Assembly: GCF_029893235.1 (NCBI RefSeq)
Contig: NZ_JARXWE010000006.1
Location: 1-64,000, forward strand
Length of the DNA stretch: 64,000 bases
Direction of reading: 5' to 3'
Origin: Dysgonomonas sp. PH5-45
GTDB lineage: Bacteria > Bacteroidota > Bacteroidia > Bacteroidales > Dysgonomonadaceae
The notes beneath the pieces are model-generated. The model saw only the letters and a list, made by a program, of their open reading frames with translations, did no database searches and had not been told where the DNA came from. A program made the translations under genes and the position numbers. Below, piece after piece: positions 1 through 64,000 of this stretch. How positions within the stretch are numbered: position 1 is the first letter of the stretch; each line of letters begins with the position of its first letter.

Positions 1-118
1 CAAAAAGTAAGGTCCACTGCCGGACTACTCATACATACGATGGGCAAAATTGCCATCGCTTTTATTTATCTAATTTTTTAAATACTGATTCGCATAAATA
101 ACATAACAACACTTCAAA
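1..118 (+). mobile_element. 3' end of a probable insertion sequence
   Basis: From base 1 an open frame runs to a TAA at 79-81 and reads like the last 26 residues of a DDE-type transposase (basic start, then a Leu/Ile-rich stretch ending in Tyr-Leu-Ile-Phe). About 35-40 AT-rich bases follow with no coding similarity to ClpB. Recognisable ClpB sequence begins near base 112-124. The simplest reading is an insertion sequence sitting inside clpB, with its right end between about 82 and 118. The family cannot be assigned from so short a piece, and the other end lies outside the window, so terminal inverted repeats and a target duplication cannot be checked. A contig misjoin is the main alternative. 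Confidence 0.5.
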
Positions 119-123
119 GTCAA

Positions 124-1170
124 TTGCACGAAATGCAAGGCGCTTCGGCAATGGTGAAAGAAGAAGTTGACGCAACTGATATTGCTGATGTGGTTTCCCG
201 TTGGACAGGCATCCCTGTGAGCAAAATGCTTCAGAGCGAAAAAGATAAATTACTGAACCTCGAAAAAGAACTGCATAAGCGGGTAGTGGGGCAGGATGAG
301 GCCATAGAAGCCGTTTCGAATGCCATACGCCGTAGTCGTGCCGGGTTGCAAGACCCCAAGAGGCCTATCGGTTCGTTTATCTTTTTAGGTACAACAGGGG
401 TTGGTAAAACGGAGTTGGCAAAAGCTCTTGCCGAATTCTTGTTTGACGACGAAAACATGATGACACGCATCGACATGAGCGAATATCAGGAAAAATTCAG
501 CGCCACCCGCCTCATCGGGGCACCTCCCGGATATGTGGGGTACGACGAAGGAGGGCAGCTTACCGAAGCAATCAGGCGAAAACCCTATTCGGTAGTATTG
601 TTCGACGAAATAGAAAAAGCCCACCCGGATGTATTTAATATCCTGTTACAGGTTTTGGACGACGGACGGCTTACCGATAATAAGGGGCGTGTTGTAAATT
701 TCAAGAATACGATTATTATCATGACCTCAAATATGGGTTCGCACTTGATACGTGAAAATTTTGCAGGTATCACTAAAAACAATCATGACGAGGTTATAGA
801 AAAAACAAAGGCCGAAGTCTTGGATATGTTGAAATCGACCATTCGTCCCGAATTTTTGAATCGTATTGATGAAATAATCATGTTCGAGCCACTGAAGCAA
901 ACCGAAATAGCACAAGTGGTACGTATTCAATTGAACAGTATTGTTTCGATGCTCGAAAAAAATGGCGTAAAATTGCTATTTACCGATGCAGCTGTTAACC
1001 AGATTGCTGAAGCCGGATTTGATCCTGAATTTGGAGCCCGACCGGTGAAACGAGTTATTCAACGTCAGGTGCTTGACACACTTTCTAAAAAAATATTAGC
1101 CGGAACAGTGAATCATTCGCATCCTATTACAATAGATTCAGAAAATGGAGAATTAGTGTTTAATAACTAA
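124..1170 (+). pseudogene. clpB: ClpB disaggregase, 3' fragment (interrupted)
   Basis: This is the C-terminal 40% of the AAA+ disaggregase ClpB, which works with DnaK to resolubilise aggregated proteins. It contains the end of the middle/D1 linker (VSRWTGIP), the whole second ATPase domain with Walker A (GTTGVGKTE, near residues 89-97), the [11 protein letters not shown] pore loop, Walker B ([11 protein letters not shown]), sensor residues in TSN and FLNRIDE, and the D2 small domain (FGARPVKR). Full ClpB is about 860 residues; the N domain, D1 and most of the coiled coil are missing because foreign sequence precedes base about 112. The first codon given is TTG; ATG codons at 133 and 151 are alternatives. 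If expressed it would make a D2-only protein that could not function as normal ClpB. Confidence 0.85.
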
Positions 1171-1194
1171 AACAAATCATCAGATACTTCTTTT

Positions 1195-1240
1195 AAAGGT
1201 TTCTTTCTTTATCAATAATAGAGGAAGAAACCTTTGTTTT
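1195..1240 (+). terminator. Hairpin terminator after clpB
   Basis: An 11-base perfect stem (AAAGGTTTCTT at 1195-1205 with AAGAAACCTTT at 1225-1235) and a 19-base loop are followed by GTTTT. It lies 25 bases after the clpB stop. Confidence 0.7.
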
Positions 1241-1283
1241 CTGTTAAAGCATGATGTAGTATGATTTTTTAGTCATAGAAAAA

Positions 1284-1314
1284 TTGTTAAATATTTTATA
1301 TTTACTTACCTTTG
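1284..1314 (+). promoter_or_regulatory. Bacteroidetes-type promoter of the polysaccharide locus
   Basis: TTG at 1284-1286 is separated by 20 bases from TACCTTTG at 1307-1314, matching the Bacteroidetes -33/-7 pattern. Transcription would start near 1321, leaving an AT-rich leader of roughly 120 bases before the ATG at 1444. No UpxY/UpxZ-type antitermination gene is present downstream, unlike the Bacteroides fragilis capsule loci. Confidence 0.7.
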
Positions 1315-1443
1315 CGCTTGGGTGTTTTTGTAAAAAGACTAATATTTACTTGTGTTTACAAATGTAATAGCACCATATTAGCTTTTTAAAGTATGTAATT
1401 AAAAGTATTTTAAGTGGATTTTCACCAATCAAGAGTCAAGTTA

Positions 1444-2481
1444 ATGAATAAAAATGTGACTAAAACTACAATTTTGGTTTCTGGTGCAGCTGGTTTTATT
1501 GGATTCCATGTAGTGCGGAAATTACTCAATGAGGGTTTTGTGGTCATCGGGCTTGATAATATAAATGATTATTACGATGTAAACTTAAAATATGGACGAC
1601 TAAGGGAAACCGGGATAGAACAATCTTCTATCAAATATGGCGAAATGGTACAGAGTACAAAATACCATAATTACCGGTTCATTAAAGCAAATCTGGAAGA
1701 CAGGCAGGCCATAGAAAATCTGTTTTCAACCGAAAAGATAAATATAGTTTGTCATTTAGCGGCACAGGCTGGAGTGCGCTATTCTATCGAAAATCCACAC
1801 ACATACATCGACAGTAATATTGTAGGCCTCCTTAATATATTAGAGTGTTGTAGACATAACAAAATTGAGCATTTGGTTTATGCTTCAAGTTCTTCGGTCT
1901 ATGGCATGAACTCGAAAATTCCATTTTCGGAAAACGACAGGGTAGACCATCCTGTAAGCCTCTATGCGGCAACAAAAAAGAGTAATGAACTGATGGCGTA
2001 TACTTACAGCCATCTTTATCAATTACCAACAACAGGATTACGCTTCTTTACGGTTTATGGTCCTTGGGGACGTCCGGACATGGCTCCAATGCTTTTTGCA
2101 ACAGCCATATCGGAAGGGAAATCTATCAAAGTGTTCAATAATGGAGATATGAAACGAGACTTCACATATATAGACGATATTGTTGAAGGAATCGTATTAA
2201 CGATGAAAGTTATACCGAACAAAAACAGTGAAACTCCGTTCTGTAGTTTGTTCAATATTGGCAATTCACAACCTGTTGCCCTTATGGATTTCATACAAAC
2301 TCTTGAAGATTGTATGGGTAGAAAGGCAAAAATGGAAATGTATCCGATGCAGGCTGGCGATGTGAAAATTACTTATGCCGATACAACAAAGTTAGAACAG
2401 GCTACAGGCTATAAGCCAAATACGAGCCTTAAAGATGGGATAAATTGTTTTGCAAAATGGTATAAAAATTATTACAAATAA
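1444..2481 (+). CDS. UDP-glucuronate 4-epimerase-like SDR enzyme
   Basis: This is an extended short-chain dehydrogenase/reductase of about 345 residues. It shows the NAD-binding GAAGFIG near the N-terminus, the insertion after the second strand (YGRLRETGI...) typical of UDP-glucuronate 4-epimerases, SSSSVYG, the catalytic Tyr-X3-Lys in YAATKKSNE, and the RFFTVYGPWGRPDMA block. The expected reaction is interconversion of UDP-glucuronate and UDP-galacturonate in the cytoplasm. The next gene makes UDP-glucuronate, which supports the call. A GTG at 1414 would add ten residues, but the ATG at 1444 places the glycine motif at the usual distance. It is the first gene of the polysaccharide locus. Substrate specificity is inferred from family resemblance. 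Confidence 0.85.
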   Translation: MNKNVTKTTILVSGAAGFIGFHVVRKLLNEGFVVIGLDNINDYYDVNLKYGRLRETGIEQSSIKYGEMVQSTKYHNYRFIKANLEDRQAIENLFSTEKINIVCHLAAQAGVRYSIENPHTYIDSNIVGLLNILECCRHNKIEHLVYASSSSVYGMNSKIPFSENDRVDHPVSLYAATKKSNELMAYTYSHLYQLPTTGLRFFTVYGPWGRPDMAPMLFATAISEGKSIKVFNNGDMKRDFTYIDDIVEGIVLTMKVIPNKNSETPFCSLFNIGNSQPVALMDFIQTLEDCMGRKAKMEMYPMQAGDVKITYADTTKLEQATGYKPNTSLKDGINCFAKWYKNYYK

Positions 2482-2498
2482 GACAATTATATAAAAGA

Positions 2499-3812
2499 AT
2501 GAAAATAGCAATAGTTGGAACAGGTTATGTAGGACTCGTCACCGGAACATGTTTCTCCGAGATGGGGGTGGATGTTACATGTGTGGATGTAATGCAAGAA
2601 AAAATAAATAATCTGAAGAACGGAATCATTCCTATATACGAACCAGGACTCGAAGATATGGTTCGGCGCAATTATGATGCAGGCCGCCTAAACTTTGCCA
2701 CCGATTTGGCATCCATATTGAATGATGTAGATATAGTTTTCAGTGCAGTGGGAACTCCTCCCGACGAAGACGGAAGCGCAGACCTGAAATACGTTTTGGA
2801 AGTGGCTCGCACAATTGGTGCAAATATGAATAAATATGTATTAGTTGTAACCAAAAGTACAGTACCTGTGGGAACTGCCCAAAAGGTGAAGGAAACTATA
2901 CAAAAAGAGCTTGAAAAAAGAGGTGTAGACATTGAATTTGATGTTGCATCTAACCCTGAATTTCTAAAAGAGGGAAATGCCATAGACGATTTCATGAAAC
3001 CCGACCGTGTTGTTGTTGGTATTGAATCCGATAAAGCAAAATCTCTCATGGAGAAGCTATACAAGCCATTTATGATGAGTAATAATCGTCTTATTTTTAC
3101 GGATGTACCATCAGCCGAGATGATTAAATATGCGGCAAATGCTATGCTTGCAACCCGGATCAGTTTTATGAACGATATAGCCAATCTGTGTGAAATTGTA
3201 GGGGCTGATGTGAATATGGTACGTGTGGGTATCGGTAGCGATCCACGTATAGGCAACAAATTCCTTTATCCCGGTTGTGGATACGGAGGTTCATGTTTCC
3301 CCAAAGACGTTAAGGCTCTGATAAAGACAGCTGAACAAAAAGGCTATAATATGCGTGTATTAAAAGCTGTTGAGGAAGTTAATGATATACAAAAAGAAAT
3401 ATTATTTGAGAAACTTCTAAAACACTTTAATGGAAATATAAAAGGTAAAAAAATAGCAATTTGGGGTTTATCTTTTAAGCCCGAGACTGACGATATGCGG
3501 GAAGCGCCATCTTTAGTTATCATCAATAAGATATTAGAAGCCGGAGGCTCAGTCTCAGCTTACGATCCTATCGCTATGGGTGAGTGTAAACGTATTATCG
3601 GCGATAAAATTGATTATTGTACAAATATGTACGATGCCGTTCCCGATGCTGATGCTCTGTTGCTTGTTACAGAATGGAAAGAATTTCGTGTACCGAGCTG
3701 GAGCGTAATAAAAAAAGCGATGAAAAGGCCAGTCGTTATTGACGGACGAAATATTTATGAAAAGAAAGAGCTTCTGGAACAAGGCTTTGAGTACAGTTGT
3801 ATAGGACAGTAA
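2499..3812 (+). CDS. ugd: UDP-glucose 6-dehydrogenase
   Basis: This enzyme oxidises UDP-glucose to UDP-glucuronate with two NAD+. The 437-residue length is normal. It has the N-terminal Rossmann motif GTGYVGLVTG, the STVPVGT and NPEFLKEG blocks, the catalytic cysteine at residue 266 in GYGGSCFPKD, and the C-terminal UDP-binding region (GLSFKPETDDMREAPS). It lies 17 bases after the epimerase, which would convert its product to UDP-galacturonate. Together they indicate an acidic sugar in the surface polymer. Confidence 0.93.
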   Translation: MKIAIVGTGYVGLVTGTCFSEMGVDVTCVDVMQEKINNLKNGIIPIYEPGLEDMVRRNYDAGRLNFATDLASILNDVDIVFSAVGTPPDEDGSADLKYVLEVARTIGANMNKYVLVVTKSTVPVGTAQKVKETIQKELEKRGVDIEFDVASNPEFLKEGNAIDDFMKPDRVVVGIESDKAKSLMEKLYKPFMMSNNRLIFTDVPSAEMIKYAANAMLATRISFMNDIANLCEIVGADVNMVRVGIGSDPRIGNKFLYPGCGYGGSCFPKDVKALIKTAEQKGYNMRVLKAVEEVNDIQKEILFEKLLKHFNGNIKGKKIAIWGLSFKPETDDMREAPSLVIINKILEAGGSVSAYDPIAMGECKRIIGDKIDYCTNMYDAVPDADALLLVTEWKEFRVPSWSVIKKAMKRPVVIDGRNIYEKKELLEQGFEYSCIGQ

Positions 3813-3849
3813 ACATATTACAACCAGATTATTCGACAAAATATAATTT

Positions 3850-4839
3850 ATGATGAATCATCAACTAGAAAATACCAAAATATTAGTAACCGGAGGAGCC
3901 GGATTCATAGGCTCTAATTTATGTGAAGAGTTACTCAAGTATAATTGTGATATTGTTTGCTTAGATAATTTTTCCACCGGTAAAATAGAGAATATAATAC
4001 ATTTATTCGGTAATAAGAGGTTTAAACTTCTGGTTGGAGATATTCGTAATATTGACGATTGCCAAAAAGCGGTAGAGGGTGTTGATTATGTGTTACATGA
4101 AGCAGCATTAGGTTCTGTTCCGCGTTCAATAAAAGATCCTATTACTAGTAATGATGTTAATGTTTCAGGATTTCTAAACATGTTGATTGCAGCAAGGGAC
4201 GCGAAAGCAAAACGGTTTGTTTATGCAGCAAGTTCTTCCACATATGGCGATTCACAATCTTTGCCTAAAGTTGAGGATATTATAGGAAAACCCTTATCTC
4301 CATATGCAATAACAAAATATGTAAATGAACTCTATGCTGATGTTTTTTCGAAAACATATGGAACAGAGTGTATCGGATTACGATATTTTAATGTGTTTGG
4401 CCGACGGCAAGACCCTAATGGAGCATATGCAGCTGTAATTCCATTGTTCGTTAAGAAATTTATAAATCATGAATCTCCTGTAATAAACGGAGATGGAGAA
4501 TATTCGAGAGACTTCACATATATAAAAAATGTGATACAGATGAATATTTTGGCGTTAACAACGCAAAATTCGGATGCAATAAATACTGTTTATAATACTG
4601 CATATGGCGAAAGGACAACATTGAATCAACTTGTTGGTTTTCTAAAGGAATTCTTAGGAAAGTATGATCCGGAAATACTGAAAGTAAAAGTAGAACATGG
4701 TCCAAACAGACAAGGAGATATTCCCCACTCACTTGCCTGTATTGATAAAGCTAAGGATTTGTTAGGGTATAATCCGGAATATAGTATGAAAGAAGGTTTA
4801 AGAGAAGCAACAGAATGGTATTGGAATAATTTAAAATAA
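3850..4839 (+). CDS. UDP-N-acetylglucosamine 4-epimerase (WbpP/TviC type)
   Basis: This extended SDR enzyme of 329 residues carries GGAGFIGSN, the [10 protein letters not shown] block characteristic of the WbpP/TviC group of UDP-HexNAc 4-epimerases, ASSSTYGD, the catalytic YAITKYVNE, and [21 protein letters not shown]. The expected role is interconversion of UDP-GlcNAc/UDP-GalNAc or of their uronic acids. The next gene, one base away, encodes the matching TviB/WbpO dehydrogenase. That pairing is the one that makes UDP-GalNAcA in Salmonella Vi antigen and Pseudomonas O6. Two ATG codons at 3850 and 3853 are equally possible starts. Confidence 0.85.
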
Positions 4840-4840
4840 G

Positions 4841-6094
4841 ATGAAAGAAATAAAAATTGCAGTTGTAGGTTTAGGATATGTAGGTTTGCCATTGGCAAGG
4901 CTTTTCGCAACAAAGTATCCGGTTGTTGGTTTTGATGTTAATAAGAAAAGAGTAGAAGAATTAGCTGCGGGGCATGATCATACCCTTGAAGTAGAGGATA
5001 ATATTCTTCAGTCTGTATTGAAAAAACAATCCGATGATAAAATAGGATTATATTGTTCTTGTAATTTAGATGATATAAAAGATTGTAATTATTATATAGT
5101 AACAGTTCCTACCCCTGTAGATAAGAACAACAGACCAGATCTAACCCCTTTGATAAAGGCAAGTGAAACAGTAGGTAAGGTTATAAATAAAGGAAATATT
5201 GTAATTTACGAATCCACTGTATATCCGGGAGCTACAGAAGAGGACTGCATTCCTGTGGTAGAAAAAATTTCGGGACTTAAATTTAATGTAGATTTTTTTG
5301 CTGGTTATTCACCTGAACGAATCAATCCGGGCGATAAAGAACATACTGTTGAAAAAATTAAGAAAGTGACATCCGGTTCTACGCCTGAAATTGGAGAAAA
5401 AGTGAATAATTTATATTCTTCAGTTATAATTGCCGGAACACATTTGGCTCCAACTATTAAAGTTGCTGAATCAGCAAAAGTGATTGAAAATTCGCAACGC
5501 GACATAAATATTGCATTCGTCAATGAATTGAAAAAAATATTCGACAGAATGGGTATTGACACAAATGCTGTTTTGGAAGCCGCAGGCACAAAATGGAACT
5601 TTCTTCCTTTCAAACCGGGACTTGTAGGAGGTCATTGTATTGGTGTTGACCCATATTACTTAGCACAAAAAGCACAGGAATATGGCTATCATCCGGAAAT
5701 TATTTTAGCTGGGCGCCGTATGAATGACAGCATGGGCGAATATGTGGCTAGTCAGGTAGTGAAAAAAATGATAAAACAAGGTATTCAGGTGAAAGACTCC
5801 AACATTTTAGTTTTGGGTATTACATTCAAGGAAAACTGCCCTGATGTACGTAATACTAAAGTTGTGGACGTTATCCGGGAATTGAAAGAGTATGATACCA
5901 ATATTACGGTTTACGACCCATGGGCTAATCCACAAGAAGTGAAACATGAATACGGATTGGATATTCTGACAGAAATGCCACAAGGTGAATTTGATGCTGT
6001 GGTGTTGGCTGTGACGCACAAGGAGTTTGAAAATTTAGATTACACTTTTTTGTTAAAGAATAAAAAAAATACTTACAGTCTGAAGAATATTTGA
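4841..6094 (+). CDS. UDP-N-acetylhexosamine 6-dehydrogenase (WbpO/TviB type)
   Basis: This member of the UDP-glucose/GDP-mannose dehydrogenase family has 417 residues. It shows Rossmann [10 protein letters not shown], the VPTPVD loop, [11 protein letters not shown], the [14 protein letters not shown] block typical of the TviB/WbpO/WbpA group, the catalytic cysteine at residue 266 in [15 protein letters not shown], and the C-terminal [15 protein letters not shown]. It likely oxidises UDP-GlcNAc or UDP-GalNAc to the uronic acid. Its ATG follows the preceding stop by one base, indicating translational coupling with the epimerase. Whether the final sugar is GalNAcA or GlcNAcA cannot be read from the sequence. 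Confidence 0.87.
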
Positions 6095-6154
6095 AACAAT
6101 TTAGTCCTTATTTTATAAGGAATATATAAGTTCTGAAGTAGAACTTTTTCGTCT

Positions 6155-7588
6155 ATGGAAAAAACAACATTAAAAAAAAATATAATAAACGGAACATTGT
6201 GGTCTACAGGAGGGCAGATAGCTTCTTTATTTATTGGCTTAATAGCTAATATTTGGTTGGCTCGCATACTGTCGCCTGACGAATTTGGACAAGTTGGTGT
6301 TGTTATGTTCTTTATTATAGTAGCAAATGTTCTTACTGAAGGCGGATTAGTTGGTGCATTAGTTCGAAAAAAGGATGCAACCCCCAAGGATTATTCTACT
6401 GTATTTATATGCAATCTGGTTATAAGTGTATTATGTTTCTTATTGTTAGTTGCTTTTTCAGGAAAAATAGCTGATTTTTATAAAGATCAGGCTCTTCAGT
6501 CGCTACTTATTGTTGCATCTCCAGTACTTATTATAAATGCATTCCAAATAACTCAACTCGCAAAACTAATAAGTGATCTCAAATTTAAAAAAAGATCTAT
6601 ATTAAGACTTATTTCAACTATTATTGGGTCGATTGTAGGAATAATATCTGCATATTGTGGTACCGGAGTTTGGTCATTAATATATATGCAACTGGGAATT
6701 GCAGCGTCATTGACAATATTACTTTGGATTACTGAAGGTTTATTCTTTTCTATTCAATTCAGTAAAGTTTCTTTTAAAAAATTATATAGCTTTGGAGTCA
6801 ACACTACATTAGCTTCTCTTTTAGATACTGCTTTTGACAATATTTATCAATTGATTTTGGGTAAATATTTTTCATTTAATCAGGTAGGATATTATTATCA
6901 GGCAAAAAAACTGCAAGATGTTCCGGGAGGAGTTATTAATATGGTAACACAAACTGTCATTTTTTCATCTTTAGCAAAACTGCAAGATGATAAAGTTGCT
7001 TTTACAAAAGCTTATAATAAAATAACATTGTTATTTTTAGTCGTTTTGGGTTTTATCAGTTGCCTTATCTATGTATATTCAGAACAAATTATTCTCATTG
7101 TATATGGAAAAAAATGGTTAGGTGCTATTTTTTATATGCAATTGTTAACTATAGCTTCTTTTTTTTATTTACAAGAGAAAATTAATAGAGTAATTTTTAA
7201 AGTATTTGATAAAACAAATCAAATACTTTATCTAGAATTTTTCAAAAAGGGAGTTCAAATCATAAGTATAATAGTAGGGGTTATCTATTTAAATATCTAT
7301 TTTTTGATTGTGGGTTTCGTTATAACAAGTATTATAGGCTATTTTATTAATTATTTTTATTCAAGAAAAATATTAGAAAAAGATGGTTCCTTTGAATTTG
7401 TTTCTGTAATAAAAGTTGTAATGATTGCTTCTATCTGTATATTTGTTACATGTGAAGTAAATAACTGTATAGAAAACATCTATATAAAATTATTTTCATT
7501 ACCCTTATTAATTATACTATATTGGGGAGGATTATATATATTAAGAATATATAATATAATAGATTTCATTAAGAACTTTAAAAAATAA
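6155..7588 (+). CDS. Polysaccharide flippase (Wzx-like, MOP superfamily)
   Basis: This 477-residue integral membrane protein has about 12-14 hydrophobic segments and the usual start of the polysaccharide transporter family (INGTLWSTGGQIASLFIGLIA, then LARILSPDEFGQVG). It would flip the undecaprenyl-linked repeat unit across the inner membrane. The gene begins the AT-rich central block of the locus, and a polymerase-like membrane protein lies two genes downstream, as expected of a Wzx/Wzy system. No Wza, Wzb or Wzc homologue is visible, so export and chain-length control must be encoded elsewhere. Confidence 0.85.
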   Translation: MEKTTLKKNIINGTLWSTGGQIASLFIGLIANIWLARILSPDEFGQVGVVMFFIIVANVLTEGGLVGALVRKKDATPKDYSTVFICNLVISVLCFLLLVAFSGKIADFYKDQALQSLLIVASPVLIINAFQITQLAKLISDLKFKKRSILRLISTIIGSIVGIISAYCGTGVWSLIYMQLGIAASLTILLWITEGLFFSIQFSKVSFKKLYSFGVNTTLASLLDTAFDNIYQLILGKYFSFNQVGYYYQAKKLQDVPGGVINMVTQTVIFSSLAKLQDDKVAFTKAYNKITLLFLVVLGFISCLIYVYSEQIILIVYGKKWLGAIFYMQLLTIASFFYLQEKINRVIFKVFDKTNQILYLEFFKKGVQIISIIVGVIYLNIYFLIVGFVITSIIGYFINYFYSRKILEKDGSFEFVSVIKVVMIASICIFVTCEVNNCIENIYIKLFSLPLLIILYWGGLYILRIYNIIDFIKNFKK

Positions 7589-7593
7589 TTTAT

Positions 7594-8117
7594 ATGATTA
7601 TGTTGAATAAAATATTAAATATGTGTAGAAGGCTTTTTTGGTCTCCAACTAAATATGGCCGCCACCTAGGTGCAAAGATTGGAAATAATTGCCTAATATC
7701 TACAAAAGGATTTCCGTCAGAAGCTTATTTAATAGAAATTGGAAATTATTGCAGAATAGCATCCAATGTTGCCTTTTTTACGCATGGAGGAATTTGGTCA
7801 CAGAGGAAAAAATATAATGAAAACCTTGATTATTTTGGTAAAATTAAAGTTGGAAACTATACATATATTGGAGAAGGTGCTAAAATTATGGCTGGAGTCA
7901 CATCGGAAATGACGTTATAATAGGAGCTGGGAGTATTGTGACAAAATCTATTCCAGATGGAAAAATAGTCGCTGGCAACCCTGCTAAAATTGTGGGGGAA
8001 ACGATTGATTTCGTTAATAAAATAAGAAATATTAGTGTATCAACAAAGACTATGAATTATTCAGAGAAAAAAACTTTTTTACTTTCATTAAATGATGATA
8101 AATTTATAAAGAAGTAG
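7594..8117 (+). pseudogene. Left-handed beta-helix acetyltransferase, frameshifted
   Basis: The first frame (7594-7920) encodes hexapeptide-repeat acyltransferase sequence with NNCLIST, IEIGNYCRIASNV, FFTHGG and KVGNYTYIGEGAKIMAGV, then stops early. From 7902 a second frame continues the same protein at the exact expected point, as IGNDVIIGAGSIV, VAGNPAKIVG and a charged tail, ending at TAG 8115-8117. One base is missing near 7900-7902. With it restored the product would be 174 residues, normal for a WbbJ/CatB-like O-acetyltransferase acting on the polysaccharide. The site is not a homopolymer, so slippage-driven phase variation is not obvious; sequencing error or true inactivation are both possible. 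The stop abuts the next start. Confidence 0.85.
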
Positions 8118-9314
8118 ATGCCAATTCTTTTATGCATATTAGAAACATTTTTTATATATAAACTATATAAAAAATTTCAATTTAAAAATTTCTTTGTTTT
8201 AGTATATCTAATTGTATATTTTTACTGTAACGCTATTTTATTTGATATTTATATACTAGGCAATGAATCTGTTTTGAATAAAACTTTGGTTGTAATTGAT
8301 ATTAATTCAACAGCCTTTGACCTTGTTTTCATTGTTTATTTTCTGTTTTTATTAAGTTTTTACTTGATGTTTTATTATTATTCTCCGCTGAAGAGTGAAA
8401 ATACTCAATATCAAGTAAATATAAATTCTAAGATAATAATATTTGTTTGTTTCGTTTTATTGGTAACTGCATATTCGAATTTGCAAGTTGATAGAGTTAC
8501 TCTTAAAGATGAAGGTAATTTTATAACAAATACTTTAAACGTATTATTATCCTATTTTTTTATTTTCATTGTTTTTTATTCAAAAAAAATCAACTCTAAA
8601 ATATTTTTTTTCTTTGTTGTATCATTTATAATATATAGTATTTCTAGGTTTGAGAGAGAACCTCTTGTCTTTCTTTTTATTATATTATTGTTTTATTATC
8701 AACCTAAGAAAAGTATTGTTTATTTGATTCCTGTATTTCTGATTGGCTTATTTGCTTTAAGTTATTATAAAGCATTTTCTGCTATAGCCCTGCGAGGGGA
8801 TGGTATGGGTCTGTTTTTTGCTTATGTAAAAAATAATCCGATTTCTTTATCTATGCTTGATCCTTTGCCTTCATTTAGTTTATTATATGACTATTTTAAC
8901 TCAAATCATCTTTTTTATTCCGATTTTCAATTTTCTTATTTTACTTCCTTTCAGAATCAATTTGAAAAATATTACTATGGAAAAGAAATAAGTTCGGTGA
9001 GTAAATATTTATCTGATTATTATGTAAAAGGACAATACGGAGTTGCTTTTTCTATGATATTGGAGTCTCTTCTAAATTTTTCTTTTTTCGGTCCTGTTTT
9101 TTTAGCTATAGTTGCCAAAATAATTTATAACTTTTTAATAAAACACTTCTATTATATACAAACTGTTATCAATGTGATGTTTGTAATGTTTTTTTTATCA
9201 TTTGTTAGAACTGAATTAATGGTTATGATTAAAATCTTTATTATTCCAATGGTTATATTTCTTGTATTAGTTCACATTCATAAAAAGTTAACGAGAAAAA
9301 CAAGTTTTAGCTGA
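8118..9314 (+). CDS. Probable polysaccharide polymerase (Wzy-like)
   Basis: This 398-residue, very hydrophobic protein has roughly ten membrane segments and a long extracytoplasmic stretch in the C-terminal half, around LLYDYFNSNHLFYSDFQFSYF and KYLSDYYVKGQYG. Sequence alone gives no firm family. The topology, extreme AT-richness and position between a flippase and glycosyltransferases fit the O-antigen/oligosaccharide repeat unit polymerase role, joining lipid-linked repeats at the periplasmic face. Its ATG directly follows the stop of the frameshifted acetyltransferase. Confidence 0.65.
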   Translation: MPILLCILETFFIYKLYKKFQFKNFFVLVYLIVYFYCNAILFDIYILGNESVLNKTLVVIDINSTAFDLVFIVYFLFLLSFYLMFYYYSPLKSENTQYQVNINSKIIIFVCFVLLVTAYSNLQVDRVTLKDEGNFITNTLNVLLSYFFIFIVFYSKKINSKIFFFFVVSFIIYSISRFEREPLVFLFIILLFYYQPKKSIVYLIPVFLIGLFALSYYKAFSAIALRGDGMGLFFAYVKNNPISLSMLDPLPSFSLLYDYFNSNHLFYSDFQFSYFTSFQNQFEKYYYGKEISSVSKYLSDYYVKGQYGVAFSMILESLLNFSFFGPVFLAIVAKIIYNFLIKHFYYIQTVINVMFVMFFLSFVRTELMVMIKIFIIPMVIFLVLVHIHKKLTRKTSFS

Positions 9315-9338
9315 GTATAATAATATCAAATAGAAATA

Positions 9339-10484
9339 ATGAAAAATAATTCTACTAAAAAGAACCTGTGTATTTTTACATTAAGCATGGGGAGTGGTGG
9401 TGCAGAAAGATTTATCAGCTTAATAATACCTCCACTTACAAAAAAGTATAATATTACTCTTGTCCTTTTTAACCAAAATATACATTATTCTTTACCGGAA
9501 AACGTATCGATTGTTTATTTAAATAGCAAAAAGAAACAATCATTTGTAAGAAAAATATTTTCTTTTATTCCTATGATATATAAATATGTATCATTTATCA
9601 AGAAGAATGATATTCCTGTGGCCATGTCTTTTCTTACTCGTCCCAATATCATAAATGGTATCTGCAAAATATTTTGTCCTAAAACTAAAATTATTATTAG
9701 TGAAAGGGCATATCCAAGTTTAGCATATAGTAATTCCTTTAAAGGAAGATTACTATTATATAAGGTTCTTATTCCTCTTTTCTATAATAAGGCTGATTTA
9801 TTATTTTCTAATTCAGTTTATATTAATGATGATTTAATATCAAATTTCAGGCTAAGGATACCTTCATTCGTAATATATAATCCGGTTATAATGCCATCAA
9901 AGAAAGCTGCTGTTAATAATGAAACCTCTTATTTGAAAATTATAAATGTAGGTTCTCTTGTTTCAAGAAAAAATCAAAAATTGATATTAGAGGCGTTAGC
10001 CATATCAAAAAATTCTTATAAAATGACAATTGTTGGTGATGGTGAAACGAAAAATAGTCTAATAGAATTGTCTAAAAAGTTGAATATTGAAAGAAATGTA
10101 GATTTCGTTGGGCGTTCGTCTCATGTCGGAGACTTTTTGTCTGATAATGAATGTTTCATTCTATCATCTAATGCAGAAGGTTTTCCGAATGTTATATTGG
10201 AGGCAATGTCGTATGGTCTTACAATAATATCAACTAATTGTATGTCCGGTCCATTGGAGCTTCTTAATGAGAATGTAGCAGTCTATATACCTCAAGGGGA
10301 TTTTGTAATAGCAAAATATGGGATATTGGTCAATACGAACGATTCTGAAGGTTTAACAAAAGCAATAGACTACGTAGCAACAAATAGGGAATTCAGAATT
10401 TCCATGCATAATGCTAGTATTCAAAGAGCCAATAATTATAGCCTCGAAAATATTGTGGATGAATTAGTAGATATAATAGAATAA
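9339..10484 (+). CDS. Glycosyltransferase family 4
   Basis: This is a GT-B fold retaining glycosyltransferase of 381 residues. The N-terminal domain has the acceptor-side GSGGAERFISLI motif near residue 18. The C-terminal domain has VGSLVSRKNQ, the nucleotide-sugar region, and the E-X7-E motif in SSNAEGFPNVILEAMSYG. It would add one sugar of the repeat unit at the cytoplasmic face of the membrane. Donor and acceptor cannot be predicted. A similar N-terminus occurs in WbpH/PglH-like enzymes, which would be consistent with building on a PglC-type primed lipid, but this is inference. Confidence 0.85.
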   Translation: MKNNSTKKNLCIFTLSMGSGGAERFISLIIPPLTKKYNITLVLFNQNIHYSLPENVSIVYLNSKKKQSFVRKIFSFIPMIYKYVSFIKKNDIPVAMSFLTRPNIINGICKIFCPKTKIIISERAYPSLAYSNSFKGRLLLYKVLIPLFYNKADLLFSNSVYINDDLISNFRLRIPSFVIYNPVIMPSKKAAVNNETSYLKIINVGSLVSRKNQKLILEALAISKNSYKMTIVGDGETKNSLIELSKKLNIERNVDFVGRSSHVGDFLSDNECFILSSNAEGFPNVILEAMSYGLTIISTNCMSGPLELLNENVAVYIPQGDFVIAKYGILVNTNDSEGLTKAIDYVATNREFRISMHNASIQRANNYSLENIVDELVDIIE

Positions 10485-10497
10485 AAATTGTCTCATT

Positions 10498-11856
10498 ATG
10501 GCTTTAAAAGAGAAATTATATCGAATCTCTCCCCATATTATTCAGGGTGTATTCATTAGTTTATTTAACTTCCTTGCTTATCGGAAACGTTATGGGGGCA
10601 AATATAAGGAATTCCGAAAACTCTTTAAAGAAAGGGAAAACATATCCTTAGAAGAATTAAAAAAAATACAAACCGAAAGAAAAGAAGAGTTCTTATCTTA
10701 TGTTATAAGAAAATCATCGTTTTATAAGAAAATATATGCTGAAAATAACGATGAGTTTCCTATTGTCACTAAAGAATTATTGAGAAGTAATCTGAAAGAC
10801 GTTTACACCATAAATAAAATAAATGGAATCGTATCTAAAACAGGAGGAACTACAGGTAAATCTTTAGAAGTTTTGTTTACACCTGAAGATATGCAAGAAC
10901 GTTTTGCTATGCTTGACAATTTCAGGGCAAAGTTTGGTTATGAACTTGGCAAAAAAACAGCATGGTTCTCTGGAAAGACATTGTTGACCCATAAAGATGT
11001 AAAAAAAAATATTTTTTGGAAAACGGATTATTTTTATAAAGTTCGCTATTATTCTACATTTCACATTAAAAATGATTATCTCAAATATTATCTGGAAAAC
11101 CTCATTGAATATGAACCTGAATACATTGTAGGATTCCCTTCTTCTATATTAGAAATTGCAAAATATGGTATTCAAAATGGTTATGATTTTCCTAACAATA
11201 AAATTAAAGCCATTTTCCCTACAGCCGAAACTATTACAAATGAAATAAGAAATACGATAGAATCGTTTTTTAAGACTAATATGTATGACCAATATGCTTC
11301 ATCAGAAGGTGCTCCTTTTATTTTTGAATGCAAGAATCATAAATTGCATATGGAGTTGCAAAGTGGCATATTTGAGGTTTTAGATGAAAATAATGAATTT
11401 GCACAACAAGGCAAACTGGTGCTAACAAGTTTTACAACACATGGTACACCTCTTATCAGATATGATATTGGAGATATGATTAAGCTATCGCACGAAACTT
11501 GTACCTGTGGAAACAATAATCCAATAGTAAAAGAAATTTTAGGAAGAATAGATGATTATATATATTCTCCTGATAATGGGAAGATTAATTTAGGGAATGT
11601 TTCAAATACACTAAAAGGGACAAAAGGTATTATTAAATTTCAAGCTATTCAGAATAAGCTTGATTTAATCGAAATACAAGTTGTTGTTGACAATGAAATA
11701 TTTAATGAAAAAATAAGTAATGTTTTCTTATTGAATTGGCAAGAACGTGTTGGGAATAACATGAAAATAGAAATAAAAAAAGTAAATGATATTCCTAATG
11801 AGAAGAGTGGGAAATATCGTTTAGTGAAAAACAATATTAAACATCTTATTAAATAA
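10498..11856 (+). CDS. CapK-like adenylate-forming enzyme
   Basis: This 452-residue protein belongs to the phenylacetate-CoA ligase/CapK branch of the adenylate-forming superfamily. It has the phosphate-binding loop KTGGTTGKSLEV near residues 110-122, an aromatic YDQYASSEGAPFIFEC motif, a TSFTTHGTPLIRYDIGD hinge region, and a small C-terminal domain. Such genes recur in capsule and exopolysaccharide loci, where the role is not settled; activation of an acyl or amino-acid substituent for transfer to the polymer is possible. No carrier-protein gene lies nearby. It sits between two glycosyltransferases in the same transcription unit. Confidence 0.8.
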   Translation: MALKEKLYRISPHIIQGVFISLFNFLAYRKRYGGKYKEFRKLFKERENISLEELKKIQTERKEEFLSYVIRKSSFYKKIYAENNDEFPIVTKELLRSNLKDVYTINKINGIVSKTGGTTGKSLEVLFTPEDMQERFAMLDNFRAKFGYELGKKTAWFSGKTLLTHKDVKKNIFWKTDYFYKVRYYSTFHIKNDYLKYYLENLIEYEPEYIVGFPSSILEIAKYGIQNGYDFPNNKIKAIFPTAETITNEIRNTIESFFKTNMYDQYASSEGAPFIFECKNHKLHMELQSGIFEVLDENNEFAQQGKLVLTSFTTHGTPLIRYDIGDMIKLSHETCTCGNNNPIVKEILGRIDDYIYSPDNGKINLGNVSNTLKGTKGIIKFQAIQNKLDLIEIQVVVDNEIFNEKISNVFLLNWQERVGNNMKIEIKKVNDIPNEKSGKYRLVKNNIKHLIK

Positions 11857-11862
11857 AATAAA

Positions 11863-13026
11863 ATGCCTAAACTTATCCGTATAACAACAATACCAATCTC
11901 CCTGGATAAACTTTTGGATAGACAGATGTCTTTCATGAAGAAATATTATGAGGTTGTAGCGGTTTCTTCAGATAATAACTATTTAAATAAAGTAGGGGAA
12001 AAAGAAGGGGTGAGGACTTTCTGCGTAGAAATGACAAGAAAAATAACCCCAATAAAAGACTTAAAAGCATTATGGAAGCTGTATGGATTCTTGAAAAAAG
12101 AAAAGCCTTTATTCGTACACACGCATACCCCTAAGGCAGGAACAATTGGCATGATTGCTGCATGGTTAGCCAAAGTACCAAACAGACTACATACAGTTGC
12201 AGGCTTACCTTTATTGGAGGCCAAAGGAAATAAAAGAAAACTATTAAATCTTGTAGAAAAAATAACATATGTATGCTCAACTCGAGTATATCCGAACTCT
12301 ATGGGATTAAAAGAAATTATAATAAAAGAACAATTTTGCTCCGAAAAAAAATTAAAGGTGATAGGCAATGGAAGTTCAAATGGAATAAATACATCTTTTT
12401 TTGATCCTACCTTATATAATGATGAAGATAGATATAAATTAAAACAAGAATTAAATATTGGTAATAAAGATCTTGTGTTTATTTTTGTTGGCCGCCTTGT
12501 TACAGATAAAGGGATAAATGAACTAATAGAAGCTTTCGGAATAATAAATATTAAATTCCCCAACACAAAACTATTATTGGTTGGTCCATTAGAATCTGAT
12601 TTAGACCCCCTAAAAGAAAATACTTTAAAGATAATAGACGAATGTGAAAATGTTATTGCTGTTGGTTGGCAATCGGACGTGAGACCTTATCTGGCTATCT
12701 CTGATGCTTTAGTTTTTCCCAGTTACAGAGAGGGATTTCCTAATGTTGTAATGCAAGCCGGAGCAATGGGGTTGCCTTCAATTGTTACAAATATAAATGG
12801 TTGTAATGAAATCATCATCGAAGGAGAAAACGGAAACATTATTCCTGTAAAAGATTCTGATGCTATTTACAGAGCAATGGAATTATATTTGACAAATAAG
12901 GATTTTATGTTTAAATTAAAGAAAAATGTCCGAAATCTAATCGTTTCTCGTTATGAACAAAAAGTAGTGTGGGAGGCATTATTGGAGGAGTATAAGTCAT
13001 TGGAAAAAAAGAGTCAGAATGTATAA
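11863..13026 (+). CDS. Glycosyltransferase family 4 (WbpH/PglA-like)
   Basis: This 387-residue GT4 enzyme has the N-terminal [18 protein letters not shown] motif, typical of glycosyltransferases that act on a lipid-linked bacillosamine-type or amino-sugar acceptor. It also has [46 protein letters not shown], and a following acidic residue of the E-X7-E motif region. Its 3' end overlaps the PglC-like gene by eight bases. That coupling suggests it adds the second sugar after the priming enzyme, as PglA does in Campylobacter. The donor is not predictable here. Confidence 0.83.
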
Positions 13027-13624
13027 GCACTGTTTTAAACGTTTTTTAGATTTCATATTGTCTTTGGTTGGATTTATTGTATTATCTCCAATCTTTATTA
13101 TTGTTTCTATATTCTTGTTTATAGCAAATGACGGGAAACCGTTCTTTTTTCAACAAAGACCTGGTAGAAAGAATGAAATCTTTAAAGTTATCAAGTTTAA
13201 GACAATGAACGACAAAAAAGATAAAAATGGAAATCTTTTACCTGATTCTGAACGTTTAACAGCAGTTGGTTCTTTTATCCGTAAAACATCATTAGATGAG
13301 ATACCTCAGTTGCTGAATGTAATAAAGGGAGATATGAGTCTTATCGGACCACGCCCTTTGTTGGTCGAATACTTGCCTTTGTACAACGATGTACAGGCTC
13401 GTAGGCATGAAGTCCGTCCGGGTATTACGGGATGGGCACAGGTAAATGGACGTAATGCCATTTCTTGGCAACAAAAATTCGAATACGATGTTTGGTATGT
13501 TGATAACATATCTTTCTTCCTTGATTTGAAAATTTTATGGTACACTTTTGTAAAAGTGTTCAAATCGGAAGGAATAAGTTCAGGAACAAGTGTTACAATG
13601 GAAAAATTTAAAGGGAACGAATAG
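13019..13624 (+). CDS. pglC: PglC-like initiating phosphosugar transferase
   Basis: This 201-residue monotopic phosphoglycosyl transferase closely resembles Campylobacter jejuni PglC along its whole length. It has the reentrant N-terminal hydrophobic helix, [14 protein letters not shown], the catalytic Asp93-Glu94 pair in [31 protein letters not shown], and [21 protein letters not shown]. It should transfer a phospho-amino-sugar, most likely phospho-diacetylbacillosamine or a related 2,4-diamino sugar, from its UDP carrier to undecaprenyl phosphate and so start the repeat unit. The next two genes resemble PglD and PglE, which make that sugar. Confidence 0.9.
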
Positions 13625-13631
13625 GCTTTTT

Positions 13632-14234
13632 ATGCAGAACATTTATTTATATGGAGCAGGTGGGCACGCAAAAGTAATTATAGATATTCTTAAGTCGATG
13701 AATATCTCAGTTACAAGTGTATACGATGATAATCTGAGCATTTCCGAAGTATTGGGAACCCCAGTTGTTCATGATAAAGTTAGTTCTCCTCTGATTATCA
13801 GCATAGGAAATAATGCTATAAGAAAAAAAGTAGAAGAAAAACTTCAGAATATTAATTATGGGAAGGCATTAGCCACATCTGCAATTATTTCAGATACTGC
13901 TCTTATTGAGAATGGAACCGTTGTCATGCAGGGAGTAGTCATACAATCCTCAGTGAAGATAGGAAGACATGCCATAATTAACACAGGGGCAACAGTAGAT
14001 CATGATTGTATAATACATGATTTTGTACACATTGCACCCGGATGTAACCTTTGCGGAAATGTAGAAGTTGGTGAAGGTACATTCATTGGAGCTGGAACAG
14101 TAATAATTCCGGGGGTTAAAGTCGGAAAATGGTGTGTTGTTGGGGCTGGCTCCGTTATCCGTAAAAATATTCCGGATAATGTAATGGCTGTAGGTAATCC
14201 TTGTAAAATATATAAAACAATAAATAATGAATAA
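13632..14234 (+). CDS. pglD: PglD-like UDP-amino-sugar N-acetyltransferase
   Basis: This sugar O/N-acyltransferase of the NeuD/PglD family has 200 residues. An N-terminal Rossmann-like domain carries the UDP-sugar-binding GAGGHAKVI, and a C-terminal left-handed beta-helix contains the catalytic His region GATVDHDCIIHDFVHIAPG and GAGTVIIPGVKVGKWCVVGAGSV. It probably acetylates the 4-amino group of UDP-4-amino-4,6-dideoxy-GlcNAc with acetyl-CoA. The ATG at 13632 is chosen because it lies eight bases after the pglC stop and starts just before GAGGHAK. Its 3' end overlaps the aminotransferase gene by eight bases. Confidence 0.88.
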   Translation: MQNIYLYGAGGHAKVIIDILKSMNISVTSVYDDNLSISEVLGTPVVHDKVSSPLIISIGNNAIRKKVEEKLQNINYGKALATSAIISDTALIENGTVVMQGVVIQSSVKIGRHAIINTGATVDHDCIIHDFVHIAPGCNLCGNVEVGEGTFIGAGTVIIPGVKVGKWCVVGAGSVIRKNIPDNVMAVGNPCKIYKTINNE

Positions 14235-15366
14235 TCAACGTATTTGGCTTTCCCTTGCTCATATGGGAGGGAAAGAGCAAGACTTTGTAAAAGAAGCCTT
14301 CGATACTAATTGGGTAGTACCTTTAGGACCCAATGTAGACGGATTTGAAGCCGACCTATCGGCTTATCTTGGTGGTGGTGTGCATGCGGCAGCCCTTTCG
14401 GCAGGAACAGCAGCCCTACATTTAGGCTTGGTTTTGTTGGGAGTGAAAGCCGGTGATGAAGTTATATGTCAAAGTTTCACTTTCTCGGCATCGGCAAACC
14501 CTATAGCATATCAGGGAGCCACTCCAGTGTTTGTTGATAGTGAAAAAGATACATGGAATATGTCGCCTCAGCACCTTGAAATAGCTATCAAAGACCGTAT
14601 ATCAAAAGGCAAAAAGCCGAAAGCAATCGTGCCTGTGCATCTATATGGTATGCCAAGTAATATGGAGGCTATTTGTGCTATTGCCCAGAAATACGAAATT
14701 CCGATACTTGAAGATGCTGCCGAAGCTCTTGGCTCTACTTATAAAGGGGAGCATTGTGGTACGATAGGCGAAATATCAGCCCTTTCTTTTAATGGCAATA
14801 AAATAATAACTACATCCGGAGGAGGAGCCCTTATTGCTAAGAACAAACAATATGCCGACAGTGCGAAATTTCTTGCCACCCAAGCCCGTGATGCAGCACC
14901 CCATTATCAACACTCACATATAGGATATAACTACCGGATGAGTAACGTTGTTGCCGGTGTGGGTAGAGGGCAAATGCTTGTATTACAAGAACGTGTTAAG
15001 CAAAGACGTGCCAATAATCAATTTTACAGGGAGGCCTTAGTCGATATTAAAGGAATAACGTTTCAGACAGAACCATCGGCTGATTATTTCTCCAATTATT
15101 GGCTGACGTCAATTCTTATTGACCCTCAATTGACTAACGGAAAAACACGCGAGGATGTTCGTTTGGCTCTCGATGCTGCCAATATAGAGTCTCGTCCATT
15201 ATGGAAACCGATGCACTTGCAGCCAATCTTTGCCGATTGCCCTTTCTATGGCGATGGAACCTCCGAGCATTTGTTCGATATTGGTTTATGTCTGCCTTCT
15301 GGGTCGATATTAACTACTCAAGAACTACAAAGGGTTGTTGATGTAATAAAAAATACACTTAAATAA
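14227..15366 (+). CDS. pglE: PglE-like PLP-dependent sugar aminotransferase
   Basis: This DegT/DnrJ/EryC1/StrS aminotransferase has 379 residues. It has SAGTAALHLGL, the PLP-contacting Asp163 in LEDAAEALGS, the Schiff-base lysine at residue 192 in SFNGNKIITTSGGG, and HIGYNYRMSNVVAGVGRGQM. It probably converts UDP-4-keto-6-deoxy-GlcNAc to the 4-amino sugar that the PglD-like enzyme acetylates. The required UDP-GlcNAc 4,6-dehydratase (PglF type) is not in this window. The gene closes the polysaccharide locus and is followed by a terminator. Confidence 0.9.
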   Translation: MNNQRIWLSLAHMGGKEQDFVKEAFDTNWVVPLGPNVDGFEADLSAYLGGGVHAAALSAGTAALHLGLVLLGVKAGDEVICQSFTFSASANPIAYQGATPVFVDSEKDTWNMSPQHLEIAIKDRISKGKKPKAIVPVHLYGMPSNMEAICAIAQKYEIPILEDAAEALGSTYKGEHCGTIGEISALSFNGNKIITTSGGGALIAKNKQYADSAKFLATQARDAAPHYQHSHIGYNYRMSNVVAGVGRGQMLVLQERVKQRRANNQFYREALVDIKGITFQTEPSADYFSNYWLTSILIDPQLTNGKTREDVRLALDAANIESRPLWKPMHLQPIFADCPFYGDGTSEHLFDIGLCLPSGSILTTQELQRVVDVIKNTLK

Positions 15367-15383
15367 AAAATATACACATACAC

Positions 15384-15422
15384 AAATAAAGCCTTGCATT
15401 TTGTAAGGCTTTATTTATATTT
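15384..15422 (+). terminator. Terminator of the polysaccharide locus
   Basis: A 12-base perfect stem (AAATAAAGCCTT at 15384-15395 and AAGGCTTTATTT at 15405-15416) with a nine-base loop and a following AT-rich tract lies 17 bases after the pglE stop. Confidence 0.8.
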
Positions 15423-15453
15423 TGCCAATTCATAAACATAGAAAAAGACTCTT

Positions 15454-15485
15454 TCTGCAACTAAAAATATAAAGTAGTATATTTG
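15454..15485 (+). promoter_or_regulatory. Promoter before the TPR gene
   Basis: TATATTTG at 15478-15485 fits the -7 element. TCTG at 15454-15457, 20 bases upstream, is a weak -33 element. The start codon is 28 bases downstream. Confidence 0.5.
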
Positions 15486-15513
15486 CTGCCTAATACGAAT
15501 TAACCGTTAAAAA

Positions 15514-16455
15514 ATGCGTTTTGTATTACACGTTTTACTGCTAACATACCTCTTTATATCCCCAACCATGACTTCTGCGCAAGAAGTGAAATTTTGTACT
15601 ACCTTAGCGGAAGAATATATTCAGAAAGAAAAATATCAGGAAGCAGTAGAATATTCGACAAAAAAGATAATATCCTCGCCACACTTTACCGTACCATATC
15701 ATTATTGTGGGGTAGCCTACTTTTATATGGATAAGTTTAATCTGTCGATAGGGGCTTTCACTAAACTGATAGAACTCGATCCTGTTTCGGTAGTTTACAG
15801 TAATAGAGGAGGCGTATATTCGGCAATAGGATACGACGAACTTGCCAATAAAGATTTCGAAGAAGCGATAAGGCTCGATTCGGCTAACTATGTTTCATAT
15901 TGCAACAGATTGGCCACTTATATAAACAATAGGTTGTTCGATGAGGCTAAAAACGATTTATATAAGGCCGAATTGTATGGTTGTCCGCAGGAAACTGTTT
16001 TTCATAACTGGAGCGATTATTTCTGGGTTCAAAAAGAATTAAACTCGTCTATTCATTATGCCTACGAGGGTTTGAGAATAAATCCTAATAATATGGATTT
16101 ACATTACAGGAAACTCCGGATATTAGAAAAAAAAGGATTACCTTTAACTTCATCTTGCAAAGAGATAATATGGAGAGGTAAGAATCAACTAAAGAAAAGA
16201 CCCGGATCGGCAAATATTTATTGGTATATGGGCGATGCCTATGCCAAATTAAGAAACAAAACAGAATCCGAGAGATACTATAAGAAGGCTCTGTTGCTTT
16301 TTACGGAAAAAATAATGCAATATCCACAATCGTATGTGTTTCTTTTTTGCCGGGGTATGGTTTATAAGGGTCTTGGAAATGATAAGTTAGCGTATAAAGA
16401 CTTTGAAGCAGCGTACATGCTGAATGCCGATTATCCTTATCTGGAACTTCAATAA
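15514..16455 (+). CDS. Exported tetratricopeptide repeat protein
   Basis: This 313-residue protein has an N-terminal signal peptide (hydrophobic core LLLTYLFIS, cleavage probably at TSA-QE). At least five TPR-like helical pairs follow, for example YQEAVEYSTK, FNLSIGAFTKLIELDPVSVVYSNRG, and a C-terminal LGNDKLAYKDFEAAYMLN. TPR arrays bind other proteins; no enzymatic domain is visible. It has its own promoter and follows the polysaccharide locus terminator, so it need not be functionally linked to it. Specific function is unknown. Confidence 0.8.
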   Translation: MRFVLHVLLLTYLFISPTMTSAQEVKFCTTLAEEYIQKEKYQEAVEYSTKKIISSPHFTVPYHYCGVAYFYMDKFNLSIGAFTKLIELDPVSVVYSNRGGVYSAIGYDELANKDFEEAIRLDSANYVSYCNRLATYINNRLFDEAKNDLYKAELYGCPQETVFHNWSDYFWVQKELNSSIHYAYEGLRINPNNMDLHYRKLRILEKKGLPLTSSCKEIIWRGKNQLKKRPGSANIYWYMGDAYAKLRNKTESERYYKKALLLFTEKIMQYPQSYVFLFCRGMVYKGLGNDKLAYKDFEAAYMLNADYPYLELQ

Positions 16456-16476
16456 GATTTAGACTTTAATAAAAAT

Positions 16477-17688
16477 ATGGAATCAATCAGAAATTTATTC
16501 AAAATAGGTAATGGCCCTTCAAGTAGCCATACGATAGGGCCAAGAAAAGCCGCGCATATATTTAAGGAAAAAAATCCAATGGCGGTCTCTTTCGTTGTTG
16601 AGCTTTATGGTAGCCTTGCCGCCACAGGCAAAGGTCACCTCACCGATACAGCTATAATAGACGAATTGGCGCCCAAAGAAGTGGAGATAATATGGACGCC
16701 GGATATTGAATTGCCTTTCCATCCTAATGGGATGATATTTAAAGCTATTGCCTCTAATGGAGAAGTCATAGATTCATGGGAGATATATAGTGTGGGTGGG
16801 GGTAGTCTTGAGAACCAAACCACGAGAGAAGAAAAGAAAGATTCGATTTACGAGCTGACAACCATGTACGAGATTCTGCAATGGTGTCAGAAAACAGGAA
16901 AGTCGTTTTGGGAATACGTCCGCGATGTTGAAGGCGAAAGCATCTTCGATTATTTGCATGAGGTATGGCAAGTAATGGAATCGACTATACAAAAAGGACT
17001 TGACGAAGAAGGGCTTCTGCCCGGTGGATTGGCTTTGCAAAGAAAGGCATCGTCTTACTACGTTAAAGCTATCAGCTATCAGGGTTCTATGAAAAGTCGC
17101 GCTTTGCTCTTTGCATACGCCTTGGCCACATCCGAGGAGAATGCCGCCGGAGGACGTATCGTTACGGCTCCCACTTGTGGTTCGAGTGGTATCCTGCCTG
17201 CTGTTTTATACCATCTTTATACACGCAAAGGCGGATTGAGCGAAAAAAGGATTCTGCATGCGCTGGCCACAGCCGGCCTTGTGGGTAATATAGTAAAAAC
17301 AAATGCCTCGATATCGGGGGCTGAGGTAGGCTGCCAAGGCGAAGTAGGCGTTGCCTGTGCTATGGCGGCAGCGGCAGGAACACAGATATTTGGAGGAACA
17401 ACCTCGCAGATAGAATATGCGTCTGAAATGGGGCTTGAACACCATTTGGGTTTAACCTGCGACCCTGTTTGCGGATTGGTTCAAGTGCCTTGCATTGAAC
17501 GTAATGCTTTTGCGGCTATCCGCGCGCTCGACTCTTGCTCTTACGCCATGCTGTCGGATGGTAAGCATCTGGTTAGCTTCGATAAGGTTGTCCGCACCAT
17601 GAATCAAACAGGGCATGATTTACCGAGCTTATATAAAGAAACTTCGCACGGTGGATTGGCTGTTTATATGAACACGAAAGATAAGTAA
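16477..17688 (+). CDS. sdaA: L-serine ammonia-lyase (iron-sulfur)
   Basis: This is a single-chain L-serine dehydratase of 403 residues that deaminates serine to pyruvate and ammonia using a [4Fe-4S] cluster. The N-terminal beta-domain carries IGNGPSSSHTIGPRKAA. The alpha-domain carries TAPTCGSSGILPAVL and the cluster-ligand block GLTCDPVCGLVQVPCIERN. The cluster is oxygen-labile in the family, consistent with an anaerobe. It starts 21 bases after the TPR gene, and the next gene follows four bases after its stop, so the three may be cotranscribed. Confidence 0.93.
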   Translation: MESIRNLFKIGNGPSSSHTIGPRKAAHIFKEKNPMAVSFVVELYGSLAATGKGHLTDTAIIDELAPKEVEIIWTPDIELPFHPNGMIFKAIASNGEVIDSWEIYSVGGGSLENQTTREEKKDSIYELTTMYEILQWCQKTGKSFWEYVRDVEGESIFDYLHEVWQVMESTIQKGLDEEGLLPGGLALQRKASSYYVKAISYQGSMKSRALLFAYALATSEENAAGGRIVTAPTCGSSGILPAVLYHLYTRKGGLSEKRILHALATAGLVGNIVKTNASISGAEVGCQGEVGVACAMAAAAGTQIFGGTTSQIEYASEMGLEHHLGLTCDPVCGLVQVPCIERNAFAAIRALDSCSYAMLSDGKHLVSFDKVVRTMNQTGHDLPSLYKETSHGGLAVYMNTKDK

Positions 17689-17692
17689 AAGT

Positions 17693-18727
17693 GTGATATC
17701 GAATAGGATTATTCTTACTGTTGTAGTCCTTTTGTTTTTGAGTAGCAGTACATCTACTGCTCAAGAAAAAAGATTTGCTTTTGCTTTTTACAATCTGGAA
17801 AATCTGTTCGACACTCACCACGATACGGGCAAATATGACTGGGAATACACCCCCACGGGTAATAAACGATGGACAAAAGACCGTTACAAGAAAAAGATAA
17901 ATAATCTGGCTTTTGTAATTGATAAACTTGGCAAACCGCATTGCCCGGAAGGAATCACAATACTCGGCGTGGGCGAAGTTGAAAACAAACAAGCCTTGAC
18001 CGACCTGATAAGAAACAAGCATATTGCTAAACGTAAGTTTGGTTTTGTTCACCATGAATCGCCCGATGCCAGAGGGATAGATGTAGCTTTAATCTATGAG
18101 GCTAAGGTATTTAAAGTCCTTTCCTCCAAAGCGTATCCTCTCAATAAAATTAAAAACCAACAGGTCAGAACCCGTTATCAGCTTTTGGTTAAGGGTGTCT
18201 TAAACCAAAGAGACACTCTACATATCATTGTGAATCATTGGCCATCGCGCAAAGATAAACGAAATGTAGAACAAAGGGATTATGCTGCAAAGCTAACCAA
18301 ACGGATAGCCGATTCCATCCTCCAGAGCAATACTAAAGCAAAAATTGTGATAATGGGCGATTTTAACGATAACCCCGATAATCGTTCATGCAGGGTTATT
18401 CTTAATGCCAAAAGGAATAAAACCGATGTGAAAAAAGGAGGATTGTACAATCCGATGTGGAATATATACAAGAAAGGGATCGGCACGTATTGCTATCAAG
18501 GGTGGTGGAATATGTACGACCAATTTATTATTTCAGAATCACTTATTGCACCATCCGGGAAAAATAAAGGGCTTGCATTCACCAAAGCGGAGGTATGCCG
18601 TTTTGATTTTTTACTTCAAAAACAGGGAAAATACAAAGGGTATCCATTACGTACGTTTTCGGGTAATATTTTTCTGAACGGATATAGCGACCATCTACCC
18701 ATTGTTTCTTATTTTGAAAGACGTTAG
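17693..18727 (+). CDS. Secreted endonuclease/exonuclease/phosphatase family protein
   Basis: This 344-residue protein has an N-terminal signal peptide (VVVLLFLSSSTSTAQ) and an EEP fold typical of Bacteroidetes exported nuclease/phosphatase-like proteins. Visible motifs are FYNLENLFDT (metal-binding Asn-Glu region), VGEVENK (catalytic Glu), VNHWPSR, MGDFNDNP (metal and catalytic Asp/Asn), and SDHLPIVSYF (catalytic His). The substrate may be extracellular nucleic acid or a phosphoester. The start is GTG, four bases after the sdaA stop; no ATG upstream of the signal peptide is available. Confidence 0.82.
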   Translation: MISNRIILTVVVLLFLSSSTSTAQEKRFAFAFYNLENLFDTHHDTGKYDWEYTPTGNKRWTKDRYKKKINNLAFVIDKLGKPHCPEGITILGVGEVENKQALTDLIRNKHIAKRKFGFVHHESPDARGIDVALIYEAKVFKVLSSKAYPLNKIKNQQVRTRYQLLVKGVLNQRDTLHIIVNHWPSRKDKRNVEQRDYAAKLTKRIADSILQSNTKAKIVIMGDFNDNPDNRSCRVILNAKRNKTDVKKGGLYNPMWNIYKKGIGTYCYQGWWNMYDQFIISESLIAPSGKNKGLAFTKAEVCRFDFLLQKQGKYKGYPLRTFSGNIFLNGYSDHLPIVSYFERR

Positions 18728-18783
18728 ATATATTGGAGGGGAAATTGCGCAAGGGTGTTTTTGAACGTTGATAATCAAAACAC

Positions 18784-19842
18784 TTACATCCCCATGCTTT
18801 CACGGAGAAAGTCGAACGATTCGTAAATTTCTTCTTTGTTGCTCGTTTGGTCTGTTTGGGCAATGCCTATATCTTGAAGAAGGGTAAAATTGATTTTGTC
18901 TGCCGTTTTATTTTTTTTGTCGTGTTTCATTAAATCGAACAAAGCATCATATTCTTTGCAAGAGAAAGGGAACGTACCATAGTTTTCCTTTATGAAATAC
19001 ATAGTTTGCAGGAATTTGTCTTTGGGAAACCCGCATTGTTTCGTAGAGAGATAAAGCTCGCATACCAGCCCCCAAGCCACGGCATAACCATGTGGAACGG
19101 GTTGCCCCATCCGTAGGGCAAGGCTTTCGAAAGCGTGGCCTGTGGTATGCCCTAAATTCAGTGTTTTACGGATATTCTCTTCTAAAGGGTCTTGCTCTAC
19201 AATTTTTTCTTTAACAATCACCGATTCTAAGATAAGGTCGCTCAACAGAGGGTAGTCTATATCGTAGATGTTGAAGTTTAAAAGCTTAGCCCAAGTTTTC
19301 TTGTCAGATACCAGTCCGTGTTTTATCATTTCGGCATAGCCCGATAGTATTTCTTTATGTTCGAGGGTTTTGTAGAAGTTACCCTCTATTAACGTGGCTT
19401 TGGGCGGATAGAAGGCCCCGATCTCGTTTTTCAGACCCCCAAAGTTTACCCCTGTTTTACCTCCTATGGCAGCATCAACAGCACCCAACAGAGTTGTGGG
19501 TATATTCACATACCGTATGCCTCGTTTAAAGCATGCAGCGGCAAAACCACCAATATCTGAAACCATTCCACCACCCAGATTTATCATTAAGGAATGGCGT
19601 GTAGCATTGTTTTGGGTTAAATATTGCCATATTTGGGTAAGGGTATCGAGGGTTTTGTTATCATCGTCTGCCGGAATGGATATTTGTTCTGCCTCACGAA
19701 TTTCTTCAACGCCTTCAATCAGAGGTAGGCACAGCTTTTGTGTGTTTTGGTCGGTCAGAACAAATATTTTGTCGTAAGGTATTGTTGCAAGCAAAGCTTT
19801 CAGGTCCTTCTGTATGTTTTCCGATTTAATTATCCTCTGCAT
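18784..19842 (-). CDS. aroB: 3-dehydroquinate synthase
   Basis: This enzyme converts DAHP to 3-dehydroquinate, the second step of the shikimate pathway, using NAD+ and a divalent metal. The 352-residue protein shows the NAD-binding LGGGMVSDIGGFAAACFKRGI, PTTLLGAVDAAIGGKTGVN, the AEMIKHG metal-ligand region, and LNLGHTTGHAFES plus HGYAVAWG histidines. It is transcribed leftward just downstream of fmt (22-base gap), so the two are likely cotranscribed. The intergenic space at 18728-18783 separates it from the convergent EEP gene. Confidence 0.93.
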   Translation of the reverse strand: MQRIIKSENIQKDLKALLATIPYDKIFVLTDQNTQKLCLPLIEGVEEIREAEQISIPADDDNKTLDTLTQIWQYLTQNNATRHSLMINLGGGMVSDIGGFAAACFKRGIRYVNIPTTLLGAVDAAIGGKTGVNFGGLKNEIGAFYPPKATLIEGNFYKTLEHKEILSGYAEMIKHGLVSDKKTWAKLLNFNIYDIDYPLLSDLILESVIVKEKIVEQDPLEENIRKTLNLGHTTGHAFESLALRMGQPVPHGYAVAWGLVCELYLSTKQCGFPKDKFLQTMYFIKENYGTFPFSCKEYDALFDLMKHDKKNKTADKINFTLLQDIGIAQTDQTSNKEEIYESFDFLRESMGM

Positions 19843-19864
19843 AGATGCTTACGTATAGTTCTTA

Positions 19865-20836
19865 TTATTTAAAACAGCTTCCCTCCGTAAATTTGTATCC
19901 CCTTAGCAATTCGTCTGTTTTCATCGCTTTTTTTCCGGGCATCTGAATACTTAGTACTCGTATCATTCCATCGGTACATGCTATGTCTATATATCCCTTT
20001 CCATCGGTGAAAATGCTACCTGCTGCTTGTTTTTTATCTGTTCTGATAACTTCGGCTTCGTATATTTTTACGTTTACGGGTTCTTTATCGGGCGAATGAA
20101 GTTCTGTCCATGCCGCAGGGTAGGGCGATAGTCCGCGGATGAGGTTGTAAACCTTTTCCGTAGGTTGCGCCCAGTTGATACGGCAAGTTTCTTTAAATAT
20201 TTTGGGAGCGGCTTTCAGTTCCGATTCGTTTTTATAAAATTGTTCCTGAGGAATGGTTTCTATTTTATTTTCCAAGATTAAATCTACTGTTTTCCGGACA
20301 AGTAGCGAGCCTATGGTCATCAATCGGTCGTGTATCTTGCCCACATTATCCGATTGGGCGATTGGTGTTTTTTCTTGCAGGATGATTTTACCTGTATCAA
20401 TCTCGTGGGTGAGGAAGAAGGTTGTAACCCCTGTTTCGGTTTCACCATTTATTACAGCCCAGTTTATAGGCGCTGCCCCCCTGTATTGAGGCAATAATGA
20501 AGCATGTAAGTTGAAAGTTCCTAAACGGGGCATGTTCCAAACAGCTTCGGGCAACATGCGGAAGGCAACCACTATTTGCAGATCGGCATTCCATGCCCTA
20601 AGGTCGGCCAGGAAATTTTCATCTTTCAGTTTTTCGGGTTGTAGAAGAGGAAGGTTGTTTTCTAAAGCGTATTTTTTGACGGGCGAATATTGAATTTTGT
20701 GCCCCCGTCCGCTGGGTTTGTCGGGCATGGTGACTACACCTACAACATTATAACCGTTTTCGACCAAAACCCGCAAACTCTCGACTGCAAAATCGGGGGT
20801 TCCCATATAAACAATTCTTAAATCTTTTTTATCCAT
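19865..20836 (-). CDS. fmt: Methionyl-tRNA formyltransferase
   Basis: This enzyme formylates initiator Met-tRNA using 10-formyltetrahydrofolate. The length of 323 residues is typical. Motifs include VYMGTPDFAVESL, VTMPDKPSGRG, the catalytic core NLHASLLPQYRGAAPINWA, GVTTFFLTHEIDTGKII, and the C-terminal tRNA-binding domain with GLSPYPAAWTEL. It is divergent from coaBC. A possible -7 element (TAAGTTTG on the minus strand, 20870-20877) lies upstream of its start. Confidence 0.94.
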   Translation of the reverse strand: MDKKDLRIVYMGTPDFAVESLRVLVENGYNVVGVVTMPDKPSGRGHKIQYSPVKKYALENNLPLLQPEKLKDENFLADLRAWNADLQIVVAFRMLPEAVWNMPRLGTFNLHASLLPQYRGAAPINWAVINGETETGVTTFFLTHEIDTGKIILQEKTPIAQSDNVGKIHDRLMTIGSLLVRKTVDLILENKIETIPQEQFYKNESELKAAPKIFKETCRINWAQPTEKVYNLIRGLSPYPAAWTELHSPDKEPVNVKIYEAEVIRTDKKQAAGSIFTDGKGYIDIACTDGMIRVLSIQMPGKKAMKTDELLRGYKFTEGSCFK

Positions 20837-20938
20837 GCTTAAAACTTTACGCTATCTTGTTTCAAGATTCAAACTTACACATAAAATATGGATTTAGAAA
20901 TGCTTTATTTAAACCGAAATCTATAAAATTTTATTTTG

Positions 20939-20946
20939 TACTTTTG
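20939..20946 (+). promoter_or_regulatory. -7 promoter element before coaBC
   Basis: TACTTTTG matches TAnnTTTG and lies 38 bases before the coaBC ATG. No good -33 element is seen at the usual spacing. Confidence 0.4.
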
Positions 20947-20984
20947 TGGGGTAACACATTACGAATGTAAATAATATTTAGAAA

Positions 20985-22178
20985 ATGCCACTGAACGGTA
21001 AACATATAGTATTAGGAATAACAGGTAGTATAGCTGCTTTTAAGGCAGCAACATTGGCTCGTTTGTTAATAAAAAAAGGAGCTGAAGTACAGGTGGTGAT
21101 AACACCGGCCGGCAAGGAGTTTATAACGCCCGTAACCCTGTCGACACTGACAAACAAACCTGTGGTAAGCGAATTCTTCACTGCCAACAGCGGAGAGTGG
21201 CACAGCCATGTGTCGTTGGGCTTGTGGGCCGATTTGATGGTTGTTGCACCCGCAACGGCATCCACAATCGGGAAAATGGCAAACGGAATAGCCGATAATA
21301 TGCTTATAACTACTTACATGTCGATGAAGGCTCCCGTTGTGGTAGCTCCGGCAATGGATCTGGATATGTTTGCACACCCTTCAACAGCGCGAAACCTTGA
21401 TATACTGAAAGCTTATGGCAACTATATAATAGAACCCGCATCGGGCGAGCTTGCCAGCCATCTTATTGGTAAAGGGCGGATGGAAGAACCCGAAAAAATA
21501 GCCGAATATATAGAAAACTTTTTCAGAAGAAAAGATTCGTTGAAAGGGCGAAAAGTGCTGATAACGGCAGGTCCTACCTACGAGAAGATAGATCCTGTTC
21601 GTTTTGTTGGCAATTATTCGTCCGGGAAAATGGGGTTTGCCCTTGCCGAAGAATGCGCCCACCGGGGTGCCGAAGTAGTATTGGTGGCTGGGCCTGTGTC
21701 CTTGCAATGCAATCATCCAAATATCAGGCGGGTAGATGTTGAGTCGGCCGACGAAATGTATCAGGAGACTATGAATAACTTTCCTGATTCGGATACAACT
21801 ATCCTCTGTGCAGCAGTGGCCGACTATCGTCCGGTTGCCGTAGCCGACGAGAAGATAAAACGTACGGGCGACAGTCTGACATTAACACTTGTGCCCAATA
21901 AAGATATAGCTGCATCGTTGGGTGCTATAAAAAAAGAAAATCAGCGGCTTATTGGTTTCGCTCTCGAAACTAATAACGAAGAACAGAATGCGCTCTTGAA
22001 AATTGAGAAAAAAAATCTCGATTATATCGTATTGAATTCGCTCAATGACGCCGGGGCAGGATTTAAGCACAACACCAACAAGATAGCGATTATAAACCGA
22101 ACGGGCGAACGTCAGGATTTCCCGTTGAAATCGAAAGCCGAGGTAGCAAAAGACATTATTGACAAAACATTAAATTAA
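20985..22178 (+). CDS. coaBC: Phosphopantothenoylcysteine decarboxylase/ligase
   Basis: This bifunctional coenzyme A biosynthesis enzyme has 397 residues. The N-terminal FMN flavoprotein half (CoaC) has GITGSIAAFKAA, the SHVSLGLWADLMVVAPATA catalytic-His region and PAMDLDMF. The C-terminal half (CoaB) has ITAGPTYEKIDPVRFVGNYSSGKMG, CAAVADYRP and the dinucleotide-binding lysine region IGFALETNNEEQNALLK. It condenses phosphopantothenate with cysteine and then decarboxylates the product. It is followed 21 bases later by an M23 peptidase gene in the same direction. Confidence 0.94.
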   Translation: MPLNGKHIVLGITGSIAAFKAATLARLLIKKGAEVQVVITPAGKEFITPVTLSTLTNKPVVSEFFTANSGEWHSHVSLGLWADLMVVAPATASTIGKMANGIADNMLITTYMSMKAPVVVAPAMDLDMFAHPSTARNLDILKAYGNYIIEPASGELASHLIGKGRMEEPEKIAEYIENFFRRKDSLKGRKVLITAGPTYEKIDPVRFVGNYSSGKMGFALAEECAHRGAEVVLVAGPVSLQCNHPNIRRVDVESADEMYQETMNNFPDSDTTILCAAVADYRPVAVADEKIKRTGDSLTLTLVPNKDIAASLGAIKKENQRLIGFALETNNEEQNALLKIEKKNLDYIVLNSLNDAGAGFKHNTNKIAIINRTGERQDFPLKSKAEVAKDIIDKTLN

Positions 22179-22199
22179 CCGATTGGCAACAAAACAGGC

Positions 22200-23891
22200 A
22201 TGAGAAAACTATGTACAATATTGTTTGCCTTATCGCTGATAATGACAAATAATATTTCATTTGCACAAAACTACCGAAGCCCCCTTGATATACCTTTATT
22301 GCTGAGTGCAAACTGCGGCGAACTGCGCAACAACCATTTCCATACGGGGGTGGATTTTAAAACACAAGGTGTTGTCAATAAACCTATTTATGCCGTTGCC
22401 GATGGTTATGTTTCGAGGATTAATGTTTCGCCAAGCGGATACGGGCTGGCTCTGTATATAGACCATCCTTCCACCGGACATACCAGTGTGTATGGGCATT
22501 TAAACAGTTTTGCGCCTGAAATTGCACAATATATTAAAGCAGAGCAGTATAAACGGGAAAGTTTCAGGGTAGATTTGTACCTGAAAGCAAACCCGATAAA
22601 AGTAAAAAAAGGCGATATTGTTGCTTACAGCGGGAATACCGGCTCTTCGGGAGGCCCGCACCTGCACTTTGAGATACGCGACTCTAAAACGGAAAAGATT
22701 CTTGACCCTTTACAATATTACAAGCATCTGATAAAGGACGTGGCATCGCCCGAAATCCGCGGGATAGCTGTTTTTCCTGTTGAAGGGAAAGGATGTGTAA
22801 ACAATTCTGTGCGCCAATTAAAGCAATCGGTCGGCAAAACAAAAAAAGGAGAGCATCTGCCGCTTAAAATGCCCATTGAAGCATGGGGTACTATCGGGTT
22901 TGGCGTGAAGGCTTACGACCGCATGTCGGGCACAAGCAATATTTATGGGGTACAGGCCGTAAAACTATTTGTTGATGGCAAGGAAGTTTTTTGTTCCGAA
23001 CTACAATCTTTCAGTTTCGATCAAAACCGGATGTTAAATTCGTTTGTTGATTTTGAGTCGTGGAGAAGAGGCAAAGAATTTTATATGAAGTCTTTTGTTG
23101 AGCCGGGCAATAAGTTACCCTTTTATCGTTCCGGTAGCGGAGGATATGTCTCCATAAATGAAGAAAGGGAATATCCGTGCTACTACCTTATATCGGACTA
23201 TTATGGGAATCAAACTCGCTACGATTTCAGCATACAAGGCAAAAAACAGACTATTGCCTCACCTGCCCAATGTGCTACACCCATGTTTTGGAACAAGATA
23301 AACCGTTATGAAGGTAAAACTTTTTCCTTGAAGATACCTTTAGGAAATTTGTATTCCGACCTTTGTTTCGATTTGAGGCAGCAGGCTTCCGATAAATATC
23401 TGTCGGACGTTTACAGGGTTAATAACAGACCTGTTGCTTTAGACAAAAACGCAGAAATGAGAATACAAATAACGAAGTCCATCGCAGATGCTTCCAAATA
23501 TGGTATAGTTCAGCTGAAAAACGGAAAAATGAGTTGGATTGGAGGCAAATATGATGGAGGATATATGCGGGCATCCATCCGTGAGTTTGGCGATGAATAT
23601 GCCGTTTATTACGATGATACCCCTCCAAAAATTGAACCTGTGGCCGAAAAAAAATGGGTGGCACAGAAATCCATAAAAGTGAGGCTGAGCGATAACCTGA
23701 GTGGAGTAAAATCTTTCAGAGGTACCATCGACGGGAGGTTTGTTTTGTTTACACATGATGTGAAATCGACTGTATATACCTATATTTTTGACGATATAAT
23801 GGCTCAAACGAATACAAATCATCAATTTGTGTTCGTTGCCGAAGATGCTTGCGGAAATATCACAGAATACAGATCGGAGTTCTATTATTGA
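22200..23891 (+). CDS. Exported M23 family metallopeptidase
   Basis: This 563-residue protein has a signal peptide (ILFALSLIMTNNISFAQ). The LytM/M23 zinc peptidase domain in its first third shows the metal ligands in NHFHTGVDF and the HLHFEIRD motif, plus VYAVADGYVSRI and a GHLNSFAPE segment. M23 enzymes cut peptidoglycan cross-bridges or act as divisome activators when degenerate; here the ligand His and Asp residues are retained. The remaining 350 residues form beta-rich domains without a recognised function (LSDNLSGVKSFRGTIDG near the end). It likely acts in the periplasm. Confidence 0.85.
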   Translation: MRKLCTILFALSLIMTNNISFAQNYRSPLDIPLLLSANCGELRNNHFHTGVDFKTQGVVNKPIYAVADGYVSRINVSPSGYGLALYIDHPSTGHTSVYGHLNSFAPEIAQYIKAEQYKRESFRVDLYLKANPIKVKKGDIVAYSGNTGSSGGPHLHFEIRDSKTEKILDPLQYYKHLIKDVASPEIRGIAVFPVEGKGCVNNSVRQLKQSVGKTKKGEHLPLKMPIEAWGTIGFGVKAYDRMSGTSNIYGVQAVKLFVDGKEVFCSELQSFSFDQNRMLNSFVDFESWRRGKEFYMKSFVEPGNKLPFYRSGSGGYVSINEEREYPCYYLISDYYGNQTRYDFSIQGKKQTIASPAQCATPMFWNKINRYEGKTFSLKIPLGNLYSDLCFDLRQQASDKYLSDVYRVNNRPVALDKNAEMRIQITKSIADASKYGIVQLKNGKMSWIGGKYDGGYMRASIREFGDEYAVYYDDTPPKIEPVAEKKWVAQKSIKVRLSDNLSGVKSFRGTIDGRFVLFTHDVKSTVYTYIFDDIMAQTNTNHQFVFVAEDACGNITEYRSEFYY

Positions 23892-23967
23892 ATCTGGTAG
23901 CCATTTTTTTAGGCTGAAATGCTATACAACAACTGGTTTGATATTAGCCTGCTTGGCTTAAATTCAC

Positions 23968-23975
23968 TATCTTTG
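23968..23975 (+). promoter_or_regulatory. -7 promoter element of the M3 peptidase gene
   Basis: TATCTTTG matches the -7 consensus. It lies 37 bases before the ATG at 24012 and inside the open frame that extends upstream to 23919. This supports 24012 as the true start. Confidence 0.55.
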
Positions 23976-24011
23976 AACCTTAAAAATAAAATTAACCCCA
24001 AAAAAGCATAT

Positions 24012-26102
24012 ATGAAAAAAGTCTTTTTAGCTATTTTGTTTATGACAACACTAAGCGCCGTACAGGCACAAAATCCGTTCCTGAAGGAGTATAAAACACC
24101 ACACGGAACACCTCCTTTCGATAAAATAAAGATAGAGCATTACAAGCCTGCTTTTGAAAAAGGTATTGAAGAACAACAAAAAGCAATCGACAAGATTGTT
24201 GCCAATAAAGCCGAAGCAACTTTCGATAATACAATTTTGGCTTTGGAGTATTCGGGCGAAATATTGGACAAAGTGAGCCATGTTTTCTTCAATTTGTTGA
24301 GTGCCGAGAGTAACGACCAGATGATGAAACTGTCGATGGAGATATCTCCGATGTTATCGGAACACTCAAACAATGTAAGCCTGAATGAAGGTCTTTTTAA
24401 ACGTGTGAAGGTGGTTTACGATAAGAGAAACAGTAGCGGATTGAATCCTGAACAAATCCGTTTGGTTGAAAAAATTTATAAAGGATTTGAAGATAGCGGT
24501 GCAAACCTGTCGGATGCAGATAAAGCAAAGTATCGCGAATTGTCGGCAGCCTTAAGCCAAACTTCGTTAGCTTTTGGGCAAAATGCTTTGAAAGAAACTA
24601 ATAAATACGAAATGCACCTGACAAACGAAGCCGATTTGGCTGGCCTTCCTCAGTCTGTACGCGATGCGGCGGCTATAAAAGCAAAATCGAAAGGCAAAAC
24701 TGGTTGGGTGATAGATTTAACGGCTCCCAGCTATGTTCCGTTCATGAAATATTCTTCGCGTCGCGACCTACGTGAAAAAATTTATATGGCAAACGTAACA
24801 AAGTGTGTTGTTGGCGGTGAATTTGATAATAAAGAGAATGTAAAAAATATAGCAAACCTACGTTTGCAAATTGCAAACATCTTAGGTTATTCTGATTATG
24901 CGGCATTCAGCCTTCGCGACAAGATGGCAAAAGATAAAACCAGCGTTTACAATTTGCTTAACGACCTGCATAAAGCATATGCTTCGGCAGCTTTGGCCGA
25001 TGTACGCGAAGTACAGGGTTTTGCCGTAGGAATGGAAGGTAAAGAAGTAGAGATACAACCTTGGGACTGGTCTTATTATTCCGAAAAATTGAGAGATGCC
25101 AAATATAATGTCAACGATGAAGTTACACGTCCTTATTTTGAACTCGAAAACGTGAAAAAAGGCGTCTTTGGCTTGGCTACCGATTTATATGGATTGACGT
25201 TCAAGAAAAACACTAAGATACCTGTTTACCATCCGGAAGTTGAAGCTTTTGATGTATTCGATAAAGACGGACAATACCTTTCGGTACTGTTCACCGATTT
25301 CCACCCACGCGAGGGTAAACGCCAAGGAGCATGGATGACGTCGTATAAAGGACAATATAAGAAAGGCGGCAAAGACTCGCGCCCTCATATTTCTGTTGTA
25401 ATGAATTTTACTCGTCCAACCGAAACAGCACCGGCTTTGCTTACTTTTGACGAAGTTGAAACTTTCTTGCACGAATTTGGACATGCTTTGCACGGTATGC
25501 TAACGGATTGTACTTACGAAAGCCTTTCGGGAACAGCTGTTTCGCGCGACTTTGTTGAGCTGCCTTCGCAAGTAATGGAAAACTGGTTGACCGAAAAAGA
25601 ATACCTGAACCGTTTTGCAAAACACTATAAAACAGGCGAAATTATGCCCGATGCTTTGGTACAGAAGTTGATTAATGCCTCTAACTATAATGCAGGATAT
25701 ATGTGCTACCGCCAGTTGTCGTTTGGTTTCTTGGATATGGCATGGCATACACTGAACAAACCATTCGCAGGCAATATAATAGAGTTTGAACAAGCGGCTA
25801 TGGAAAGCACGGCTATGTTGCCGGTTGTGGAAGGTGCTTGTATGTCAACTACTTTCAGCCATATATTCTCGGGTGGATATGCTGCCGGATATTATAGCTA
25901 TAAATGGTCGGAAGTATTGGATGCCGATGCTTTCTCTGTGTTTAAAGCCAAAGGAATATTCAATAAGGAAACTGCAACATCTTTCCGTAAAAGTATTTTG
26001 GAAAGAGGAAACACCGACGATCCTATGAAGTTGTACATCAACTTCCGCGGACAAGCTCCAAGCATTGATGCTTTACTGAAAAGAACCGGAATAAAGAATT
26101 AA
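24012..26102 (+). CDS. Exported M3 family oligopeptidase (Dcp-like)
   Basis: This zinc metallopeptidase of about 696 residues resembles peptidyl-dipeptidase Dcp/oligopeptidase A. It starts with a signal peptide (VFLAILFMTTLSAVQAQ), so it is periplasmic or envelope-bound. The zinc site is HEFGHALHGML with the third ligand in the following EFVELPSQVMENW region. RPHISVVMNFTRP and MSTTFSHIFSGGYAAGYYSYKWSEVLDADAF complete the M3 signature. It would trim short peptides, fitting a peptide-fermenting lifestyle. A hairpin terminator follows. Confidence 0.93.
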   Translation: MKKVFLAILFMTTLSAVQAQNPFLKEYKTPHGTPPFDKIKIEHYKPAFEKGIEEQQKAIDKIVANKAEATFDNTILALEYSGEILDKVSHVFFNLLSAESNDQMMKLSMEISPMLSEHSNNVSLNEGLFKRVKVVYDKRNSSGLNPEQIRLVEKIYKGFEDSGANLSDADKAKYRELSAALSQTSLAFGQNALKETNKYEMHLTNEADLAGLPQSVRDAAAIKAKSKGKTGWVIDLTAPSYVPFMKYSSRRDLREKIYMANVTKCVVGGEFDNKENVKNIANLRLQIANILGYSDYAAFSLRDKMAKDKTSVYNLLNDLHKAYASAALADVREVQGFAVGMEGKEVEIQPWDWSYYSEKLRDAKYNVNDEVTRPYFELENVKKGVFGLATDLYGLTFKKNTKIPVYHPEVEAFDVFDKDGQYLSVLFTDFHPREGKRQGAWMTSYKGQYKKGGKDSRPHISVVMNFTRPTETAPALLTFDEVETFLHEFGHALHGMLTDCTYESLSGTAVSRDFVELPSQVMENWLTEKEYLNRFAKHYKTGEIMPDALVQKLINASNYNAGYMCYRQLSFGFLDMAWHTLNKPFAGNIIEFEQAAMESTAMLPVVEGACMSTTFSHIFSGGYAAGYYSYKWSEVLDADAFSVFKAKGIFNKETATSFRKSILERGNTDDPMKLYINFRGQAPSIDALLKRTGIKN

Positions 26103-26124
26103 AACGTTCTTTTGAAAACATAAG

Positions 26125-26168
26125 AAAGAGACTGTTCTTCACGCACGATGAACAGTCTCTTTTGTATT
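26125..26168 (+). terminator. Terminator after the M3 peptidase
   Basis: A 13-base stem (AAAGAGACTGTTC at 26125-26137 and GAACAGTCTCTTT at 26150-26162) with a 12-base loop and a T-rich tail lies 22 bases after the stop. Confidence 0.85.
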
Positions 26169-26444
26169 TATGTTATCCCCTCCCAAAATAGCGCTACAAA
26201 AAGAAGTAATGCAATGTATCGAAGGGCATGATACAATAAGGGAATGGCTAAAAAATATGGAATCTTTGATAAGAAACTTCAATCCAAATTTACAATAATA
26301 AAAGCCATCGTTTGACTTTGATATGAAACCCTAAAACTTTATAGATGAAAAAACCGATGAATATAAATCCATCGGTTCTTGTTATATTTTGGTATAAATC
26401 CTGTCAACCTAAGGGCAGAACATTTTCAGATTGTTGTGTGTCTA
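26169..26444. other. Intergenic region with a shared hairpin and a doubtful 42-codon frame
   Basis: The stretch between the M3 peptidase terminator and the FadL gene contains a 42-residue open frame at 26170-26298 on the plus strand (acidic/aromatic, ending RNFNPNLQ). It has no recognised relative and no promoter of its own, so I do not call it a gene. An inverted repeat AACCGATG...CATCGGTT at about 26350-26377 could terminate the leftward FadL transcript. Nothing else was seen. Confidence 0.4.
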
Positions 26445-27887
26445 TTAAAATGAGAAGTCTACTCCGGCGCCAAAAACTTTATTTGTTCTGGAAAACACAT
26501 CTTTGCCCGATAGACCTAACCCTAAATAATTATCCGATTTTTTAGTCCAGTCCGAATAATTTGTCCAGAAGTAACCCAGATTTATTTTAACTTTTGGCGA
26601 AACCGTGATAACGCCTCCCAAGCCGATTGAATAAGAGTTGCAAGTAAAGCTAAGGTCTTTCTGATAATCGTCTGTTATACCATAGTGGGTTATCTGGAAA
26701 CCACCGCTCACCATAAACATTTTGTTTATCTGGAACTCTAAGCCTCCCAGAAACTCATCTGTGCCTCCGTTTATGTATTTTTGTTTGTCGTCGGTCATAT
26801 TTGCTTCCGAATCGAAAAAGTGGTGATACCCAACGCTTGCCTGTAAGTTTGGCAAAACCTGATAAGACACCCCAACGGTTAACAGGCCGGGAATATCGTG
26901 GGGAGTATTCACTCCATCCGAAAACATATGCGTATCGTCTATTTTAGTTTTATTCTCTACGTTGAGGGCTGTACGGAATTCATACTTCAAGCCGATGTTT
27001 AACTTTTCGTAGCTGAAGTTTATACCAAGTATTGGCGAGATACCCCAGCCCGACTGGTCGCAATCGAGGCGTGCCCCATCGTTCGATGCTTTTTTCAGCA
27101 ATTGAAGCTTTGCCCTGTTTGCGTCATCCAAAGCAGGATTTGCCAAAGCCATGTCAATAATTCCACTGACGTTTGTCATAGCCCCGTCATATCCTAAGGC
27201 TGCCGATGTAGGATTAGCCTGTAAGTTTTTCAAATATCCTTCGTAGTTATTATTTACAATATTTAAACGAAAACCACCATATAGAGAAAACATTTTATCT
27301 ATTTTGTACGCTCCTCCAAGTTGCGCACCATATATTAAGGATGTTCCTGTCATATATTGGTCTACTGAATATCTGTTTGCAGTGAGCGATACAGCAGGGT
27401 TTTGGGCATTAAGGGCGGCTCCTACCTGGTTTATTATTCCCGGCAAAAGCGAGGCGCCAGCTTCAAAACTGGGTAAACCATTGTTGAATGTAGCTTTACC
27501 GCCACCGCCTGTTATGGCTATACTTCCCGATAAAGCCCAATTACCTTTGCGGTAAGCACCTTGAACACTGGGGATGATTGGAACGGAAGCTTCGCCTTTA
27601 AACTTTTTTGTTTCTCCGTTGCCCGACATAACGAAAGGGGCAAACGTTGTTTTTATAGTTCTGGTTTGGAATGCACTTTGGTTGTTGATAGAAAAGTGAA
27701 ACCCTTCGGGCAGTTTTATTATTCCCGCCGGATTGGTATAAACAGCATCAATGCTTGTTGACGCATCACGGGCCGGATTCCTTAAAAAATGAATGCTTTG
27801 GTTTGTGTTAGTGAGCAAACCTCCGGCAATCAGGTTGAGAGAGCCAAAAAGAAGAATAGATAGTACAGGGAATTTTAATTTTTTCAT
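26445..27887 (-). CDS. OmpP1/FadL family outer-membrane transporter
   Basis: This outer-membrane beta-barrel of 480 residues belongs to the FadL/TodX group, which passes hydrophobic compounds such as fatty acids. The signal peptide spans the first 20 residues (FPVLSILLFGSLNLIAGG). The N-terminal hatch region shows SIHFLRNPARDASTSIDAVYTNPAGIIKLPEGFHFSINNQ, with the NPAG motif typical of the family. The C-terminus ends in Phe-Ser-Phe, as expected for barrel insertion. The start at 27887 is preferred over an in-frame codon at 27914 because the promoter -7 element covers 27912-27919. Confidence 0.9.
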   Translation of the reverse strand: MKKLKFPVLSILLFGSLNLIAGGLLTNTNQSIHFLRNPARDASTSIDAVYTNPAGIIKLPEGFHFSINNQSAFQTRTIKTTFAPFVMSGNGETKKFKGEASVPIIPSVQGAYRKGNWALSGSIAITGGGGKATFNNGLPSFEAGASLLPGIINQVGAALNAQNPAVSLTANRYSVDQYMTGTSLIYGAQLGGAYKIDKMFSLYGGFRLNIVNNNYEGYLKNLQANPTSAALGYDGAMTNVSGIIDMALANPALDDANRAKLQLLKKASNDGARLDCDQSGWGISPILGINFSYEKLNIGLKYEFRTALNVENKTKIDDTHMFSDGVNTPHDIPGLLTVGVSYQVLPNLQASVGYHHFFDSEANMTDDKQKYINGGTDEFLGGLEFQINKMFMVSGGFQITHYGITDDYQKDLSFTCNSYSIGLGGVITVSPKVKINLGYFWTNYSDWTKKSDNYLGLGLSGKDVFSRTNKVFGAGVDFSF

Positions 27888-27911
27888 TTCATGTGGGTTA
27901 AATGTGGGAGG

Positions 27912-27941
27912 CAAAGGTATTAATATATTTTTAGTTTCAAA
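27912..27941 (-). promoter_or_regulatory. Promoter of the FadL gene
   Basis: Read on the minus strand, TTTG (27941-27938) is followed after 18 bases by TACCTTTG (27919-27912). Transcription would start near 27905, giving a leader of about 18 bases. Confidence 0.6.
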
Positions 27942-28318
27942 AGAAACTAAAATAAATACCTTGTTTATTTTTTAAGCCATTTTATATTGTGTTGATAATG
28001 AGTGTATATTAGATATAAAAGAAAAGTAAAGTGAATTTTTTTCATGTGTTTATTTGACGCTTTAAATTCTAAATATTATTTTTGTGCTTTCAATATATAA
28101 ATAAAGGCAAACTTGAAGGCAAAATTAAAATAAAGGCAAAATAACATAAACAACAATCACAAAATCATCATTCCCTTTCATTTAATAGGTTTAGCAATAT
28201 ATGCTTAGACTGTTTCCTTCGGATGTTTTAAATTGGCTCTGACATTTATCTTAATTTACAATTACACATAATTCTCTAAACACTATAATTCTCTAAACAC
28301 AAAAAAAATTATCATTAA
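27942..28318 (+). promoter_or_regulatory. Promoter and repeat-bearing leader of the repeat-protein gene
   Basis: TTTG at 28053-28056, 20 bases, and TATTTTTG at 28077-28084 form a full Bacteroidetes promoter. The transcript would carry a leader of about 225 bases. The leader holds three copies of AAGGCAAA (28104-28111, 28116-28123, 28133-28140) and, just before the start codon, a near-tandem duplication of ATAATTCTCTAAACAC (about 28269-28301). No small open frame stands out. The region from 27942 to 28050 is AT-rich with no feature seen. Confidence 0.6.
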
Positions 28319-31042
28319 ATGAAAAAATCCACATTTATTTTTTATGCTGCATTCTTCCTGATGGCGCAGTATTATTCTTGCTTTTTGCAGGCACAGGCCA
28401 CGATAGGGTCTTCTGACGAGCCGAATAAAGGCAGTTTACTTGATTTGAAAGAGCGATCCGGGGTAAATGAAAATTCAACTAAAGGATTATTATTGCCAAG
28501 AGTTAATTTGGAGGATATAAATGAACTATATCCTATGTTCGAAAAAAGTGACGTTTCTTACAACGCTACTGAAAAAAAGAAACATACGGGTTTGCTCGTA
28601 TACAATCTGACCGATAGCCCTCCTAAAAAATTGTGTCCGGGAGTTTACTCATGGAGCAGTGCGGAATGGATAAGGATACCAGAACCTTGTTCGTTTTTCG
28701 AGTTTTTGTGCCATACTGTGGCTGATGGCCAATACACAGAATATGAGGGCAATGTTTTTGCCATAGACAACTATATTTTCTATAAATCAATTATAGATGT
28801 AGATATTGAATCGGAGCAGACAATTTCTTACGGAGATGGGTTACATATAATAGTTCCTCCACAAAAAATAGTAAAATCGGAGTATGGTTTCTTTTCTTTT
28901 TATGTATATGTTGATGGAAGTACTCCTTCTGGTAACTATGAACTTCCATTATCTAATCTAAACAGTGTTTTAGGTGTAGATATAACGGGATCTTGTGTTA
29001 TAAATGTAAATATCCTTGCTGCTACATTCTCTATCGATTGTACCGATATATCTACTGCGGCTACCGTAAATACATATATGGACAGAACAGTACAAGTACC
29101 ATACAACGTGAGTTCAGTACCATATACTGTTTCAGCAGGAAATATCGGAGGTACCGTGAATGGTATAACTCCAAGTATAGCAGTAGATCAGGAGCTGAAT
29201 ACGAATACCGGATATATTACCGTGACTTTAAAAGGAACGCCAACATCGGTAGGGAATACATCTATTCCGATAACAATAGGTGAAAGTACTTGTAATGTAA
29301 CAGTCGATGTATCTAATACATTCGCTATCAATTGTACCGGAGCATCTACTACGGCCACCGTAGATACATATATGAATAAAACAGTACAGGTGTCGTATGC
29401 TGTAGGAGACGTACCTCATACAGTATCGGCAGGGAATATCGGAGGTACCGTGAATGGTATAACTCCAAGTATAGCTTCGGCTCAAACATTGACAGATAAG
29501 AACGGGTATATTACCGTAACTTTACAAGGAACACCAACATCGTCGGGAACAACGCATATCCCGATAACAATAGACGGTAGTACTTGTAATGTAGCAGTTA
29601 ATGTATCTAATACATTTGCACTTAACTGTACAGGTGTATCTACTACGGCTACAGTGAACGCGTATATGAGTAAAACGGTACAAGTGCCGTATACCGTGGG
29701 AAGCGTACCTTACACCGTTGCGGCAGGATATATAGGCAGCGTAGTGAATGGTATAATACCAAGTATAGCTTCAAATCAGACACTGACAGCGAAGAAAGGA
29801 TATGTTACCGTAACTTTACAAGGCGTCCCAACGATAGTAGGGAATACATATATCCCGATAACAATTGGTGGCAGCACTTGTAATGTAGCAATCAGTGTAG
29901 CTAATACATTCGCTCTGAAGTGTGGTAATAACGTGAGAGTACCTGTGACATTAGGCACAACCCAATTTACTAACTATGTAGTCAATGTTCCTTACGAATT
30001 GGGTGCTGCTCCAGCAGCAGGAAGTCCTTATGTGATATCTGCAAGTACAAATATAGGAGGCGTCACACCAGTAAATGGAGTAACTCCAAGTATTGCAACA
30101 CGACAAGAGTTGACTGCTAAAACAGGTTATATCAAAGTTACGCTGAATGGTAAACCTACGGCAACAACACCTTCTGTAATACCAATTACCATAAACGGAC
30201 AGTCATGCTATATCTATCTGGATATTACAACACCTGTCAGCCTTAATATTATTTGTCCTGCTACAGCTCCTATAATCGGGGGGGTAGTTGATAAGGCTCT
30301 GCCTGCAAACACTACTGTATCTATTCCTTATCAGGTTAGTGGAGGAACATCCTATAAGTTGACAGGAACCACGGTTACAAATACGGAATATAATATAACT
30401 GCAACAATAGCTTCTCAAACATTAAGCTCAAGCGGAACTATTACTGTAACCATCACTGGTACGCCGTCTAAAAACACAAACGGTCTTGTAACGTGGTTTA
30501 TTCCGATAGGGGCAGGAGAGGAATCTTGTGGTATCCGATTAAGTTTTGTAACACCACCACCAAAAGCCGACTGTGACGCAGATGCATATGCCTTTGTATT
30601 CCAACAAAACGGAAGTTGGTATGCCGTAGGAGATGTAGGGAAAGTCAGCGGAGTTGAGTATGGAAAAGTATATGGACCGTACGCAACGGAAGAAGAAGCA
30701 TTAAGGCATCCTGAGGCGCTTCAGTATTGCGCATATACCACAGGCAACCGATGTGTATCTGTATATAAACGCGACGGAACACGTATTATGGCGAAATTCT
30801 TCTCTGTCGATTCATACAGTGATGTTTACAAACCTGAGTCCGGACGTGTTGCATTTTCATCTTTGTGTACAAATGACATGTATATATATCCGGGAGGAAA
30901 GATGCGTTACGAATTCAACAGTCTTCAACACCAAGATAAAAAAGGTGATTTAGGTGTAGTGACAGTAAACGGAGTTAAATATCTGGGCTTAGTACCTACC
31001 GGAAGCGGAGGAACAATGACCACCAAACCTTTAATGTGGTAA
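28319..31042 (+). CDS. Secreted protein with four to five 98-residue beta-repeats
   Basis: This 907-residue exported protein starts with a signal peptide ending near CFLQAQ. Residues 27-75 (ATIGSSDEPNKGSLLDLK, then GLLLPRVNLED) match a segment common at the mature N-terminus of Bacteroidetes surface proteins. Repeats begin at Phe237, Phe335, Phe433 and Phe531, exactly 98 residues apart, with a fourth and a diverged fifth unit reaching residue about 746. Each unit has a Cys near its start (C241, C339, C437, C535) and one near its end (C325, C423, C521, C630), suggesting one disulfide per Ig-like unit. Residues 750-907 form a distinct C-terminal domain with four more Cys and no recognised family. 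No T9SS sorting domain or LPXTG-like signal is seen. Adhesion or a surface-filament role is a guess. Confidence 0.75.
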   Translation: MKKSTFIFYAAFFLMAQYYSCFLQAQATIGSSDEPNKGSLLDLKERSGVNENSTKGLLLPRVNLEDINELYPMFEKSDVSYNATEKKKHTGLLVYNLTDSPPKKLCPGVYSWSSAEWIRIPEPCSFFEFLCHTVADGQYTEYEGNVFAIDNYIFYKSIIDVDIESEQTISYGDGLHIIVPPQKIVKSEYGFFSFYVYVDGSTPSGNYELPLSNLNSVLGVDITGSCVINVNILAATFSIDCTDISTAATVNTYMDRTVQVPYNVSSVPYTVSAGNIGGTVNGITPSIAVDQELNTNTGYITVTLKGTPTSVGNTSIPITIGESTCNVTVDVSNTFAINCTGASTTATVDTYMNKTVQVSYAVGDVPHTVSAGNIGGTVNGITPSIASAQTLTDKNGYITVTLQGTPTSSGTTHIPITIDGSTCNVAVNVSNTFALNCTGVSTTATVNAYMSKTVQVPYTVGSVPYTVAAGYIGSVVNGIIPSIASNQTLTAKKGYVTVTLQGVPTIVGNTYIPITIGGSTCNVAISVANTFALKCGNNVRVPVTLGTTQFTNYVVNVPYELGAAPAAGSPYVISASTNIGGVTPVNGVTPSIATRQELTAKTGYIKVTLNGKPTATTPSVIPITINGQSCYIYLDITTPVSLNIICPATAPIIGGVVDKALPANTTVSIPYQVSGGTSYKLTGTTVTNTEYNITATIASQTLSSSGTITVTITGTPSKNTNGLVTWFIPIGAGEESCGIRLSFVTPPPKADCDADAYAFVFQQNGSWYAVGDVGKVSGVEYGKVYGPYATEEEALRHPEALQYCAYTTGNRCVSVYKRDGTRIMAKFFSVDSYSDVYKPESGRVAFSSLCTNDMYIYPGGKMRYEFNSLQHQDKKGDLGVVTVNGVKYLGLVPTGSGGTMTTKPLMW
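29027..29908 (+). repeat. Three tandem 294-bp coding repeats
   Basis: Units at 29027-29320, 29321-29614 and 29615-29908 encode the first three 98-residue repeats. They stay in register at exactly 294 bases. Parts are identical at DNA level, for example the block starting AATATCGGAGGTACCGTGAA at 29141 recurs at 29435. Such identity permits unit gain or loss by recombination. A fourth, more diverged unit follows from 29909. Confidence 0.85.
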
Positions 31043-31117
31043 AAGGTAAACAGAACTTTTTTCACAAGTCCTAAATAACCGCTATGGGCTTATAGGACAA
31101 ACATATAAATAAATTAT

Positions 31118-31158
31118 AAGATAGTTGTCGGCTCCAGTCCGACAACTATCTTTGTTTT
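31118..31158 (+). terminator. Strong terminator after the repeat-protein gene
   Basis: A 14-base perfect stem (AAGATAGTTGTCGG at 31118-31131 and CCGACAACTATCTT at 31139-31152) has a seven-base loop and a TGTTTTT tail. Confidence 0.9.
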
Positions 31159-31377
31159 TATAAGCTCTGATTTTTATATAGAGGGCAATTAGCAGATAAT
31201 ATAAAAATCCTCTTTTGAGGGGATATTGCAAATTGTAATATACACAGGAGGTTATGGTACAATTGACTATGATTAAAATTGTACTAAACAGAATTAAATA
31301 AGCAAATTTAAATAGACTCTTATTCTTTTATTTAAATTAACTTATCTAAATTTGTGAAAACTAAAAACTTTTTCAAA
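31159..31377 (+). promoter_or_regulatory. Upstream region of the 31378 gene
   Basis: TAAATTTG at 31347-31354 fits the -7 element and lies 24 bases before the ATG at 31378; the -33 region is poor. An 8-base inverted repeat GTACAATT (31257-31264) / AATTGTAC (31277-31284) with a 12-base gap lies about 65 bases upstream and could be a regulator site. No gene was seen between the terminator and this region. Confidence 0.4.
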
Positions 31378-32073
31378 ATGAAAAAATTATACCTACTCTT
31401 TTTTGTCGCTTTCTTTGTGTTTTCTGCCAAAGCACAGCGGCTCACCAACGATAATATATACACAACCTATGGCAATAGCAGTTATATTAAAAATATTGCC
31501 AAGATGGAATTAGTAACCGAAAGTGAATATTCCAAACAAATAAAAACCCCGGTAAACTATCTGAAGCAAGTACCGGTCGAAAACTATAAGAACGGAATCG
31601 TACTGTCGCTCCCTTGTAAAGACAAAGTAGTAAGGTATGTAGACGATTTGGTAGAGGGCGAATCGTATGCCCAATACCGTTGCATAGGGATGATAGAGTT
31701 TCTGAATGTATATCTGGTTGAATATGTACAGTGGGAGGCTTCGGGCTACCTGATGGTAGACATGACAACGGGCGAAGAAGTTTTCAATTTTGAGGAATAC
31801 CCTTATATATCGAAAGATCAAAATGTTATCGTCACCATAAAACAAGATCCTTACGAGGTTTCGGCAAACATTGCTTTCTATACAATAAAAGACAGAGTGA
31901 TAAGCGAAGTGGTGAGCGATAATTTCGAATACTGGGTTCCTTACTACAAAAAAGCTATTTTCTGGGGCAAAAACAACAATCTCTACATTCCTGCCGTACA
32001 CATAAATGCCTACGACTCGGATAAAGACCTGACTCAAAATTGCCAATACATTAAAATATCTATAAAACGCTGA
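31378..32073 (+). CDS. Exported protein of unknown function
   Basis: This protein of about 231 residues has a signal peptide (LYLLFFVAFFVFSAKAQ). The mature part is beta-rich and charged, with alternating aromatic residues (GYLMVDMTTGEEVFNFEEYPYISKD, then EVVSDNFEYWVPYYKKAIFWG), reminiscent of propeller-like or WD-like exported proteins, but no motif is secure. An upstream in-frame GTG at 31354 falls inside the promoter -7 box, so the ATG at 31378 is preferred. A bidirectional terminator separates it from the convergent fabG. Confidence 0.65.
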   Translation: MKKLYLLFFVAFFVFSAKAQRLTNDNIYTTYGNSSYIKNIAKMELVTESEYSKQIKTPVNYLKQVPVENYKNGIVLSLPCKDKVVRYVDDLVEGESYAQYRCIGMIEFLNVYLVEYVQWEASGYLMVDMTTGEEVFNFEEYPYISKDQNVIVTIKQDPYEVSANIAFYTIKDRVISEVVSDNFEYWVPYYKKAIFWGKNNNLYIPAVHINAYDSDKDLTQNCQYIKISIKR

Positions 32074-32085
32074 TAGTAAAAGAAC

Positions 32086-32125
32086 ACGCGGCTGAACCAA
32101 GAAATATGATTCAGCCGCGTTTGTT
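32086..32125. terminator. Bidirectional terminator between the exported protein gene and fabG
   Basis: An 11-base GC-rich stem (ACGCGGCTGAA at 32086-32096 and TTCAGCCGCGT at 32110-32120) with a 13-base loop has T-rich sequence on the plus strand and TTCTTTT on the minus strand. Confidence 0.8.
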
Positions 32126-32149
32126 ATTATAGAATCTTAGTTTGTCGTA

Positions 32150-32896
32150 TTACATATTCATTCCACCACAAACAGGGATTACTTGCCCCGACACATACGA
32201 TGACAGATCGGATGCAAGGAATGTAGCCACATTAGCCACATCTTCGGGCGTACCTCCACGACGAAGAGGAATTTGTTCTGCCCATTTTTGTTTTACTTCC
32301 TCAGACAGCACTCCTGTCATTTCGGTGATAATAAATCCCGGACAAATACAGTTTGCGCGGATGCCTCTTGAGCCCAGCTCTTTTGCCGTAGATTTGGCCA
32401 AACCAATCATACCGGCTTTCGATGCCGAATAGTTTGCTTGCCCGGCATTACCCGAAATACCTACAACTGAACTCATATTTATGATGCTCCCCGATTTTTG
32501 TTTCATCATAACAGGAGTCATAGCATGAATAAAGTTGAATGCCGATTTAAGGTTTACGTTAATAACCATATCCCATTGCTGTTCGCTCATGCGCATCAAC
32601 AACCCATCGCGCGTAATACCGGCATTGTTAACCAGAATATCTATACGACCAAAGTCTTTAACTATTTCTGCTACAACATTGTGTGTGTCTTCAAAGTCAG
32701 CCGCATTCGATGCGTATCCTTTCACTTTTACTCCAAAAGCAGCGATTTCTTGCTCTGTTTGTTTTGCATTATCGTCGATCGACAAATCTGTAAAAGCTAT
32801 ATTAGCACCTTCTTGTGCAAATTTAATGGCAATAGCCTTGCCAATACCACGGGCAGCACCTGTAACGAGCGCCGTTTTTCCTTCTAATAACTTCAT
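32150..32896 (-). CDS. fabG: 3-oxoacyl-ACP reductase
   Basis: This classical SDR of 248 residues reduces 3-oxoacyl-ACP to 3-hydroxyacyl-ACP with NADPH in fatty acid elongation. It shows TGAARGIGKAIA, the NNAG motif (VNNAGITRDGLLMRM), the catalytic Ser in NMSSVVGISGNAGQ, Tyr/Lys in YSASKAGMIGLAKS, and CPGFIITEMT. RDGLLMRM is typical of true FabG. It lies 34 bases downstream of a TetR-family regulator gene on the same strand and is probably cotranscribed with it. Confidence 0.92.
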   Translation of the reverse strand: MKLLEGKTALVTGAARGIGKAIAIKFAQEGANIAFTDLSIDDNAKQTEQEIAAFGVKVKGYASNAADFEDTHNVVAEIVKDFGRIDILVNNAGITRDGLLMRMSEQQWDMVINVNLKSAFNFIHAMTPVMMKQKSGSIINMSSVVGISGNAGQANYSASKAGMIGLAKSTAKELGSRGIRANCICPGFIITEMTGVLSEEVKQKWAEQIPLRRGGTPEDVANVATFLASDLSSYVSGQVIPVCGGMNM

Positions 32897-32930
32897 AATG
32901 TGTAAATTATTCTTTATAACTAAATTTCAA

Positions 32931-33524
32931 TTATCGTTTTTTCTTTTTGATTCCTTGGAATATCAGGAATGCTATATTCACATGCTGGCGATTGCTTCTT
33001 GTATTGTCGGCACGGATAAGCCCCCTGATGTAGGGCACTTCAATACCTTTCAGGGCATGATGCAAAATTTCGGCAGTCATATCTACGTCAGGCATTTCGA
33101 GCGAACCTTCGTCAACTCCTGTTTGCAAAATTTCTTTCAGCGTCTGTATTTCTTTACGGTCAAAAGCCTTTCTTACGTTCTGTACCCTCCATATATCACG
33201 GAAAAAATCGGCTTTAAGCGTTCCGTTTCTGAAAACTACATTTTTTACAGCATCCAAGCGCGTGTGGATATACGACAGTAGTTTCTCGTCGGCCGGAAGA
33301 TCTTTCTCGGCAACGGCTTGCAACTCTACATACATTTTTTCGAGCTCAGACTCCACAACAGCCTGATACACCTCATTTTTATTATTAAAATAAGTGTATA
33401 ACGTGCGCCGACCTTTTTTCGAAGCTGCAGCTATATCGTTCATCGTAGTGTTTTCAACACCCAGTTTTGCGAACAACTGCCGAGCCACGTCGATCAGCAT
33501 ATTTCTTGTTTTTGCTATTGCCAT
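32931..33524 (-). CDS. TetR family transcriptional regulator
   Basis: This 197-residue protein has an N-terminal TetR helix-turn-helix (LIDVARQLFAKLGVENTTMNDIAAASKKGRRTLYTYF) and an all-helical ligand-binding domain with no diagnostic motif. Its position directly upstream of fabG suggests control of membrane lipid synthesis, in the way FabR/FasR-type regulators do in other groups, but the ligand is unknown. An inverted repeat next to its start could be its operator. Confidence 0.85.
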   Translation of the reverse strand: MAIAKTRNMLIDVARQLFAKLGVENTTMNDIAAASKKGRRTLYTYFNNKNEVYQAVVESELEKMYVELQAVAEKDLPADEKLLSYIHTRLDAVKNVVFRNGTLKADFFRDIWRVQNVRKAFDRKEIQTLKEILQTGVDEGSLEMPDVDMTAEILHHALKGIEVPYIRGLIRADNTRSNRQHVNIAFLIFQGIKKKKR

Positions 33525-33541
33525 AATATTTTATACTAAAA

Positions 33542-33581
33542 CACAGAAATTGCACAAGAGTTGCTGTTCTGTGCAAAAATA
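33542..33581 (-). promoter_or_regulatory. Promoter and candidate operator of tetR-fabG
   Basis: On the minus strand TATTTTTG (33581-33574) is a good -7 element. Immediately downstream, across the expected transcription start, lies the inverted repeat CACAGAA (33542-33548) / TTCTGTG (33567-33573) with 18 bases between arms. That placement suits autorepression by the TetR protein. Confidence 0.45.
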
Positions 33582-33771
33582 ATATAAAATACTTATAAAT
33601 AAAGCCTCCGCCGCATAATTTTACACTGCTTTTTATGATAAAATCACTTCATTTTTTCCATTTTCGTTATAATTTAGCCTGTGATGCATTTATGACTCCG
33701 CAGAATAGATGGTCAAAATAACATCCATGAAATTATTGTTAAATAAAATTTAAACAGACTCTAAAACTTCT

Positions 33772-33779
33772 TACCTTTG
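33772..33779 (+). promoter_or_regulatory. -7 promoter element of the nucleotidyltransferase gene
   Basis: TACCTTTG is a perfect -7 element 35 bases before the ATG at 33815. The -33 position carries only AT-rich sequence. Confidence 0.5.
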
Positions 33780-33814
33780 TGTTTGAGTTAAAAATGAAAT
33801 AACAAATTTAGACT

Positions 33815-34720
33815 ATGAAACCAACTTTATTTATACTGGCTGCGGGTATGGGCAGTCGCTATGGTGGCCTGAAACAGCTTGACGGACTTGGCCCTAATGG
33901 AGAAACTATTATGGATTATTCCATTTACGATGCAATACAAAGCGGCTTCGGGAAACTGGTGTTTGTGATCCGTAAATCGTTTGAAAAAGATTTTGTAGAA
34001 AAAATCGCTTCTAAATATATCAAACATATTCCTGTGGAAGTAGTTTTTCAGGAATTGGATAGCTTGCCCGAAGGATTTACCGTTCACCCCGATAGGGTAA
34101 AGCCTTGGGGAACGAATCACGCCGTTCTGATGGGTAAAGATGTTATCCGTGAGCCGTTTGCCGTTATTAATGCCGACGATTTTTACGGACGCGACGGATT
34201 TGCTACTCTCGCCAAGTTCCTGACAAATCTTGAAGGAAGCAAAAATCATTACTGCATGGTGGGTTACAGGTTATGCAACACCTTGTCAGAAAGCGGATAT
34301 GTGTCTCGTGGGGTTTGTAGCACAAATACCGAAGGATTCCTTACGAGTGTGGTTGAACGGACGCATATTGAACGGAAAGACGAAAAAATACAATATAAGG
34401 ATGCCGAAGATTATTGGTATGAGTTGCCCGAAAACACACCTGTTTCGATGAATATGTGGGGCTTTACACCCGACTACTTCGAGTATTCGGCCAATTATTT
34501 CGTGAAGTTTCTGGAATCGAATCAAGATAATCTGAAATCGGAATATTTTATCCCCATGATGGTAGACCATCTTATCTCGAACGGAACGGCTGATGTGAAA
34601 GTGCTTGATACCACAGCAAAATGGTTTGGGGTTACTTATGCCGAAGACCGCCCCTCGGTTGTGGCTAAACTGCAAGAGTTGGTCGATAAAGGAGAGTATC
34701 CTTCGCCGCTTTGGAAGTAA
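33815..34720 (+). CDS. Sugar nucleotidyltransferase-like protein
   Basis: This 301-residue protein has the nucleotidyltransferase fold of sugar-1-phosphate nucleotidylyltransferases. It begins with the nucleotide-binding signature FILAAGMGSRYGGLKQ, and PWGTNHAVLMGKD and the metal-binding INADDFYGRDGF follow. It lacks the C-terminal beta-helix of GlmU-like enzymes. It probably activates a sugar phosphate or related compound, but the substrate is not predictable. It stands alone between a promoter and a terminator. Confidence 0.8.
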   Translation: MKPTLFILAAGMGSRYGGLKQLDGLGPNGETIMDYSIYDAIQSGFGKLVFVIRKSFEKDFVEKIASKYIKHIPVEVVFQELDSLPEGFTVHPDRVKPWGTNHAVLMGKDVIREPFAVINADDFYGRDGFATLAKFLTNLEGSKNHYCMVGYRLCNTLSESGYVSRGVCSTNTEGFLTSVVERTHIERKDEKIQYKDAEDYWYELPENTPVSMNMWGFTPDYFEYSANYFVKFLESNQDNLKSEYFIPMMVDHLISNGTADVKVLDTTAKWFGVTYAEDRPSVVAKLQELVDKGEYPSPLWK

Positions 34721-34739
34721 AAAATATTAATGAAATTTT

Positions 34740-34775
34740 AGGGATATTAGGGAAGTACTTAATATCCCTTTTTTA
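34740..34775 (+). terminator. Terminator after the nucleotidyltransferase gene
   Basis: A 10-base stem (AGGGATATTA at 34740-34749 and TAATATCCCT at 34760-34769) is followed by TTTTTTA. Confidence 0.8.
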
Positions 34776-35053
34776 TAGCTTTACGAGGCTATATTTATAA
34801 TTATTTGGCAATATCTTTCAATTTTGTTTATTACCTTTGTTTATAAGGAAATCTGTTGACCTGAAATTTGCAGGCTAAACGGTTTTATGTTCAATAGCAT
34901 GTGTGTTGTGAAAATGAGAGTATGAAAAAATACGTAATTTTGCGATGTGTAAATTGCAAAATGGATTATTTTTTGAAACGCAAACGTGTCAATAGATTTA
35001 AGGTTATCAACTAAAATAAAATTCCAAATCAATCAAGGATTAAACTATCCATA
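34776..35053 (+). promoter_or_regulatory. Upstream region of the hdr-flx operon
   Basis: Two candidate -7 elements are present: TACCTTTG at 34833-34840, with TTTG at 34805-34808 (24-base gap, longer than ideal), and TAATTTTG at 34935-34942. The leader would be about 110-215 bases. No gene is seen in this stretch. Two starts could allow dual regulation of the redox operon, but this is inference. Confidence 0.45.
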
Positions 35054-35620
35054 ATGGAGAAATCGGGCTATATATCGGAAATAAAAGAATATACGGAAAT
35101 CAATGTGAACCGTTGCTATCAGTGTGGAAAGTGTTCGGCAGGCTGTGCCATTGCCGGCGAAATGGACTATCCCCCAAGTATGGTGATGCGTATGTTGCAA
35201 ACAAATAATGAGGAAAATTACCAAAGCTTGTTGCAATCGCAAAGTATATGGTTGTGCGTGTCGTGTCAGAATTGTGTGACGCGCTGCCCTATGGAAATTG
35301 ATATTCCCCGGTTGATGGATTATATGCGTGAAAAGGCTTACAGGGAAAAGAAAGTAAACCGCAAGTCTTCAAATATACTATCGTTTCACAAAGCGTTCCT
35401 CGATTCGGTTAAACATACTGGACGGCTATACGAGATAGGGCTTGTGGCAGGCTATAAAATACGTACTCTGAATATTTTGCAGGATATGGATGTTGCCCCG
35501 TCAATGTTTATGAAAGGCAAACTACCAATTTTGCCCGAAATGGTGAAGGACAAGAAGCAACTGACTACTATATTTAAAGAGACGGAAAAAGACGCTTCGT
35601 CGTCTCATACCCAGAAATAA
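35054..35620 (+). CDS. hdrC: Heterodisulfide reductase subunit C-like protein
   Basis: This 188-residue iron-sulfur protein has two [4Fe-4S] motifs: C21-X2-C-X2-C-X3-C (RCYQCGKCSAGC) and WLCVSCQNCVTRCP, each of the HdrC type. The protein would pass electrons between HdrA and the catalytic HdrB. It is the first gene of a seven-gene redox cluster that also contains one lipoprotein gene. The C-terminal 60 residues are helical and lysine-rich. No heme-binding membrane partner (HdrE/DsrM type) is nearby, which favours the soluble HdrABC form. Confidence 0.88.
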   Translation: MEKSGYISEIKEYTEINVNRCYQCGKCSAGCAIAGEMDYPPSMVMRMLQTNNEENYQSLLQSQSIWLCVSCQNCVTRCPMEIDIPRLMDYMREKAYREKKVNRKSSNILSFHKAFLDSVKHTGRLYEIGLVAGYKIRTLNILQDMDVAPSMFMKGKLPILPEMVKDKKQLTTIFKETEKDASSSHTQK

Positions 35621-35683
35621 GTAAAAACAAAACTAACCGGGCATGGGCTTGGCTCACGCAAGGTGAACTATCATACAGAGAAG

Positions 35684-36532
35684 ATGAAAATAGGATTCTA
35701 TCCGGGTTGTTCGCTGAAAGGTACGTCCTCAGAATACGCCCAATCAACGTTAGCATTGGCAAAGGCTTTTGGTGTTGATTTAGTTGAAGTTGAAGACTGG
35801 AATTGCTGTGGGGCAACTGCCGCCCACAACCTCAGCCATGAGTTGGCAACAGCTTTGCCGGCTCGTATTTTGGCTTTGGCTCAGAAGCAAGGTTTGACCG
35901 AGCTTGTTATACCTTGTGCCGCCTGCTACAACCGTTTGAGTGTGACCCAGCACGAATTAAACAAAAATACTGCCTTGAAAACCCGTGTAGAGGAAATTCT
36001 GCAAATGCCACTCAGCGGAAATATTGAAATCCTCAACGTGATGCAGTTCGTAGAGAAATATATAGCTGATAAGATAGAGGAAAAAGTAACGACGCCTTTC
36101 AACCACAAGGTGGTGTGTTATTATGGCTGCCTGTTGGTTCGTCCGCACGATATTCTGAAGTTCGACCGTCTGGAAGATCCACAATCTATGGACTCCCTGA
36201 TGCGTAAGATAGGAGCCGAGTCGATGGATTGGGGCTACAAAACAGAATGTTGCGGAGCTGGATTTTCGGTATCGCGTACCGATATCGTAGCCAAACTATC
36301 GGGCAATATAGTAAAAGACGCTGCCGACCGTGGGGCCCAAGCTATCATTGTGGCTTGCCCTATGTGCCAATCCAATCTGGATATGCGCCGTAAACATATA
36401 AACAGTTATTTGCATCAGAAAGTAGATACTCCCGTTTTGTACATTACACAAGCCATAGGCTTGGCAGTGGGAGTCAGCCGTAAGGAGTTGGGGTTAGAAA
36501 AACTGTTTGTTGCTCCGGCATTTATAAATTGA
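35684..36532 (+). CDS. hdrB: Heterodisulfide reductase subunit B-like protein
   Basis: This 282-residue protein has two CCG domains, the cysteine-rich modules that hold the noncubane [4Fe-4S] clusters reducing disulfides in HdrB. The first module has YPGCSLKGTSSEY, DWNCCGA and IPCAACYNR. The second has CYYGCLLVRP, TECCGAGFS and VACPMCQSN. The ATG at 35684, preceded by AGAGAAG, gives the standard MKIGFYPGCS start; a GTG at 35663 is in frame but less likely. Both cysteine sets look intact, so a working disulfide reductase site is expected. Confidence 0.9.
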   Translation: MKIGFYPGCSLKGTSSEYAQSTLALAKAFGVDLVEVEDWNCCGATAAHNLSHELATALPARILALAQKQGLTELVIPCAACYNRLSVTQHELNKNTALKTRVEEILQMPLSGNIEILNVMQFVEKYIADKIEEKVTTPFNHKVVCYYGCLLVRPHDILKFDRLEDPQSMDSLMRKIGAESMDWGYKTECCGAGFSVSRTDIVAKLSGNIVKDAADRGAQAIIVACPMCQSNLDMRRKHINSYLHQKVDTPVLYITQAIGLAVGVSRKELGLEKLFVAPAFIN

Positions 36533-36545
36533 AAACTAAAAAACT

Positions 36546-38546
36546 ATGTCAAAGATAGGTGTATTTATTTGCCATTGCGGCGAAAACATCGGTGCTACTG
36601 TCGATTGTGAAAAGGTAGCAGCCGAAGCCGCAAAAATTGATGGTGTTGAATTTGCCACCGACTATAAATATATGTGTTCCGATCCCGGACAAACACTCAT
36701 CAAAAATGCCATTAAGGAAAAAGGACTGACGGGTGTTGTTGTGGGGGCTTGTTCGCCACGTATGCACGAACCTACTTTTCGCAAGGCTTGTGCCGAAGCT
36801 GGATTAAATCCATATCTGTGCGAGATGGCCAACCTGCGCGAACATTGTTCGTGGGTACACGAAAAAGGTGATGCCACTACCGGAAAAGCCATCGACTTGG
36901 TGCGCATGTTGGTCGAAAAAACAAAACGTAACAAATCGCTCACACCCATAAAAGTACCGGTGTCGAAAAAGGCGCTTGTTATTGGGGGAGGTATTGCCGG
37001 TATACAATCGGCTTTAGATATTGCCAATGCGGGGCATCAGGTTATTATGGTGGAAAAAGAGCCGTCCATAGGCGGGCATATGTCGCAGCTGTCGGAAACG
37101 TTCCCCACGCTCGACTGTTCGCAATGTATCCTCACCCCTCGTATGGTTGAGGTGGCGCAGCATCCCAATATCACACTTTATACATATGCCGAGCTTGAAA
37201 GTTTGGACGGGTTTATCGGTAACTTTAAAGCAACAATACGCCTCAAGGCAAAAAGTGTAGATTATAAAACCTGTACCGGATGTGGCGCATGTACAACAAA
37301 GTGTCCTACCAAGAAAATTCCGAGCGAGTTTAACGAAGGTTTGGGCATGCGCACGGCTATATATACGCCTTTTCCGCAGGCTGTACCCAATAAACCGGTT
37401 ATAGACAAGGAGCATTGCGCGTATTATCAGAAAGGAAAATGTAAAGTTTGTCAGAAGATATGCCCAACAGGAGCTATTGAGTTTGACAAAGAAGATGAAT
37501 TTATAACCGAAGATGTTGGGGCGATAGTTCTTGCAACAGGTTTTAATGTATTGAAACCCGACTTCTTCCCCGAATACGGATACGGAAAATATCCGGACGT
37601 GATTACAGGTTTACAGTTCGAGCGTTTGGCTTCGGCTTCGGGGCCTACTTTGGGCGAAATTCGCCGTCCATCGGATGGTAAAATTCCGCAAAAGATAGTG
37701 TTTATAGCCTGTGCCGGCTCGCGCGACCCAGCCAAGGGAATCCCGTATTGCTCTAAGATATGCTGTATGTACACCGCTAAGCATGCCATGCTCTACCAAC
37801 ACAAGGTACATGGTGGCGAATCGTATGTCTTCTATATGGATATCCGTGCAGGGGGTAAAAACTACGAGGAATTTGTGCGCCGTGCCATTGAAGAAGATGG
37901 AGCAAACTATTTGCGTGGGCGTGTGGCTCGTGTTTACGAGAAAAACGGCAAACTCGTGGTTTGTGGCGTTGATACGTTGATGGGAGCAAAACAGGTTGAG
38001 ATAGAAGCCGATATGGTTGTTCTTGCCACTGCGGGTGTAGCCAGTTGTGGAGCAGAAGATTTGGCGCAGAAAACACATGTCTCGTACGATGCCTACAATT
38101 TCTTTGCCGAAGCGCATCCTAAACTAAAGCCAGTGGAAACAAATACGGCAGGTATCTATCTGTGTGGGGCTTGCCAAGCTCCGAAGGATATACCCGATAC
38201 GGTAGCTACGGCATCGGGGGCAGCGGCTAAGGTAATTGGTCTGTTCTCGAACAACGAGCTGACCCGTGAGCCTATGGTAGCTGTTGTGAACAGGTCGGCT
38301 CCTCCGGTATTTTCTACTTGTGTGGGCTGCTTCCTTTGCCAGACGGCATGTCCGTATCAGGCCATTGAGCGCGAAGAAATTAAAAACCGTAACGGAGAGG
38401 TTATAAAAACAGTGGCTAAGGTAAATCCGGGGCTGTGTCAGGGTTGTGGAACGTGTGTCTCGTTCTGCCGTTCCAAATCGATCGACTTGGAAGGATTTTC
38501 GAACGAGCAAATGTATTCCGAAGTTTTGGCAGTGTTAGAAGAGTAG
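36546..38546 (+). CDS. hdrA: Heterodisulfide reductase subunit A-like flavoprotein
   Basis: This 666-residue FAD and iron-sulfur protein is the expected bifurcating subunit. The N-terminal region contains ICHCGENIG, and the FAD-binding Rossmann motif is LVIGGGIAGIQSA (residues 144-156). CSQCILTPRM follows. Ferredoxin-like cluster motifs occur at CTGCGACTTKCP (243-254) and CKVCQKICP (299-307), with two more near the C-terminus (CVGCFLCQTACP and CQGCGTCVSFC). In methanogen and bacterial complexes HdrA splits electron pairs between ferredoxin and the HdrBC disulfide site. It starts 13 bases after hdrB. Confidence 0.92.
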   Translation: MSKIGVFICHCGENIGATVDCEKVAAEAAKIDGVEFATDYKYMCSDPGQTLIKNAIKEKGLTGVVVGACSPRMHEPTFRKACAEAGLNPYLCEMANLREHCSWVHEKGDATTGKAIDLVRMLVEKTKRNKSLTPIKVPVSKKALVIGGGIAGIQSALDIANAGHQVIMVEKEPSIGGHMSQLSETFPTLDCSQCILTPRMVEVAQHPNITLYTYAELESLDGFIGNFKATIRLKAKSVDYKTCTGCGACTTKCPTKKIPSEFNEGLGMRTAIYTPFPQAVPNKPVIDKEHCAYYQKGKCKVCQKICPTGAIEFDKEDEFITEDVGAIVLATGFNVLKPDFFPEYGYGKYPDVITGLQFERLASASGPTLGEIRRPSDGKIPQKIVFIACAGSRDPAKGIPYCSKICCMYTAKHAMLYQHKVHGGESYVFYMDIRAGGKNYEEFVRRAIEEDGANYLRGRVARVYEKNGKLVVCGVDTLMGAKQVEIEADMVVLATAGVASCGAEDLAQKTHVSYDAYNFFAEAHPKLKPVETNTAGIYLCGACQAPKDIPDTVATASGAAAKVIGLFSNNELTREPMVAVVNRSAPPVFSTCVGCFLCQTACPYQAIEREEIKNRNGEVIKTVAKVNPGLCQGCGTCVSFCRSKSIDLEGFSNEQMYSEVLAVLEE

Positions 38547-38567
38547 AAAACTGAAAATTTTATAAAA

Positions 38568-39029
38568 ATGAAAAAACATATCTTATATACTTGCTTAGTG
38601 GCTGTTTTAGTGTCTTTTTCTTCATGCAAGACAACAGAATCAACAAATACAGATACAGGAAAAAAGAAAAATGTTGTTCATAAACTATATAATAAAGAAA
38701 CTTTTAAGATAGAAAAATATAGTGAAGATAAGTCTTACGGGTATACAGAAGAAAACCCTATAAAGGTTGGAGGAGCTTTGAAGAGCAAAGGACCAGAAAA
38801 TGAACGTCGATTTTTAAATGCTTTGGCAGGTCCTAATGGAGAAGTTATCACTTATATAAGAGGGGGTAATTGTTGTCCCTTTGAAACTGAAAACGGTTTT
38901 TTAGGCGGAGGCCTTTTAGACAAATATATAATATCGTATAAAGGATTGAAAGAAAATATTACTCTTTATATCAATATGTACGATTCGGAAGAATTAGCGG
39001 TTCCCGTTGGTTTTAAACTGAAATATTAA
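38568..39029 (+). CDS. Lipoprotein of unknown function inside the hdr-flx operon
   Basis: This 153-residue lipoprotein has a signal peptide and lipobox (VSFSSC, Cys20). The mature part matches a small Bacteroidetes lipoprotein family that databases sometimes label 2-dehydro-3-deoxyphosphooctonate aldolase without any aldolase motif. Visible family features are YGYTEENPIKVGG, GPENERRFLNALAGPNGE, RGGNCCPFE and ITLYINMYD. It lies between hdrA (21 bases) and flxD (16 bases) in the same direction. It is more AT-rich than its neighbours. An envelope lipoprotein has no obvious place in a cytoplasmic redox complex, so it is probably a later insertion. Confidence 0.75.
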   Translation: MKKHILYTCLVAVLVSFSSCKTTESTNTDTGKKKNVVHKLYNKETFKIEKYSEDKSYGYTEENPIKVGGALKSKGPENERRFLNALAGPNGEVITYIRGGNCCPFETENGFLGGGLLDKYIISYKGLKENITLYINMYDSEELAVPVGFKLKY

Positions 39030-39045
39030 TTATTGTAAAAAAACA

Positions 39046-39525
39046 ATGAGTAACGAATTTGAACCTAAAATAGTAGCATTTGTTTGTAACTGGTGTACTT
39101 ATGCCGGAGCAGACCTTACGGGAACAAGCCGTATCAAATATGCCTCTAACGTAAAGATTGTACGTTTTCCGTGTACGGGGCGTATAGACTTCATGCTGTT
39201 GCTGAAGGCTTTTGCAAACGGATCGGACGGAGTGATTGTTTCGGGTTGTCACCCGAACGACTGTCACTATACGTCGGGTAACTTCCACGCCCGCCGCCGT
39301 TGGATATTGTTCCGCAGTTTGTTAGACTTTTTAGGAATAGACATACGCCGCATTCAGTTTTCGTGGGTGTCGGCAGCCGAGGGTGCAAAATGGGCGGATA
39401 TAGTAAATACCACTGTAACAAATATCCGTGAGTTGGGGCCTTATACCGAATATCGTCGTGCTTCAAGTTTTCTGGAAGCTAACGAAGCCGACCTATCGAA
39501 AGAAATGGAGGTGACACATGAATGA
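39046..39525 (+). CDS. flxD: MvhD/FlxD-like iron-sulfur protein
   Basis: This 159-residue protein of the MvhD/FlpD/FlxD family carries a [2Fe-2S] cluster and links an electron-donating module to HdrA. It has VCNWCTYAGADLTG (C14, C17), RFPCTGRID (C43), and SGCHPNDCHY (C68, C73). In methanogens the partner is MvhAG hydrogenase; here the downstream genes encode an NAD(P)H-type flavin module, so electrons probably come from NADH. Its last eight bases overlap flxC. Confidence 0.9.
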   Translation: MSNEFEPKIVAFVCNWCTYAGADLTGTSRIKYASNVKIVRFPCTGRIDFMLLLKAFANGSDGVIVSGCHPNDCHYTSGNFHARRRWILFRSLLDFLGIDIRRIQFSWVSAAEGAKWADIVNTTVTNIRELGPYTEYRRASSFLEANEADLSKEMEVTHE

Positions 39526-40309
39526 TCTGAAAGCGAAAGTTAAAGATTTGTTTGAATCGGGAGCGATAAATCTTTTTATCGGATACGAAGAAGGTACACG
39601 CCGTCCACGTCCGCTTTTTGTGAAGAATGCCGAGGAGACCAATAAGCTTGTTTTTGACGACAGATGTTCGGGCAATCTGGCAGTTTACCTCACACGCAAA
39701 GATTTGATAGGGGGTAAGAAAGTAGGTATTGCGGCTTCTTATTATGCGCTGAAAAGTATAAATCAACTTGTGAGCGAAAATCAGTTGAGTGACGAATGGT
39801 TACGTGTTATCGGTCTGTCGGCAGATGGCAAATTGCTTGAATTCGGTTCGTTGGCTGAGGTGAGCGAGTATTTGAAAACAGCTTCGGCACCACCCAAACA
39901 AAACGAAGATGAATTGGTACGACAAATTGAAGCAATGACGATGGAAGAGCGTTGGCAATTTTGGTCGGACGAACTGTCGAAATGCTTTAAATGCTACGCC
40001 TGCCGCGCGGCTTGCCCGATGTGTTATTGTACCAAATGTATTGTTGAGGTAAACCGTCCGCAGTGGATACAGCCGTGGGCAACAACACTCAGCAATATGG
40101 AGTGGCAGATAAACCGTGTTATGCACATGGCGGGGCGTTGTTCTGACTGCGGCTCGTGTGGAGAGGCTTGCCCGTTGGGTATTCCTATCCATCTGTTAAC
40201 GCATAAAATGAGTGAAACGGTAGCTGCTAACTTTGGCCAGAATGGTGACGATAAGGGCAATGTGCTTTCTACATTCAAGCCCGAAGACAAGGAAAACTTT
40301 ATATTGTAA
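39518..40309 (+). CDS. flxC: FlxC-like 4Fe-4S protein
   Basis: This 263-residue protein has an N-terminal domain of about 140 residues without cysteine clusters. A C-terminal ferredoxin-like region carries motifs CFKCYACRAACPMCYCTKC and CSDCGSCGEACPLGIP, enough for two [4Fe-4S] clusters. It corresponds in position and type to FlxC of the FlxABCD-HdrABC complex and would pass electrons within the NADH-oxidising module. The ATG overlaps flxD by eight bases. Confidence 0.82.
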   Translation: MNDLKAKVKDLFESGAINLFIGYEEGTRRPRPLFVKNAEETNKLVFDDRCSGNLAVYLTRKDLIGGKKVGIAASYYALKSINQLVSENQLSDEWLRVIGLSADGKLLEFGSLAEVSEYLKTASAPPKQNEDELVRQIEAMTMEERWQFWSDELSKCFKCYACRAACPMCYCTKCIVEVNRPQWIQPWATTLSNMEWQINRVMHMAGRCSDCGSCGEACPLGIPIHLLTHKMSETVAANFGQNGDDKGNVLSTFKPEDKENFIL

Positions 40310-40325
40310 CGAAGAAAAGAGTCCT

Positions 40326-41366
40326 ATGGAAAGAAAATATATATCAGACGAGTCGCTAAAGACTTTCATCAATCAACTGAACGATGAAGGGCGGCATGTC
40401 TATGCACCTGTTGCCAAAGGCGAAAAAACGGAGTTTGAACGTGTAAAATCGTTCGACAAGATATCGTTAGATCATATACAAACAACCCAATCGATAAAAG
40501 CTGTGGCTTTTCCCCGTACCGAGAAGTTGTTTTCGTATACCAAAAATAAAGGAGATGTTACGCTCGAGGATTATAATCCTGATTTGATTCCGGAGATGGT
40601 TGTCTTTGGACTTCACCCTTGCGATGCAGCAGGCTTTAAGCCTCTTTCTAATATATTTAACTGGGGAACTCCCGATGTGCCGTTCAATGAACGTCGCCGA
40701 CGAACAACGCTCATTGCGATGAGTTGTACACAGAGCGATGAGTTCTGTTTCTGCACGTCGGTCAATGGTGGGCCGGGCAATACCGCAGGTAGTGATATTC
40801 TGCTCACACCTATTAAGGACAAGAATGGGTATCTGGTGGAAGTTGTGTCTGAAAAAGGGCAGGAGCTTGTCAGCAAATACGCCGGCTTATTTGGTGAGGC
40901 TCCCGATGTTGATAAAGAAGCATATCTGGCAAAACTTTCGCGGAAATTCAGTCTGGATGATTTACGAGGCAAGATATCGCATATGTTCGAGAGTGAGGTA
41001 TGGAAAAAACAATCGGAACGCTGTTTAGGCTGTGGAGCTTGCGCTTTTGTGTGCCCTACGTGTGCTTGTTTCGATATTCAGGAGGATACCAAAGGAAGTA
41101 AAGGCAACCGTTTGCGTTGCTGGGATTCGTGCGGATTCTCCCTGTTTACATTCCATACATCGGGACATAATCCGCGCGAGGTGCAAAGCCAACGTTGGCG
41201 TCAACGTTTGTTGCATAAGTTTTCGTATATGCCCGAACGCCTGTCGGTGGTAGGCTGTACGGGTTGCGGGCGCTGCTCAAGGGCATGTCCTGTGGATATG
41301 AACATATCAGACCATTTGGCAGAGATAGCCGATTTAAGTGTAGTAACAACCGAAAAAGAAAAATAA
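40326..41366 (+). CDS. flxB: FlxB-like 4Fe-4S dicluster protein (HydB/AsrA family)
   Basis: This 346-residue protein resembles the beta subunit of sulfhydrogenase and AsrA of anaerobic sulfite reductase. The N-terminal two thirds has FGLHPCDAAGF, CTQSDEFCFCTS and WDSCGFSLFTFHTSGHNPR, typical of the family. Ferredoxin motifs are CLGCGACAFVCPTCACF (233-249) and CTGCGRCSRACP (311-321). It would relay electrons from FlxA towards FlxC/D. The ATG at 40326 is chosen because upstream in-frame codons lie inside flxC and the homologous start is MERKYI-like. Confidence 0.87.
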   Translation: MERKYISDESLKTFINQLNDEGRHVYAPVAKGEKTEFERVKSFDKISLDHIQTTQSIKAVAFPRTEKLFSYTKNKGDVTLEDYNPDLIPEMVVFGLHPCDAAGFKPLSNIFNWGTPDVPFNERRRRTTLIAMSCTQSDEFCFCTSVNGGPGNTAGSDILLTPIKDKNGYLVEVVSEKGQELVSKYAGLFGEAPDVDKEAYLAKLSRKFSLDDLRGKISHMFESEVWKKQSERCLGCGACAFVCPTCACFDIQEDTKGSKGNRLRCWDSCGFSLFTFHTSGHNPREVQSQRWRQRLLHKFSYMPERLSVVGCTGCGRCSRACPVDMNISDHLAEIADLSVVTTEKEK

Positions 41367-41371
41367 AGGCG

Positions 41372-42208
41372 ATGGATAGCAATATATATTTACCTAATCT
41401 GATGATAGTTGAAAAAATTACACAGGAAGCACCGGGTGTAAAAACTCTCAGATTGAAGTTTAAGGACGAGGAATTTGGACAGAAGTTCGAGTTTAAAGCC
41501 GGACAATTTGCCGAATATTCAGCCTTTGGCGAGGGCGAATGTACTTTCTGTATAGCATCTTCGCCAACCCGCAAAGGGTACGTAGAATGCACCTTCAGGG
41601 AAGCAGGACGGGTAACGTCGGCTTTGGCAAAGCTCGAAGAAGGCGATACAATGGGCTTCCGTGGACCTTACGGAAACACTTTCCCGATAGATGAATGGAA
41701 AGGTAAAAATCTGCTGTTTATTGCCGGAGGTATTGCCCTTCCGCCCATGCGTTGCGTGATATGGAATACTCTTGATACACGGGAGAATTTTGGCGACATA
41801 AGCATCGTTTACGGAGCAAAATCGCCTGCCGATTTGGTGTATAAGCACGAACTGAAAGAGTGGGGCGAACGCCCTGACGTGAAACTTGCCGTTACGGTCG
41901 ATCCCGGAGGCGAAACTCCCGATTGGAAAGGTGAAGTAGGTTTCGTTCCGGCCGTGGTCGAAAAAATGAATCCATCGCCCGAAAACACAATAGCCATCGT
42001 TTGCGGCCCCCCGATAATGATAAAAATGACGTTTCCGGTATTGGATAAACTCGGATTCAAACCCGAAAATATTTATACCACGCTCGAGAATCGTATGAAG
42101 TGTGGGGTAGGGAAATGCGGACGGTGTAATGTAGGCGAAAAATATGTCTGCAAAGACGGGCCTGTTTTCTCTCGTTTGGAATTAGAAGCTTTGCCTGCCG
42201 AATATTAA
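41372..42208 (+). CDS. flxA: FlxA-like FAD/NAD(P)-binding oxidoreductase
   Basis: This 278-residue protein belongs to the ferredoxin-NADP reductase-like group that includes sulfhydrogenase HydG, AsrB and PyrK. The FAD domain has KAGQFAEYS and GRVTSAL, the nucleotide domain has LLFIAGGIALPPMRCV and VCGPPIMIK, and the C-terminal [2Fe-2S] loop is MKCGVGKCGRCNVG...YVCKDGPVFS. It is the expected NADH entry point. The ATG at 41372 is preceded by AAAGG and lies five bases after the flxB stop. It closes the operon and a terminator follows. Confidence 0.87.
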   Translation: MDSNIYLPNLMIVEKITQEAPGVKTLRLKFKDEEFGQKFEFKAGQFAEYSAFGEGECTFCIASSPTRKGYVECTFREAGRVTSALAKLEEGDTMGFRGPYGNTFPIDEWKGKNLLFIAGGIALPPMRCVIWNTLDTRENFGDISIVYGAKSPADLVYKHELKEWGERPDVKLAVTVDPGGETPDWKGEVGFVPAVVEKMNPSPENTIAIVCGPPIMIKMTFPVLDKLGFKPENIYTTLENRMKCGVGKCGRCNVGEKYVCKDGPVFSRLELEALPAEY

Positions 42209-42237
42209 TATCGCGTAGGTTTTATATAAAGAAATAC

Positions 42238-42274
42238 AAAGCTGGTTTTATACAAAAACCGGCTTTTTCTTTTG
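42238..42274 (+). terminator. Terminator of the hdr-flx operon
   Basis: A 12-base stem with one G-U pair (AAAGCTGGTTTT at 42238-42249 and AAAACCGGCTTT at 42255-42266) is followed by a TTCTTTT tail. Confidence 0.8.
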
Positions 42275-42282
42275 CCAGTTGG

Positions 42283-43290
42283 TTATTGTTTTACGAAATA
42301 TCCGTCGGAGTTTATTCTGTATATCTCATTCTTGACGGAAGCTACTTTTCCTCTCTTTATTGTTGTCAGTTCCAGCTTTATGGTGAAGTCGTCAGTAATT
42401 TCGAATGTTGTTTCGTCGCCCCAATAGTTATCGTCGTCACCGTCATATTCGGCCGAGTCGATTGTCAGGCTTGAAACAACTTTGTTGTTTTTTATGACAA
42501 CCAAGTCGGAAGACGCATAATCGCCACATTCCGAGTTTACGAGCAGATAATACACATCGTTTTCGGTATGCGCTAAGGTTATGTAATTTATACTGTTGAA
42601 GCACGAAAAGTTATTCATACCCACTACATTCTTGCAGGTGAATGACGAGTAGTGAAGCGAGCTTAAATCGTCCGAATTTATGGGATATTTCAAATCGGCA
42701 ATTTTTGCAAAACAAGAAGCTTTTGTGCCGGAATTTTTATTTGCAAGAGCCTTTATTTTTCCATTGGGTTCTATTGTATAATTTTTATACTCAAACCATT
42801 GGTAGTTTCCTTGTTGATTGATGCTGGTGATGCTAAATTGATAATCTTTGTTAATGTCGAACGATACGGAACCTTTCTGTTTTTGCGATTTTGTAAACTC
42901 ACTCTCAATCTCCAATTCGGATACAACAGAGTCTCTCAACACAGTTAACAGGGTGTATCGGTATTTATATCCATCGCTTTTTGTGGGAACTATAACAACA
43001 TCAACGTTTTCAACATCGGGCAGAGGGTAATAAAGCAGATAGTCTTTCCCTCCGGTATATTTTTCCATTCCTTTCAGTCCGGAATACAAAGTATCGGGTT
43101 TCAGCTTCGCCGACACAGCAATATTGCCATTGTACGGGAAAACGATAGTTGATTCGGTAAACAGATTGACAGGCAGGGTGTCAACTTCTTCTTCAAAAAC
43201 ATCATGAGCCGACACTACTTCGGGCTCTTTTTTGTTTTGGCAACCTATTAATAACAGACTGATAACTGCCAGTCCATAAAGGCTTTTCAT
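42283..43290 (-). CDS. Lipoprotein of unknown function
   Basis: This 335-residue protein starts with a lipoprotein signal (YGLAVISLLLIGC, Cys17). The mature region is mostly beta-strand with repeated charged and aromatic stretches (NDVYYLLVNSECGDYASSDLVVIKNNK, EYDGDDDNYWGDE). No known domain is recognised. The ATG at 43290 puts the lipobox at normal distance; an upstream in-frame start at 43326 would add 12 residues that are not signal-like. A -7-like element (TACATTTG on the minus strand, 43339-43332) lies upstream. It converges with the flx operon. Confidence 0.7.
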   Translation of the reverse strand: MKSLYGLAVISLLLIGCQNKKEPEVVSAHDVFEEEVDTLPVNLFTESTIVFPYNGNIAVSAKLKPDTLYSGLKGMEKYTGGKDYLLYYPLPDVENVDVVIVPTKSDGYKYRYTLLTVLRDSVVSELEIESEFTKSQKQKGSVSFDINKDYQFSITSINQQGNYQWFEYKNYTIEPNGKIKALANKNSGTKASCFAKIADLKYPINSDDLSSLHYSSFTCKNVVGMNNFSCFNSINYITLAHTENDVYYLLVNSECGDYASSDLVVIKNNKVVSSLTIDSAEYDGDDDNYWGDETTFEITDDFTIKLELTTIKRGKVASVKNEIYRINSDGYFVKQ

Positions 43291-43384
43291 ATTAATTATA
43301 TTTATTAAATAACCTTTAACCAACACGAATGCAAATGTATATATTATATTCGTACAAGATGTACCAAAGCAACAATTTATTTTC

Positions 43385-43392
43385 TATTTTTG
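43385..43392 (+). promoter_or_regulatory. -7 promoter element before the 43435 gene
   Basis: TATTTTTG matches the -7 consensus and lies 42 bases before the ATG. It probably drives 43435 and perhaps murB-murA. Confidence 0.45.
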
Positions 43393-43434
43393 TGATAATT
43401 TTTTATTGCCGCAAACGGTAAATTTTTAACTGCT

Positions 43435-44097
43435 ATGGAAAATTTAAAATCGGCTTTGGCCGACAAAGTCTTGGAAATATCTTCTCGTGGAGGGGATGAT
43501 ATGCAAAAACGATTGGATAGGATTCAACGTTTTCGCGATTTTTGTGCGGCGTGCCAATCGTTGATGGTGAAATATCCGGCCATAGAGACAGAATTGTTGA
43601 AAATGGTCTACAACGACGATTACGATACAAAAGTAGCATCTTCGCGTGTTGACAGTATTATAAGCCTGAACGAAGAGCGGGAAGGGTTTATTACAACTCC
43701 GCCCGCGCAGCCTCTTGTAACTGAACACACGGATGAAGAACCAGACTTTGAAGAGCCTACCGAAAGTGATATTGAAACGGAAACCGAAAACCCATTGCCA
43801 GAAGTGGAGAATGAGGAGGCAGATGTAGCGGTTGCGGAATCTGTAATATATCCTACTTATCGGGCTGACGATACGCAAACGGAGCCCGACAAGGAAGAAC
43901 CAGAGGTGAAAGCAAGTTTTTTCAAAAACGAAAACCTTAAAAAAGCTCTTCAGTTGGGTGGTATCATCTTGGTTATTGTAGCACTAATTTTTATAGTTAA
44001 ATTTGTAATAAATAACTGGGTGGCTATCCTCTATGTTTTGGGTGGGGCAGCAGTTGTGTTTATCCTTATACTGTTTCTGTCGAGACGGAAAAAGTAG
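43435..44097 (+). CDS. Conserved membrane protein of unknown function
   Basis: This 220-residue protein has a helical N-terminal domain of about 85 residues, a very acidic and proline-rich linker (residues about 85-150, DEEPDFEEPTESDIETE), and two C-terminal transmembrane helices (GGIILVIVALIFIVKFV and AILYVLGGAAVVFILILFL) ending in RRKK. It looks tail-anchored with the acidic domain in the cytoplasm. It precedes murB by 46 bases. No family was recognised. Confidence 0.65.
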   Translation: MENLKSALADKVLEISSRGGDDMQKRLDRIQRFRDFCAACQSLMVKYPAIETELLKMVYNDDYDTKVASSRVDSIISLNEEREGFITTPPAQPLVTEHTDEEPDFEEPTESDIETETENPLPEVENEEADVAVAESVIYPTYRADDTQTEPDKEEPEVKASFFKNENLKKALQLGGIILVIVALIFIVKFVINNWVAILYVLGGAAVVFILILFLSRRKK

Positions 44098-44143
44098 TAT
44101 CTAAGGAATAATCTTATTTTTAGTAATATCATTAAAATTCAAT

Positions 44144-45151
44144 ATGGACGATCCGGAGCATCATTTTCAATTAAAAAACTACAATGCATTTAGAACAGAA
44201 GCATTTGCTAAGCTGTTTTGTGAGCCTCAAAACATAACGGAGTTAAGAGAGTGTCTGTTGAAATATCCGCACGAGCAGAAGTTGATAATAGGCGATGGCT
44301 GCAATTTGTTTTTTACGAAAGATTTTGATGGATTGGTTATCCATCCGCAAATAAAAGGAATCCGCGAAATTTCGGGCGATGAAGGCGACGAAGATGTTTT
44401 TATGGAAGTTATGGCTTCCGAAGACTGGGATTCGCTTGTAGAATATTGTGTAGGGAAGGGCTTTTCGGGACTGGAAAATCTGTCGTTGATTCCGGGAACC
44501 GTAGGGGCGTCGCCCGTTCAGAATATAGGGGCATACGGGGCGGAGGTCAAAGACTGTATCCGCGAAGTTGTAGCCCTCGATATTCATACCGGCGAAGCGG
44601 TTTCGTTCTCGAATGCCGAGTGTGAATTCTCCTATCGTGACAGTGTTTTTAAACGAAAAAAAGGGTATATCATCGTTTCGGTTGTTTTCCAACTAAAGAA
44701 AACATTTAAGTACGAACCCAAATATGTTGACTTGAACAAGGAGCTGGAAAGCACTGAAGAACCTTCTTTGCAGGATGTGCGCGATGCTGTTATCCGTATT
44801 CGCAAAAGAAAATTGCCCGATCATAAGGAACTACCCAATTGCGGAAGTTTTTTCAAGAATCCTTACATAGAAAAAGAACAGGCAGAGGTGTTGGGCAAGA
44901 TACACCCCGGACTTCCTGTTTATCCACAGCCTAACGGTTTGGTGAAAACATCGGCTGCTTTCCTGATCGATAAAGCCGGATATCGGGGCAAACGTATCGG
45001 CAATATTGGTACATACCCTAATCAGGCTCTGATTGTGGTGAATTATGGCGCAACCGATGGCAATGAGATTGTAGAATTTATGCATGAGATACAAGAGGCT
45101 GTACAAGAAGAATTTAATATCAGCCTTGAGCCGGAAGTCAGAATACTTTAA
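44144..45151 (+). CDS. murB: UDP-N-acetylenolpyruvoylglucosamine reductase
   Basis: This 335-residue flavoenzyme reduces the enolpyruvyl ether made by MurA to form UDP-MurNAc. It is the long type I form, with FAD-binding LENLSLIPGTVGASPVQNIGAYG, FSYRDSVFK, the catalytic serine in NCGSFFKNP, and the C-terminal Glu in LEPEVRIL. AAFLIDKAGYRGKRIGNIGTYPNQALIVVNYG is conserved. It lies 20 bases before murA, so consecutive steps of peptidoglycan precursor synthesis are encoded together. Confidence 0.94.
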   Translation: MDDPEHHFQLKNYNAFRTEAFAKLFCEPQNITELRECLLKYPHEQKLIIGDGCNLFFTKDFDGLVIHPQIKGIREISGDEGDEDVFMEVMASEDWDSLVEYCVGKGFSGLENLSLIPGTVGASPVQNIGAYGAEVKDCIREVVALDIHTGEAVSFSNAECEFSYRDSVFKRKKGYIIVSVVFQLKKTFKYEPKYVDLNKELESTEEPSLQDVRDAVIRIRKRKLPDHKELPNCGSFFKNPYIEKEQAEVLGKIHPGLPVYPQPNGLVKTSAAFLIDKAGYRGKRIGNIGTYPNQALIVVNYGATDGNEIVEFMHEIQEAVQEEFNISLEPEVRIL

Positions 45152-45171
45152 ACACACAGAGAGAAATTATT

Positions 45172-46476
45172 ATGGCATCATTTATTATAGAAGGAGGCTG
45201 TCGCCTCAGTGGAGAGATACACCCGCAAGGAGCAAAGAACGAAGCTTTGCAGGTTATTTGTTCAGTTCTGCTCACGCCCGAAGAGGTTGTAATAGATAAT
45301 ATCCCTGATATTTTGGATGTAAACAATCTGATTTCGCTATTGGGCGATATGGGTGTGAAAACCAAACGATTGGGCGAAAATAAGTGGTCGTTCAAGGCCG
45401 ACAAGGTAGACTTGGAATACCTACAAAGCGACAATTTTTTGAAAAAATCGGCTTCCCTACGAGGTTCGGTCATGATAATAGGCCCACTTGTTGCCCGTTT
45501 TGGTAAAGCTTTGCTGCCTAAACCGGGGGGTGACAAAATAGGTCGCCGCCGTTTAGATACCCACCTTGTAGGCATTCAGAAATTAGGGGCGAACTTCGAA
45601 TACGATTCGCAGAGGCAATTATATTCCATCACGGCCGATAAACTGACAGGAACATATATGCTTCTGGACGAAGCTTCGGTTACAGGAACTGCCAATATAG
45701 TGATGACTGCCGTTCTGGCCGAAGGCCAAACCACTATCTATAATGCTGCTTGCGAACCTTATTTGCAACAGCTATGTAAGTTGCTGAACAGCATGGGAGC
45801 AAAAATATCGGGTATCGCTTCTAACCTGCTCCGTATTGAGGGTGTGAAATCGCTTGGAGGGGCATCGCACCGCATTTTGCCCGATATGATAGAGATAGGT
45901 AGTTTTATTGGTATGGCAGCAATGACAGGCTCTGAAATCACTATAAAAAATGTAGCGTACGACGATTTGGGAATCATTCCCGATACTTTCCGCCGTTTAG
46001 GAATCGTTCTTGAACGGAAAGGGGACGATATATACATTCCGGCTCAACCTGAGTTCGAGATTGATACTTTTATTGATGGGTCTATACTCACCATTGCCGA
46101 TGCACCGTGGCCGGGACTGACGCCCGACCTTATAAGCGTTTTGCTGGTGGTTGCCACCCAAGCGCGGGGCAGTGTGCTGATACATCAAAAAATGTTCGAG
46201 AGCCGTTTGTTCTTTGTTGATAAACTGATAGATATGGGAGCGCAGATTATTCTTTGCGACCCGCACCGGGCAACGGTTATCGGTACAGGCAGGCGCTCGA
46301 TGCGTGCAACCGTTATGACATCGCCCGATATCCGTGCCGGAATAGCTTTGCTTATAGCTGCTATGTGTGCCAAAGGCAAGAGCACAATTCATAATATAGA
46401 ACAAATAGACCGTGGATATCAAAATATAGATGTGCGTCTCAATCAGTTAGGGGCAAATATAGTCCGTATTTCATAA
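45172..46476 (+). CDS. murA: UDP-GlcNAc enolpyruvyl transferase, Asp-loop form
   Basis: This 434-residue enzyme transfers enolpyruvate from PEP to UDP-GlcNAc. It has GAKNEALQVICSVLLT, SLRGSVMIIGPLVARFG and DMIEIGSFIGMAAMTG. In the active-site loop the usual PGGC is PGGD: residue 121 is Asp (GAC at 45532-45534), where Escherichia coli has Cys115. Enzymes with Asp here are active but not alkylated by fosfomycin, as known for Mycobacterium and Chlamydia. The rest of the active site appears intact. Confidence 0.93.
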   Translation: MASFIIEGGCRLSGEIHPQGAKNEALQVICSVLLTPEEVVIDNIPDILDVNNLISLLGDMGVKTKRLGENKWSFKADKVDLEYLQSDNFLKKSASLRGSVMIIGPLVARFGKALLPKPGGDKIGRRRLDTHLVGIQKLGANFEYDSQRQLYSITADKLTGTYMLLDEASVTGTANIVMTAVLAEGQTTIYNAACEPYLQQLCKLLNSMGAKISGIASNLLRIEGVKSLGGASHRILPDMIEIGSFIGMAAMTGSEITIKNVAYDDLGIIPDTFRRLGIVLERKGDDIYIPAQPEFEIDTFIDGSILTIADAPWPGLTPDLISVLLVVATQARGSVLIHQKMFESRLFFVDKLIDMGAQIILCDPHRATVIGTGRRSMRATVMTSPDIRAGIALLIAAMCAKGKSTIHNIEQIDRGYQNIDVRLNQLGANIVRIS

Positions 46477-46505
46477 GCCTGAAACAACATCATTATACGA
46501 TTACA

Positions 46506-47189
46506 ATGAAAGAAGAGAAAGATAAAGCGAATCTGCAATCTGTCTTTTTTCGTCCTTGGATTGGCGAAAACTATATTCAGGGAATTAATGGCAAAAAACT
46601 GTTAATATTGGGCGAAAGTCATATTTGCGGTGGTTGCCAAGGCGTTTGTGGTGATTTAAGTATAGACGATAAAACTTGCCGGGATTTTACATCCAAGGCC
46701 GTAAAAACTTTTCTAAGTTATAAAAATAATGAGACGGGGATTCGCTTTGCCGGTTGGATGAATACTTACACAAAGTTCTCTAACGTATTTTTAAATAAAC
46801 AGTTATCGGCAAGCGAAACAATATCTTTCTGGAATTCTATATTGTTTTACAGCTATGTGCAATACAGTACAGATAGAGCCCGCGTATCTCCAAAACAGAA
46901 AGAGTTTAGCGACAGCAAAAATGCCTTCTTCGAAGTATTGGAAGCACACCAACCCGATTTAATTATAGCTTGGGGGAATCGCTTATGGGAACAATTACCG
47001 TCTGGTGGATATTACAAGAAGTTGGAAAACAACGAACAAACCCGTATTAACGACGGCAAAGGTTTCTATTATTACAAGACAAAGGAAAAAGATATACCGA
47101 TAATGTATGTTTATCATCCCTCTTCTTCAAGATTTAACTATACATCGCACGATTTAATAAGAGAGTCTCTTCTGAAATTGGAGCGATAA
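46506..47189 (+). CDS. Protein of unknown function, possibly UDG-like fold
   Basis: This 227-residue cytoplasmic protein has no signal peptide. It starts with FFRPWIGENYIQGINGKKLLILGESH, contains a cysteine-rich GGCQGVCGDL segment, a long helical middle, PDLIIAWGNRLWEQLP, and a late YVYHPSSSRF. The order of a Gly-Glu-Ser-His strand, a W-G-N strand and a His-Pro-Ser strand recalls the uracil-DNA glycosylase superfamily, but key catalytic residues cannot be assigned. It follows murA by 29 bases. Treat the fold as a hypothesis. Confidence 0.6.
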   Translation: MKEEKDKANLQSVFFRPWIGENYIQGINGKKLLILGESHICGGCQGVCGDLSIDDKTCRDFTSKAVKTFLSYKNNETGIRFAGWMNTYTKFSNVFLNKQLSASETISFWNSILFYSYVQYSTDRARVSPKQKEFSDSKNAFFEVLEAHQPDLIIAWGNRLWEQLPSGGYYKKLENNEQTRINDGKGFYYYKTKEKDIPIMYVYHPSSSRFNYTSHDLIRESLLKLER

Positions 47190-47229
47190 CTTGTATCTTG
47201 CAAGTCAATCACTAATACAATGAACCGGC

Positions 47230-48486
47230 ATGAAATATATCATTCCCCTGTTTTTATTCTTTTGGTTTTCTGCGCATTCCGTCTTTGCTCAGCAAGTGCC
47301 GTATAGAACTATGCCTGTAAGTTCGGACATATATACTGTGCAAGTAAAGGCGAATTGCTCGTGGGGGAAATATCCTATTATAGAACTTGGTAGTGATGAA
47401 TATGTTTGCCTGAACTTCGACCGTTTGTCGGAAAACTCATCGGCACGCCTCCGCTATAAACTGGTGCATTGCAATGCCGACTGGAAACCATCTTCATTGT
47501 CCGACATAGAATATGTTGATGGGTTTAACGATAATCTGATTTTGGACTACGAGCCTTCTATGGGCAGCACGGTAGGGTACACTAACTTTCAGGTAGAGAT
47601 ACCAAATAATGATATCAGGCTAAAGGTGTCGGGCAATTATGCGGTGATTGTTACAGAAGAAGACAATCCTGATGACGTTCTTCTCACGGCTTGTTTTTCA
47701 GTTATCGAAACACAGGTAAAACTGTCGGGAACGATGTCGTCTATCACAGATATTGACGCCAACAAAGGGCATCAACAAATATCGTTTGTGGTTGATTACG
47801 GGAGCAATACTTTGCGCGACCCGCTGAGCGAGATAAAAACCTTTGTCCGCCAAAACAATCGGTTCGATACGCAGAAGCAGGTAAAGCCAACTTATCTGCA
47901 ACCCGGTAAACTGCGTTACGAGCAAAACAGGGATCTTATTTTTGAAGCAGGAAACGAATACCGCCGCTTCGAATCGACCAGCTACCGCTATAATGGGCTG
48001 AATGTTGAATCGGTCGATTTTCAAGACCCTTTCTATTTCACCAATATTGTTCCCGACAAAATAAGGGCACGAAAAGCATATAGTTACGACCAAGACCAGA
48101 ACGGCCGTTTCCTTATCCATAGCCGTGATTTGAACGAAAACAGCTTCGATTACGCTTGCGATTATTTTATCACTAACTTCTATCTGCCGATGGAGCAACC
48201 CATCTTGGAAAATATTTATGTGAACGGCGATTTTACTTACGATACGTTTTCGGATAAATATCTGATGAAGTATGACAACCTCACCCGGCAATACCAACTG
48301 TCGCTTCTTCTGAAGCAAGGAGCGTATAATTACATGTATCTGACAAAAGAAGGAAACCGGTTTTCTCCGGCAAAGATGGAAGGCAATTATTTCGAAACAG
48401 AAAACGAATATACCGTAAGCGTATATTATAAGCCTCCCGGACAACAGTACGACAAGCTAATAGGTTTCTTGTTGATAAAAAAGTAA
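47230..48486 (+). CDS. Type IX secretion system plug protein
   Basis: This 418-residue exported protein (signal peptide IIPLFLFFWFSAHSVFAQQ) matches the Bacteroidetes family formerly called DUF5103, which includes the Plug that seals the SprA translocon of the type IX secretion system. Typical features are YVCLNFDRLSENSSARLRYKLVHCNADW, YEPSMGSTVGYTNFQVEIPN, and YNYMYLTKEGNRFSPAKMEGNYFETENEYTVSVYY near the end. It acts at the outer membrane. No other T9SS component is in the window. Confidence 0.82.
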   Translation: MKYIIPLFLFFWFSAHSVFAQQVPYRTMPVSSDIYTVQVKANCSWGKYPIIELGSDEYVCLNFDRLSENSSARLRYKLVHCNADWKPSSLSDIEYVDGFNDNLILDYEPSMGSTVGYTNFQVEIPNNDIRLKVSGNYAVIVTEEDNPDDVLLTACFSVIETQVKLSGTMSSITDIDANKGHQQISFVVDYGSNTLRDPLSEIKTFVRQNNRFDTQKQVKPTYLQPGKLRYEQNRDLIFEAGNEYRRFESTSYRYNGLNVESVDFQDPFYFTNIVPDKIRARKAYSYDQDQNGRFLIHSRDLNENSFDYACDYFITNFYLPMEQPILENIYVNGDFTYDTFSDKYLMKYDNLTRQYQLSLLLKQGAYNYMYLTKEGNRFSPAKMEGNYFETENEYTVSVYYKPPGQQYDKLIGFLLIKK

Positions 48487-48499
48487 GAATTTATTCGAT

Positions 48500-49177
48500 T
48501 TAATCTTGCAGCAAATCGGGACGCAACCGTTTGGTTCGGTCTATGGCTTGTTGCAGTTTCCATTCATCTATTTTTGCCTGATGCCCCGATAGTAGTATTT
48601 CGGGTACTTTCCACCCTTTGTATTCGGCAGGCCGGGTATAAACGGGCGGAGCCAGCAAATTGTCCTGAAAAGAATCGGACAGGGCTGACTGTTCGTCACC
48701 TATCGCTCCGGGAATGACGCGTACTATGGCATCCGTTATCATGGCGGCAACAAGTTCGCCTCCTGTCAATACAAAATCGCCGATGGATATTTCCTTTGTT
48801 ATCAGATGCTCACGGATACGGTAGTCGATACCCTTATAATGTCCGCACAGAATAATAATGTTTTTGAGGGAAGACATCGTGTTTGCCATTTTCTGGTCGA
48901 AGCGTTCACCGTCGGGCGATGTAAAAATTACTTCATCGTAATCCCGTTCGTTTTTTAAATATGAAATAACGTTGTCGATCGGCTCAATCTGCATAACCAT
49001 GCCTGCTTCGCCACCAAAAGGATAATCGTCAACGCGTTTGTGTTTGTCGGCTGTATAATCCCTCAGGTTATGAATATGAATTTCGGCTAAACCCTTATCC
49101 TGAGCTTTTTTTAGTATGGAGCAATTAAGCGGTTCGAGCAGCATTTGGGGTAGAACGGTGATAATATCGAATCTCAT
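48500..49177 (-). CDS. trmD: tRNA (guanine-N1)-methyltransferase
   Basis: This 225-residue SPOUT methyltransferase makes m1G37 in tRNAs, preventing frameshifting. It begins [13 protein letters not shown], and has [13 protein letters not shown], the knot region [41 protein letters not shown] and [13 protein letters not shown]. The ATG at 49177 gives the standard start; an in-frame codon at 49213 would add 12 unrelated residues. A -7-like element (TATTTTTG on the minus strand, 49210-49203) lies upstream. Confidence 0.94.
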
Positions 49178-49260
49178 TTTCGGGTAGCTTATTAATGAGT
49201 TGCAAAAATACAAAATATAAGCAGACTGTGCATTTTCTGAGGATATCTATTCTGTATGGA

Positions 49261-49293
49261 TTTGTGTTTTTCTCAATTTAAGAATTATCTTTG
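49261..49293 (+). promoter_or_regulatory. Promoter of the 49351 lipoprotein gene
   Basis: TTTG (49261-49264), 21 bases, and TATCTTTG (49286-49293) form a complete Bacteroidetes promoter. The leader is about 50 bases. Confidence 0.7.
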
Positions 49294-49350
49294 CTACAAT
49301 CTTAATTAAAACAAGTACAAATTTACGAAATTATTAAATATCTAATTTTT

Positions 49351-49932
49351 ATGAAAACTATTAGTAAAATATTGATGCTTACTTTAATGGCTGTTCTGTT
49401 TGTTTCGTGTGGTGGAGACGACGATGGCCCAACAATGATTGAAAAAAAAGAAACATACACCCATATCTATAAAATTCCTGTTGAAGGGATTGAATATAAC
49501 CCTCAAACACCACGGGAAACAAATATATATCTGCGGGATATTATAGGAGAAGAAGGTGCGAAGAATATAATTTCGGCAGATATTATTTTTCTTGATAGCT
49601 ATGTGAAATTATCGGGTTTGAATCAGATTGATACATTGGTTCAGGTAAAGGATTTTACAATAAAGGTAGGGAATAATGCTACTACGCAAATCGGTACATT
49701 CGCTAACAAAGAGAATGGATCGGATATCCTTTCGGACATGAAATTACAAAACAATATCTATCTGAAAACCGTAGAGGCAGTATTGTCAAGCCTTGTGAAG
49801 AGCAAAAGCAAAGCATTACCTATTGCGCTAACATATACGCCTACGGCTACACTAACAAAAGGAACAGTGCCGGTATATCTTGAAATATCTGTTTCGGCAA
49901 CATTCCGGTATAGAGTTAAGGCTTCAAATTAG
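49351..49932 (+). CDS. Lipoprotein of unknown function, probably surface-exposed
   Basis: This 193-residue protein has a lipoprotein signal with lipobox LFVSC (Cys20), followed at once by GGDDDGP. An acidic cluster right after the lipidated cysteine resembles the lipoprotein export signal that sends Bacteroidetes lipoproteins to the cell surface. The mature part is beta-strand rich (RVKASN end, SVSATFRY), perhaps an Ig-like sandwich, but no family is recognised. It has its own promoter and terminator and is therefore monocistronic. Confidence 0.65.
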   Translation: MKTISKILMLTLMAVLFVSCGGDDDGPTMIEKKETYTHIYKIPVEGIEYNPQTPRETNIYLRDIIGEEGAKNIISADIIFLDSYVKLSGLNQIDTLVQVKDFTIKVGNNATTQIGTFANKENGSDILSDMKLQNNIYLKTVEAVLSSLVKSKSKALPIALTYTPTATLTKGTVPVYLEISVSATFRYRVKASN

Positions 49933-49980
49933 TAGCAAAGCAAAATAAATAAAGAAGCAGATCATCATATAGTGAAGTGT

Positions 49981-50022
49981 ACCCCTAAAGTAACGAAATA
50001 AAACTTTAGGGGTGTATTTTTT
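49981..50022 (+). terminator. Terminator after the 49351 lipoprotein gene
   Basis: An 11-base stem (ACCCCTAAAGT at 49981-49991 and ACTTTAGGGGT at 50003-50013) is followed by GTATTTTTT. Confidence 0.85.
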
Positions 50023-50039
50023 ACGTTTGTATATCCACT

Positions 50040-50071
50040 TTTGCAGTATTTAGTATTTTTACCGACCTTTG
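50040..50071 (+). promoter_or_regulatory. Promoter of the acyltransferase gene
   Basis: TTTG (50040-50043), 20 bases, and GACCTTTG (50064-50071; one mismatch to TAnnTTTG) place the start of transcription near 50078, about 20 bases before the ATG. Confidence 0.55.
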
Positions 50072-50097
50072 CAGTCCCTTTTAAAGAGTGATTATTG

Positions 50098-50934
50098 ATG
50101 AAAGAAAAATTGTTGAGCAAAGAAGATATCCAGAAAATCAACCCCATATTCAGAGGCCGTTTTGGCAACCTGTTAATAAAATTAGCTATGCGCCTTACGG
50201 GGATGAACAAGGTGAATCGTATCTACGATGCCTCGAAACAGTACGAAGGAGTGGCTTTTTGCGACAGTTTGCTTAAGGATGTGGGGGTGAATGTGAAGGT
50301 AGAGAATCTGGAGGTTTTGAAGCGGTTTGAAGGCAAGCCTTTCGTTACCGTATCGAATCACGCATATGGGCATATTGACGGAATCATTGCTATTGATGTG
50401 ATAGGCTCTGTGAGGCCCGACTATAAGATGATGGTAAACTTCATTCTTGCCATGATAGATACAATGGCAATGCACTTCATTGCCGTGAATCCGTATAGCG
50501 ATGGTAAACTTGCCGAAAAATCGAGTTTGGAAGGTGTAAAAGAATGTATAGAGCATCTGAAAAACGGACATCCTTTAGGTTTCTTTCCGGCGGGAGCCGT
50601 ATCTAAAACCAAGCTCAAAAAAGGGAAAATGATTGTTGAAGACAGAGATTGGCAATCGACAGTCATAAAATTGATACAACGGTCTAAGGTTCCGGTTATA
50701 CCCATGTATTTTACGGGTGGTAACTCTTGGTTCTTTAATTTTCTGGATTTGGTAGACTGGCGTCTGCGTAGTTTACGGTTGGGGCATGAAGTCTATAATA
50801 AAAGAGGGAAAACAATAACTGTACGTTTAGGAGAACCCATAATGCCTGAAGATATGGCCGAGTATAATAACACAAAAAAACTGGGCGAATTTCTTAAACA
50901 AAAAACATACTCATTGGCAAAACCAAGAAACTAA
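50098..50934 (+). CDS. PlsC-like acyltransferase
   Basis: This 278-residue membrane-associated acyltransferase of the PlsC/lysophospholipid family has block I SNHAYGHIDG (H88-X5-D94, one residue longer than the common H-X4-D) and block III FFPAGAVSKTK. PVIPMYFTGGNSWFF is typical of block IV. The spaced H-X5-D form occurs in the Bacteroidetes/OlsF-related group that includes O-acyltransferases for glycine and ornithine lipids, so a role in aminolipid synthesis is plausible but not shown. The ATG at 50098 is used. Confidence 0.8.
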   Translation: MKEKLLSKEDIQKINPIFRGRFGNLLIKLAMRLTGMNKVNRIYDASKQYEGVAFCDSLLKDVGVNVKVENLEVLKRFEGKPFVTVSNHAYGHIDGIIAIDVIGSVRPDYKMMVNFILAMIDTMAMHFIAVNPYSDGKLAEKSSLEGVKECIEHLKNGHPLGFFPAGAVSKTKLKKGKMIVEDRDWQSTVIKLIQRSKVPVIPMYFTGGNSWFFNFLDLVDWRLRSLRLGHEVYNKRGKTITVRLGEPIMPEDMAEYNNTKKLGEFLKQKTYSLAKPRN

Positions 50935-51087
50935 AACTGAACCGTAATTAGTACGGTGGTTTCTTTTTTAGGTACATTTGCAAGCAATCTATTTATAAAT
51001 CTTCACAAAAAAGGCTGACAGGTTATTGATAAAATATGTAATTTTGTCAGTAAGCATTCTTTTTATATATAAGGATAATTATAAGAT

Positions 51088-52359
51088 ATGGCAAAACCGG
51101 ATATTCAGCAGGTGAAACAACGTTTTGGAATAATAGGGAATAATTCACTATTGAACCGGGCTATAGACATAGCCCTGCAAGTAGCACCCACCGATATGTC
51201 GGTATTGGTTACGGGCGAAAGCGGGGTGGGAAAGGAAAGTTTTCCACAGATAATACATCAGTTTAGCCACCGTAAGCATGGATCTTATATAGCCGTGAAT
51301 TGCGGATCGATACCGGAGGGAACGATAGATTCGGAACTGTTTGGACACGAAAAAGGTTCTTTTACAGGAGCTACCGGCGAACGCAAAGGTTACTTTGAAG
51401 TAGCTAATGGCGGAACGCTGTTTCTTGACGAAGTAGGGGAGCTTCCCTTGTCTACGCAAGCACGTTTGCTAAGGGTACTCGAAACGGGTGAATTTATAAA
51501 AGTAGGTTCTTCGAAAGTGGAAAAAACAGACGTCCGTGTAGTAGCTGCTACAAATCTGGATATGGTAGATGCCGTGAATAGAGGTACTTTCAGAGAAGAT
51601 TTGTATTACCGTCTCAATACTGTGCCGATACGTGTTCCGTCGTTGCGCGAACGTAAAGAAGATATCTATTTGCTGTTCCGTAAATTTGCGAGCGATTGTG
51701 CCGAGAAATACCGCATGCCGGCTATCGTTCTGCTCGATTCGGCAAAAGAAATATTAATGAACTACCGTTGGCCGGGCAATGTGCGCCAACTGAAAAATAT
51801 AACCGAACAGATATCCATAATTGAACGCGAAAGGGAAATAACCCCCGATATATTGCGTTCGTACCTCCCAGCTAACGAGGTTGGCATAGTCCCCATAAAG
51901 GCGGGAACTTCAACTTCCGGCGAACAAAATATGTTCAGTTCCGAAAGGGAAATCCTCTATCAGGTACTTTGGGATATGCGCAAGGATATGAACGACCTGA
52001 AAAAAGTGGTTCAGGAGCTTGTATCGGGAAAAATACAGCCCTCCGAACTTGCGCGCCAACATACCGAAGAAACTTTATTACCTTCTTTATTGGTGGCCGA
52101 CAGTGGGATACAACCTTCCGCACCAATCTCCATAAAGTATAAAAAGGACGAACAGCCTGTTGTTATTCCTGTTGACGAGTCTCATGTTGATGAAACGGAT
52201 TATGAGGAGCAAACCCTGTCGCTCGAAGACGTTGAACGGGAAATGATAAAGAAAGCCTTGGAAAAACATGGAGGCAAACGCAAAAACGCGGCCGAAGACC
52301 TGAAAATATCAGAACGGACATTATACCGGAAAATAAAAGAATATAACCTTGACAAATAA
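51088..52359 (+). CDS. Sigma-54-dependent activator without receiver domain
   Basis: This 423-residue regulator of the NtrC class has the AAA+ domain at residues about 10-240 and lacks an N-terminal sensory domain. It shows Walker A TGESGVGKES (42-51), the sigma-54 contact loop GSFTGA (90-95, a variant of GAFTGA), Walker B LFLDEV (111-116), VRVVAATN, and LYYRLNTVPIRVPSLRERKEDI. The linker of about 120 residues is unusually long. A C-terminal Fis-type helix-turn-helix ends in RKNAAEDLKISERTLYRKIKEYNL. It abuts the lptE gene with no gap. Confidence 0.92.
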   Translation: MAKPDIQQVKQRFGIIGNNSLLNRAIDIALQVAPTDMSVLVTGESGVGKESFPQIIHQFSHRKHGSYIAVNCGSIPEGTIDSELFGHEKGSFTGATGERKGYFEVANGGTLFLDEVGELPLSTQARLLRVLETGEFIKVGSSKVEKTDVRVVAATNLDMVDAVNRGTFREDLYYRLNTVPIRVPSLRERKEDIYLLFRKFASDCAEKYRMPAIVLLDSAKEILMNYRWPGNVRQLKNITEQISIIEREREITPDILRSYLPANEVGIVPIKAGTSTSGEQNMFSSEREILYQVLWDMRKDMNDLKKVVQELVSGKIQPSELARQHTEETLLPSLLVADSGIQPSAPISIKYKKDEQPVVIPVDESHVDETDYEEQTLSLEDVEREMIKKALEKHGGKRKNAAEDLKISERTLYRKIKEYNLDK

Positions 52360-52869
52360 ATGATGAGAAAATATATTTTTACAATTTTTGCTACACTCCT
52401 TTTTGCCTTATCGTGCAAGGTTTCGTATCAGTTTAATGGGGCCTCTATCGATTATAGTGTCACTAAAACCATAAATATCAACGATTTTCAGAATCAGGCT
52501 CAATTGGTTTATGCACCTCTTACACAAGTTTTTAACGAGAGGATGAAAGATGTTTATACCCGCAACACAAAGTTAAACTTTACCAGCGTAAATCCCGATT
52601 TGGAAATAGAAGGCGAGGTGACTCGCTACGATCTGACACCTCTGGCGGTGAGGGAAGATGCTTTGGCCTCGCAAACTCGCCTTACGATGTCGGTACGTAT
52701 GAGGTATAAGAACAACAAAAATCCACAGGAAGATAAAGAAGAGGTTTTCACGGCATACAGGGATTTCGATTCGTCAAATATGCTTACCGATGTTCAGGAC
52801 GAGTTGGTGAAACAACTTACCGAAGATATTGTAGACCAGATATTCAATTCAACAATGTCGAACTGGTAA
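52360..52869 (+). CDS. LptE-like LPS assembly lipoprotein
   Basis: This 169-residue lipoprotein (lipobox LLFALSC, Cys19) matches the Bacteroidetes LptE-like family that supports the LPS translocon LptD in the outer membrane. Family features are YQFNGASIDYSVTKTININDFQNQA and the C-terminal LTEDIVDQIFN. Its start codon directly follows the stop of the sigma-54 activator, indicating tight coupling. A second ATG at 52363 is also possible. Confidence 0.8.
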   Translation: MMRKYIFTIFATLLFALSCKVSYQFNGASIDYSVTKTININDFQNQAQLVYAPLTQVFNERMKDVYTRNTKLNFTSVNPDLEIEGEVTRYDLTPLAVREDALASQTRLTMSVRMRYKNNKNPQEDKEEVFTAYRDFDSSNMLTDVQDELVKQLTEDIVDQIFNSTMSNW

Positions 52870-52890
52870 TAAACACAATAAAGGGCGAAT

Positions 52891-53706
52891 ATGGATAAGA
52901 TAGAATTTTATGAGTTAATGGATACCGACAGGGCATTAGATGCAGCGTCGTTGTCGCAATTGCGGATTCTTACCGATAAATATCCATATTTTCAGGCAGG
53001 TTTGTTCCTTTATCTTAAAAATTTGTATCTGCTGGATGCGGAAGATTTCCAGACAGAACTGCAAAGGCTTTCGGCTTTTGTTTCGGACAGGCGTGCACTC
53101 TTTTATTATGTTTTGAGCGAAGAGTACGAACGCTACCATGAAGTTACCGGAAAATCAGAAATGAGCGAAGATCGTACTTCTGTACTCCTTGACGCATTTT
53201 TCGATACGGCTAAACCAAATGACGAAGAACCCAAGCTGGAACGTGCTATCTTGAATTCGAGTTTAGCCACAACCGATTATTTTTCTTATCTGCAATCGCT
53301 CGAAGAACTTCCGGCGGAAGCTGAAAGTACTGAACCGGAGATGATAAAAGAAAAACCGGACGAAGAAGGCAGCGAAAAACAACAGAAACGCCAAAATATA
53401 ATAGATAGCTTTATAAATAAGGCTGCCGAAGAGGGAGGCAATGTGAAAATTGTATTGGAAAGGCCAACCGACGATTCGGACAGAGAAACGCCTCTTCCTT
53501 TCGTTGATAAGGAAGAAGACCTGACCGATGATATATTTTTTACCGAAACTTTGGCAACTATCTATATAAAACAGCGTAGGTATCAGAAAGCATACGAAAT
53601 TATTAAACGATTAAGTTTGAATTTTCCAGAAAAAAATATTTACTTTGCAGACCAATTAGCGTTTCTTGAGAAATTGATTATAAACGAAAAAAATAAAAAA
53701 AGATAA
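52891..53706 (+). CDS. Conserved TPR-like protein
   Basis: This 271-residue protein has no signal peptide. The N-terminal 90 residues are helical with IEFYELMDTDRALDAASLSQLRILTDKYPYFQAG, a segment common to a Bacteroidetes family found between lptE and secG. A long acidic low-complexity middle follows (ELPAEAESTEPEMIKEKPDEEGSE). The C-terminus forms a TPR-like helical pair (TLATIYIKQRRYQKAYEIIKRLSLNFP). Function is unknown. It precedes secG by three bases. Confidence 0.7.
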   Translation: MDKIEFYELMDTDRALDAASLSQLRILTDKYPYFQAGLFLYLKNLYLLDAEDFQTELQRLSAFVSDRRALFYYVLSEEYERYHEVTGKSEMSEDRTSVLLDAFFDTAKPNDEEPKLERAILNSSLATTDYFSYLQSLEELPAEAESTEPEMIKEKPDEEGSEKQQKRQNIIDSFINKAAEEGGNVKIVLERPTDDSDRETPLPFVDKEEDLTDDIFFTETLATIYIKQRRYQKAYEIIKRLSLNFPEKNIYFADQLAFLEKLIINEKNKKR

Positions 53707-53709
53707 AAG

Positions 53710-54087
53710 ATGTTTGTTCTTATTACAGTTTTAATTGTTATTGCAGCAATTGTATTGATTCTGGTAGTTTTAGTACAAAATTCAAAAGGTGGAGGCTTGT
53801 CTTCTTCTTTCTCTTCGTCGAACAATGTTATGGGAGTAAGAAAAACGACTGACTTTATAGAAAAAGCCACATGGTATTTAGCCGGTGCTGTTATAGTATT
53901 GAGTTTGATCAGTGCTAAATTTATATCGAACAATCCATCTTCCGCAACAAATACTGCTCCTGTGCCAGTAGCTCCTGCGGCTCCTGCTCAGCAAGCACCA
54001 AATGTAGGTTCTAACCTACCTTTGCCCACAGCCGATCAGCCAGCAACAGCAGCTCCTGCCGCTACTGAAGAAGCTCCAAAAAACTAA
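53710..54087 (+). CDS. secG: Preprotein translocase subunit SecG
   Basis: This 125-residue inner-membrane protein has two transmembrane helices, with the conserved VLVLVQNSKGGGLSSSFS loop between them and NNVMGVRKTTDFIEKATW before the second. It aids SecYEG protein export. The C-terminal 45 residues form an Ala/Pro-rich tail, longer than the E. coli protein. It closes the run that starts with the sigma-54 activator and lptE. Confidence 0.92.
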   Translation: MFVLITVLIVIAAIVLILVVLVQNSKGGGLSSSFSSSNNVMGVRKTTDFIEKATWYLAGAVIVLSLISAKFISNNPSSATNTAPVPVAPAAPAQQAPNVGSNLPLPTADQPATAAPAATEEAPKN

Positions 54088-54116
54088 GAAAATAATAAAA
54101 TTCCACTAATATATTT

Positions 54117-54151
54117 AAGCCCTGCTGATTTTTTGTCGGCAGGGCTTTATT
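54117..54151 (+). terminator. Terminator after secG
   Basis: A 9-base GC-rich stem (AAGCCCTGC at 54117-54125 and GCAGGGCTT at 54139-54147) is followed by TATTTATT. Confidence 0.8.
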
Positions 54152-54391
54152 TATTGGCATATTACTGAAAAATAATATATATCCGTTTTATGTTTTGTCA
54201 TCCTAAATGAAACGAAGGGATCTGGAATAAAGCCACAAAGGGATTCTTCACTTTGTTCAGAAACAACGTTCAAGGAGCATAGATTATAGGCAAACCAATA
54301 ACAAATGCGCTATAAATGTTTATAATAAGCGACTTGATATAAACTCACTGAATGTGCACTACGGATTATTTTAGTAATTATCCGTTAGTAA
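54152..54391. repeat. Intergenic region with a degenerate palindrome and a tandem duplication
   Basis: At 54195-54266 an imperfect inverted repeat reads TTGTCATCCTAAATGAAACG, then about 30 bases later AGGGATTCTTCACTTTGTTC. It resembles the dispersed GTCATTCTGA...GAAGAATC type palindromes scattered in many bacterial genomes. At 54371-54398 a 14-base unit (TTAGTAATTATCCG) is tandemly duplicated; its second copy overlaps the pheS stop. No gene is seen here. Confidence 0.5.
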
Positions 54392-55408
54392 TTATCCGTT
54401 CTGGAATTGTTTGAGGAAGCGTACATCGTTTTCGGAGAACATGCGCAGATCTTTAACCCTGTATTTTAGGTTGGTGATGCGCTCAACGCCCATACCAAGG
54501 GCATAACCGGTATATTTTTTACTGTCTATACCGCAACTTTCCAAAACGTTTGGATCTACCATTCCGCAACCCATTATTTCTACCCAGCCTGTATGTTTAC
54601 AGAAAGGACAGCCTTTTCCTCCGCAAATGTTGCACGAGATATCCATTTCGGCACTTGGTTCGGTGAATGGGAAGTAGGATGGGCGGAGACGGATTTTTGT
54701 TTCCGCACCGAACATTTCTTTAGCAAAGTACAATAGTACTTGCTTCAGGTCGGCAAACGATACGTTCTTGTCAATATACAAAGCTTCCACTTGGTGGAAG
54801 AAACAGTGAGCCCTGTAAGATATGGCTTCGTTGCGATAAACACGCCCCGGACACATAATGCGGATAGGCGGTTCTTGTTTTTCCATGACACGGGTTTGTA
54901 CCGACGATGTGTGGGTACGTAAAACAACATCGGGATGATTGGCTATGAAAAAAGTATCCTGCATATCGCGTGCCGGATGATCGTCGGCAAAGTTCAATGA
55001 AGAGAACACATGCCAGTCGTCTTCAATTTCGGGGCCTTCGGCAATAGAAAAGCCAAGGCGTTTAAAAATATCGCAAATCTCCTTTTTTACCAACGATAAC
55101 GGATGACGCGAACCGAGTGGTATAGGGTAAGCCGTACGCGTAAGGTCTATTGTTTCGGTAGTAGAGCTGCTGTTTTCGAGCGATTCTTTCAGCTCGTTTA
55201 TCTTTTCTTGGGCTTTGGTTTTTAGAACGTTGAGCTTCATTCCTAAAGTTTTTTTCTCTTCAGGGGCAACGTTGCGGAAGTCGTCCATCAGCATGGATAT
55301 TTCGCCTTTTTTGCTTAGATATTTAATCCTCAGTTCTTCAACCTCTTGCGCTGATGCGGCTTTCAGTTCTTCAACCTCTTTCAGTAGAGCTTCTATTTTA
55401 TTAATCAT
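54392..55408 (-). CDS. pheS: Phenylalanyl-tRNA synthetase alpha subunit
   Basis: This 338-residue class II synthetase subunit charges tRNA-Phe together with PheT. It has an N-terminal coiled coil that binds tRNA (ALLKEVEELKAASAQEVEELR), motif 2 region RVYRNEAISYRAHCFFHQVE, RLRPSYFPFTEPSAEMD, the zinc-like CNICGGKGCPFCKHTGW, and motif 3 GYALGMGVERI. A -7-like element (TATTTTTG on the minus strand, 55455-55448) lies 40 bases upstream. It is divergent from tsaD. pheT is not in the window. Confidence 0.94.
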   Translation of the reverse strand: MINKIEALLKEVEELKAASAQEVEELRIKYLSKKGEISMLMDDFRNVAPEEKKTLGMKLNVLKTKAQEKINELKESLENSSSTTETIDLTRTAYPIPLGSRHPLSLVKKEICDIFKRLGFSIAEGPEIEDDWHVFSSLNFADDHPARDMQDTFFIANHPDVVLRTHTSSVQTRVMEKQEPPIRIMCPGRVYRNEAISYRAHCFFHQVEALYIDKNVSFADLKQVLLYFAKEMFGAETKIRLRPSYFPFTEPSAEMDISCNICGGKGCPFCKHTGWVEIMGCGMVDPNVLESCGIDSKKYTGYALGMGVERITNLKYRVKDLRMFSENDVRFLKQFQNG

Positions 55409-55511
55409 CTTGTGTCAGGTATATTCTTCAACGAAAATTATAAGATGCAAAAATACATTTTTCTTTCTAAAATAAGCATGCCCCTGTTCAATAATCTTTC
55501 CTGCTAAGTAT

Positions 55512-55519
55512 TATCTTTG
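55512..55519 (+). promoter_or_regulatory. -7 promoter element of tsaD
   Basis: TATCTTTG lies 22 bases before the ATG at 55541. It overlaps a TTG at 55517 that would otherwise serve as an in-frame upstream start, which argues for 55541. Confidence 0.55.
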
Positions 55520-55540
55520 TTGTTAAGTTTAGGAATAAAG

Positions 55541-56557
55541 ATGATTACAATATTAGGAATAGAATCGTCGTGCGACGATACAGCGGCAGCGGTGATTAGC
55601 GATGGGGTTTTATTGTCGAACGTTGTTTCGAGCCAGAAAGTACACGAAAGCTATGGCGGAGTGGTGCCCGAACTGGCATCCCGTGCCCATCAGCAAAATA
55701 TAATACCCGTAGTGAACGAGGCACTGAAGGCTGCCGGAGTGAGTAAGGACGAACTGACGGCTATCGCCTTCACCCGTGGGCCGGGACTTATGGGCTCTTT
55801 GCTTGTGGGTATGTCTTTTGCAAAGGGTTTTTCGTCGGCACTGAATATACCGATGGTCGATGTTAACCACTTGCAAGCACATGTGCTGGCTCACTTTATC
55901 AGGGAGGCCGATTCAGAAAAAATGCCACCTGCTTTTCCTTTCCTGTGCCTGTTGGTGTCGGGGGGGAATTCGCAAATAATACTTGTGAAGTCGTATAACG
56001 ATATGGAAATCATTGGGCAAACCATAGACGATGCCGCCGGCGAAGCTTTCGATAAGTGTGCGAAAGTAATGGGGTTGGGTTATCCCGGAGGGCCAATAGT
56101 CGATAAATTGGCAAAGGAAGGTAATCCCGATAGGTTTAAACTGAATAAACCTCACCTGAAAGGGTACGACTATAGCTTTAGCGGACTGAAAACTTCTTTT
56201 CTTTATATGCTTCGTGACGAACTGAAAAAAGATGCTGACTTCATCGAAAAAAATAAAGCCGATTTGTGTGCTTCCTTGCAGAAAACAATCGTTGATATAC
56301 TGATGGATAAATTGGCAAAAGCCGCCAAAGATTTAAAGATAGAAGAGGTTGCCGTGGCGGGAGGTGTTTCGGCGAATTCGGGGTTGAGAAATGCTTTTGA
56401 AGATTATCGGAGACGTTACGGATGGACTATACATATACCTAAATTCGGATATACAACCGATAATGCGGCGATGGTAGCCATTACGGGATACTATCAATAT
56501 TTGGACGGAAAGTTTTGCCCGATGGATGCCGCGCCATTTTCGAGAGTAACGGTCTGA
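55541..56557 (+). CDS. tsaD: tRNA threonylcarbamoyladenosine transferase TsaD
   Basis: This 338-residue ASKHA-fold protein installs t6A37 in tRNAs together with TsaB and TsaE. Motifs include ILGIESSCDDTAAAV, VVPELASRAHQQNI, FTRGPGLMGSLLVG, the metal histidines in VNHLQAHVLAH, LLVSGGNSQI, DDAAGEAFDKCAKVMGLGYPGG, and VAGGVSANSGLR. The start at 55541 is preceded by AGGAATAAAG. It heads a likely unit with the M48 protease, an exported protein and cinA. Confidence 0.95.
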   Translation: MITILGIESSCDDTAAAVISDGVLLSNVVSSQKVHESYGGVVPELASRAHQQNIIPVVNEALKAAGVSKDELTAIAFTRGPGLMGSLLVGMSFAKGFSSALNIPMVDVNHLQAHVLAHFIREADSEKMPPAFPFLCLLVSGGNSQIILVKSYNDMEIIGQTIDDAAGEAFDKCAKVMGLGYPGGPIVDKLAKEGNPDRFKLNKPHLKGYDYSFSGLKTSFLYMLRDELKKDADFIEKNKADLCASLQKTIVDILMDKLAKAAKDLKIEEVAVAGGVSANSGLRNAFEDYRRRYGWTIHIPKFGYTTDNAAMVAITGYYQYLDGKFCPMDAAPFSRVTV

Positions 56558-56578
56558 ATATAAAAAAAATAAAAGCGC

Positions 56579-57805
56579 ATGGTTTTGTATTGGGTAATAA
56601 TACTGATAGTGACTCTCGATTTTGTTTGGGAGCAATATCTGGCTTATCGTAATCGCCGACGTATGAGTACGGGGATACCTGAGCAATTGAAAGGTATATA
56701 TGATGTCGAAAAATATAAGAAACAACAAGAATATCAGCGCGAAAATAGCCACTTTGGGCTACTGTCGTCGTCTGTTTCGTTTGTTGTTATACTGTTTTTT
56801 CTTCTCATCCAAGGCTTTGGATGGCTGGATGGTGAAGTAAGGGCATGGACAAGCAACCCGATTCTCGTTTCTCTTGTTTTTGTAGGGATACTCTTCATCG
56901 CTAACGATATAATAGGTTTACCATTCTCTTATTATGCAACATTTGCGATTGAGGAAAAATTTGGTTTTAATAAATCAACCCGCAAAACGTTTTGGTTAGA
57001 CCAACTAAAGAGCCTGTTCCTATCGGTTATTATAGGAGGGTTGATACTAACGCTACTGATTTGGTTTTACCAAAGTTTTGGCACTATGGCATGGGTTTAT
57101 GCGTGGGTGGTGGTAACGGTGTTTTCGCTGTTCATGTCGATGTTTTACTCAAACATCATTGTTCCTCTTTTCAACAAACAACAGCCTTTGCCCGAAGGTG
57201 AACTACGCACCGCAATAGAACGTTTTGCCCATAAGGCTGGCTTTAAATTGACCAATATTTATGTAATTGACGCTTCTAAACGCACTACCAAAGCTAATGC
57301 TTACTTCACGGGGTTGGGCAACAAAAAGCGTATTGTTTTGTACGATACGCTGATAAACGATTTAGAGACGAACCAGATTGTTGCCGTTCTGGCACACGAA
57401 ATAGGTCACTACAAAAAGAAGCACACATTACAGCATTTACTATTCTCTATCCCTTACACGGGAGTGATGCTATTCTTGCTTTCGTATTTTATTGGTAGCG
57501 AAAGTATTGCCCATGCCTTGGGGAGCGATGTTCCGTCTTTTCATTTAGGGGCGATAGCTTTTTCTATATTGTTTACTCCTATATCACTGGTTTTAGGGTT
57601 AGTGCAGAATGTTATAAGCCGAAAGAACGAGTATCAGGCAGATGCTTTTGCTGCAAAATATGGTTTGAGCGATGCCCTTATTGACGGGCTGAAAAAATTA
57701 TCTACAAAATCGCTTAGCAATTTAAATCCCGATCCGCTTAATGTGTTTTTCTATTATTCGCATCCTACTTTGTTGCAACGAATGAAACGGTTGAATTCAA
57801 AATAA
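56579..57805 (+). CDS. M48 family membrane metalloprotease (Ste24-like)
   Basis: This 408-residue polytopic membrane protease has about seven hydrophobic segments. The zinc motif is LAHEIGHYKKKH (HEXXH), with the third ligand in SRKNEYQADAFAAKYGL. This is the family of CAAX prenyl protease 1/HtpX-like enzymes, which in bacteria take part in inner-membrane protein quality control. NIYVIDASKRTTKANAYFTGLGNKKRIVLYDTLI is diagnostic of the family. It lies 21 bases after tsaD. Confidence 0.92.
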   Translation: MVLYWVIILIVTLDFVWEQYLAYRNRRRMSTGIPEQLKGIYDVEKYKKQQEYQRENSHFGLLSSSVSFVVILFFLLIQGFGWLDGEVRAWTSNPILVSLVFVGILFIANDIIGLPFSYYATFAIEEKFGFNKSTRKTFWLDQLKSLFLSVIIGGLILTLLIWFYQSFGTMAWVYAWVVVTVFSLFMSMFYSNIIVPLFNKQQPLPEGELRTAIERFAHKAGFKLTNIYVIDASKRTTKANAYFTGLGNKKRIVLYDTLINDLETNQIVAVLAHEIGHYKKKHTLQHLLFSIPYTGVMLFLLSYFIGSESIAHALGSDVPSFHLGAIAFSILFTPISLVLGLVQNVISRKNEYQADAFAAKYGLSDALIDGLKKLSTKSLSNLNPDPLNVFFYYSHPTLLQRMKRLNSK

Positions 57806-57812
57806 CTGAAAG

Positions 57813-58580
57813 ATGGCTAAAAGAATAATATTTGTATTTCTGTTTGTGCTTATAGTATGCGGTTCGTTGCGTGCCCAGAATACACAATCTATCCATGTGA
57901 TGGTAGCACTATGCGACAACAAATATCAAGGTATAGTGAAGGTTCCGGCAAAGATAGGAAACGGGCAAGATACTGACAATAATCTTTATTGGGGTTGTGG
58001 ATACGGCATTCGTACGTATTTCAGAAAAAGTGCCGAATGGAAAGAATTGAAACGCTATAAGGCAGATAACACCCGTTTGGAGAGGATTGTATTCCGTCAC
58101 AAAACAAAAGATGTTTACTTGGTTGCCGATGCCTACGACGGGCGTTATATAAAAGACTGTACGGAAGATTTCTTGCAATCGTGCGCCGGAAGCCTCAAAG
58201 ATACAATCATTGTAAACAATAAGGTTATTGGTTTGAATGGCAACGCTAAGCTTTTGACTTACATTGGTCATAACGGACTGATGGATTTTTCGCTCACCGA
58301 CTCGTATGTGAACACTGACGGAAAGAGCCGTGACGCTATAATTCTGGCATGTGCCAGCAAGCAATATTTCAGGCCGATACTGAAATCGACTAAAGCAAAT
58401 CCTTTGGTGTGGACTACCAACCTGATGTGCCCAGAGGCATATTCGCTACACGATGCCATATCTACCTATCTGAAAGGAGACACGAGCGAGGCAGTGCGCA
58501 ATAGTGCTGCTGCGGCTTACTCTAAATATCAAAAATGTGGACTGAAAGCTGCGAAGAATCTTTTAGTAACGGGTTATTGA
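57813..58580 (+). CDS. Exported protein, possible caspase-fold peptidase
   Basis: This 255-residue protein has a signal peptide (IIFVFLFVLIVCGSLRAQ). The mature part starts with IHVMVALCDNKYQGIVKVP and NNLYWGCGYGIRTYF, blocks I have no named family for. Two later strands carry LLTYIGHNGLMDF (His153) and AIILACASKQYF (Cys180). A His after a hydrophobic strand in a G-H-N/G context, then a Cys after the next hydrophobic strand, is the arrangement of the clan CD catalytic dyad in caspases and gingipains. PLVWTTNLMCPEAYSLHDAI follows. The enzymatic assignment is an inference. It lies seven bases after the M48 gene and 18 before cinA. Confidence 0.55.
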   Translation: MAKRIIFVFLFVLIVCGSLRAQNTQSIHVMVALCDNKYQGIVKVPAKIGNGQDTDNNLYWGCGYGIRTYFRKSAEWKELKRYKADNTRLERIVFRHKTKDVYLVADAYDGRYIKDCTEDFLQSCAGSLKDTIIVNNKVIGLNGNAKLLTYIGHNGLMDFSLTDSYVNTDGKSRDAIILACASKQYFRPILKSTKANPLVWTTNLMCPEAYSLHDAISTYLKGDTSEAVRNSAAAAYSKYQKCGLKAAKNLLVTGY

Positions 58581-58598
58581 AAACAAAAATACAACACA

Positions 58599-59819
58599 AT
58601 GAAAACAGCAATCATAACAATCGGTGACGAAATCCTTATCGGGCAGATAGTGGATACAAACTCGGCTTGGATTTCAGAAAAAATGACTCAAGCCGGATTC
58701 GAAATAGAAGGGAAAATTTCGATAGGTGACGATGCCGAACAAATCAAAGATACCATAACACGCACCTTCAAGAGTGTTGATGTAATATTGATGACCGGCG
58801 GTCTGGGCCCTACGAAAGATGATATTACCAAGAAAACCCTTTGCGAGTATTATGGTACTTCCTTGGTGTTCAGCGACGATGTGTTGCGCAATATAGAAGG
58901 CATTGTTATAGGTGGGCAGGTGAACGAACTGACCCGTAATCAGGCATATATTCCCAAAGATTGTACGGTAATCCAGAACAGGGTAGGGACGGCTCCCATC
59001 ACTTGGTTTGAGCGCGATGGAAAGGTATTGGTTTCGATGCCCGGTGTTCCTTATGAGATGAAGTATAATATGGAACACGAGATTATTCCACGCCTTATGG
59101 ACAGGTACGATATGGAAGCCTATCTGAAAAAAATATTTATTGTTGGTGGATACACCGAATCGGCTTTGGCGATGCATATCGCCGATTTTGAAAGTAGTTT
59201 GCCTTCGGATTTTGGTTTGGCCTATTTGCCGACACCCGGAATGATGAAGTTGCGTTTGTTTGTGAAGGGCGAGCATCGTAAAGAAGAGTTGGAAAGACGT
59301 TCCGATTTGCTCAGAGGGTTGCTTGGTGATGCAATACTTGGGGAAGAAGATATTCCCATCGAAAAGATATTAGGCCTGCGCCTTATAGAAAAAGGATTAA
59401 CCGTAAGCACGGCCGAAAGTTGTACGGGAGGTAATATTGCTCGTCTGATAACATCGGTTGCCGGTTCGTCAAAATACTTTAGAGGCAGTATAGTTGCTTA
59501 TGCCAATGACGTAAAAGTTGATTTATTGGGCGTATCGTCTGCTAACTTGGAACGAGATGGAGCTGTAAGCGAAGCGGTAGTCATAGAAATGGCTCAGGGT
59601 GCTTGTCAGAAACTGAATACCGATTGTTCTATTGCCACATCGGGCATTGCAGGCCCTGACGGCGGAACAGCCGAAAAGCCTGTGGGCACAATATGGATTG
59701 CCACAAGCTATAAGGGGCAAACCATTGCCCGGTTGTATAACATGGGTAAATATAGGGAGGCAAATATTATGCGCTCTTCAAATCTGGGAATGATTCAGTT
59801 GCTTGGCATGATGGATTAG
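58599..59819 (+). CDS. cinA: CinA-like NMN amidohydrolase
   Basis: This 406-residue protein has an N-terminal molybdopterin-binding-like domain (AIITIGDEILIGQIVDTNSAW, MTGGLGPTKDDIT, VGTAPITWFERDGKVLVSMPGVPYEM) linked to a C-terminal PncC domain (STAESCTGGNIARLITSVAGSS and TSGIAGPDGGTAEKPVGTIWIA). The PncC half deamidates nicotinamide mononucleotide; the N-terminal half has ADP-ribose pyrophosphatase activity in several homologues. It is the last gene of the tsaD-M48-exported protein-cinA group. Confidence 0.93.
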   Translation: MKTAIITIGDEILIGQIVDTNSAWISEKMTQAGFEIEGKISIGDDAEQIKDTITRTFKSVDVILMTGGLGPTKDDITKKTLCEYYGTSLVFSDDVLRNIEGIVIGGQVNELTRNQAYIPKDCTVIQNRVGTAPITWFERDGKVLVSMPGVPYEMKYNMEHEIIPRLMDRYDMEAYLKKIFIVGGYTESALAMHIADFESSLPSDFGLAYLPTPGMMKLRLFVKGEHRKEELERRSDLLRGLLGDAILGEEDIPIEKILGLRLIEKGLTVSTAESCTGGNIARLITSVAGSSKYFRGSIVAYANDVKVDLLGVSSANLERDGAVSEAVVIEMAQGACQKLNTDCSIATSGIAGPDGGTAEKPVGTIWIATSYKGQTIARLYNMGKYREANIMRSSNLGMIQLLGMMD

Positions 59820-59853
59820 AGAATAAAAAATAATCAATTAAAGCACTATGCGC

Positions 59854-59884
59854 TTGTGTTTTTGAATATATTTTTCTAATTTTG
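59854..59884 (+). promoter_or_regulatory. Promoter of rplU-rpmA
   Basis: TTG (59854-59856), 20 bases, and TAATTTTG (59877-59884) match the Bacteroidetes promoter. Transcription would start near 59891, leaving a 75-base leader before the rplU ATG at 59966. Confidence 0.65.
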
Positions 59885-59965
59885 TACCCCGATTGCCAAT
59901 AGGCCGATAAGAAATTGCATAAAAGCGATTCGCCTCAGGCACATAACTTTAGTTATTTTATTGCA

Positions 59966-60277
59966 ATGTACGCAATTGTAGACATTCAAGGACAACAATT
60001 TAGAGTTGAGCAAGGACAAAAATTATTTGTTCACAGAGTATCGGCAGATAAAGGAGCCGATGTAGAGTTTGAAAAAGTGTTATTGGTTGATAACGCAGGT
60101 ACAATTACAGTTGGTGCGCCATATGTGAGCGGAGCAAAAGTTGTACTTACCGTAGGCGATCAGGTTAAGGGCGACAAAGTTCTTATCTTCCACAAAAAGA
60201 GAAGAAAAGGTTATCGCAAACTGAACGGTCACCGTCAACAATTTACAGAAGTAACAGTTAAAGAAATTATTGCTTAA
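59966..60277 (+). CDS. rplU: 50S ribosomal protein L21
   Basis: This 103-residue ribosomal protein binds 23S rRNA. It begins [18 protein letters not shown] and carries [24 protein letters not shown] near its C-terminus, both diagnostic. An in-frame start at 59915 would add 17 residues that do not match L21, so 59966 is used. It lies 22 bases before rpmA. Confidence 0.97.
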
Positions 60278-60299
60278 TCAAGATTAAAATCAAAAGAAA

Positions 60300-60563
60300 A
60301 TGGCACATAAGAAAGGTGTAGGTAGTTCGAAGAACGGTCGTGAATCAGAAAGTAAACGACTTGGAGTTAAAGCTTTTGGTGGAGAAATCGTAAAAGCAGG
60401 TAACATCATTGTTCGTCAGAGAGGTACAACTCATCACCCAGGCGAGAACGTAGGTATGGGCAAAGACCATACTCTATTTGCTCTTGTTGATGGCGTGGTA
60501 ACTTTCCGTCGCAAAAAGAATGATAGATCTTATGTTTCGGTTTTACCTAAAGCCGAAGCGTAA
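60300..60563 (+). CDS. rpmA: 50S ribosomal protein L27
   Basis: This 87-residue protein, [16 protein letters not shown] at its start, reaches the peptidyl transferase centre through its flexible N-terminus. [32 protein letters not shown] is conserved. No N-terminal extension requiring Prp-type cleavage is present, unlike in Firmicutes. It is cotranscribed with rplU and followed by a terminator. Confidence 0.97.
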
Positions 60564-60598
60564 AAAAGAAAGAATAGAATAAATTTCTACTATATAGA

Positions 60599-60634
60599 AA
60601 GGTCGTATGTTAGATTACATACGGCCTTTTTATG
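60599..60634 (+). terminator. Terminator after rpmA
   Basis: A 12-base stem with one G-U pair (AAGGTCGTATGT at 60599-60610 and ACATACGGCCTT at 60617-60628) has a six-base loop and a TTTA tail. Confidence 0.9.
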
Positions 60635-60699
60635 TTCTTTACATAAGGTTCTAATCATTTTTAGCGATAGGGGTTCTTTAAATTCATTATTTCTCGGTA

Positions 60700-60730
60700 T
60701 TGCAAACTTCCTGAAACTACCTTTACTTTG
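60700..60730 (+). promoter_or_regulatory. Promoter of the flavodoxin gene
   Basis: TTG (60700-60702), 20 bases, and TTACTTTG (60723-60730; one mismatch to TAnnTTTG) lie 27 bases before the ATG at 60758. Confidence 0.5.
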
Positions 60731-60757
60731 TAGTATAAACTTAAAAACAAAAATAAA

Positions 60758-61258
60758 ATGGCAAGTATAGGTATATATTACGGTTCGGATTCGGGTAATA
60801 CTCAGTCGGTAGCAAAACAAATAGCAAGCGCTCTTGGTGTATCGGGCGATAATGTTTTTGATGTAAGCAATGCCAATGGCGATTTCTCGACTTACGATGT
60901 GCTTCTGTTTGGAACATCAACAATGGGTTTAGGCGACCTTCAGAGCGATTGGGAAGATTTTATCAACAATCTGAAAAACGCCGATTTATCGGGCAAGAAA
61001 GTTGCCGTATTTGGTTGTGGCGATTCATCTTCGTTTAGCGACACGTTTTGCGATGGCATGGGCGAGATATACAAGGCAACTAAAGCAGCAGGAGCAACAA
61101 TGATTGGTTCGGTAAGTACTGATGGATACACTTACGACGATTCTGCCGCTGTTGTTGACGGTAAGTTTGTAGGTTTGCCTATTGACGAAGATAACGAATC
61201 GGACCAAACGGGCAACCGTATTGCAGCATGGGTAGGAGATTTGAAGAAAGAAATTTAA
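60758..61258 (+). CDS. fldA: Flavodoxin
   Basis: This 166-residue FMN electron carrier has the phosphate-binding loop YGSDSGNTQSVAKQIA, the isoalloxazine-contacting LLFGTSTMGLGDLQSDWEDF, and FGCGDSSSFSDTFCDGMGEIY. The long form is typical of flavodoxins that substitute for ferredoxin under iron limitation. It could exchange electrons with the ferredoxin-using enzymes of this cell, but no direct link to the hdr-flx cluster is shown. Monocistronic. Confidence 0.95.
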   Translation: MASIGIYYGSDSGNTQSVAKQIASALGVSGDNVFDVSNANGDFSTYDVLLFGTSTMGLGDLQSDWEDFINNLKNADLSGKKVAVFGCGDSSSFSDTFCDGMGEIYKATKAAGATMIGSVSTDGYTYDDSAAVVDGKFVGLPIDEDNESDQTGNRIAAWVGDLKKEI

Positions 61259-61411
61259 AATACTCTAAACAATAATAGGCGTTGATGTTGAATATATATA
61301 TCTGCTCACAAACCTTGTGATAGCAGTCAACAAAATGCCATGCTCAAATTGTTAATCATTTCTATTGATAGTTTTTTTAGTTGATCATTAGGATTCCCCG
61401 AAGACGTGAGG

Positions 61412-62479
61412 TCATTGGGGAATTTGCTTTCCGTTTTTGGGGTAACTTTTTATAAGATGGGCAATTGGCTTTTCAAAATAATGGTACGATAAAAAGCTTA
61501 CAGATAAAACTATAAATATAATTATGAAGAAAGATATATAGAATGGTAACGATACATTTGTTTCGTTAATTATCTTATTGAATAGGATGATAATAATGAA
61601 ATGAAACATATAAATTCCAAAACTAACCTCTCCTAATCGGACAAGATACTGATTTGATAGTATCTTTGATATAACACCCTGCCTAAAAGCAAATATGAGT
61701 ATAGTTAATGAAATAGGTATCCAGTAATATATAGATGCTCTGTAAACTATTGAAAAATAGCCCGAAAGCAAATAAAATGCAAGTAACAGAACAATGGAAC
61801 TTATCTCCAATAACGAAGCCTTTGTGTACGATATATTGATGTTCTTATATTTATCGTAAATATGAAAAAGAAACAAACCTATCAGAAAATCGGGTAACCG
61901 TGTTATGGGATTCACATACCATATTGAGTTTGTTATGGTTTCTTCGTCCGGAGTGAAATACATTCCTGTAAGAGCCACTATGATAAGGGGAATGAGTATC
62001 AATAGTAGTTTTTTACTGTCGTTAAGCCATGATATAAGAAAAGGAAACAGTAAATAAAATAACTGTTCGCATCCTAAACTCCACGAAGGAGAATTAAAAG
62101 AATAATAAAAATGATTGACAGGAATAAAAGATTGTATTAAAAACAGATTTGGAACGAAGTGCGTAATCCAGCTTATAGCACTCTTGAAAGGAACTAATCC
62201 GGCGAATATAACCATAAGGAGCGTCAGTATATGTAAAGGATATATACGTGCGATGCGTGCAACCCAGAATTCTTCTCTCGAAACTTCACCTTCCAATATT
62301 CTTTCACGATATGAATAAGCAATAATGAAGCCACTTAGAATGAAAAAGAAACCAACACCGGCGTAGCCTTCCTGAAAGATATGTTTGTCAAAAAAAGGGG
62401 CTACTCGCTCCGAAGAGCAATGGGACAATAATACCATTAGGGCAAAAAAGAACCGGAGTGATGTTAGCGGTTTTACCAT
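61412..62479 (-). CDS. Membrane acyltransferase (OafA-like)
   Basis: This 355-residue integral membrane O-acyltransferase of the acyltransferase-3 family has about ten transmembrane segments. It begins LTSLRFFFALMVLLSHCS, with the conserved histidine, then GYAGVGFFFILSGFIIAYSYRERI and RIARIYPLHIL, all standard. SPSWSLGCEQLFYLLFP is the second signature. Such enzymes O-acetylate surface polysaccharides or lipids. It lies 28 bases downstream of the S4-domain gene on the same strand and may be cotranscribed with it. A -7 element was not seen between them. Confidence 0.88.
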   Translation of the reverse strand: MVKPLTSLRFFFALMVLLSHCSSERVAPFFDKHIFQEGYAGVGFFFILSGFIIAYSYRERILEGEVSREEFWVARIARIYPLHILTLLMVIFAGLVPFKSAISWITHFVPNLFLIQSFIPVNHFYYSFNSPSWSLGCEQLFYLLFPFLISWLNDSKKLLLILIPLIIVALTGMYFTPDEETITNSIWYVNPITRLPDFLIGLFLFHIYDKYKNINISYTKASLLEISSIVLLLAFYLLSGYFSIVYRASIYYWIPISLTILIFAFRQGVISKILSNQYLVRLGEVSFGIYMFHFIIIILFNKIINETNVSLPFYISFFIIIFIVLSVSFLSYHYFEKPIAHLIKSYPKNGKQIPQ

Positions 62480-62507
62480 TTTTTAAAGAGAAAAGAGGGG
62501 GGAGGAA

Positions 62508-62927
62508 CTATTCGTCGTTCGAATCGAAGTCGAAAAAGTTTTCGGCCGAGGTGAACCATTCCAAGTCGCGGCGGTCTTTTTTTGTTGGACGACCTGTTCC
62601 ACGGGCACGGTCCACAAATCCGCTCAGTTTGCTTAATTCCAGAATATCGAGTTCTGCCTGAGGAGTTACATCTTCCAGAAAATCAGGAACAAGTTTTGCT
62701 CCCATCCTTTTTTCGGTCAGGGCAAGCACCTTGAAGGAATAAGTGATAGGTGGTTTTTTTATCTGAATGATGTCTCCCACCTTTATCATCTTGGAGGCTT
62801 TCAGGGAGTTTCCATTCATCATAACGCGCCCTTTTTTACATGCCTCAATGGCTATGGAGCGTGTTTTGAATAAACGTACGGCCCAGAGCCATTTATCTAT
62901 TCTAACTTCAATACAGCCTTCTTTCAT
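62508..62927 (-). CDS. S4-domain RNA-binding protein (Hsp15-like)
   Basis: This 139-residue protein has an N-terminal S4 RNA-binding domain (VRIDKWLWAVRLFKTRSIAIEACKKGRVMMNG) and a basic-then-acidic C-terminal tail. Hsp15/HslR homologues bind 50S subunits carrying stalled nascent chains. RGTGRPTKKDRRDLEWF in the tail is shared with Hsp15. It lies 12 bases after pth in the same direction, matching a functional link to peptidyl-tRNA recycling. Confidence 0.9.
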   Translation of the reverse strand: MKEGCIEVRIDKWLWAVRLFKTRSIAIEACKKGRVMMNGNSLKASKMIKVGDIIQIKKPPITYSFKVLALTEKRMGAKLVPDFLEDVTPQAELDILELSKLSGFVDRARGTGRPTKKDRRDLEWFTSAENFFDFDSNDE

Positions 62928-62939
62928 ATCAAAAACCCT

Positions 62940-63503
62940 TTATTTATTGTTGTACTGATTCATTGCGTTCTGCAAACCTGCAAGGCAGAATGTTTTTATG
63001 ATTTCACCACAGGTTTCCAAGCGTTCGGGCAAGGCGTTTTCTTCTTCTTCCGAAAATTCGCCCAGCACATAATCTACCTGTCCACCTTTCGGAAAATCGT
63101 TGCCAATACCAAAACGTAGACGTGAATAATTTTGTGTGGCAAAAGTGGTTTGTATGTGTTTCAGTCCGTTGTGGCCGGCATCGCTGCCTTTGCCTTTCAA
63201 GCGCAGGGAGCCAAAAGGAAGTGCTATGTCGTCAACAACAACAAGAACATTCTCTAACGGTATTTTTTCGTGCTGCATCCAGTATCTTACGGCATTTCCG
63301 CTCAGGTTCATGTATGTGGAAGGTTTGAGCAAAACCAATGTTTTGTTCTTTACCTTAGTTTCGGCAACAAAGCCATAACGCCTGTCGGCAAAAACAATAT
63401 TGGACGCCTTAGCTAAAGCGTCCAATACTCTGAATCCTATATTGTGTCGGGTATATTCGTATTCTCTTCCGATGTTACCTAACCCTACAATCAAGTATTT
63501 CAT
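62940..63503 (-). CDS. pth: Peptidyl-tRNA hydrolase
   Basis: This 187-residue enzyme releases tRNA from prematurely dissociated peptidyl-tRNA. It has [24 protein letters not shown] with the catalytic His and Asn, [40 protein letters not shown] and RLRFGIGND. The ATG at 63503 is the normal start; the preceding in-frame TTG is not needed. It lies between the L25 gene (23 bases) and the S4-domain gene. Confidence 0.95.
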
Positions 63504-63526
63504 CAATAATTTTCTTGTTCGGCAAA

Positions 63527-64000
63527 TTATTTGTTTTTAGCTGCAAGTCCTCTTGCTGCACGAGTCAATTGAACGCGGCATACAACAGCATTCTTAGCAT
63601 TCAGCAATTCAAGGCCTTCGAATGCCAATTCGCCAACTTGAACAGATTTACCAAGTTCTAAGTGTTCTATATTGATATGAAGTTTTTCAGGAACTACATT
63701 ATAAAGGGCTCTAACTTTAAGTTTACGCAAGTCGAGCGATAGTTTACCCCCAGCCTTAACACCTTCTGCCAATCCGTCAAGAACAACAGGTACATCAATA
63801 ACGATAGGTTTGTTGTCGAATACATGAAGGAAGTCTAAGTGAAGAATACGGTCGGTTACCGGATGGAATTGGATATCTTTAAGAATAGCTTTATATTCTT
63901 TTCCGTCGATAATTAAGTTTACCAAGAAAATTTCAGGTGTGTAAATAAGTTTACGAACATCTGTATTAGCTACGGTAAAGTGAATAGCGTCTTTGGAATC
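63527..64000 (-). CDS. rplY: 50S ribosomal protein L25/Ctc, 5' end beyond window
   Basis: The frame stays open to the right edge, reading [20 protein letters not shown] and then [33 protein letters not shown], the L25 domain junction. The C-terminal TL5/Ctc domain follows ([32 protein letters not shown], ending in a Lys/Ala-rich tail). The protein binds 5S rRNA. The first 40-50 residues lie outside the window, so the start codon is not visible. A TTG at 63925 is internal and not a start. Confidence 0.93.

What the first reader, a model, noticed from the sequence alone, without database searches (positions are those of the whole stretch)
35054..42208. Complete HdrCBA-FlxDCBA electron-bifurcating cluster in a Bacteroidales genome
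Seven genes encode HdrC, HdrB (two intact CCG domains), HdrA, an MvhD-like link, two iron-sulfur subunits and a flavin/NAD(P) subunit. This is the FlxABCD-HdrABC set described mainly in sulfate reducers and other anaerobes, expected to couple NADH oxidation to ferredoxin and disulfide reduction. Methanogen heterodisulfide is not expected here and no DsrC gene is visible, so the natural disulfide substrate in this lineage is an open question.
Basis: partly seen in the sequence, partly recalled or inferred. Interest (0 to 1): 0.7.

Follow-up and report, generated by a model that had tools for sequence, protein, structure and literature searches.

The report
NADH/ferredoxin/disulfide enzyme cluster, probable complex-I partner
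A gut-type Bacteroidales bacterium carries a complete, ordinary-looking gene set for a soluble enzyme that should couple NADH, ferredoxin and a disulfide; comparison of hundreds of relatives suggests that in this order it works not with the sulfate reducers' partner DsrC but alongside a 'headless' respiratory complex I whose electron donor has been unknown.

Summary
In detail: 35054-42208 (+) encodes HdrC, HdrB, HdrA, FlxD, FlxC, FlxB and FlxA in one operon, every cluster ligand intact. The cluster is a member of a known kind (FlxABCD-HdrABC) and is not rare: the same seven genes occur in Dysgonomonas, Bacteroides oleiciplenus, Alistipes, Segatella, Ignavibacteria, Chlorobi, Geobacteraceae and others. 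The window's genome (99.99% complete) has no DsrC, Rnf/Nqr core, siroheme sulfite reductase or [FeFe] hydrogenase; it has PFOR/KOR and an 11-subunit Nuo without NuoEFG. DsrC is not associated with the cluster across 393 Bacteroidales (13/38 vs 108/355). Unexpectedly, cluster-bearing genomes tend to lack Rnf/Nqr (25/38 have neither, against 23/355) and nearly always have Nuo; in several other genomes headless nuo genes lie directly after flxA, between hdrA and flxD, or divergently next to hdrC. Best reading: a cytosolic NADH/ferredoxin/disulfide (de)bifurcating complex linking the NAD and ferredoxin pools beside headless Nuo. Substrate, direction and physical contact are unproven. Cluster: new member of a known kind; the Nuo link, unreported in the papers searched, is the interesting part.

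The parts
35054..35620 (+). hdrC: two [4Fe-4S] clusters (8 invariant Cys)
   Evidence: Pfam Fer4_8/Fer4_17; HdrC NCBIfam 57.8 bits, below cut-off; 7bkb_C E=2e-10; Cys 100% conserved in 78 sequences
35684..36532 (+). hdrB: two intact CCG domains, catalytic disulfide-reducing subunit (282 aa from ATG; ORF opens at GTG 35663)
   Evidence: PF02754 twice; 8rvv_B E=1e-35; all CCG Cys invariant in 86 sequences; start checked
36546..38546 (+). hdrA: FAD and multi-[4Fe-4S] bifurcating subunit, 666 aa, not fused to FlpD
   Evidence: 5odc_A E=2e-202; NF040770 754 bits; cluster Cys conserved in 101 sequences
   Evidence: No Pfam hit; only a signal-peptide-length match in NCBIfam; no tblastn relative in other loci; other genomes carry unrelated inserts at the same junction
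39046..39525 (+). flxD: MvhD/FlpD-like link, 5 invariant Cys
   Evidence: PF02662 163 bits; 7bkb_F E=1e-46
39518..40309 (+). flxC: dicluster ferredoxin subunit
   Evidence: 7bkb_E C-terminal part E=5e-19; 11 invariant Cys
40326..41366 (+). flxB: AsrA/HydB/ShyB-like iron-sulfur subunit
   Evidence: PF17179; 9nez_B E=5e-46; Cys conserved
41372..42208 (+). flxA: FAD/NAD(P) and [2Fe-2S] electron-input subunit (PyrK/AsrB/HydG-like)
   Evidence: PF00970, PF00175, PF10418; 9nez_C E=4e-68; four [2Fe-2S] Cys invariant
42238..42275 (+). stem-loop plus T-run after flxA, probable operon terminator
   Evidence: read directly from the sequence printed; not scored with a terminator tool

Best explanation
The operon encodes a soluble FlxABCD-HdrABC complex. 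FlxA takes hydride from NAD(P)H, FlxB/C/D wire it to the HdrA flavin, and HdrA splits (or, in reverse, merges) electrons between ferredoxin and, through HdrC, the HdrB double-cluster disulfide site. In this Bacteroidales lineage its job is to connect the NAD and ferredoxin pools in a cell that has PFOR/KOR but no Rnf or Nqr core and no [FeFe] hydrogenase, with the headless (NuoEFG-less) Nuo as the membrane partner that exchanges electrons between ferredoxin and menaquinone. Shown: gene set, ligands, absence of DsrC, Rnf/Nqr core, NIR_SIR and FeFe hydrogenase, presence of PFOR/KOR and headless Nuo, statistical association, and operon linkage with nuo in other genomes. Inferred: bifurcation itself, direction, NADH rather than NADPH, ferredoxin as the shared carrier with Nuo, and the identity of the disulfide.
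For: Seven subunits with invariant ligands. Own genome: no DsrC, no PF02508 (23), no NIR_SIR (24), no Fe_hyd_lg_C (25); POR_N genes in frames of 1255, 623 and 362 aa (51); one nuoABCDHIJKLMN locus with CD fused and no EFG (42, 47). Across 393 Bacteroidales: PF02508 absent in 25/38 cluster genomes vs 23/355 others (Fisher p=3e-17); within 20 families with both kinds, 17 show fewer Rnf-Nqr matches in cluster genomes, 2 more, 1 equal (p=0.0007). Canonical RnfC 8/38 vs 27/33 same-family genomes without the cluster (p=3e-7); complex-I-type NuoH 37/38 vs 17/33 (p=7e-6). Nuo linkage: flxA then nuoA co-directional (G129, G247, G227, G069), hdrA-nuoA...nuoN-flxD (G094; G196 across two contigs), nuoN-flxD (G162), divergent hdrC/nuoA (L012, L013). 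The donor of headless Nuo is recorded as unknown (PMC7002350; PMC10542786).
Against: In the window's own genome the cluster (contig C6) and nuo (C30) are not linked. Exclusion is not strict: Bacteroides oleiciplenus, Alistipes sp. dk3624, Segatella paludivivens, G247 and G144 keep canonical RnfC with the cluster. Many sister genomes have Nuo without Hdr-Flx, and three genomes of the same family lack both Hdr-Flx and Rnf/Nqr, so Nuo can work without it. The correlation could reflect a shared lifestyle. Same-family controls for RnfC and NuoH were chosen by me (33 of 51). No acceptor gene is co-located in the window. No biochemistry.
Confidence: 0.5

Rival explanations
1. Classical arrangement: the complex reduces (or oxidises) a DsrC-type protein disulfide, as in Desulfovibrio vulgaris.
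For: Homologous complex; DsrC interaction reported for D. vulgaris (Ferreira et al. 2023, cited in PMC10504309). 13 of 38 cluster-bearing Bacteroidales do have a DsrC.
Against: No DsrC in the window genome or in any of the six sampled members of its family; DsrC frequency is the same with and without the cluster (13/38 vs 108/355, p=0.71); no sulfite reductase in the genome.
Confidence: 0.05
2. The complex runs mainly in reverse (confurcation): reduced ferredoxin from PFOR plus a cellular dithiol reduce NAD+, replacing the ferredoxin:NAD activity of Rnf in succinate/propionate-type fermentation. Nuo linkage then means competition for, or supply of, the same ferredoxin.
For: Rnf/Nqr absence; PFOR present; fermentation in Prevotella needs a ferredoxin:NAD oxidoreductase and Rnf supplies it (PMC10542786); reverse operation in fermentation is described for Nitratidesulfovibrio vulgaris (PMC12125255).
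Against: Needs a source of dithiol electrons, none identified; linkage to nuo would be less expected if ferredoxin is simply handed to NAD.
Confidence: 0.25
3. Hdr-Flx docks on headless Nuo and acts as its missing electron-input (N) module, so the two form one NADH:menaquinone/ferredoxin/disulfide machine.
For: nuo genes nested between hdrA and flxD (L129; L150 plus L132), or following flxA directly, with no nuoEFG.
Against: Operon sharing does not show contact; genes are unlinked in the window genome and in most cluster genomes; several Nuo-bearing relatives lack the cluster.
Confidence: 0.1
4. The cluster is a lifestyle marker: Bacteroidales with a different respiratory make-up carry both Nuo and Hdr-Flx and lack Rnf/Nqr, without a functional tie.
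For: Correlation is observational; some cultured gut species keep both Rnf and the cluster.
Against: Within-family contrasts (17 lower, 2 higher) and physical linkage in at least three different gene arrangements.
Confidence: 0.15

Closest known systems
FlxABCD-HdrABC of Desulfovibrio (Nitratidesulfovibrio) vulgaris; hdrCBA-flxDCBA of Bilophila wadsworthia
   Same: Same seven subunit types; the Bilophila cluster has the same written order hdrCBA-flxDCBA (PMC12125255)
   Different: No DsrC, no sulfite reductase; no neighbour gene shared by the sampled relatives; small lipoprotein ORF between hdrA and flxD; in other Bacteroidales linked to headless nuo
MvhADG-HdrABC of methanogens (5odc)
   Same: HdrA, HdrB, HdrC and the MvhD-like link are clear homologues
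   Different: No MvhA/MvhG hydrogenase in the operon; NAD(P)H module FlxA/B/C instead; no methanogen heterodisulfide expected
HdrA2B2C2 of Methanosarcina acetivorans
   Same: HdrA best NCBIfam model is HdrA2 (754 bits)
   Different: FlpD part is a separate gene here, and HdrA scores below the family cut-off of 1100; predicted donor NAD(P)H rather than F420H2
Sulfhydrogenase beta/gamma and anaerobic sulfite reductase AsrAB
   Same: FlxB/FlxA are homologous to HydB/HydG (9nez) and AsrA/AsrB
   Different: No hydrogenase subunits and no AsrC in the cluster; no NIR_SIR gene in the genome
Headless 11-subunit Nuo of Bacteroides/Prevotella
   Same: Own genome has it (L146); nuo adjacent to hdr-flx in relatives
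   Different: A separate complex; its donor is stated as unknown (PMC7002350)

Membership tests
FlxABCD-HdrABC | contiguous hdrABC and flxABCD genes | tested here: met
   one extra lipoprotein ORF between hdrA and flxD
FlxABCD-HdrABC | HdrB with two intact CCG cluster motifs | tested here: met
FlxABCD-HdrABC | HdrA flavin domain and [4Fe-4S] ligands for bifurcation | tested here: met
   (sequence level only)
FlxABCD-HdrABC | FlxA with FAD, NAD(P) and [2Fe-2S] sites | tested here: met
FlxABCD-HdrABC | NADH-dependent ferredoxin reduction coupled to a disulfide | not testable with these tools
   needs purified enzyme
FlxABCD-HdrABC | DsrC as partner (described for D. vulgaris; a feature of that system, not a requirement of the gene family) | tested here: not met
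MvhADG-HdrABC | hydrogenase subunits MvhA and MvhG with MvhD | tested here: not met
   no such ORF in or beside the cluster; genome-wide [NiFe] search not run
8-methylmenaquinol:fumarate reductase (SdhE/MfrE) | SdhE-family score above cut-off and flavoprotein/Fe-S partners of fumarate reductase | tested here: not met
   HdrB 161 bits against cut-off 500; cluster partners are Hdr/Flx
Hdr-Flx paired with headless Nuo (proposed variant) | hdr-flx genes in or next to a nuo operon lacking nuoEFG | tested here: inconclusive
   true in G129, G247, G227, G069, G094, G196, G162, L012, L013; not linked in the window genome, which nevertheless has both

The most novel reading that the evidence does not exclude
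In Bacteroidales the FlxABCD-HdrABC complex is the missing electron partner of headless complex I: together they form an alternative NADH-ferredoxin-menaquinone energy-conserving system that stands in for Rnf and Nqr, with a thiol/disulfide pair that is not DsrC.
Probability: 0.3. Interest if true: 0.8.

Novelty: new member of a known kind. Interest (0 to 1): 0.55.

Why it matters
Two open questions meet here. The 11-subunit Nuo of Bacteroides and Prevotella has no known electron donor (PMC7002350 draws it as Xred; PMC10542786 calls for experiments), and succinate/propionate fermenters need a ferredoxin:NAD oxidoreductase, for which Rnf was shown in Prevotella. Cluster-bearing Bacteroidales that lack Rnf/Nqr are natural test cases: Dysgonomonas species are cultured relatives with the same cluster. 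If the link holds, the energy budget of a sizeable share of Bacteroidales has to be redrawn; and the lack of DsrC makes them a clean system for finding another disulfide substrate of HdrB.

Tried and rejected
(1) DsrC as hidden partner: absent from the genome and not associated with the cluster in the order. (2) A conserved neighbour gene as substrate clue: 35 related loci with up to 10 kb flanks shared nothing beyond the seven genes in more than five loci; the most frequent extra item is a reverse-strand shadow of flxD and the rest are unrelated. A dihydroorotate-dehydrogenase-like gene recurs next to the cluster in a few genomes but is not general. (3) 'Hdr-Flx simply replaces Rnf': rejected as a strict rule, because some cluster genomes keep Rnf and lose Nqr, some the reverse, and cultured gut species keep canonical RnfC. 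(4) The 153-aa ORF as an eighth subunit: no relatives elsewhere, and unrelated inserts at the same junction in other genomes (a GxxExxY-like ORF in G133), so probably an insertion. (5) Canonical Rnf in the window genome: RnfC is present but only in a shortened ApbE-RnfC-RnfD set. (7) Literature on an Hdr-Flx/Nuo pairing in Bacteroidales: none found in ten searches of the open library, judged from titles, abstracts and the passages read; Ramos et al. 2015 is not held, so its taxon list was not checked.
Full report
OBSERVATION. The stretch 35054-42208 (+) holds hdrC, hdrB, hdrA, flxD, flxC, flxB and flxA, all in one direction, with short gaps or overlaps and no internal stops. Pfam, NCBIfam and PDB sequence searches agree on each subunit. 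HdrA, HdrB, HdrC and FlxD match the corresponding subunits of solved methanogen Hdr complexes; FlxC matches the ferredoxin part of an F420 formate dehydrogenase subunit in such a complex; FlxB and FlxA match the beta and gamma subunits of sulfhydrogenase 9nez. In alignments of 74 to 101 relatives the motif cysteines are kept: ten CCG cysteines in HdrB, eight in HdrC, the [4Fe-4S] motifs of HdrA, five cysteines in FlxD, eleven in FlxC, the FlxB motifs and the four [2Fe-2S] cysteines of FlxA.

HOW COMMON IT IS. In a tree of 53 HdrA sequences the window groups with Dysgonomonadaceae (89/69 for the fork that holds the window with its five nearest rows; 96/87 one step out). In 393 Bacteroidales genomes, 38 have the orthologous HdrA (69% identity or more, including two partial copies). 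One of these, G057, shows HdrA without hdrB/C beside it, so 38 is an upper estimate for complete sets. The cluster is therefore ordinary in kind.

PARTNERS IN THE WINDOW'S GENOME. The genome (2.65 Mb, 75 contigs, 99.99% complete) has no DsrC, no RnfA/RnfE/NqrD/NqrE family, no NIR_SIR sulfite reductase and no [FeFe] hydrogenase. CCG domains occur only in HdrB and in a LutA-like protein next to LutB/LutC-like genes. It has three POR_N genes, including a 1255-aa PFOR-type frame, and one nuo locus with A, B, fused CD, H, I, J, K, L, M, N and no E, F, G. NuoF-like proteins in other genomes score about 38-50 bits with the RnfC profile; none is listed for this genome above about 37 bits, which argues against a NuoF elsewhere. 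A full-length but divergent RnfC (437 bits) sits in a short operon: small membrane-protein-like ORF, ApbE, RnfC, RnfD, with no A, B, E or G; a set of the same make-up lies around the RnfC of G133, G308 and Dysgonomonas macrotermitis (by reading the ORFs). [NiFe] hydrogenase and Nfn were not searched.

DSRC. Across the 393 genomes 121 have DsrC, but the share is the same with the cluster (13/38) and without it (108/355; p=0.71). None of the six sampled members of the window's own family has it. DsrC is not the general partner here.

RNF/NQR AND NUO. PF02508 is found in 345 of 393 genomes, usually four times (taken here as Rnf plus Nqr). It is absent in 25 of 38 cluster genomes and 23 of 355 others (p=3e-17); only two of 38 have all four copies. 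Six further genomes with a more distant HdrA (58-65%) also lack it. In 20 families holding both kinds, cluster genomes have fewer copies in 17, more in 2, equal in 1. With the RnfC profile, canonical RnfC is present in 8/38 cluster genomes and 27/33 same-family genomes without it; complex-I-type NuoH in 37/38 and 17/33. These 33 controls were selected by me from 51 available. Some cluster genomes keep Rnf and lose Nqr, others the reverse, and three cultured species keep canonical RnfC, so this is a tendency and not a rule.

OPERON LINKAGE. In G129, G247, G227 and G069 nuoA follows flxA in the same direction (with one DHOD-like gene between in G129), then nuoB, C, D, H, I, J, K, L, M; no E, F, G is between D and H. 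In G094 the order is hdrC, hdrB, hdrA, nuoA, nuoB, nuoC, nuoD, a region with nuoH overlapped by a reverse-strand ORF, nuoJ to nuoN, a 115-aa protein, flxD, flxC, flxB, flxA. In G196 the same nested order is seen across two contigs (hdrCBA-nuoA-nuoB-nuoD at one contig end, nuoH to nuoN, a 113-aa protein and flxDCBA at the start of another). In G162 nuoM-nuoN precede flxD. In L012 and L013 nuo and hdr are divergent neighbours. G227's HdrA branches with Ignavibacteriota, far from the others, yet has the same flxA-nuoA arrangement. Several arrangements in several families argue for a functional tie; contact is not shown. In the window's genome the two loci are on different contigs.

MECHANISM. By homology, FlxA oxidises NAD(P)H, FlxB/C/D carry electrons to the HdrA flavin, and HdrA exchanges them with ferredoxin and, through HdrC, with the HdrB disulfide site. 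In this lineage the likely role is to connect NAD and ferredoxin pools where Rnf and Nqr are missing, next to a headless Nuo that would exchange electrons between ferredoxin and menaquinone. Bifurcation, direction, the nucleotide used and the disulfide are inferred or unknown. B. fragilis NUO lacks NADH activity and its donor is drawn as unknown (PMC7002350), and Prevotella needs a ferredoxin:NAD oxidoreductase, supplied there by Rnf (PMC10542786).

VERDICT. Window cluster: real, complete, a new member of a known kind. The comparative finding, a tie to headless Nuo and to absence of Rnf/Nqr rather than to DsrC, is the part worth following; no report of it turned up in the open papers searched.

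Noticed in passing
L122:7997-11659 (window genome contig C10, about 34996-38658): Shortened Rnf-like operon: small membrane-protein-like ORF, ApbE, divergent RnfC, RnfD, with no RnfA/B/E/G; RnfD matches its profile in two stretches below cut-off. A set of the same make-up in G133, G308 and Dysgonomonas macrotermitis (L124-L126). Function unknown.
   Followed up: partly
window 38568-39029; L152:7628-8002; L028:11989-12547; L004:11995-15879: The hdrA-flxD junction repeatedly carries unrelated inserts (lipoprotein ORF, GxxExxY-like ORF, four-helix-type ORF, several genes, or the nuo operon).
   Followed up: partly
L129:3807-4151; L132 from 7640; L133 from 11924; L134 from 14860; L136 from 9012: A conserved 109-115-aa protein (LTKGKHxIxEI...GIRCTVVETG...WNQ) without NCBIfam match (tested for L129 only) lies beside nuoN in five genomes, in two of them directly before flxD.
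   Followed up: no
L127:7129-8160; also L142, L025, L031, L034: Dihydroorotate-dehydrogenase-like protein (NF005741, 399 bits for L127) recurs near hdr-flx in a few genomes.
   Followed up: partly
L146:4278-4763 (window genome contig C30): A small exported-looking ORF of 162 aa sits between nuoM and nuoN, reminiscent of the lipoprotein ORF inside hdr-flx.
   Followed up: no
L006:10001-11980; L137 from 6820: HdrA orthologues without hdrB/C or flx neighbours (Candidatus Azobacteroides MAG; G057): solitary HdrA or decayed clusters.
   Followed up: partly
L123:6605-9332 (window genome contig C16): LutA-, LutB- and LutC-like genes after a lactate-permease-like gene (read from the ORFs, not searched); the only other CCG protein in the genome.
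   Followed up: partly
Bacteroidales sample: 131 of 393 Bacteroidales genomes carry FlpD in several architectures, including FlpD within frames of about 700 aa and clusters with more distant HdrA, so Hdr-type complexes are diverse in this order.
   Followed up: no
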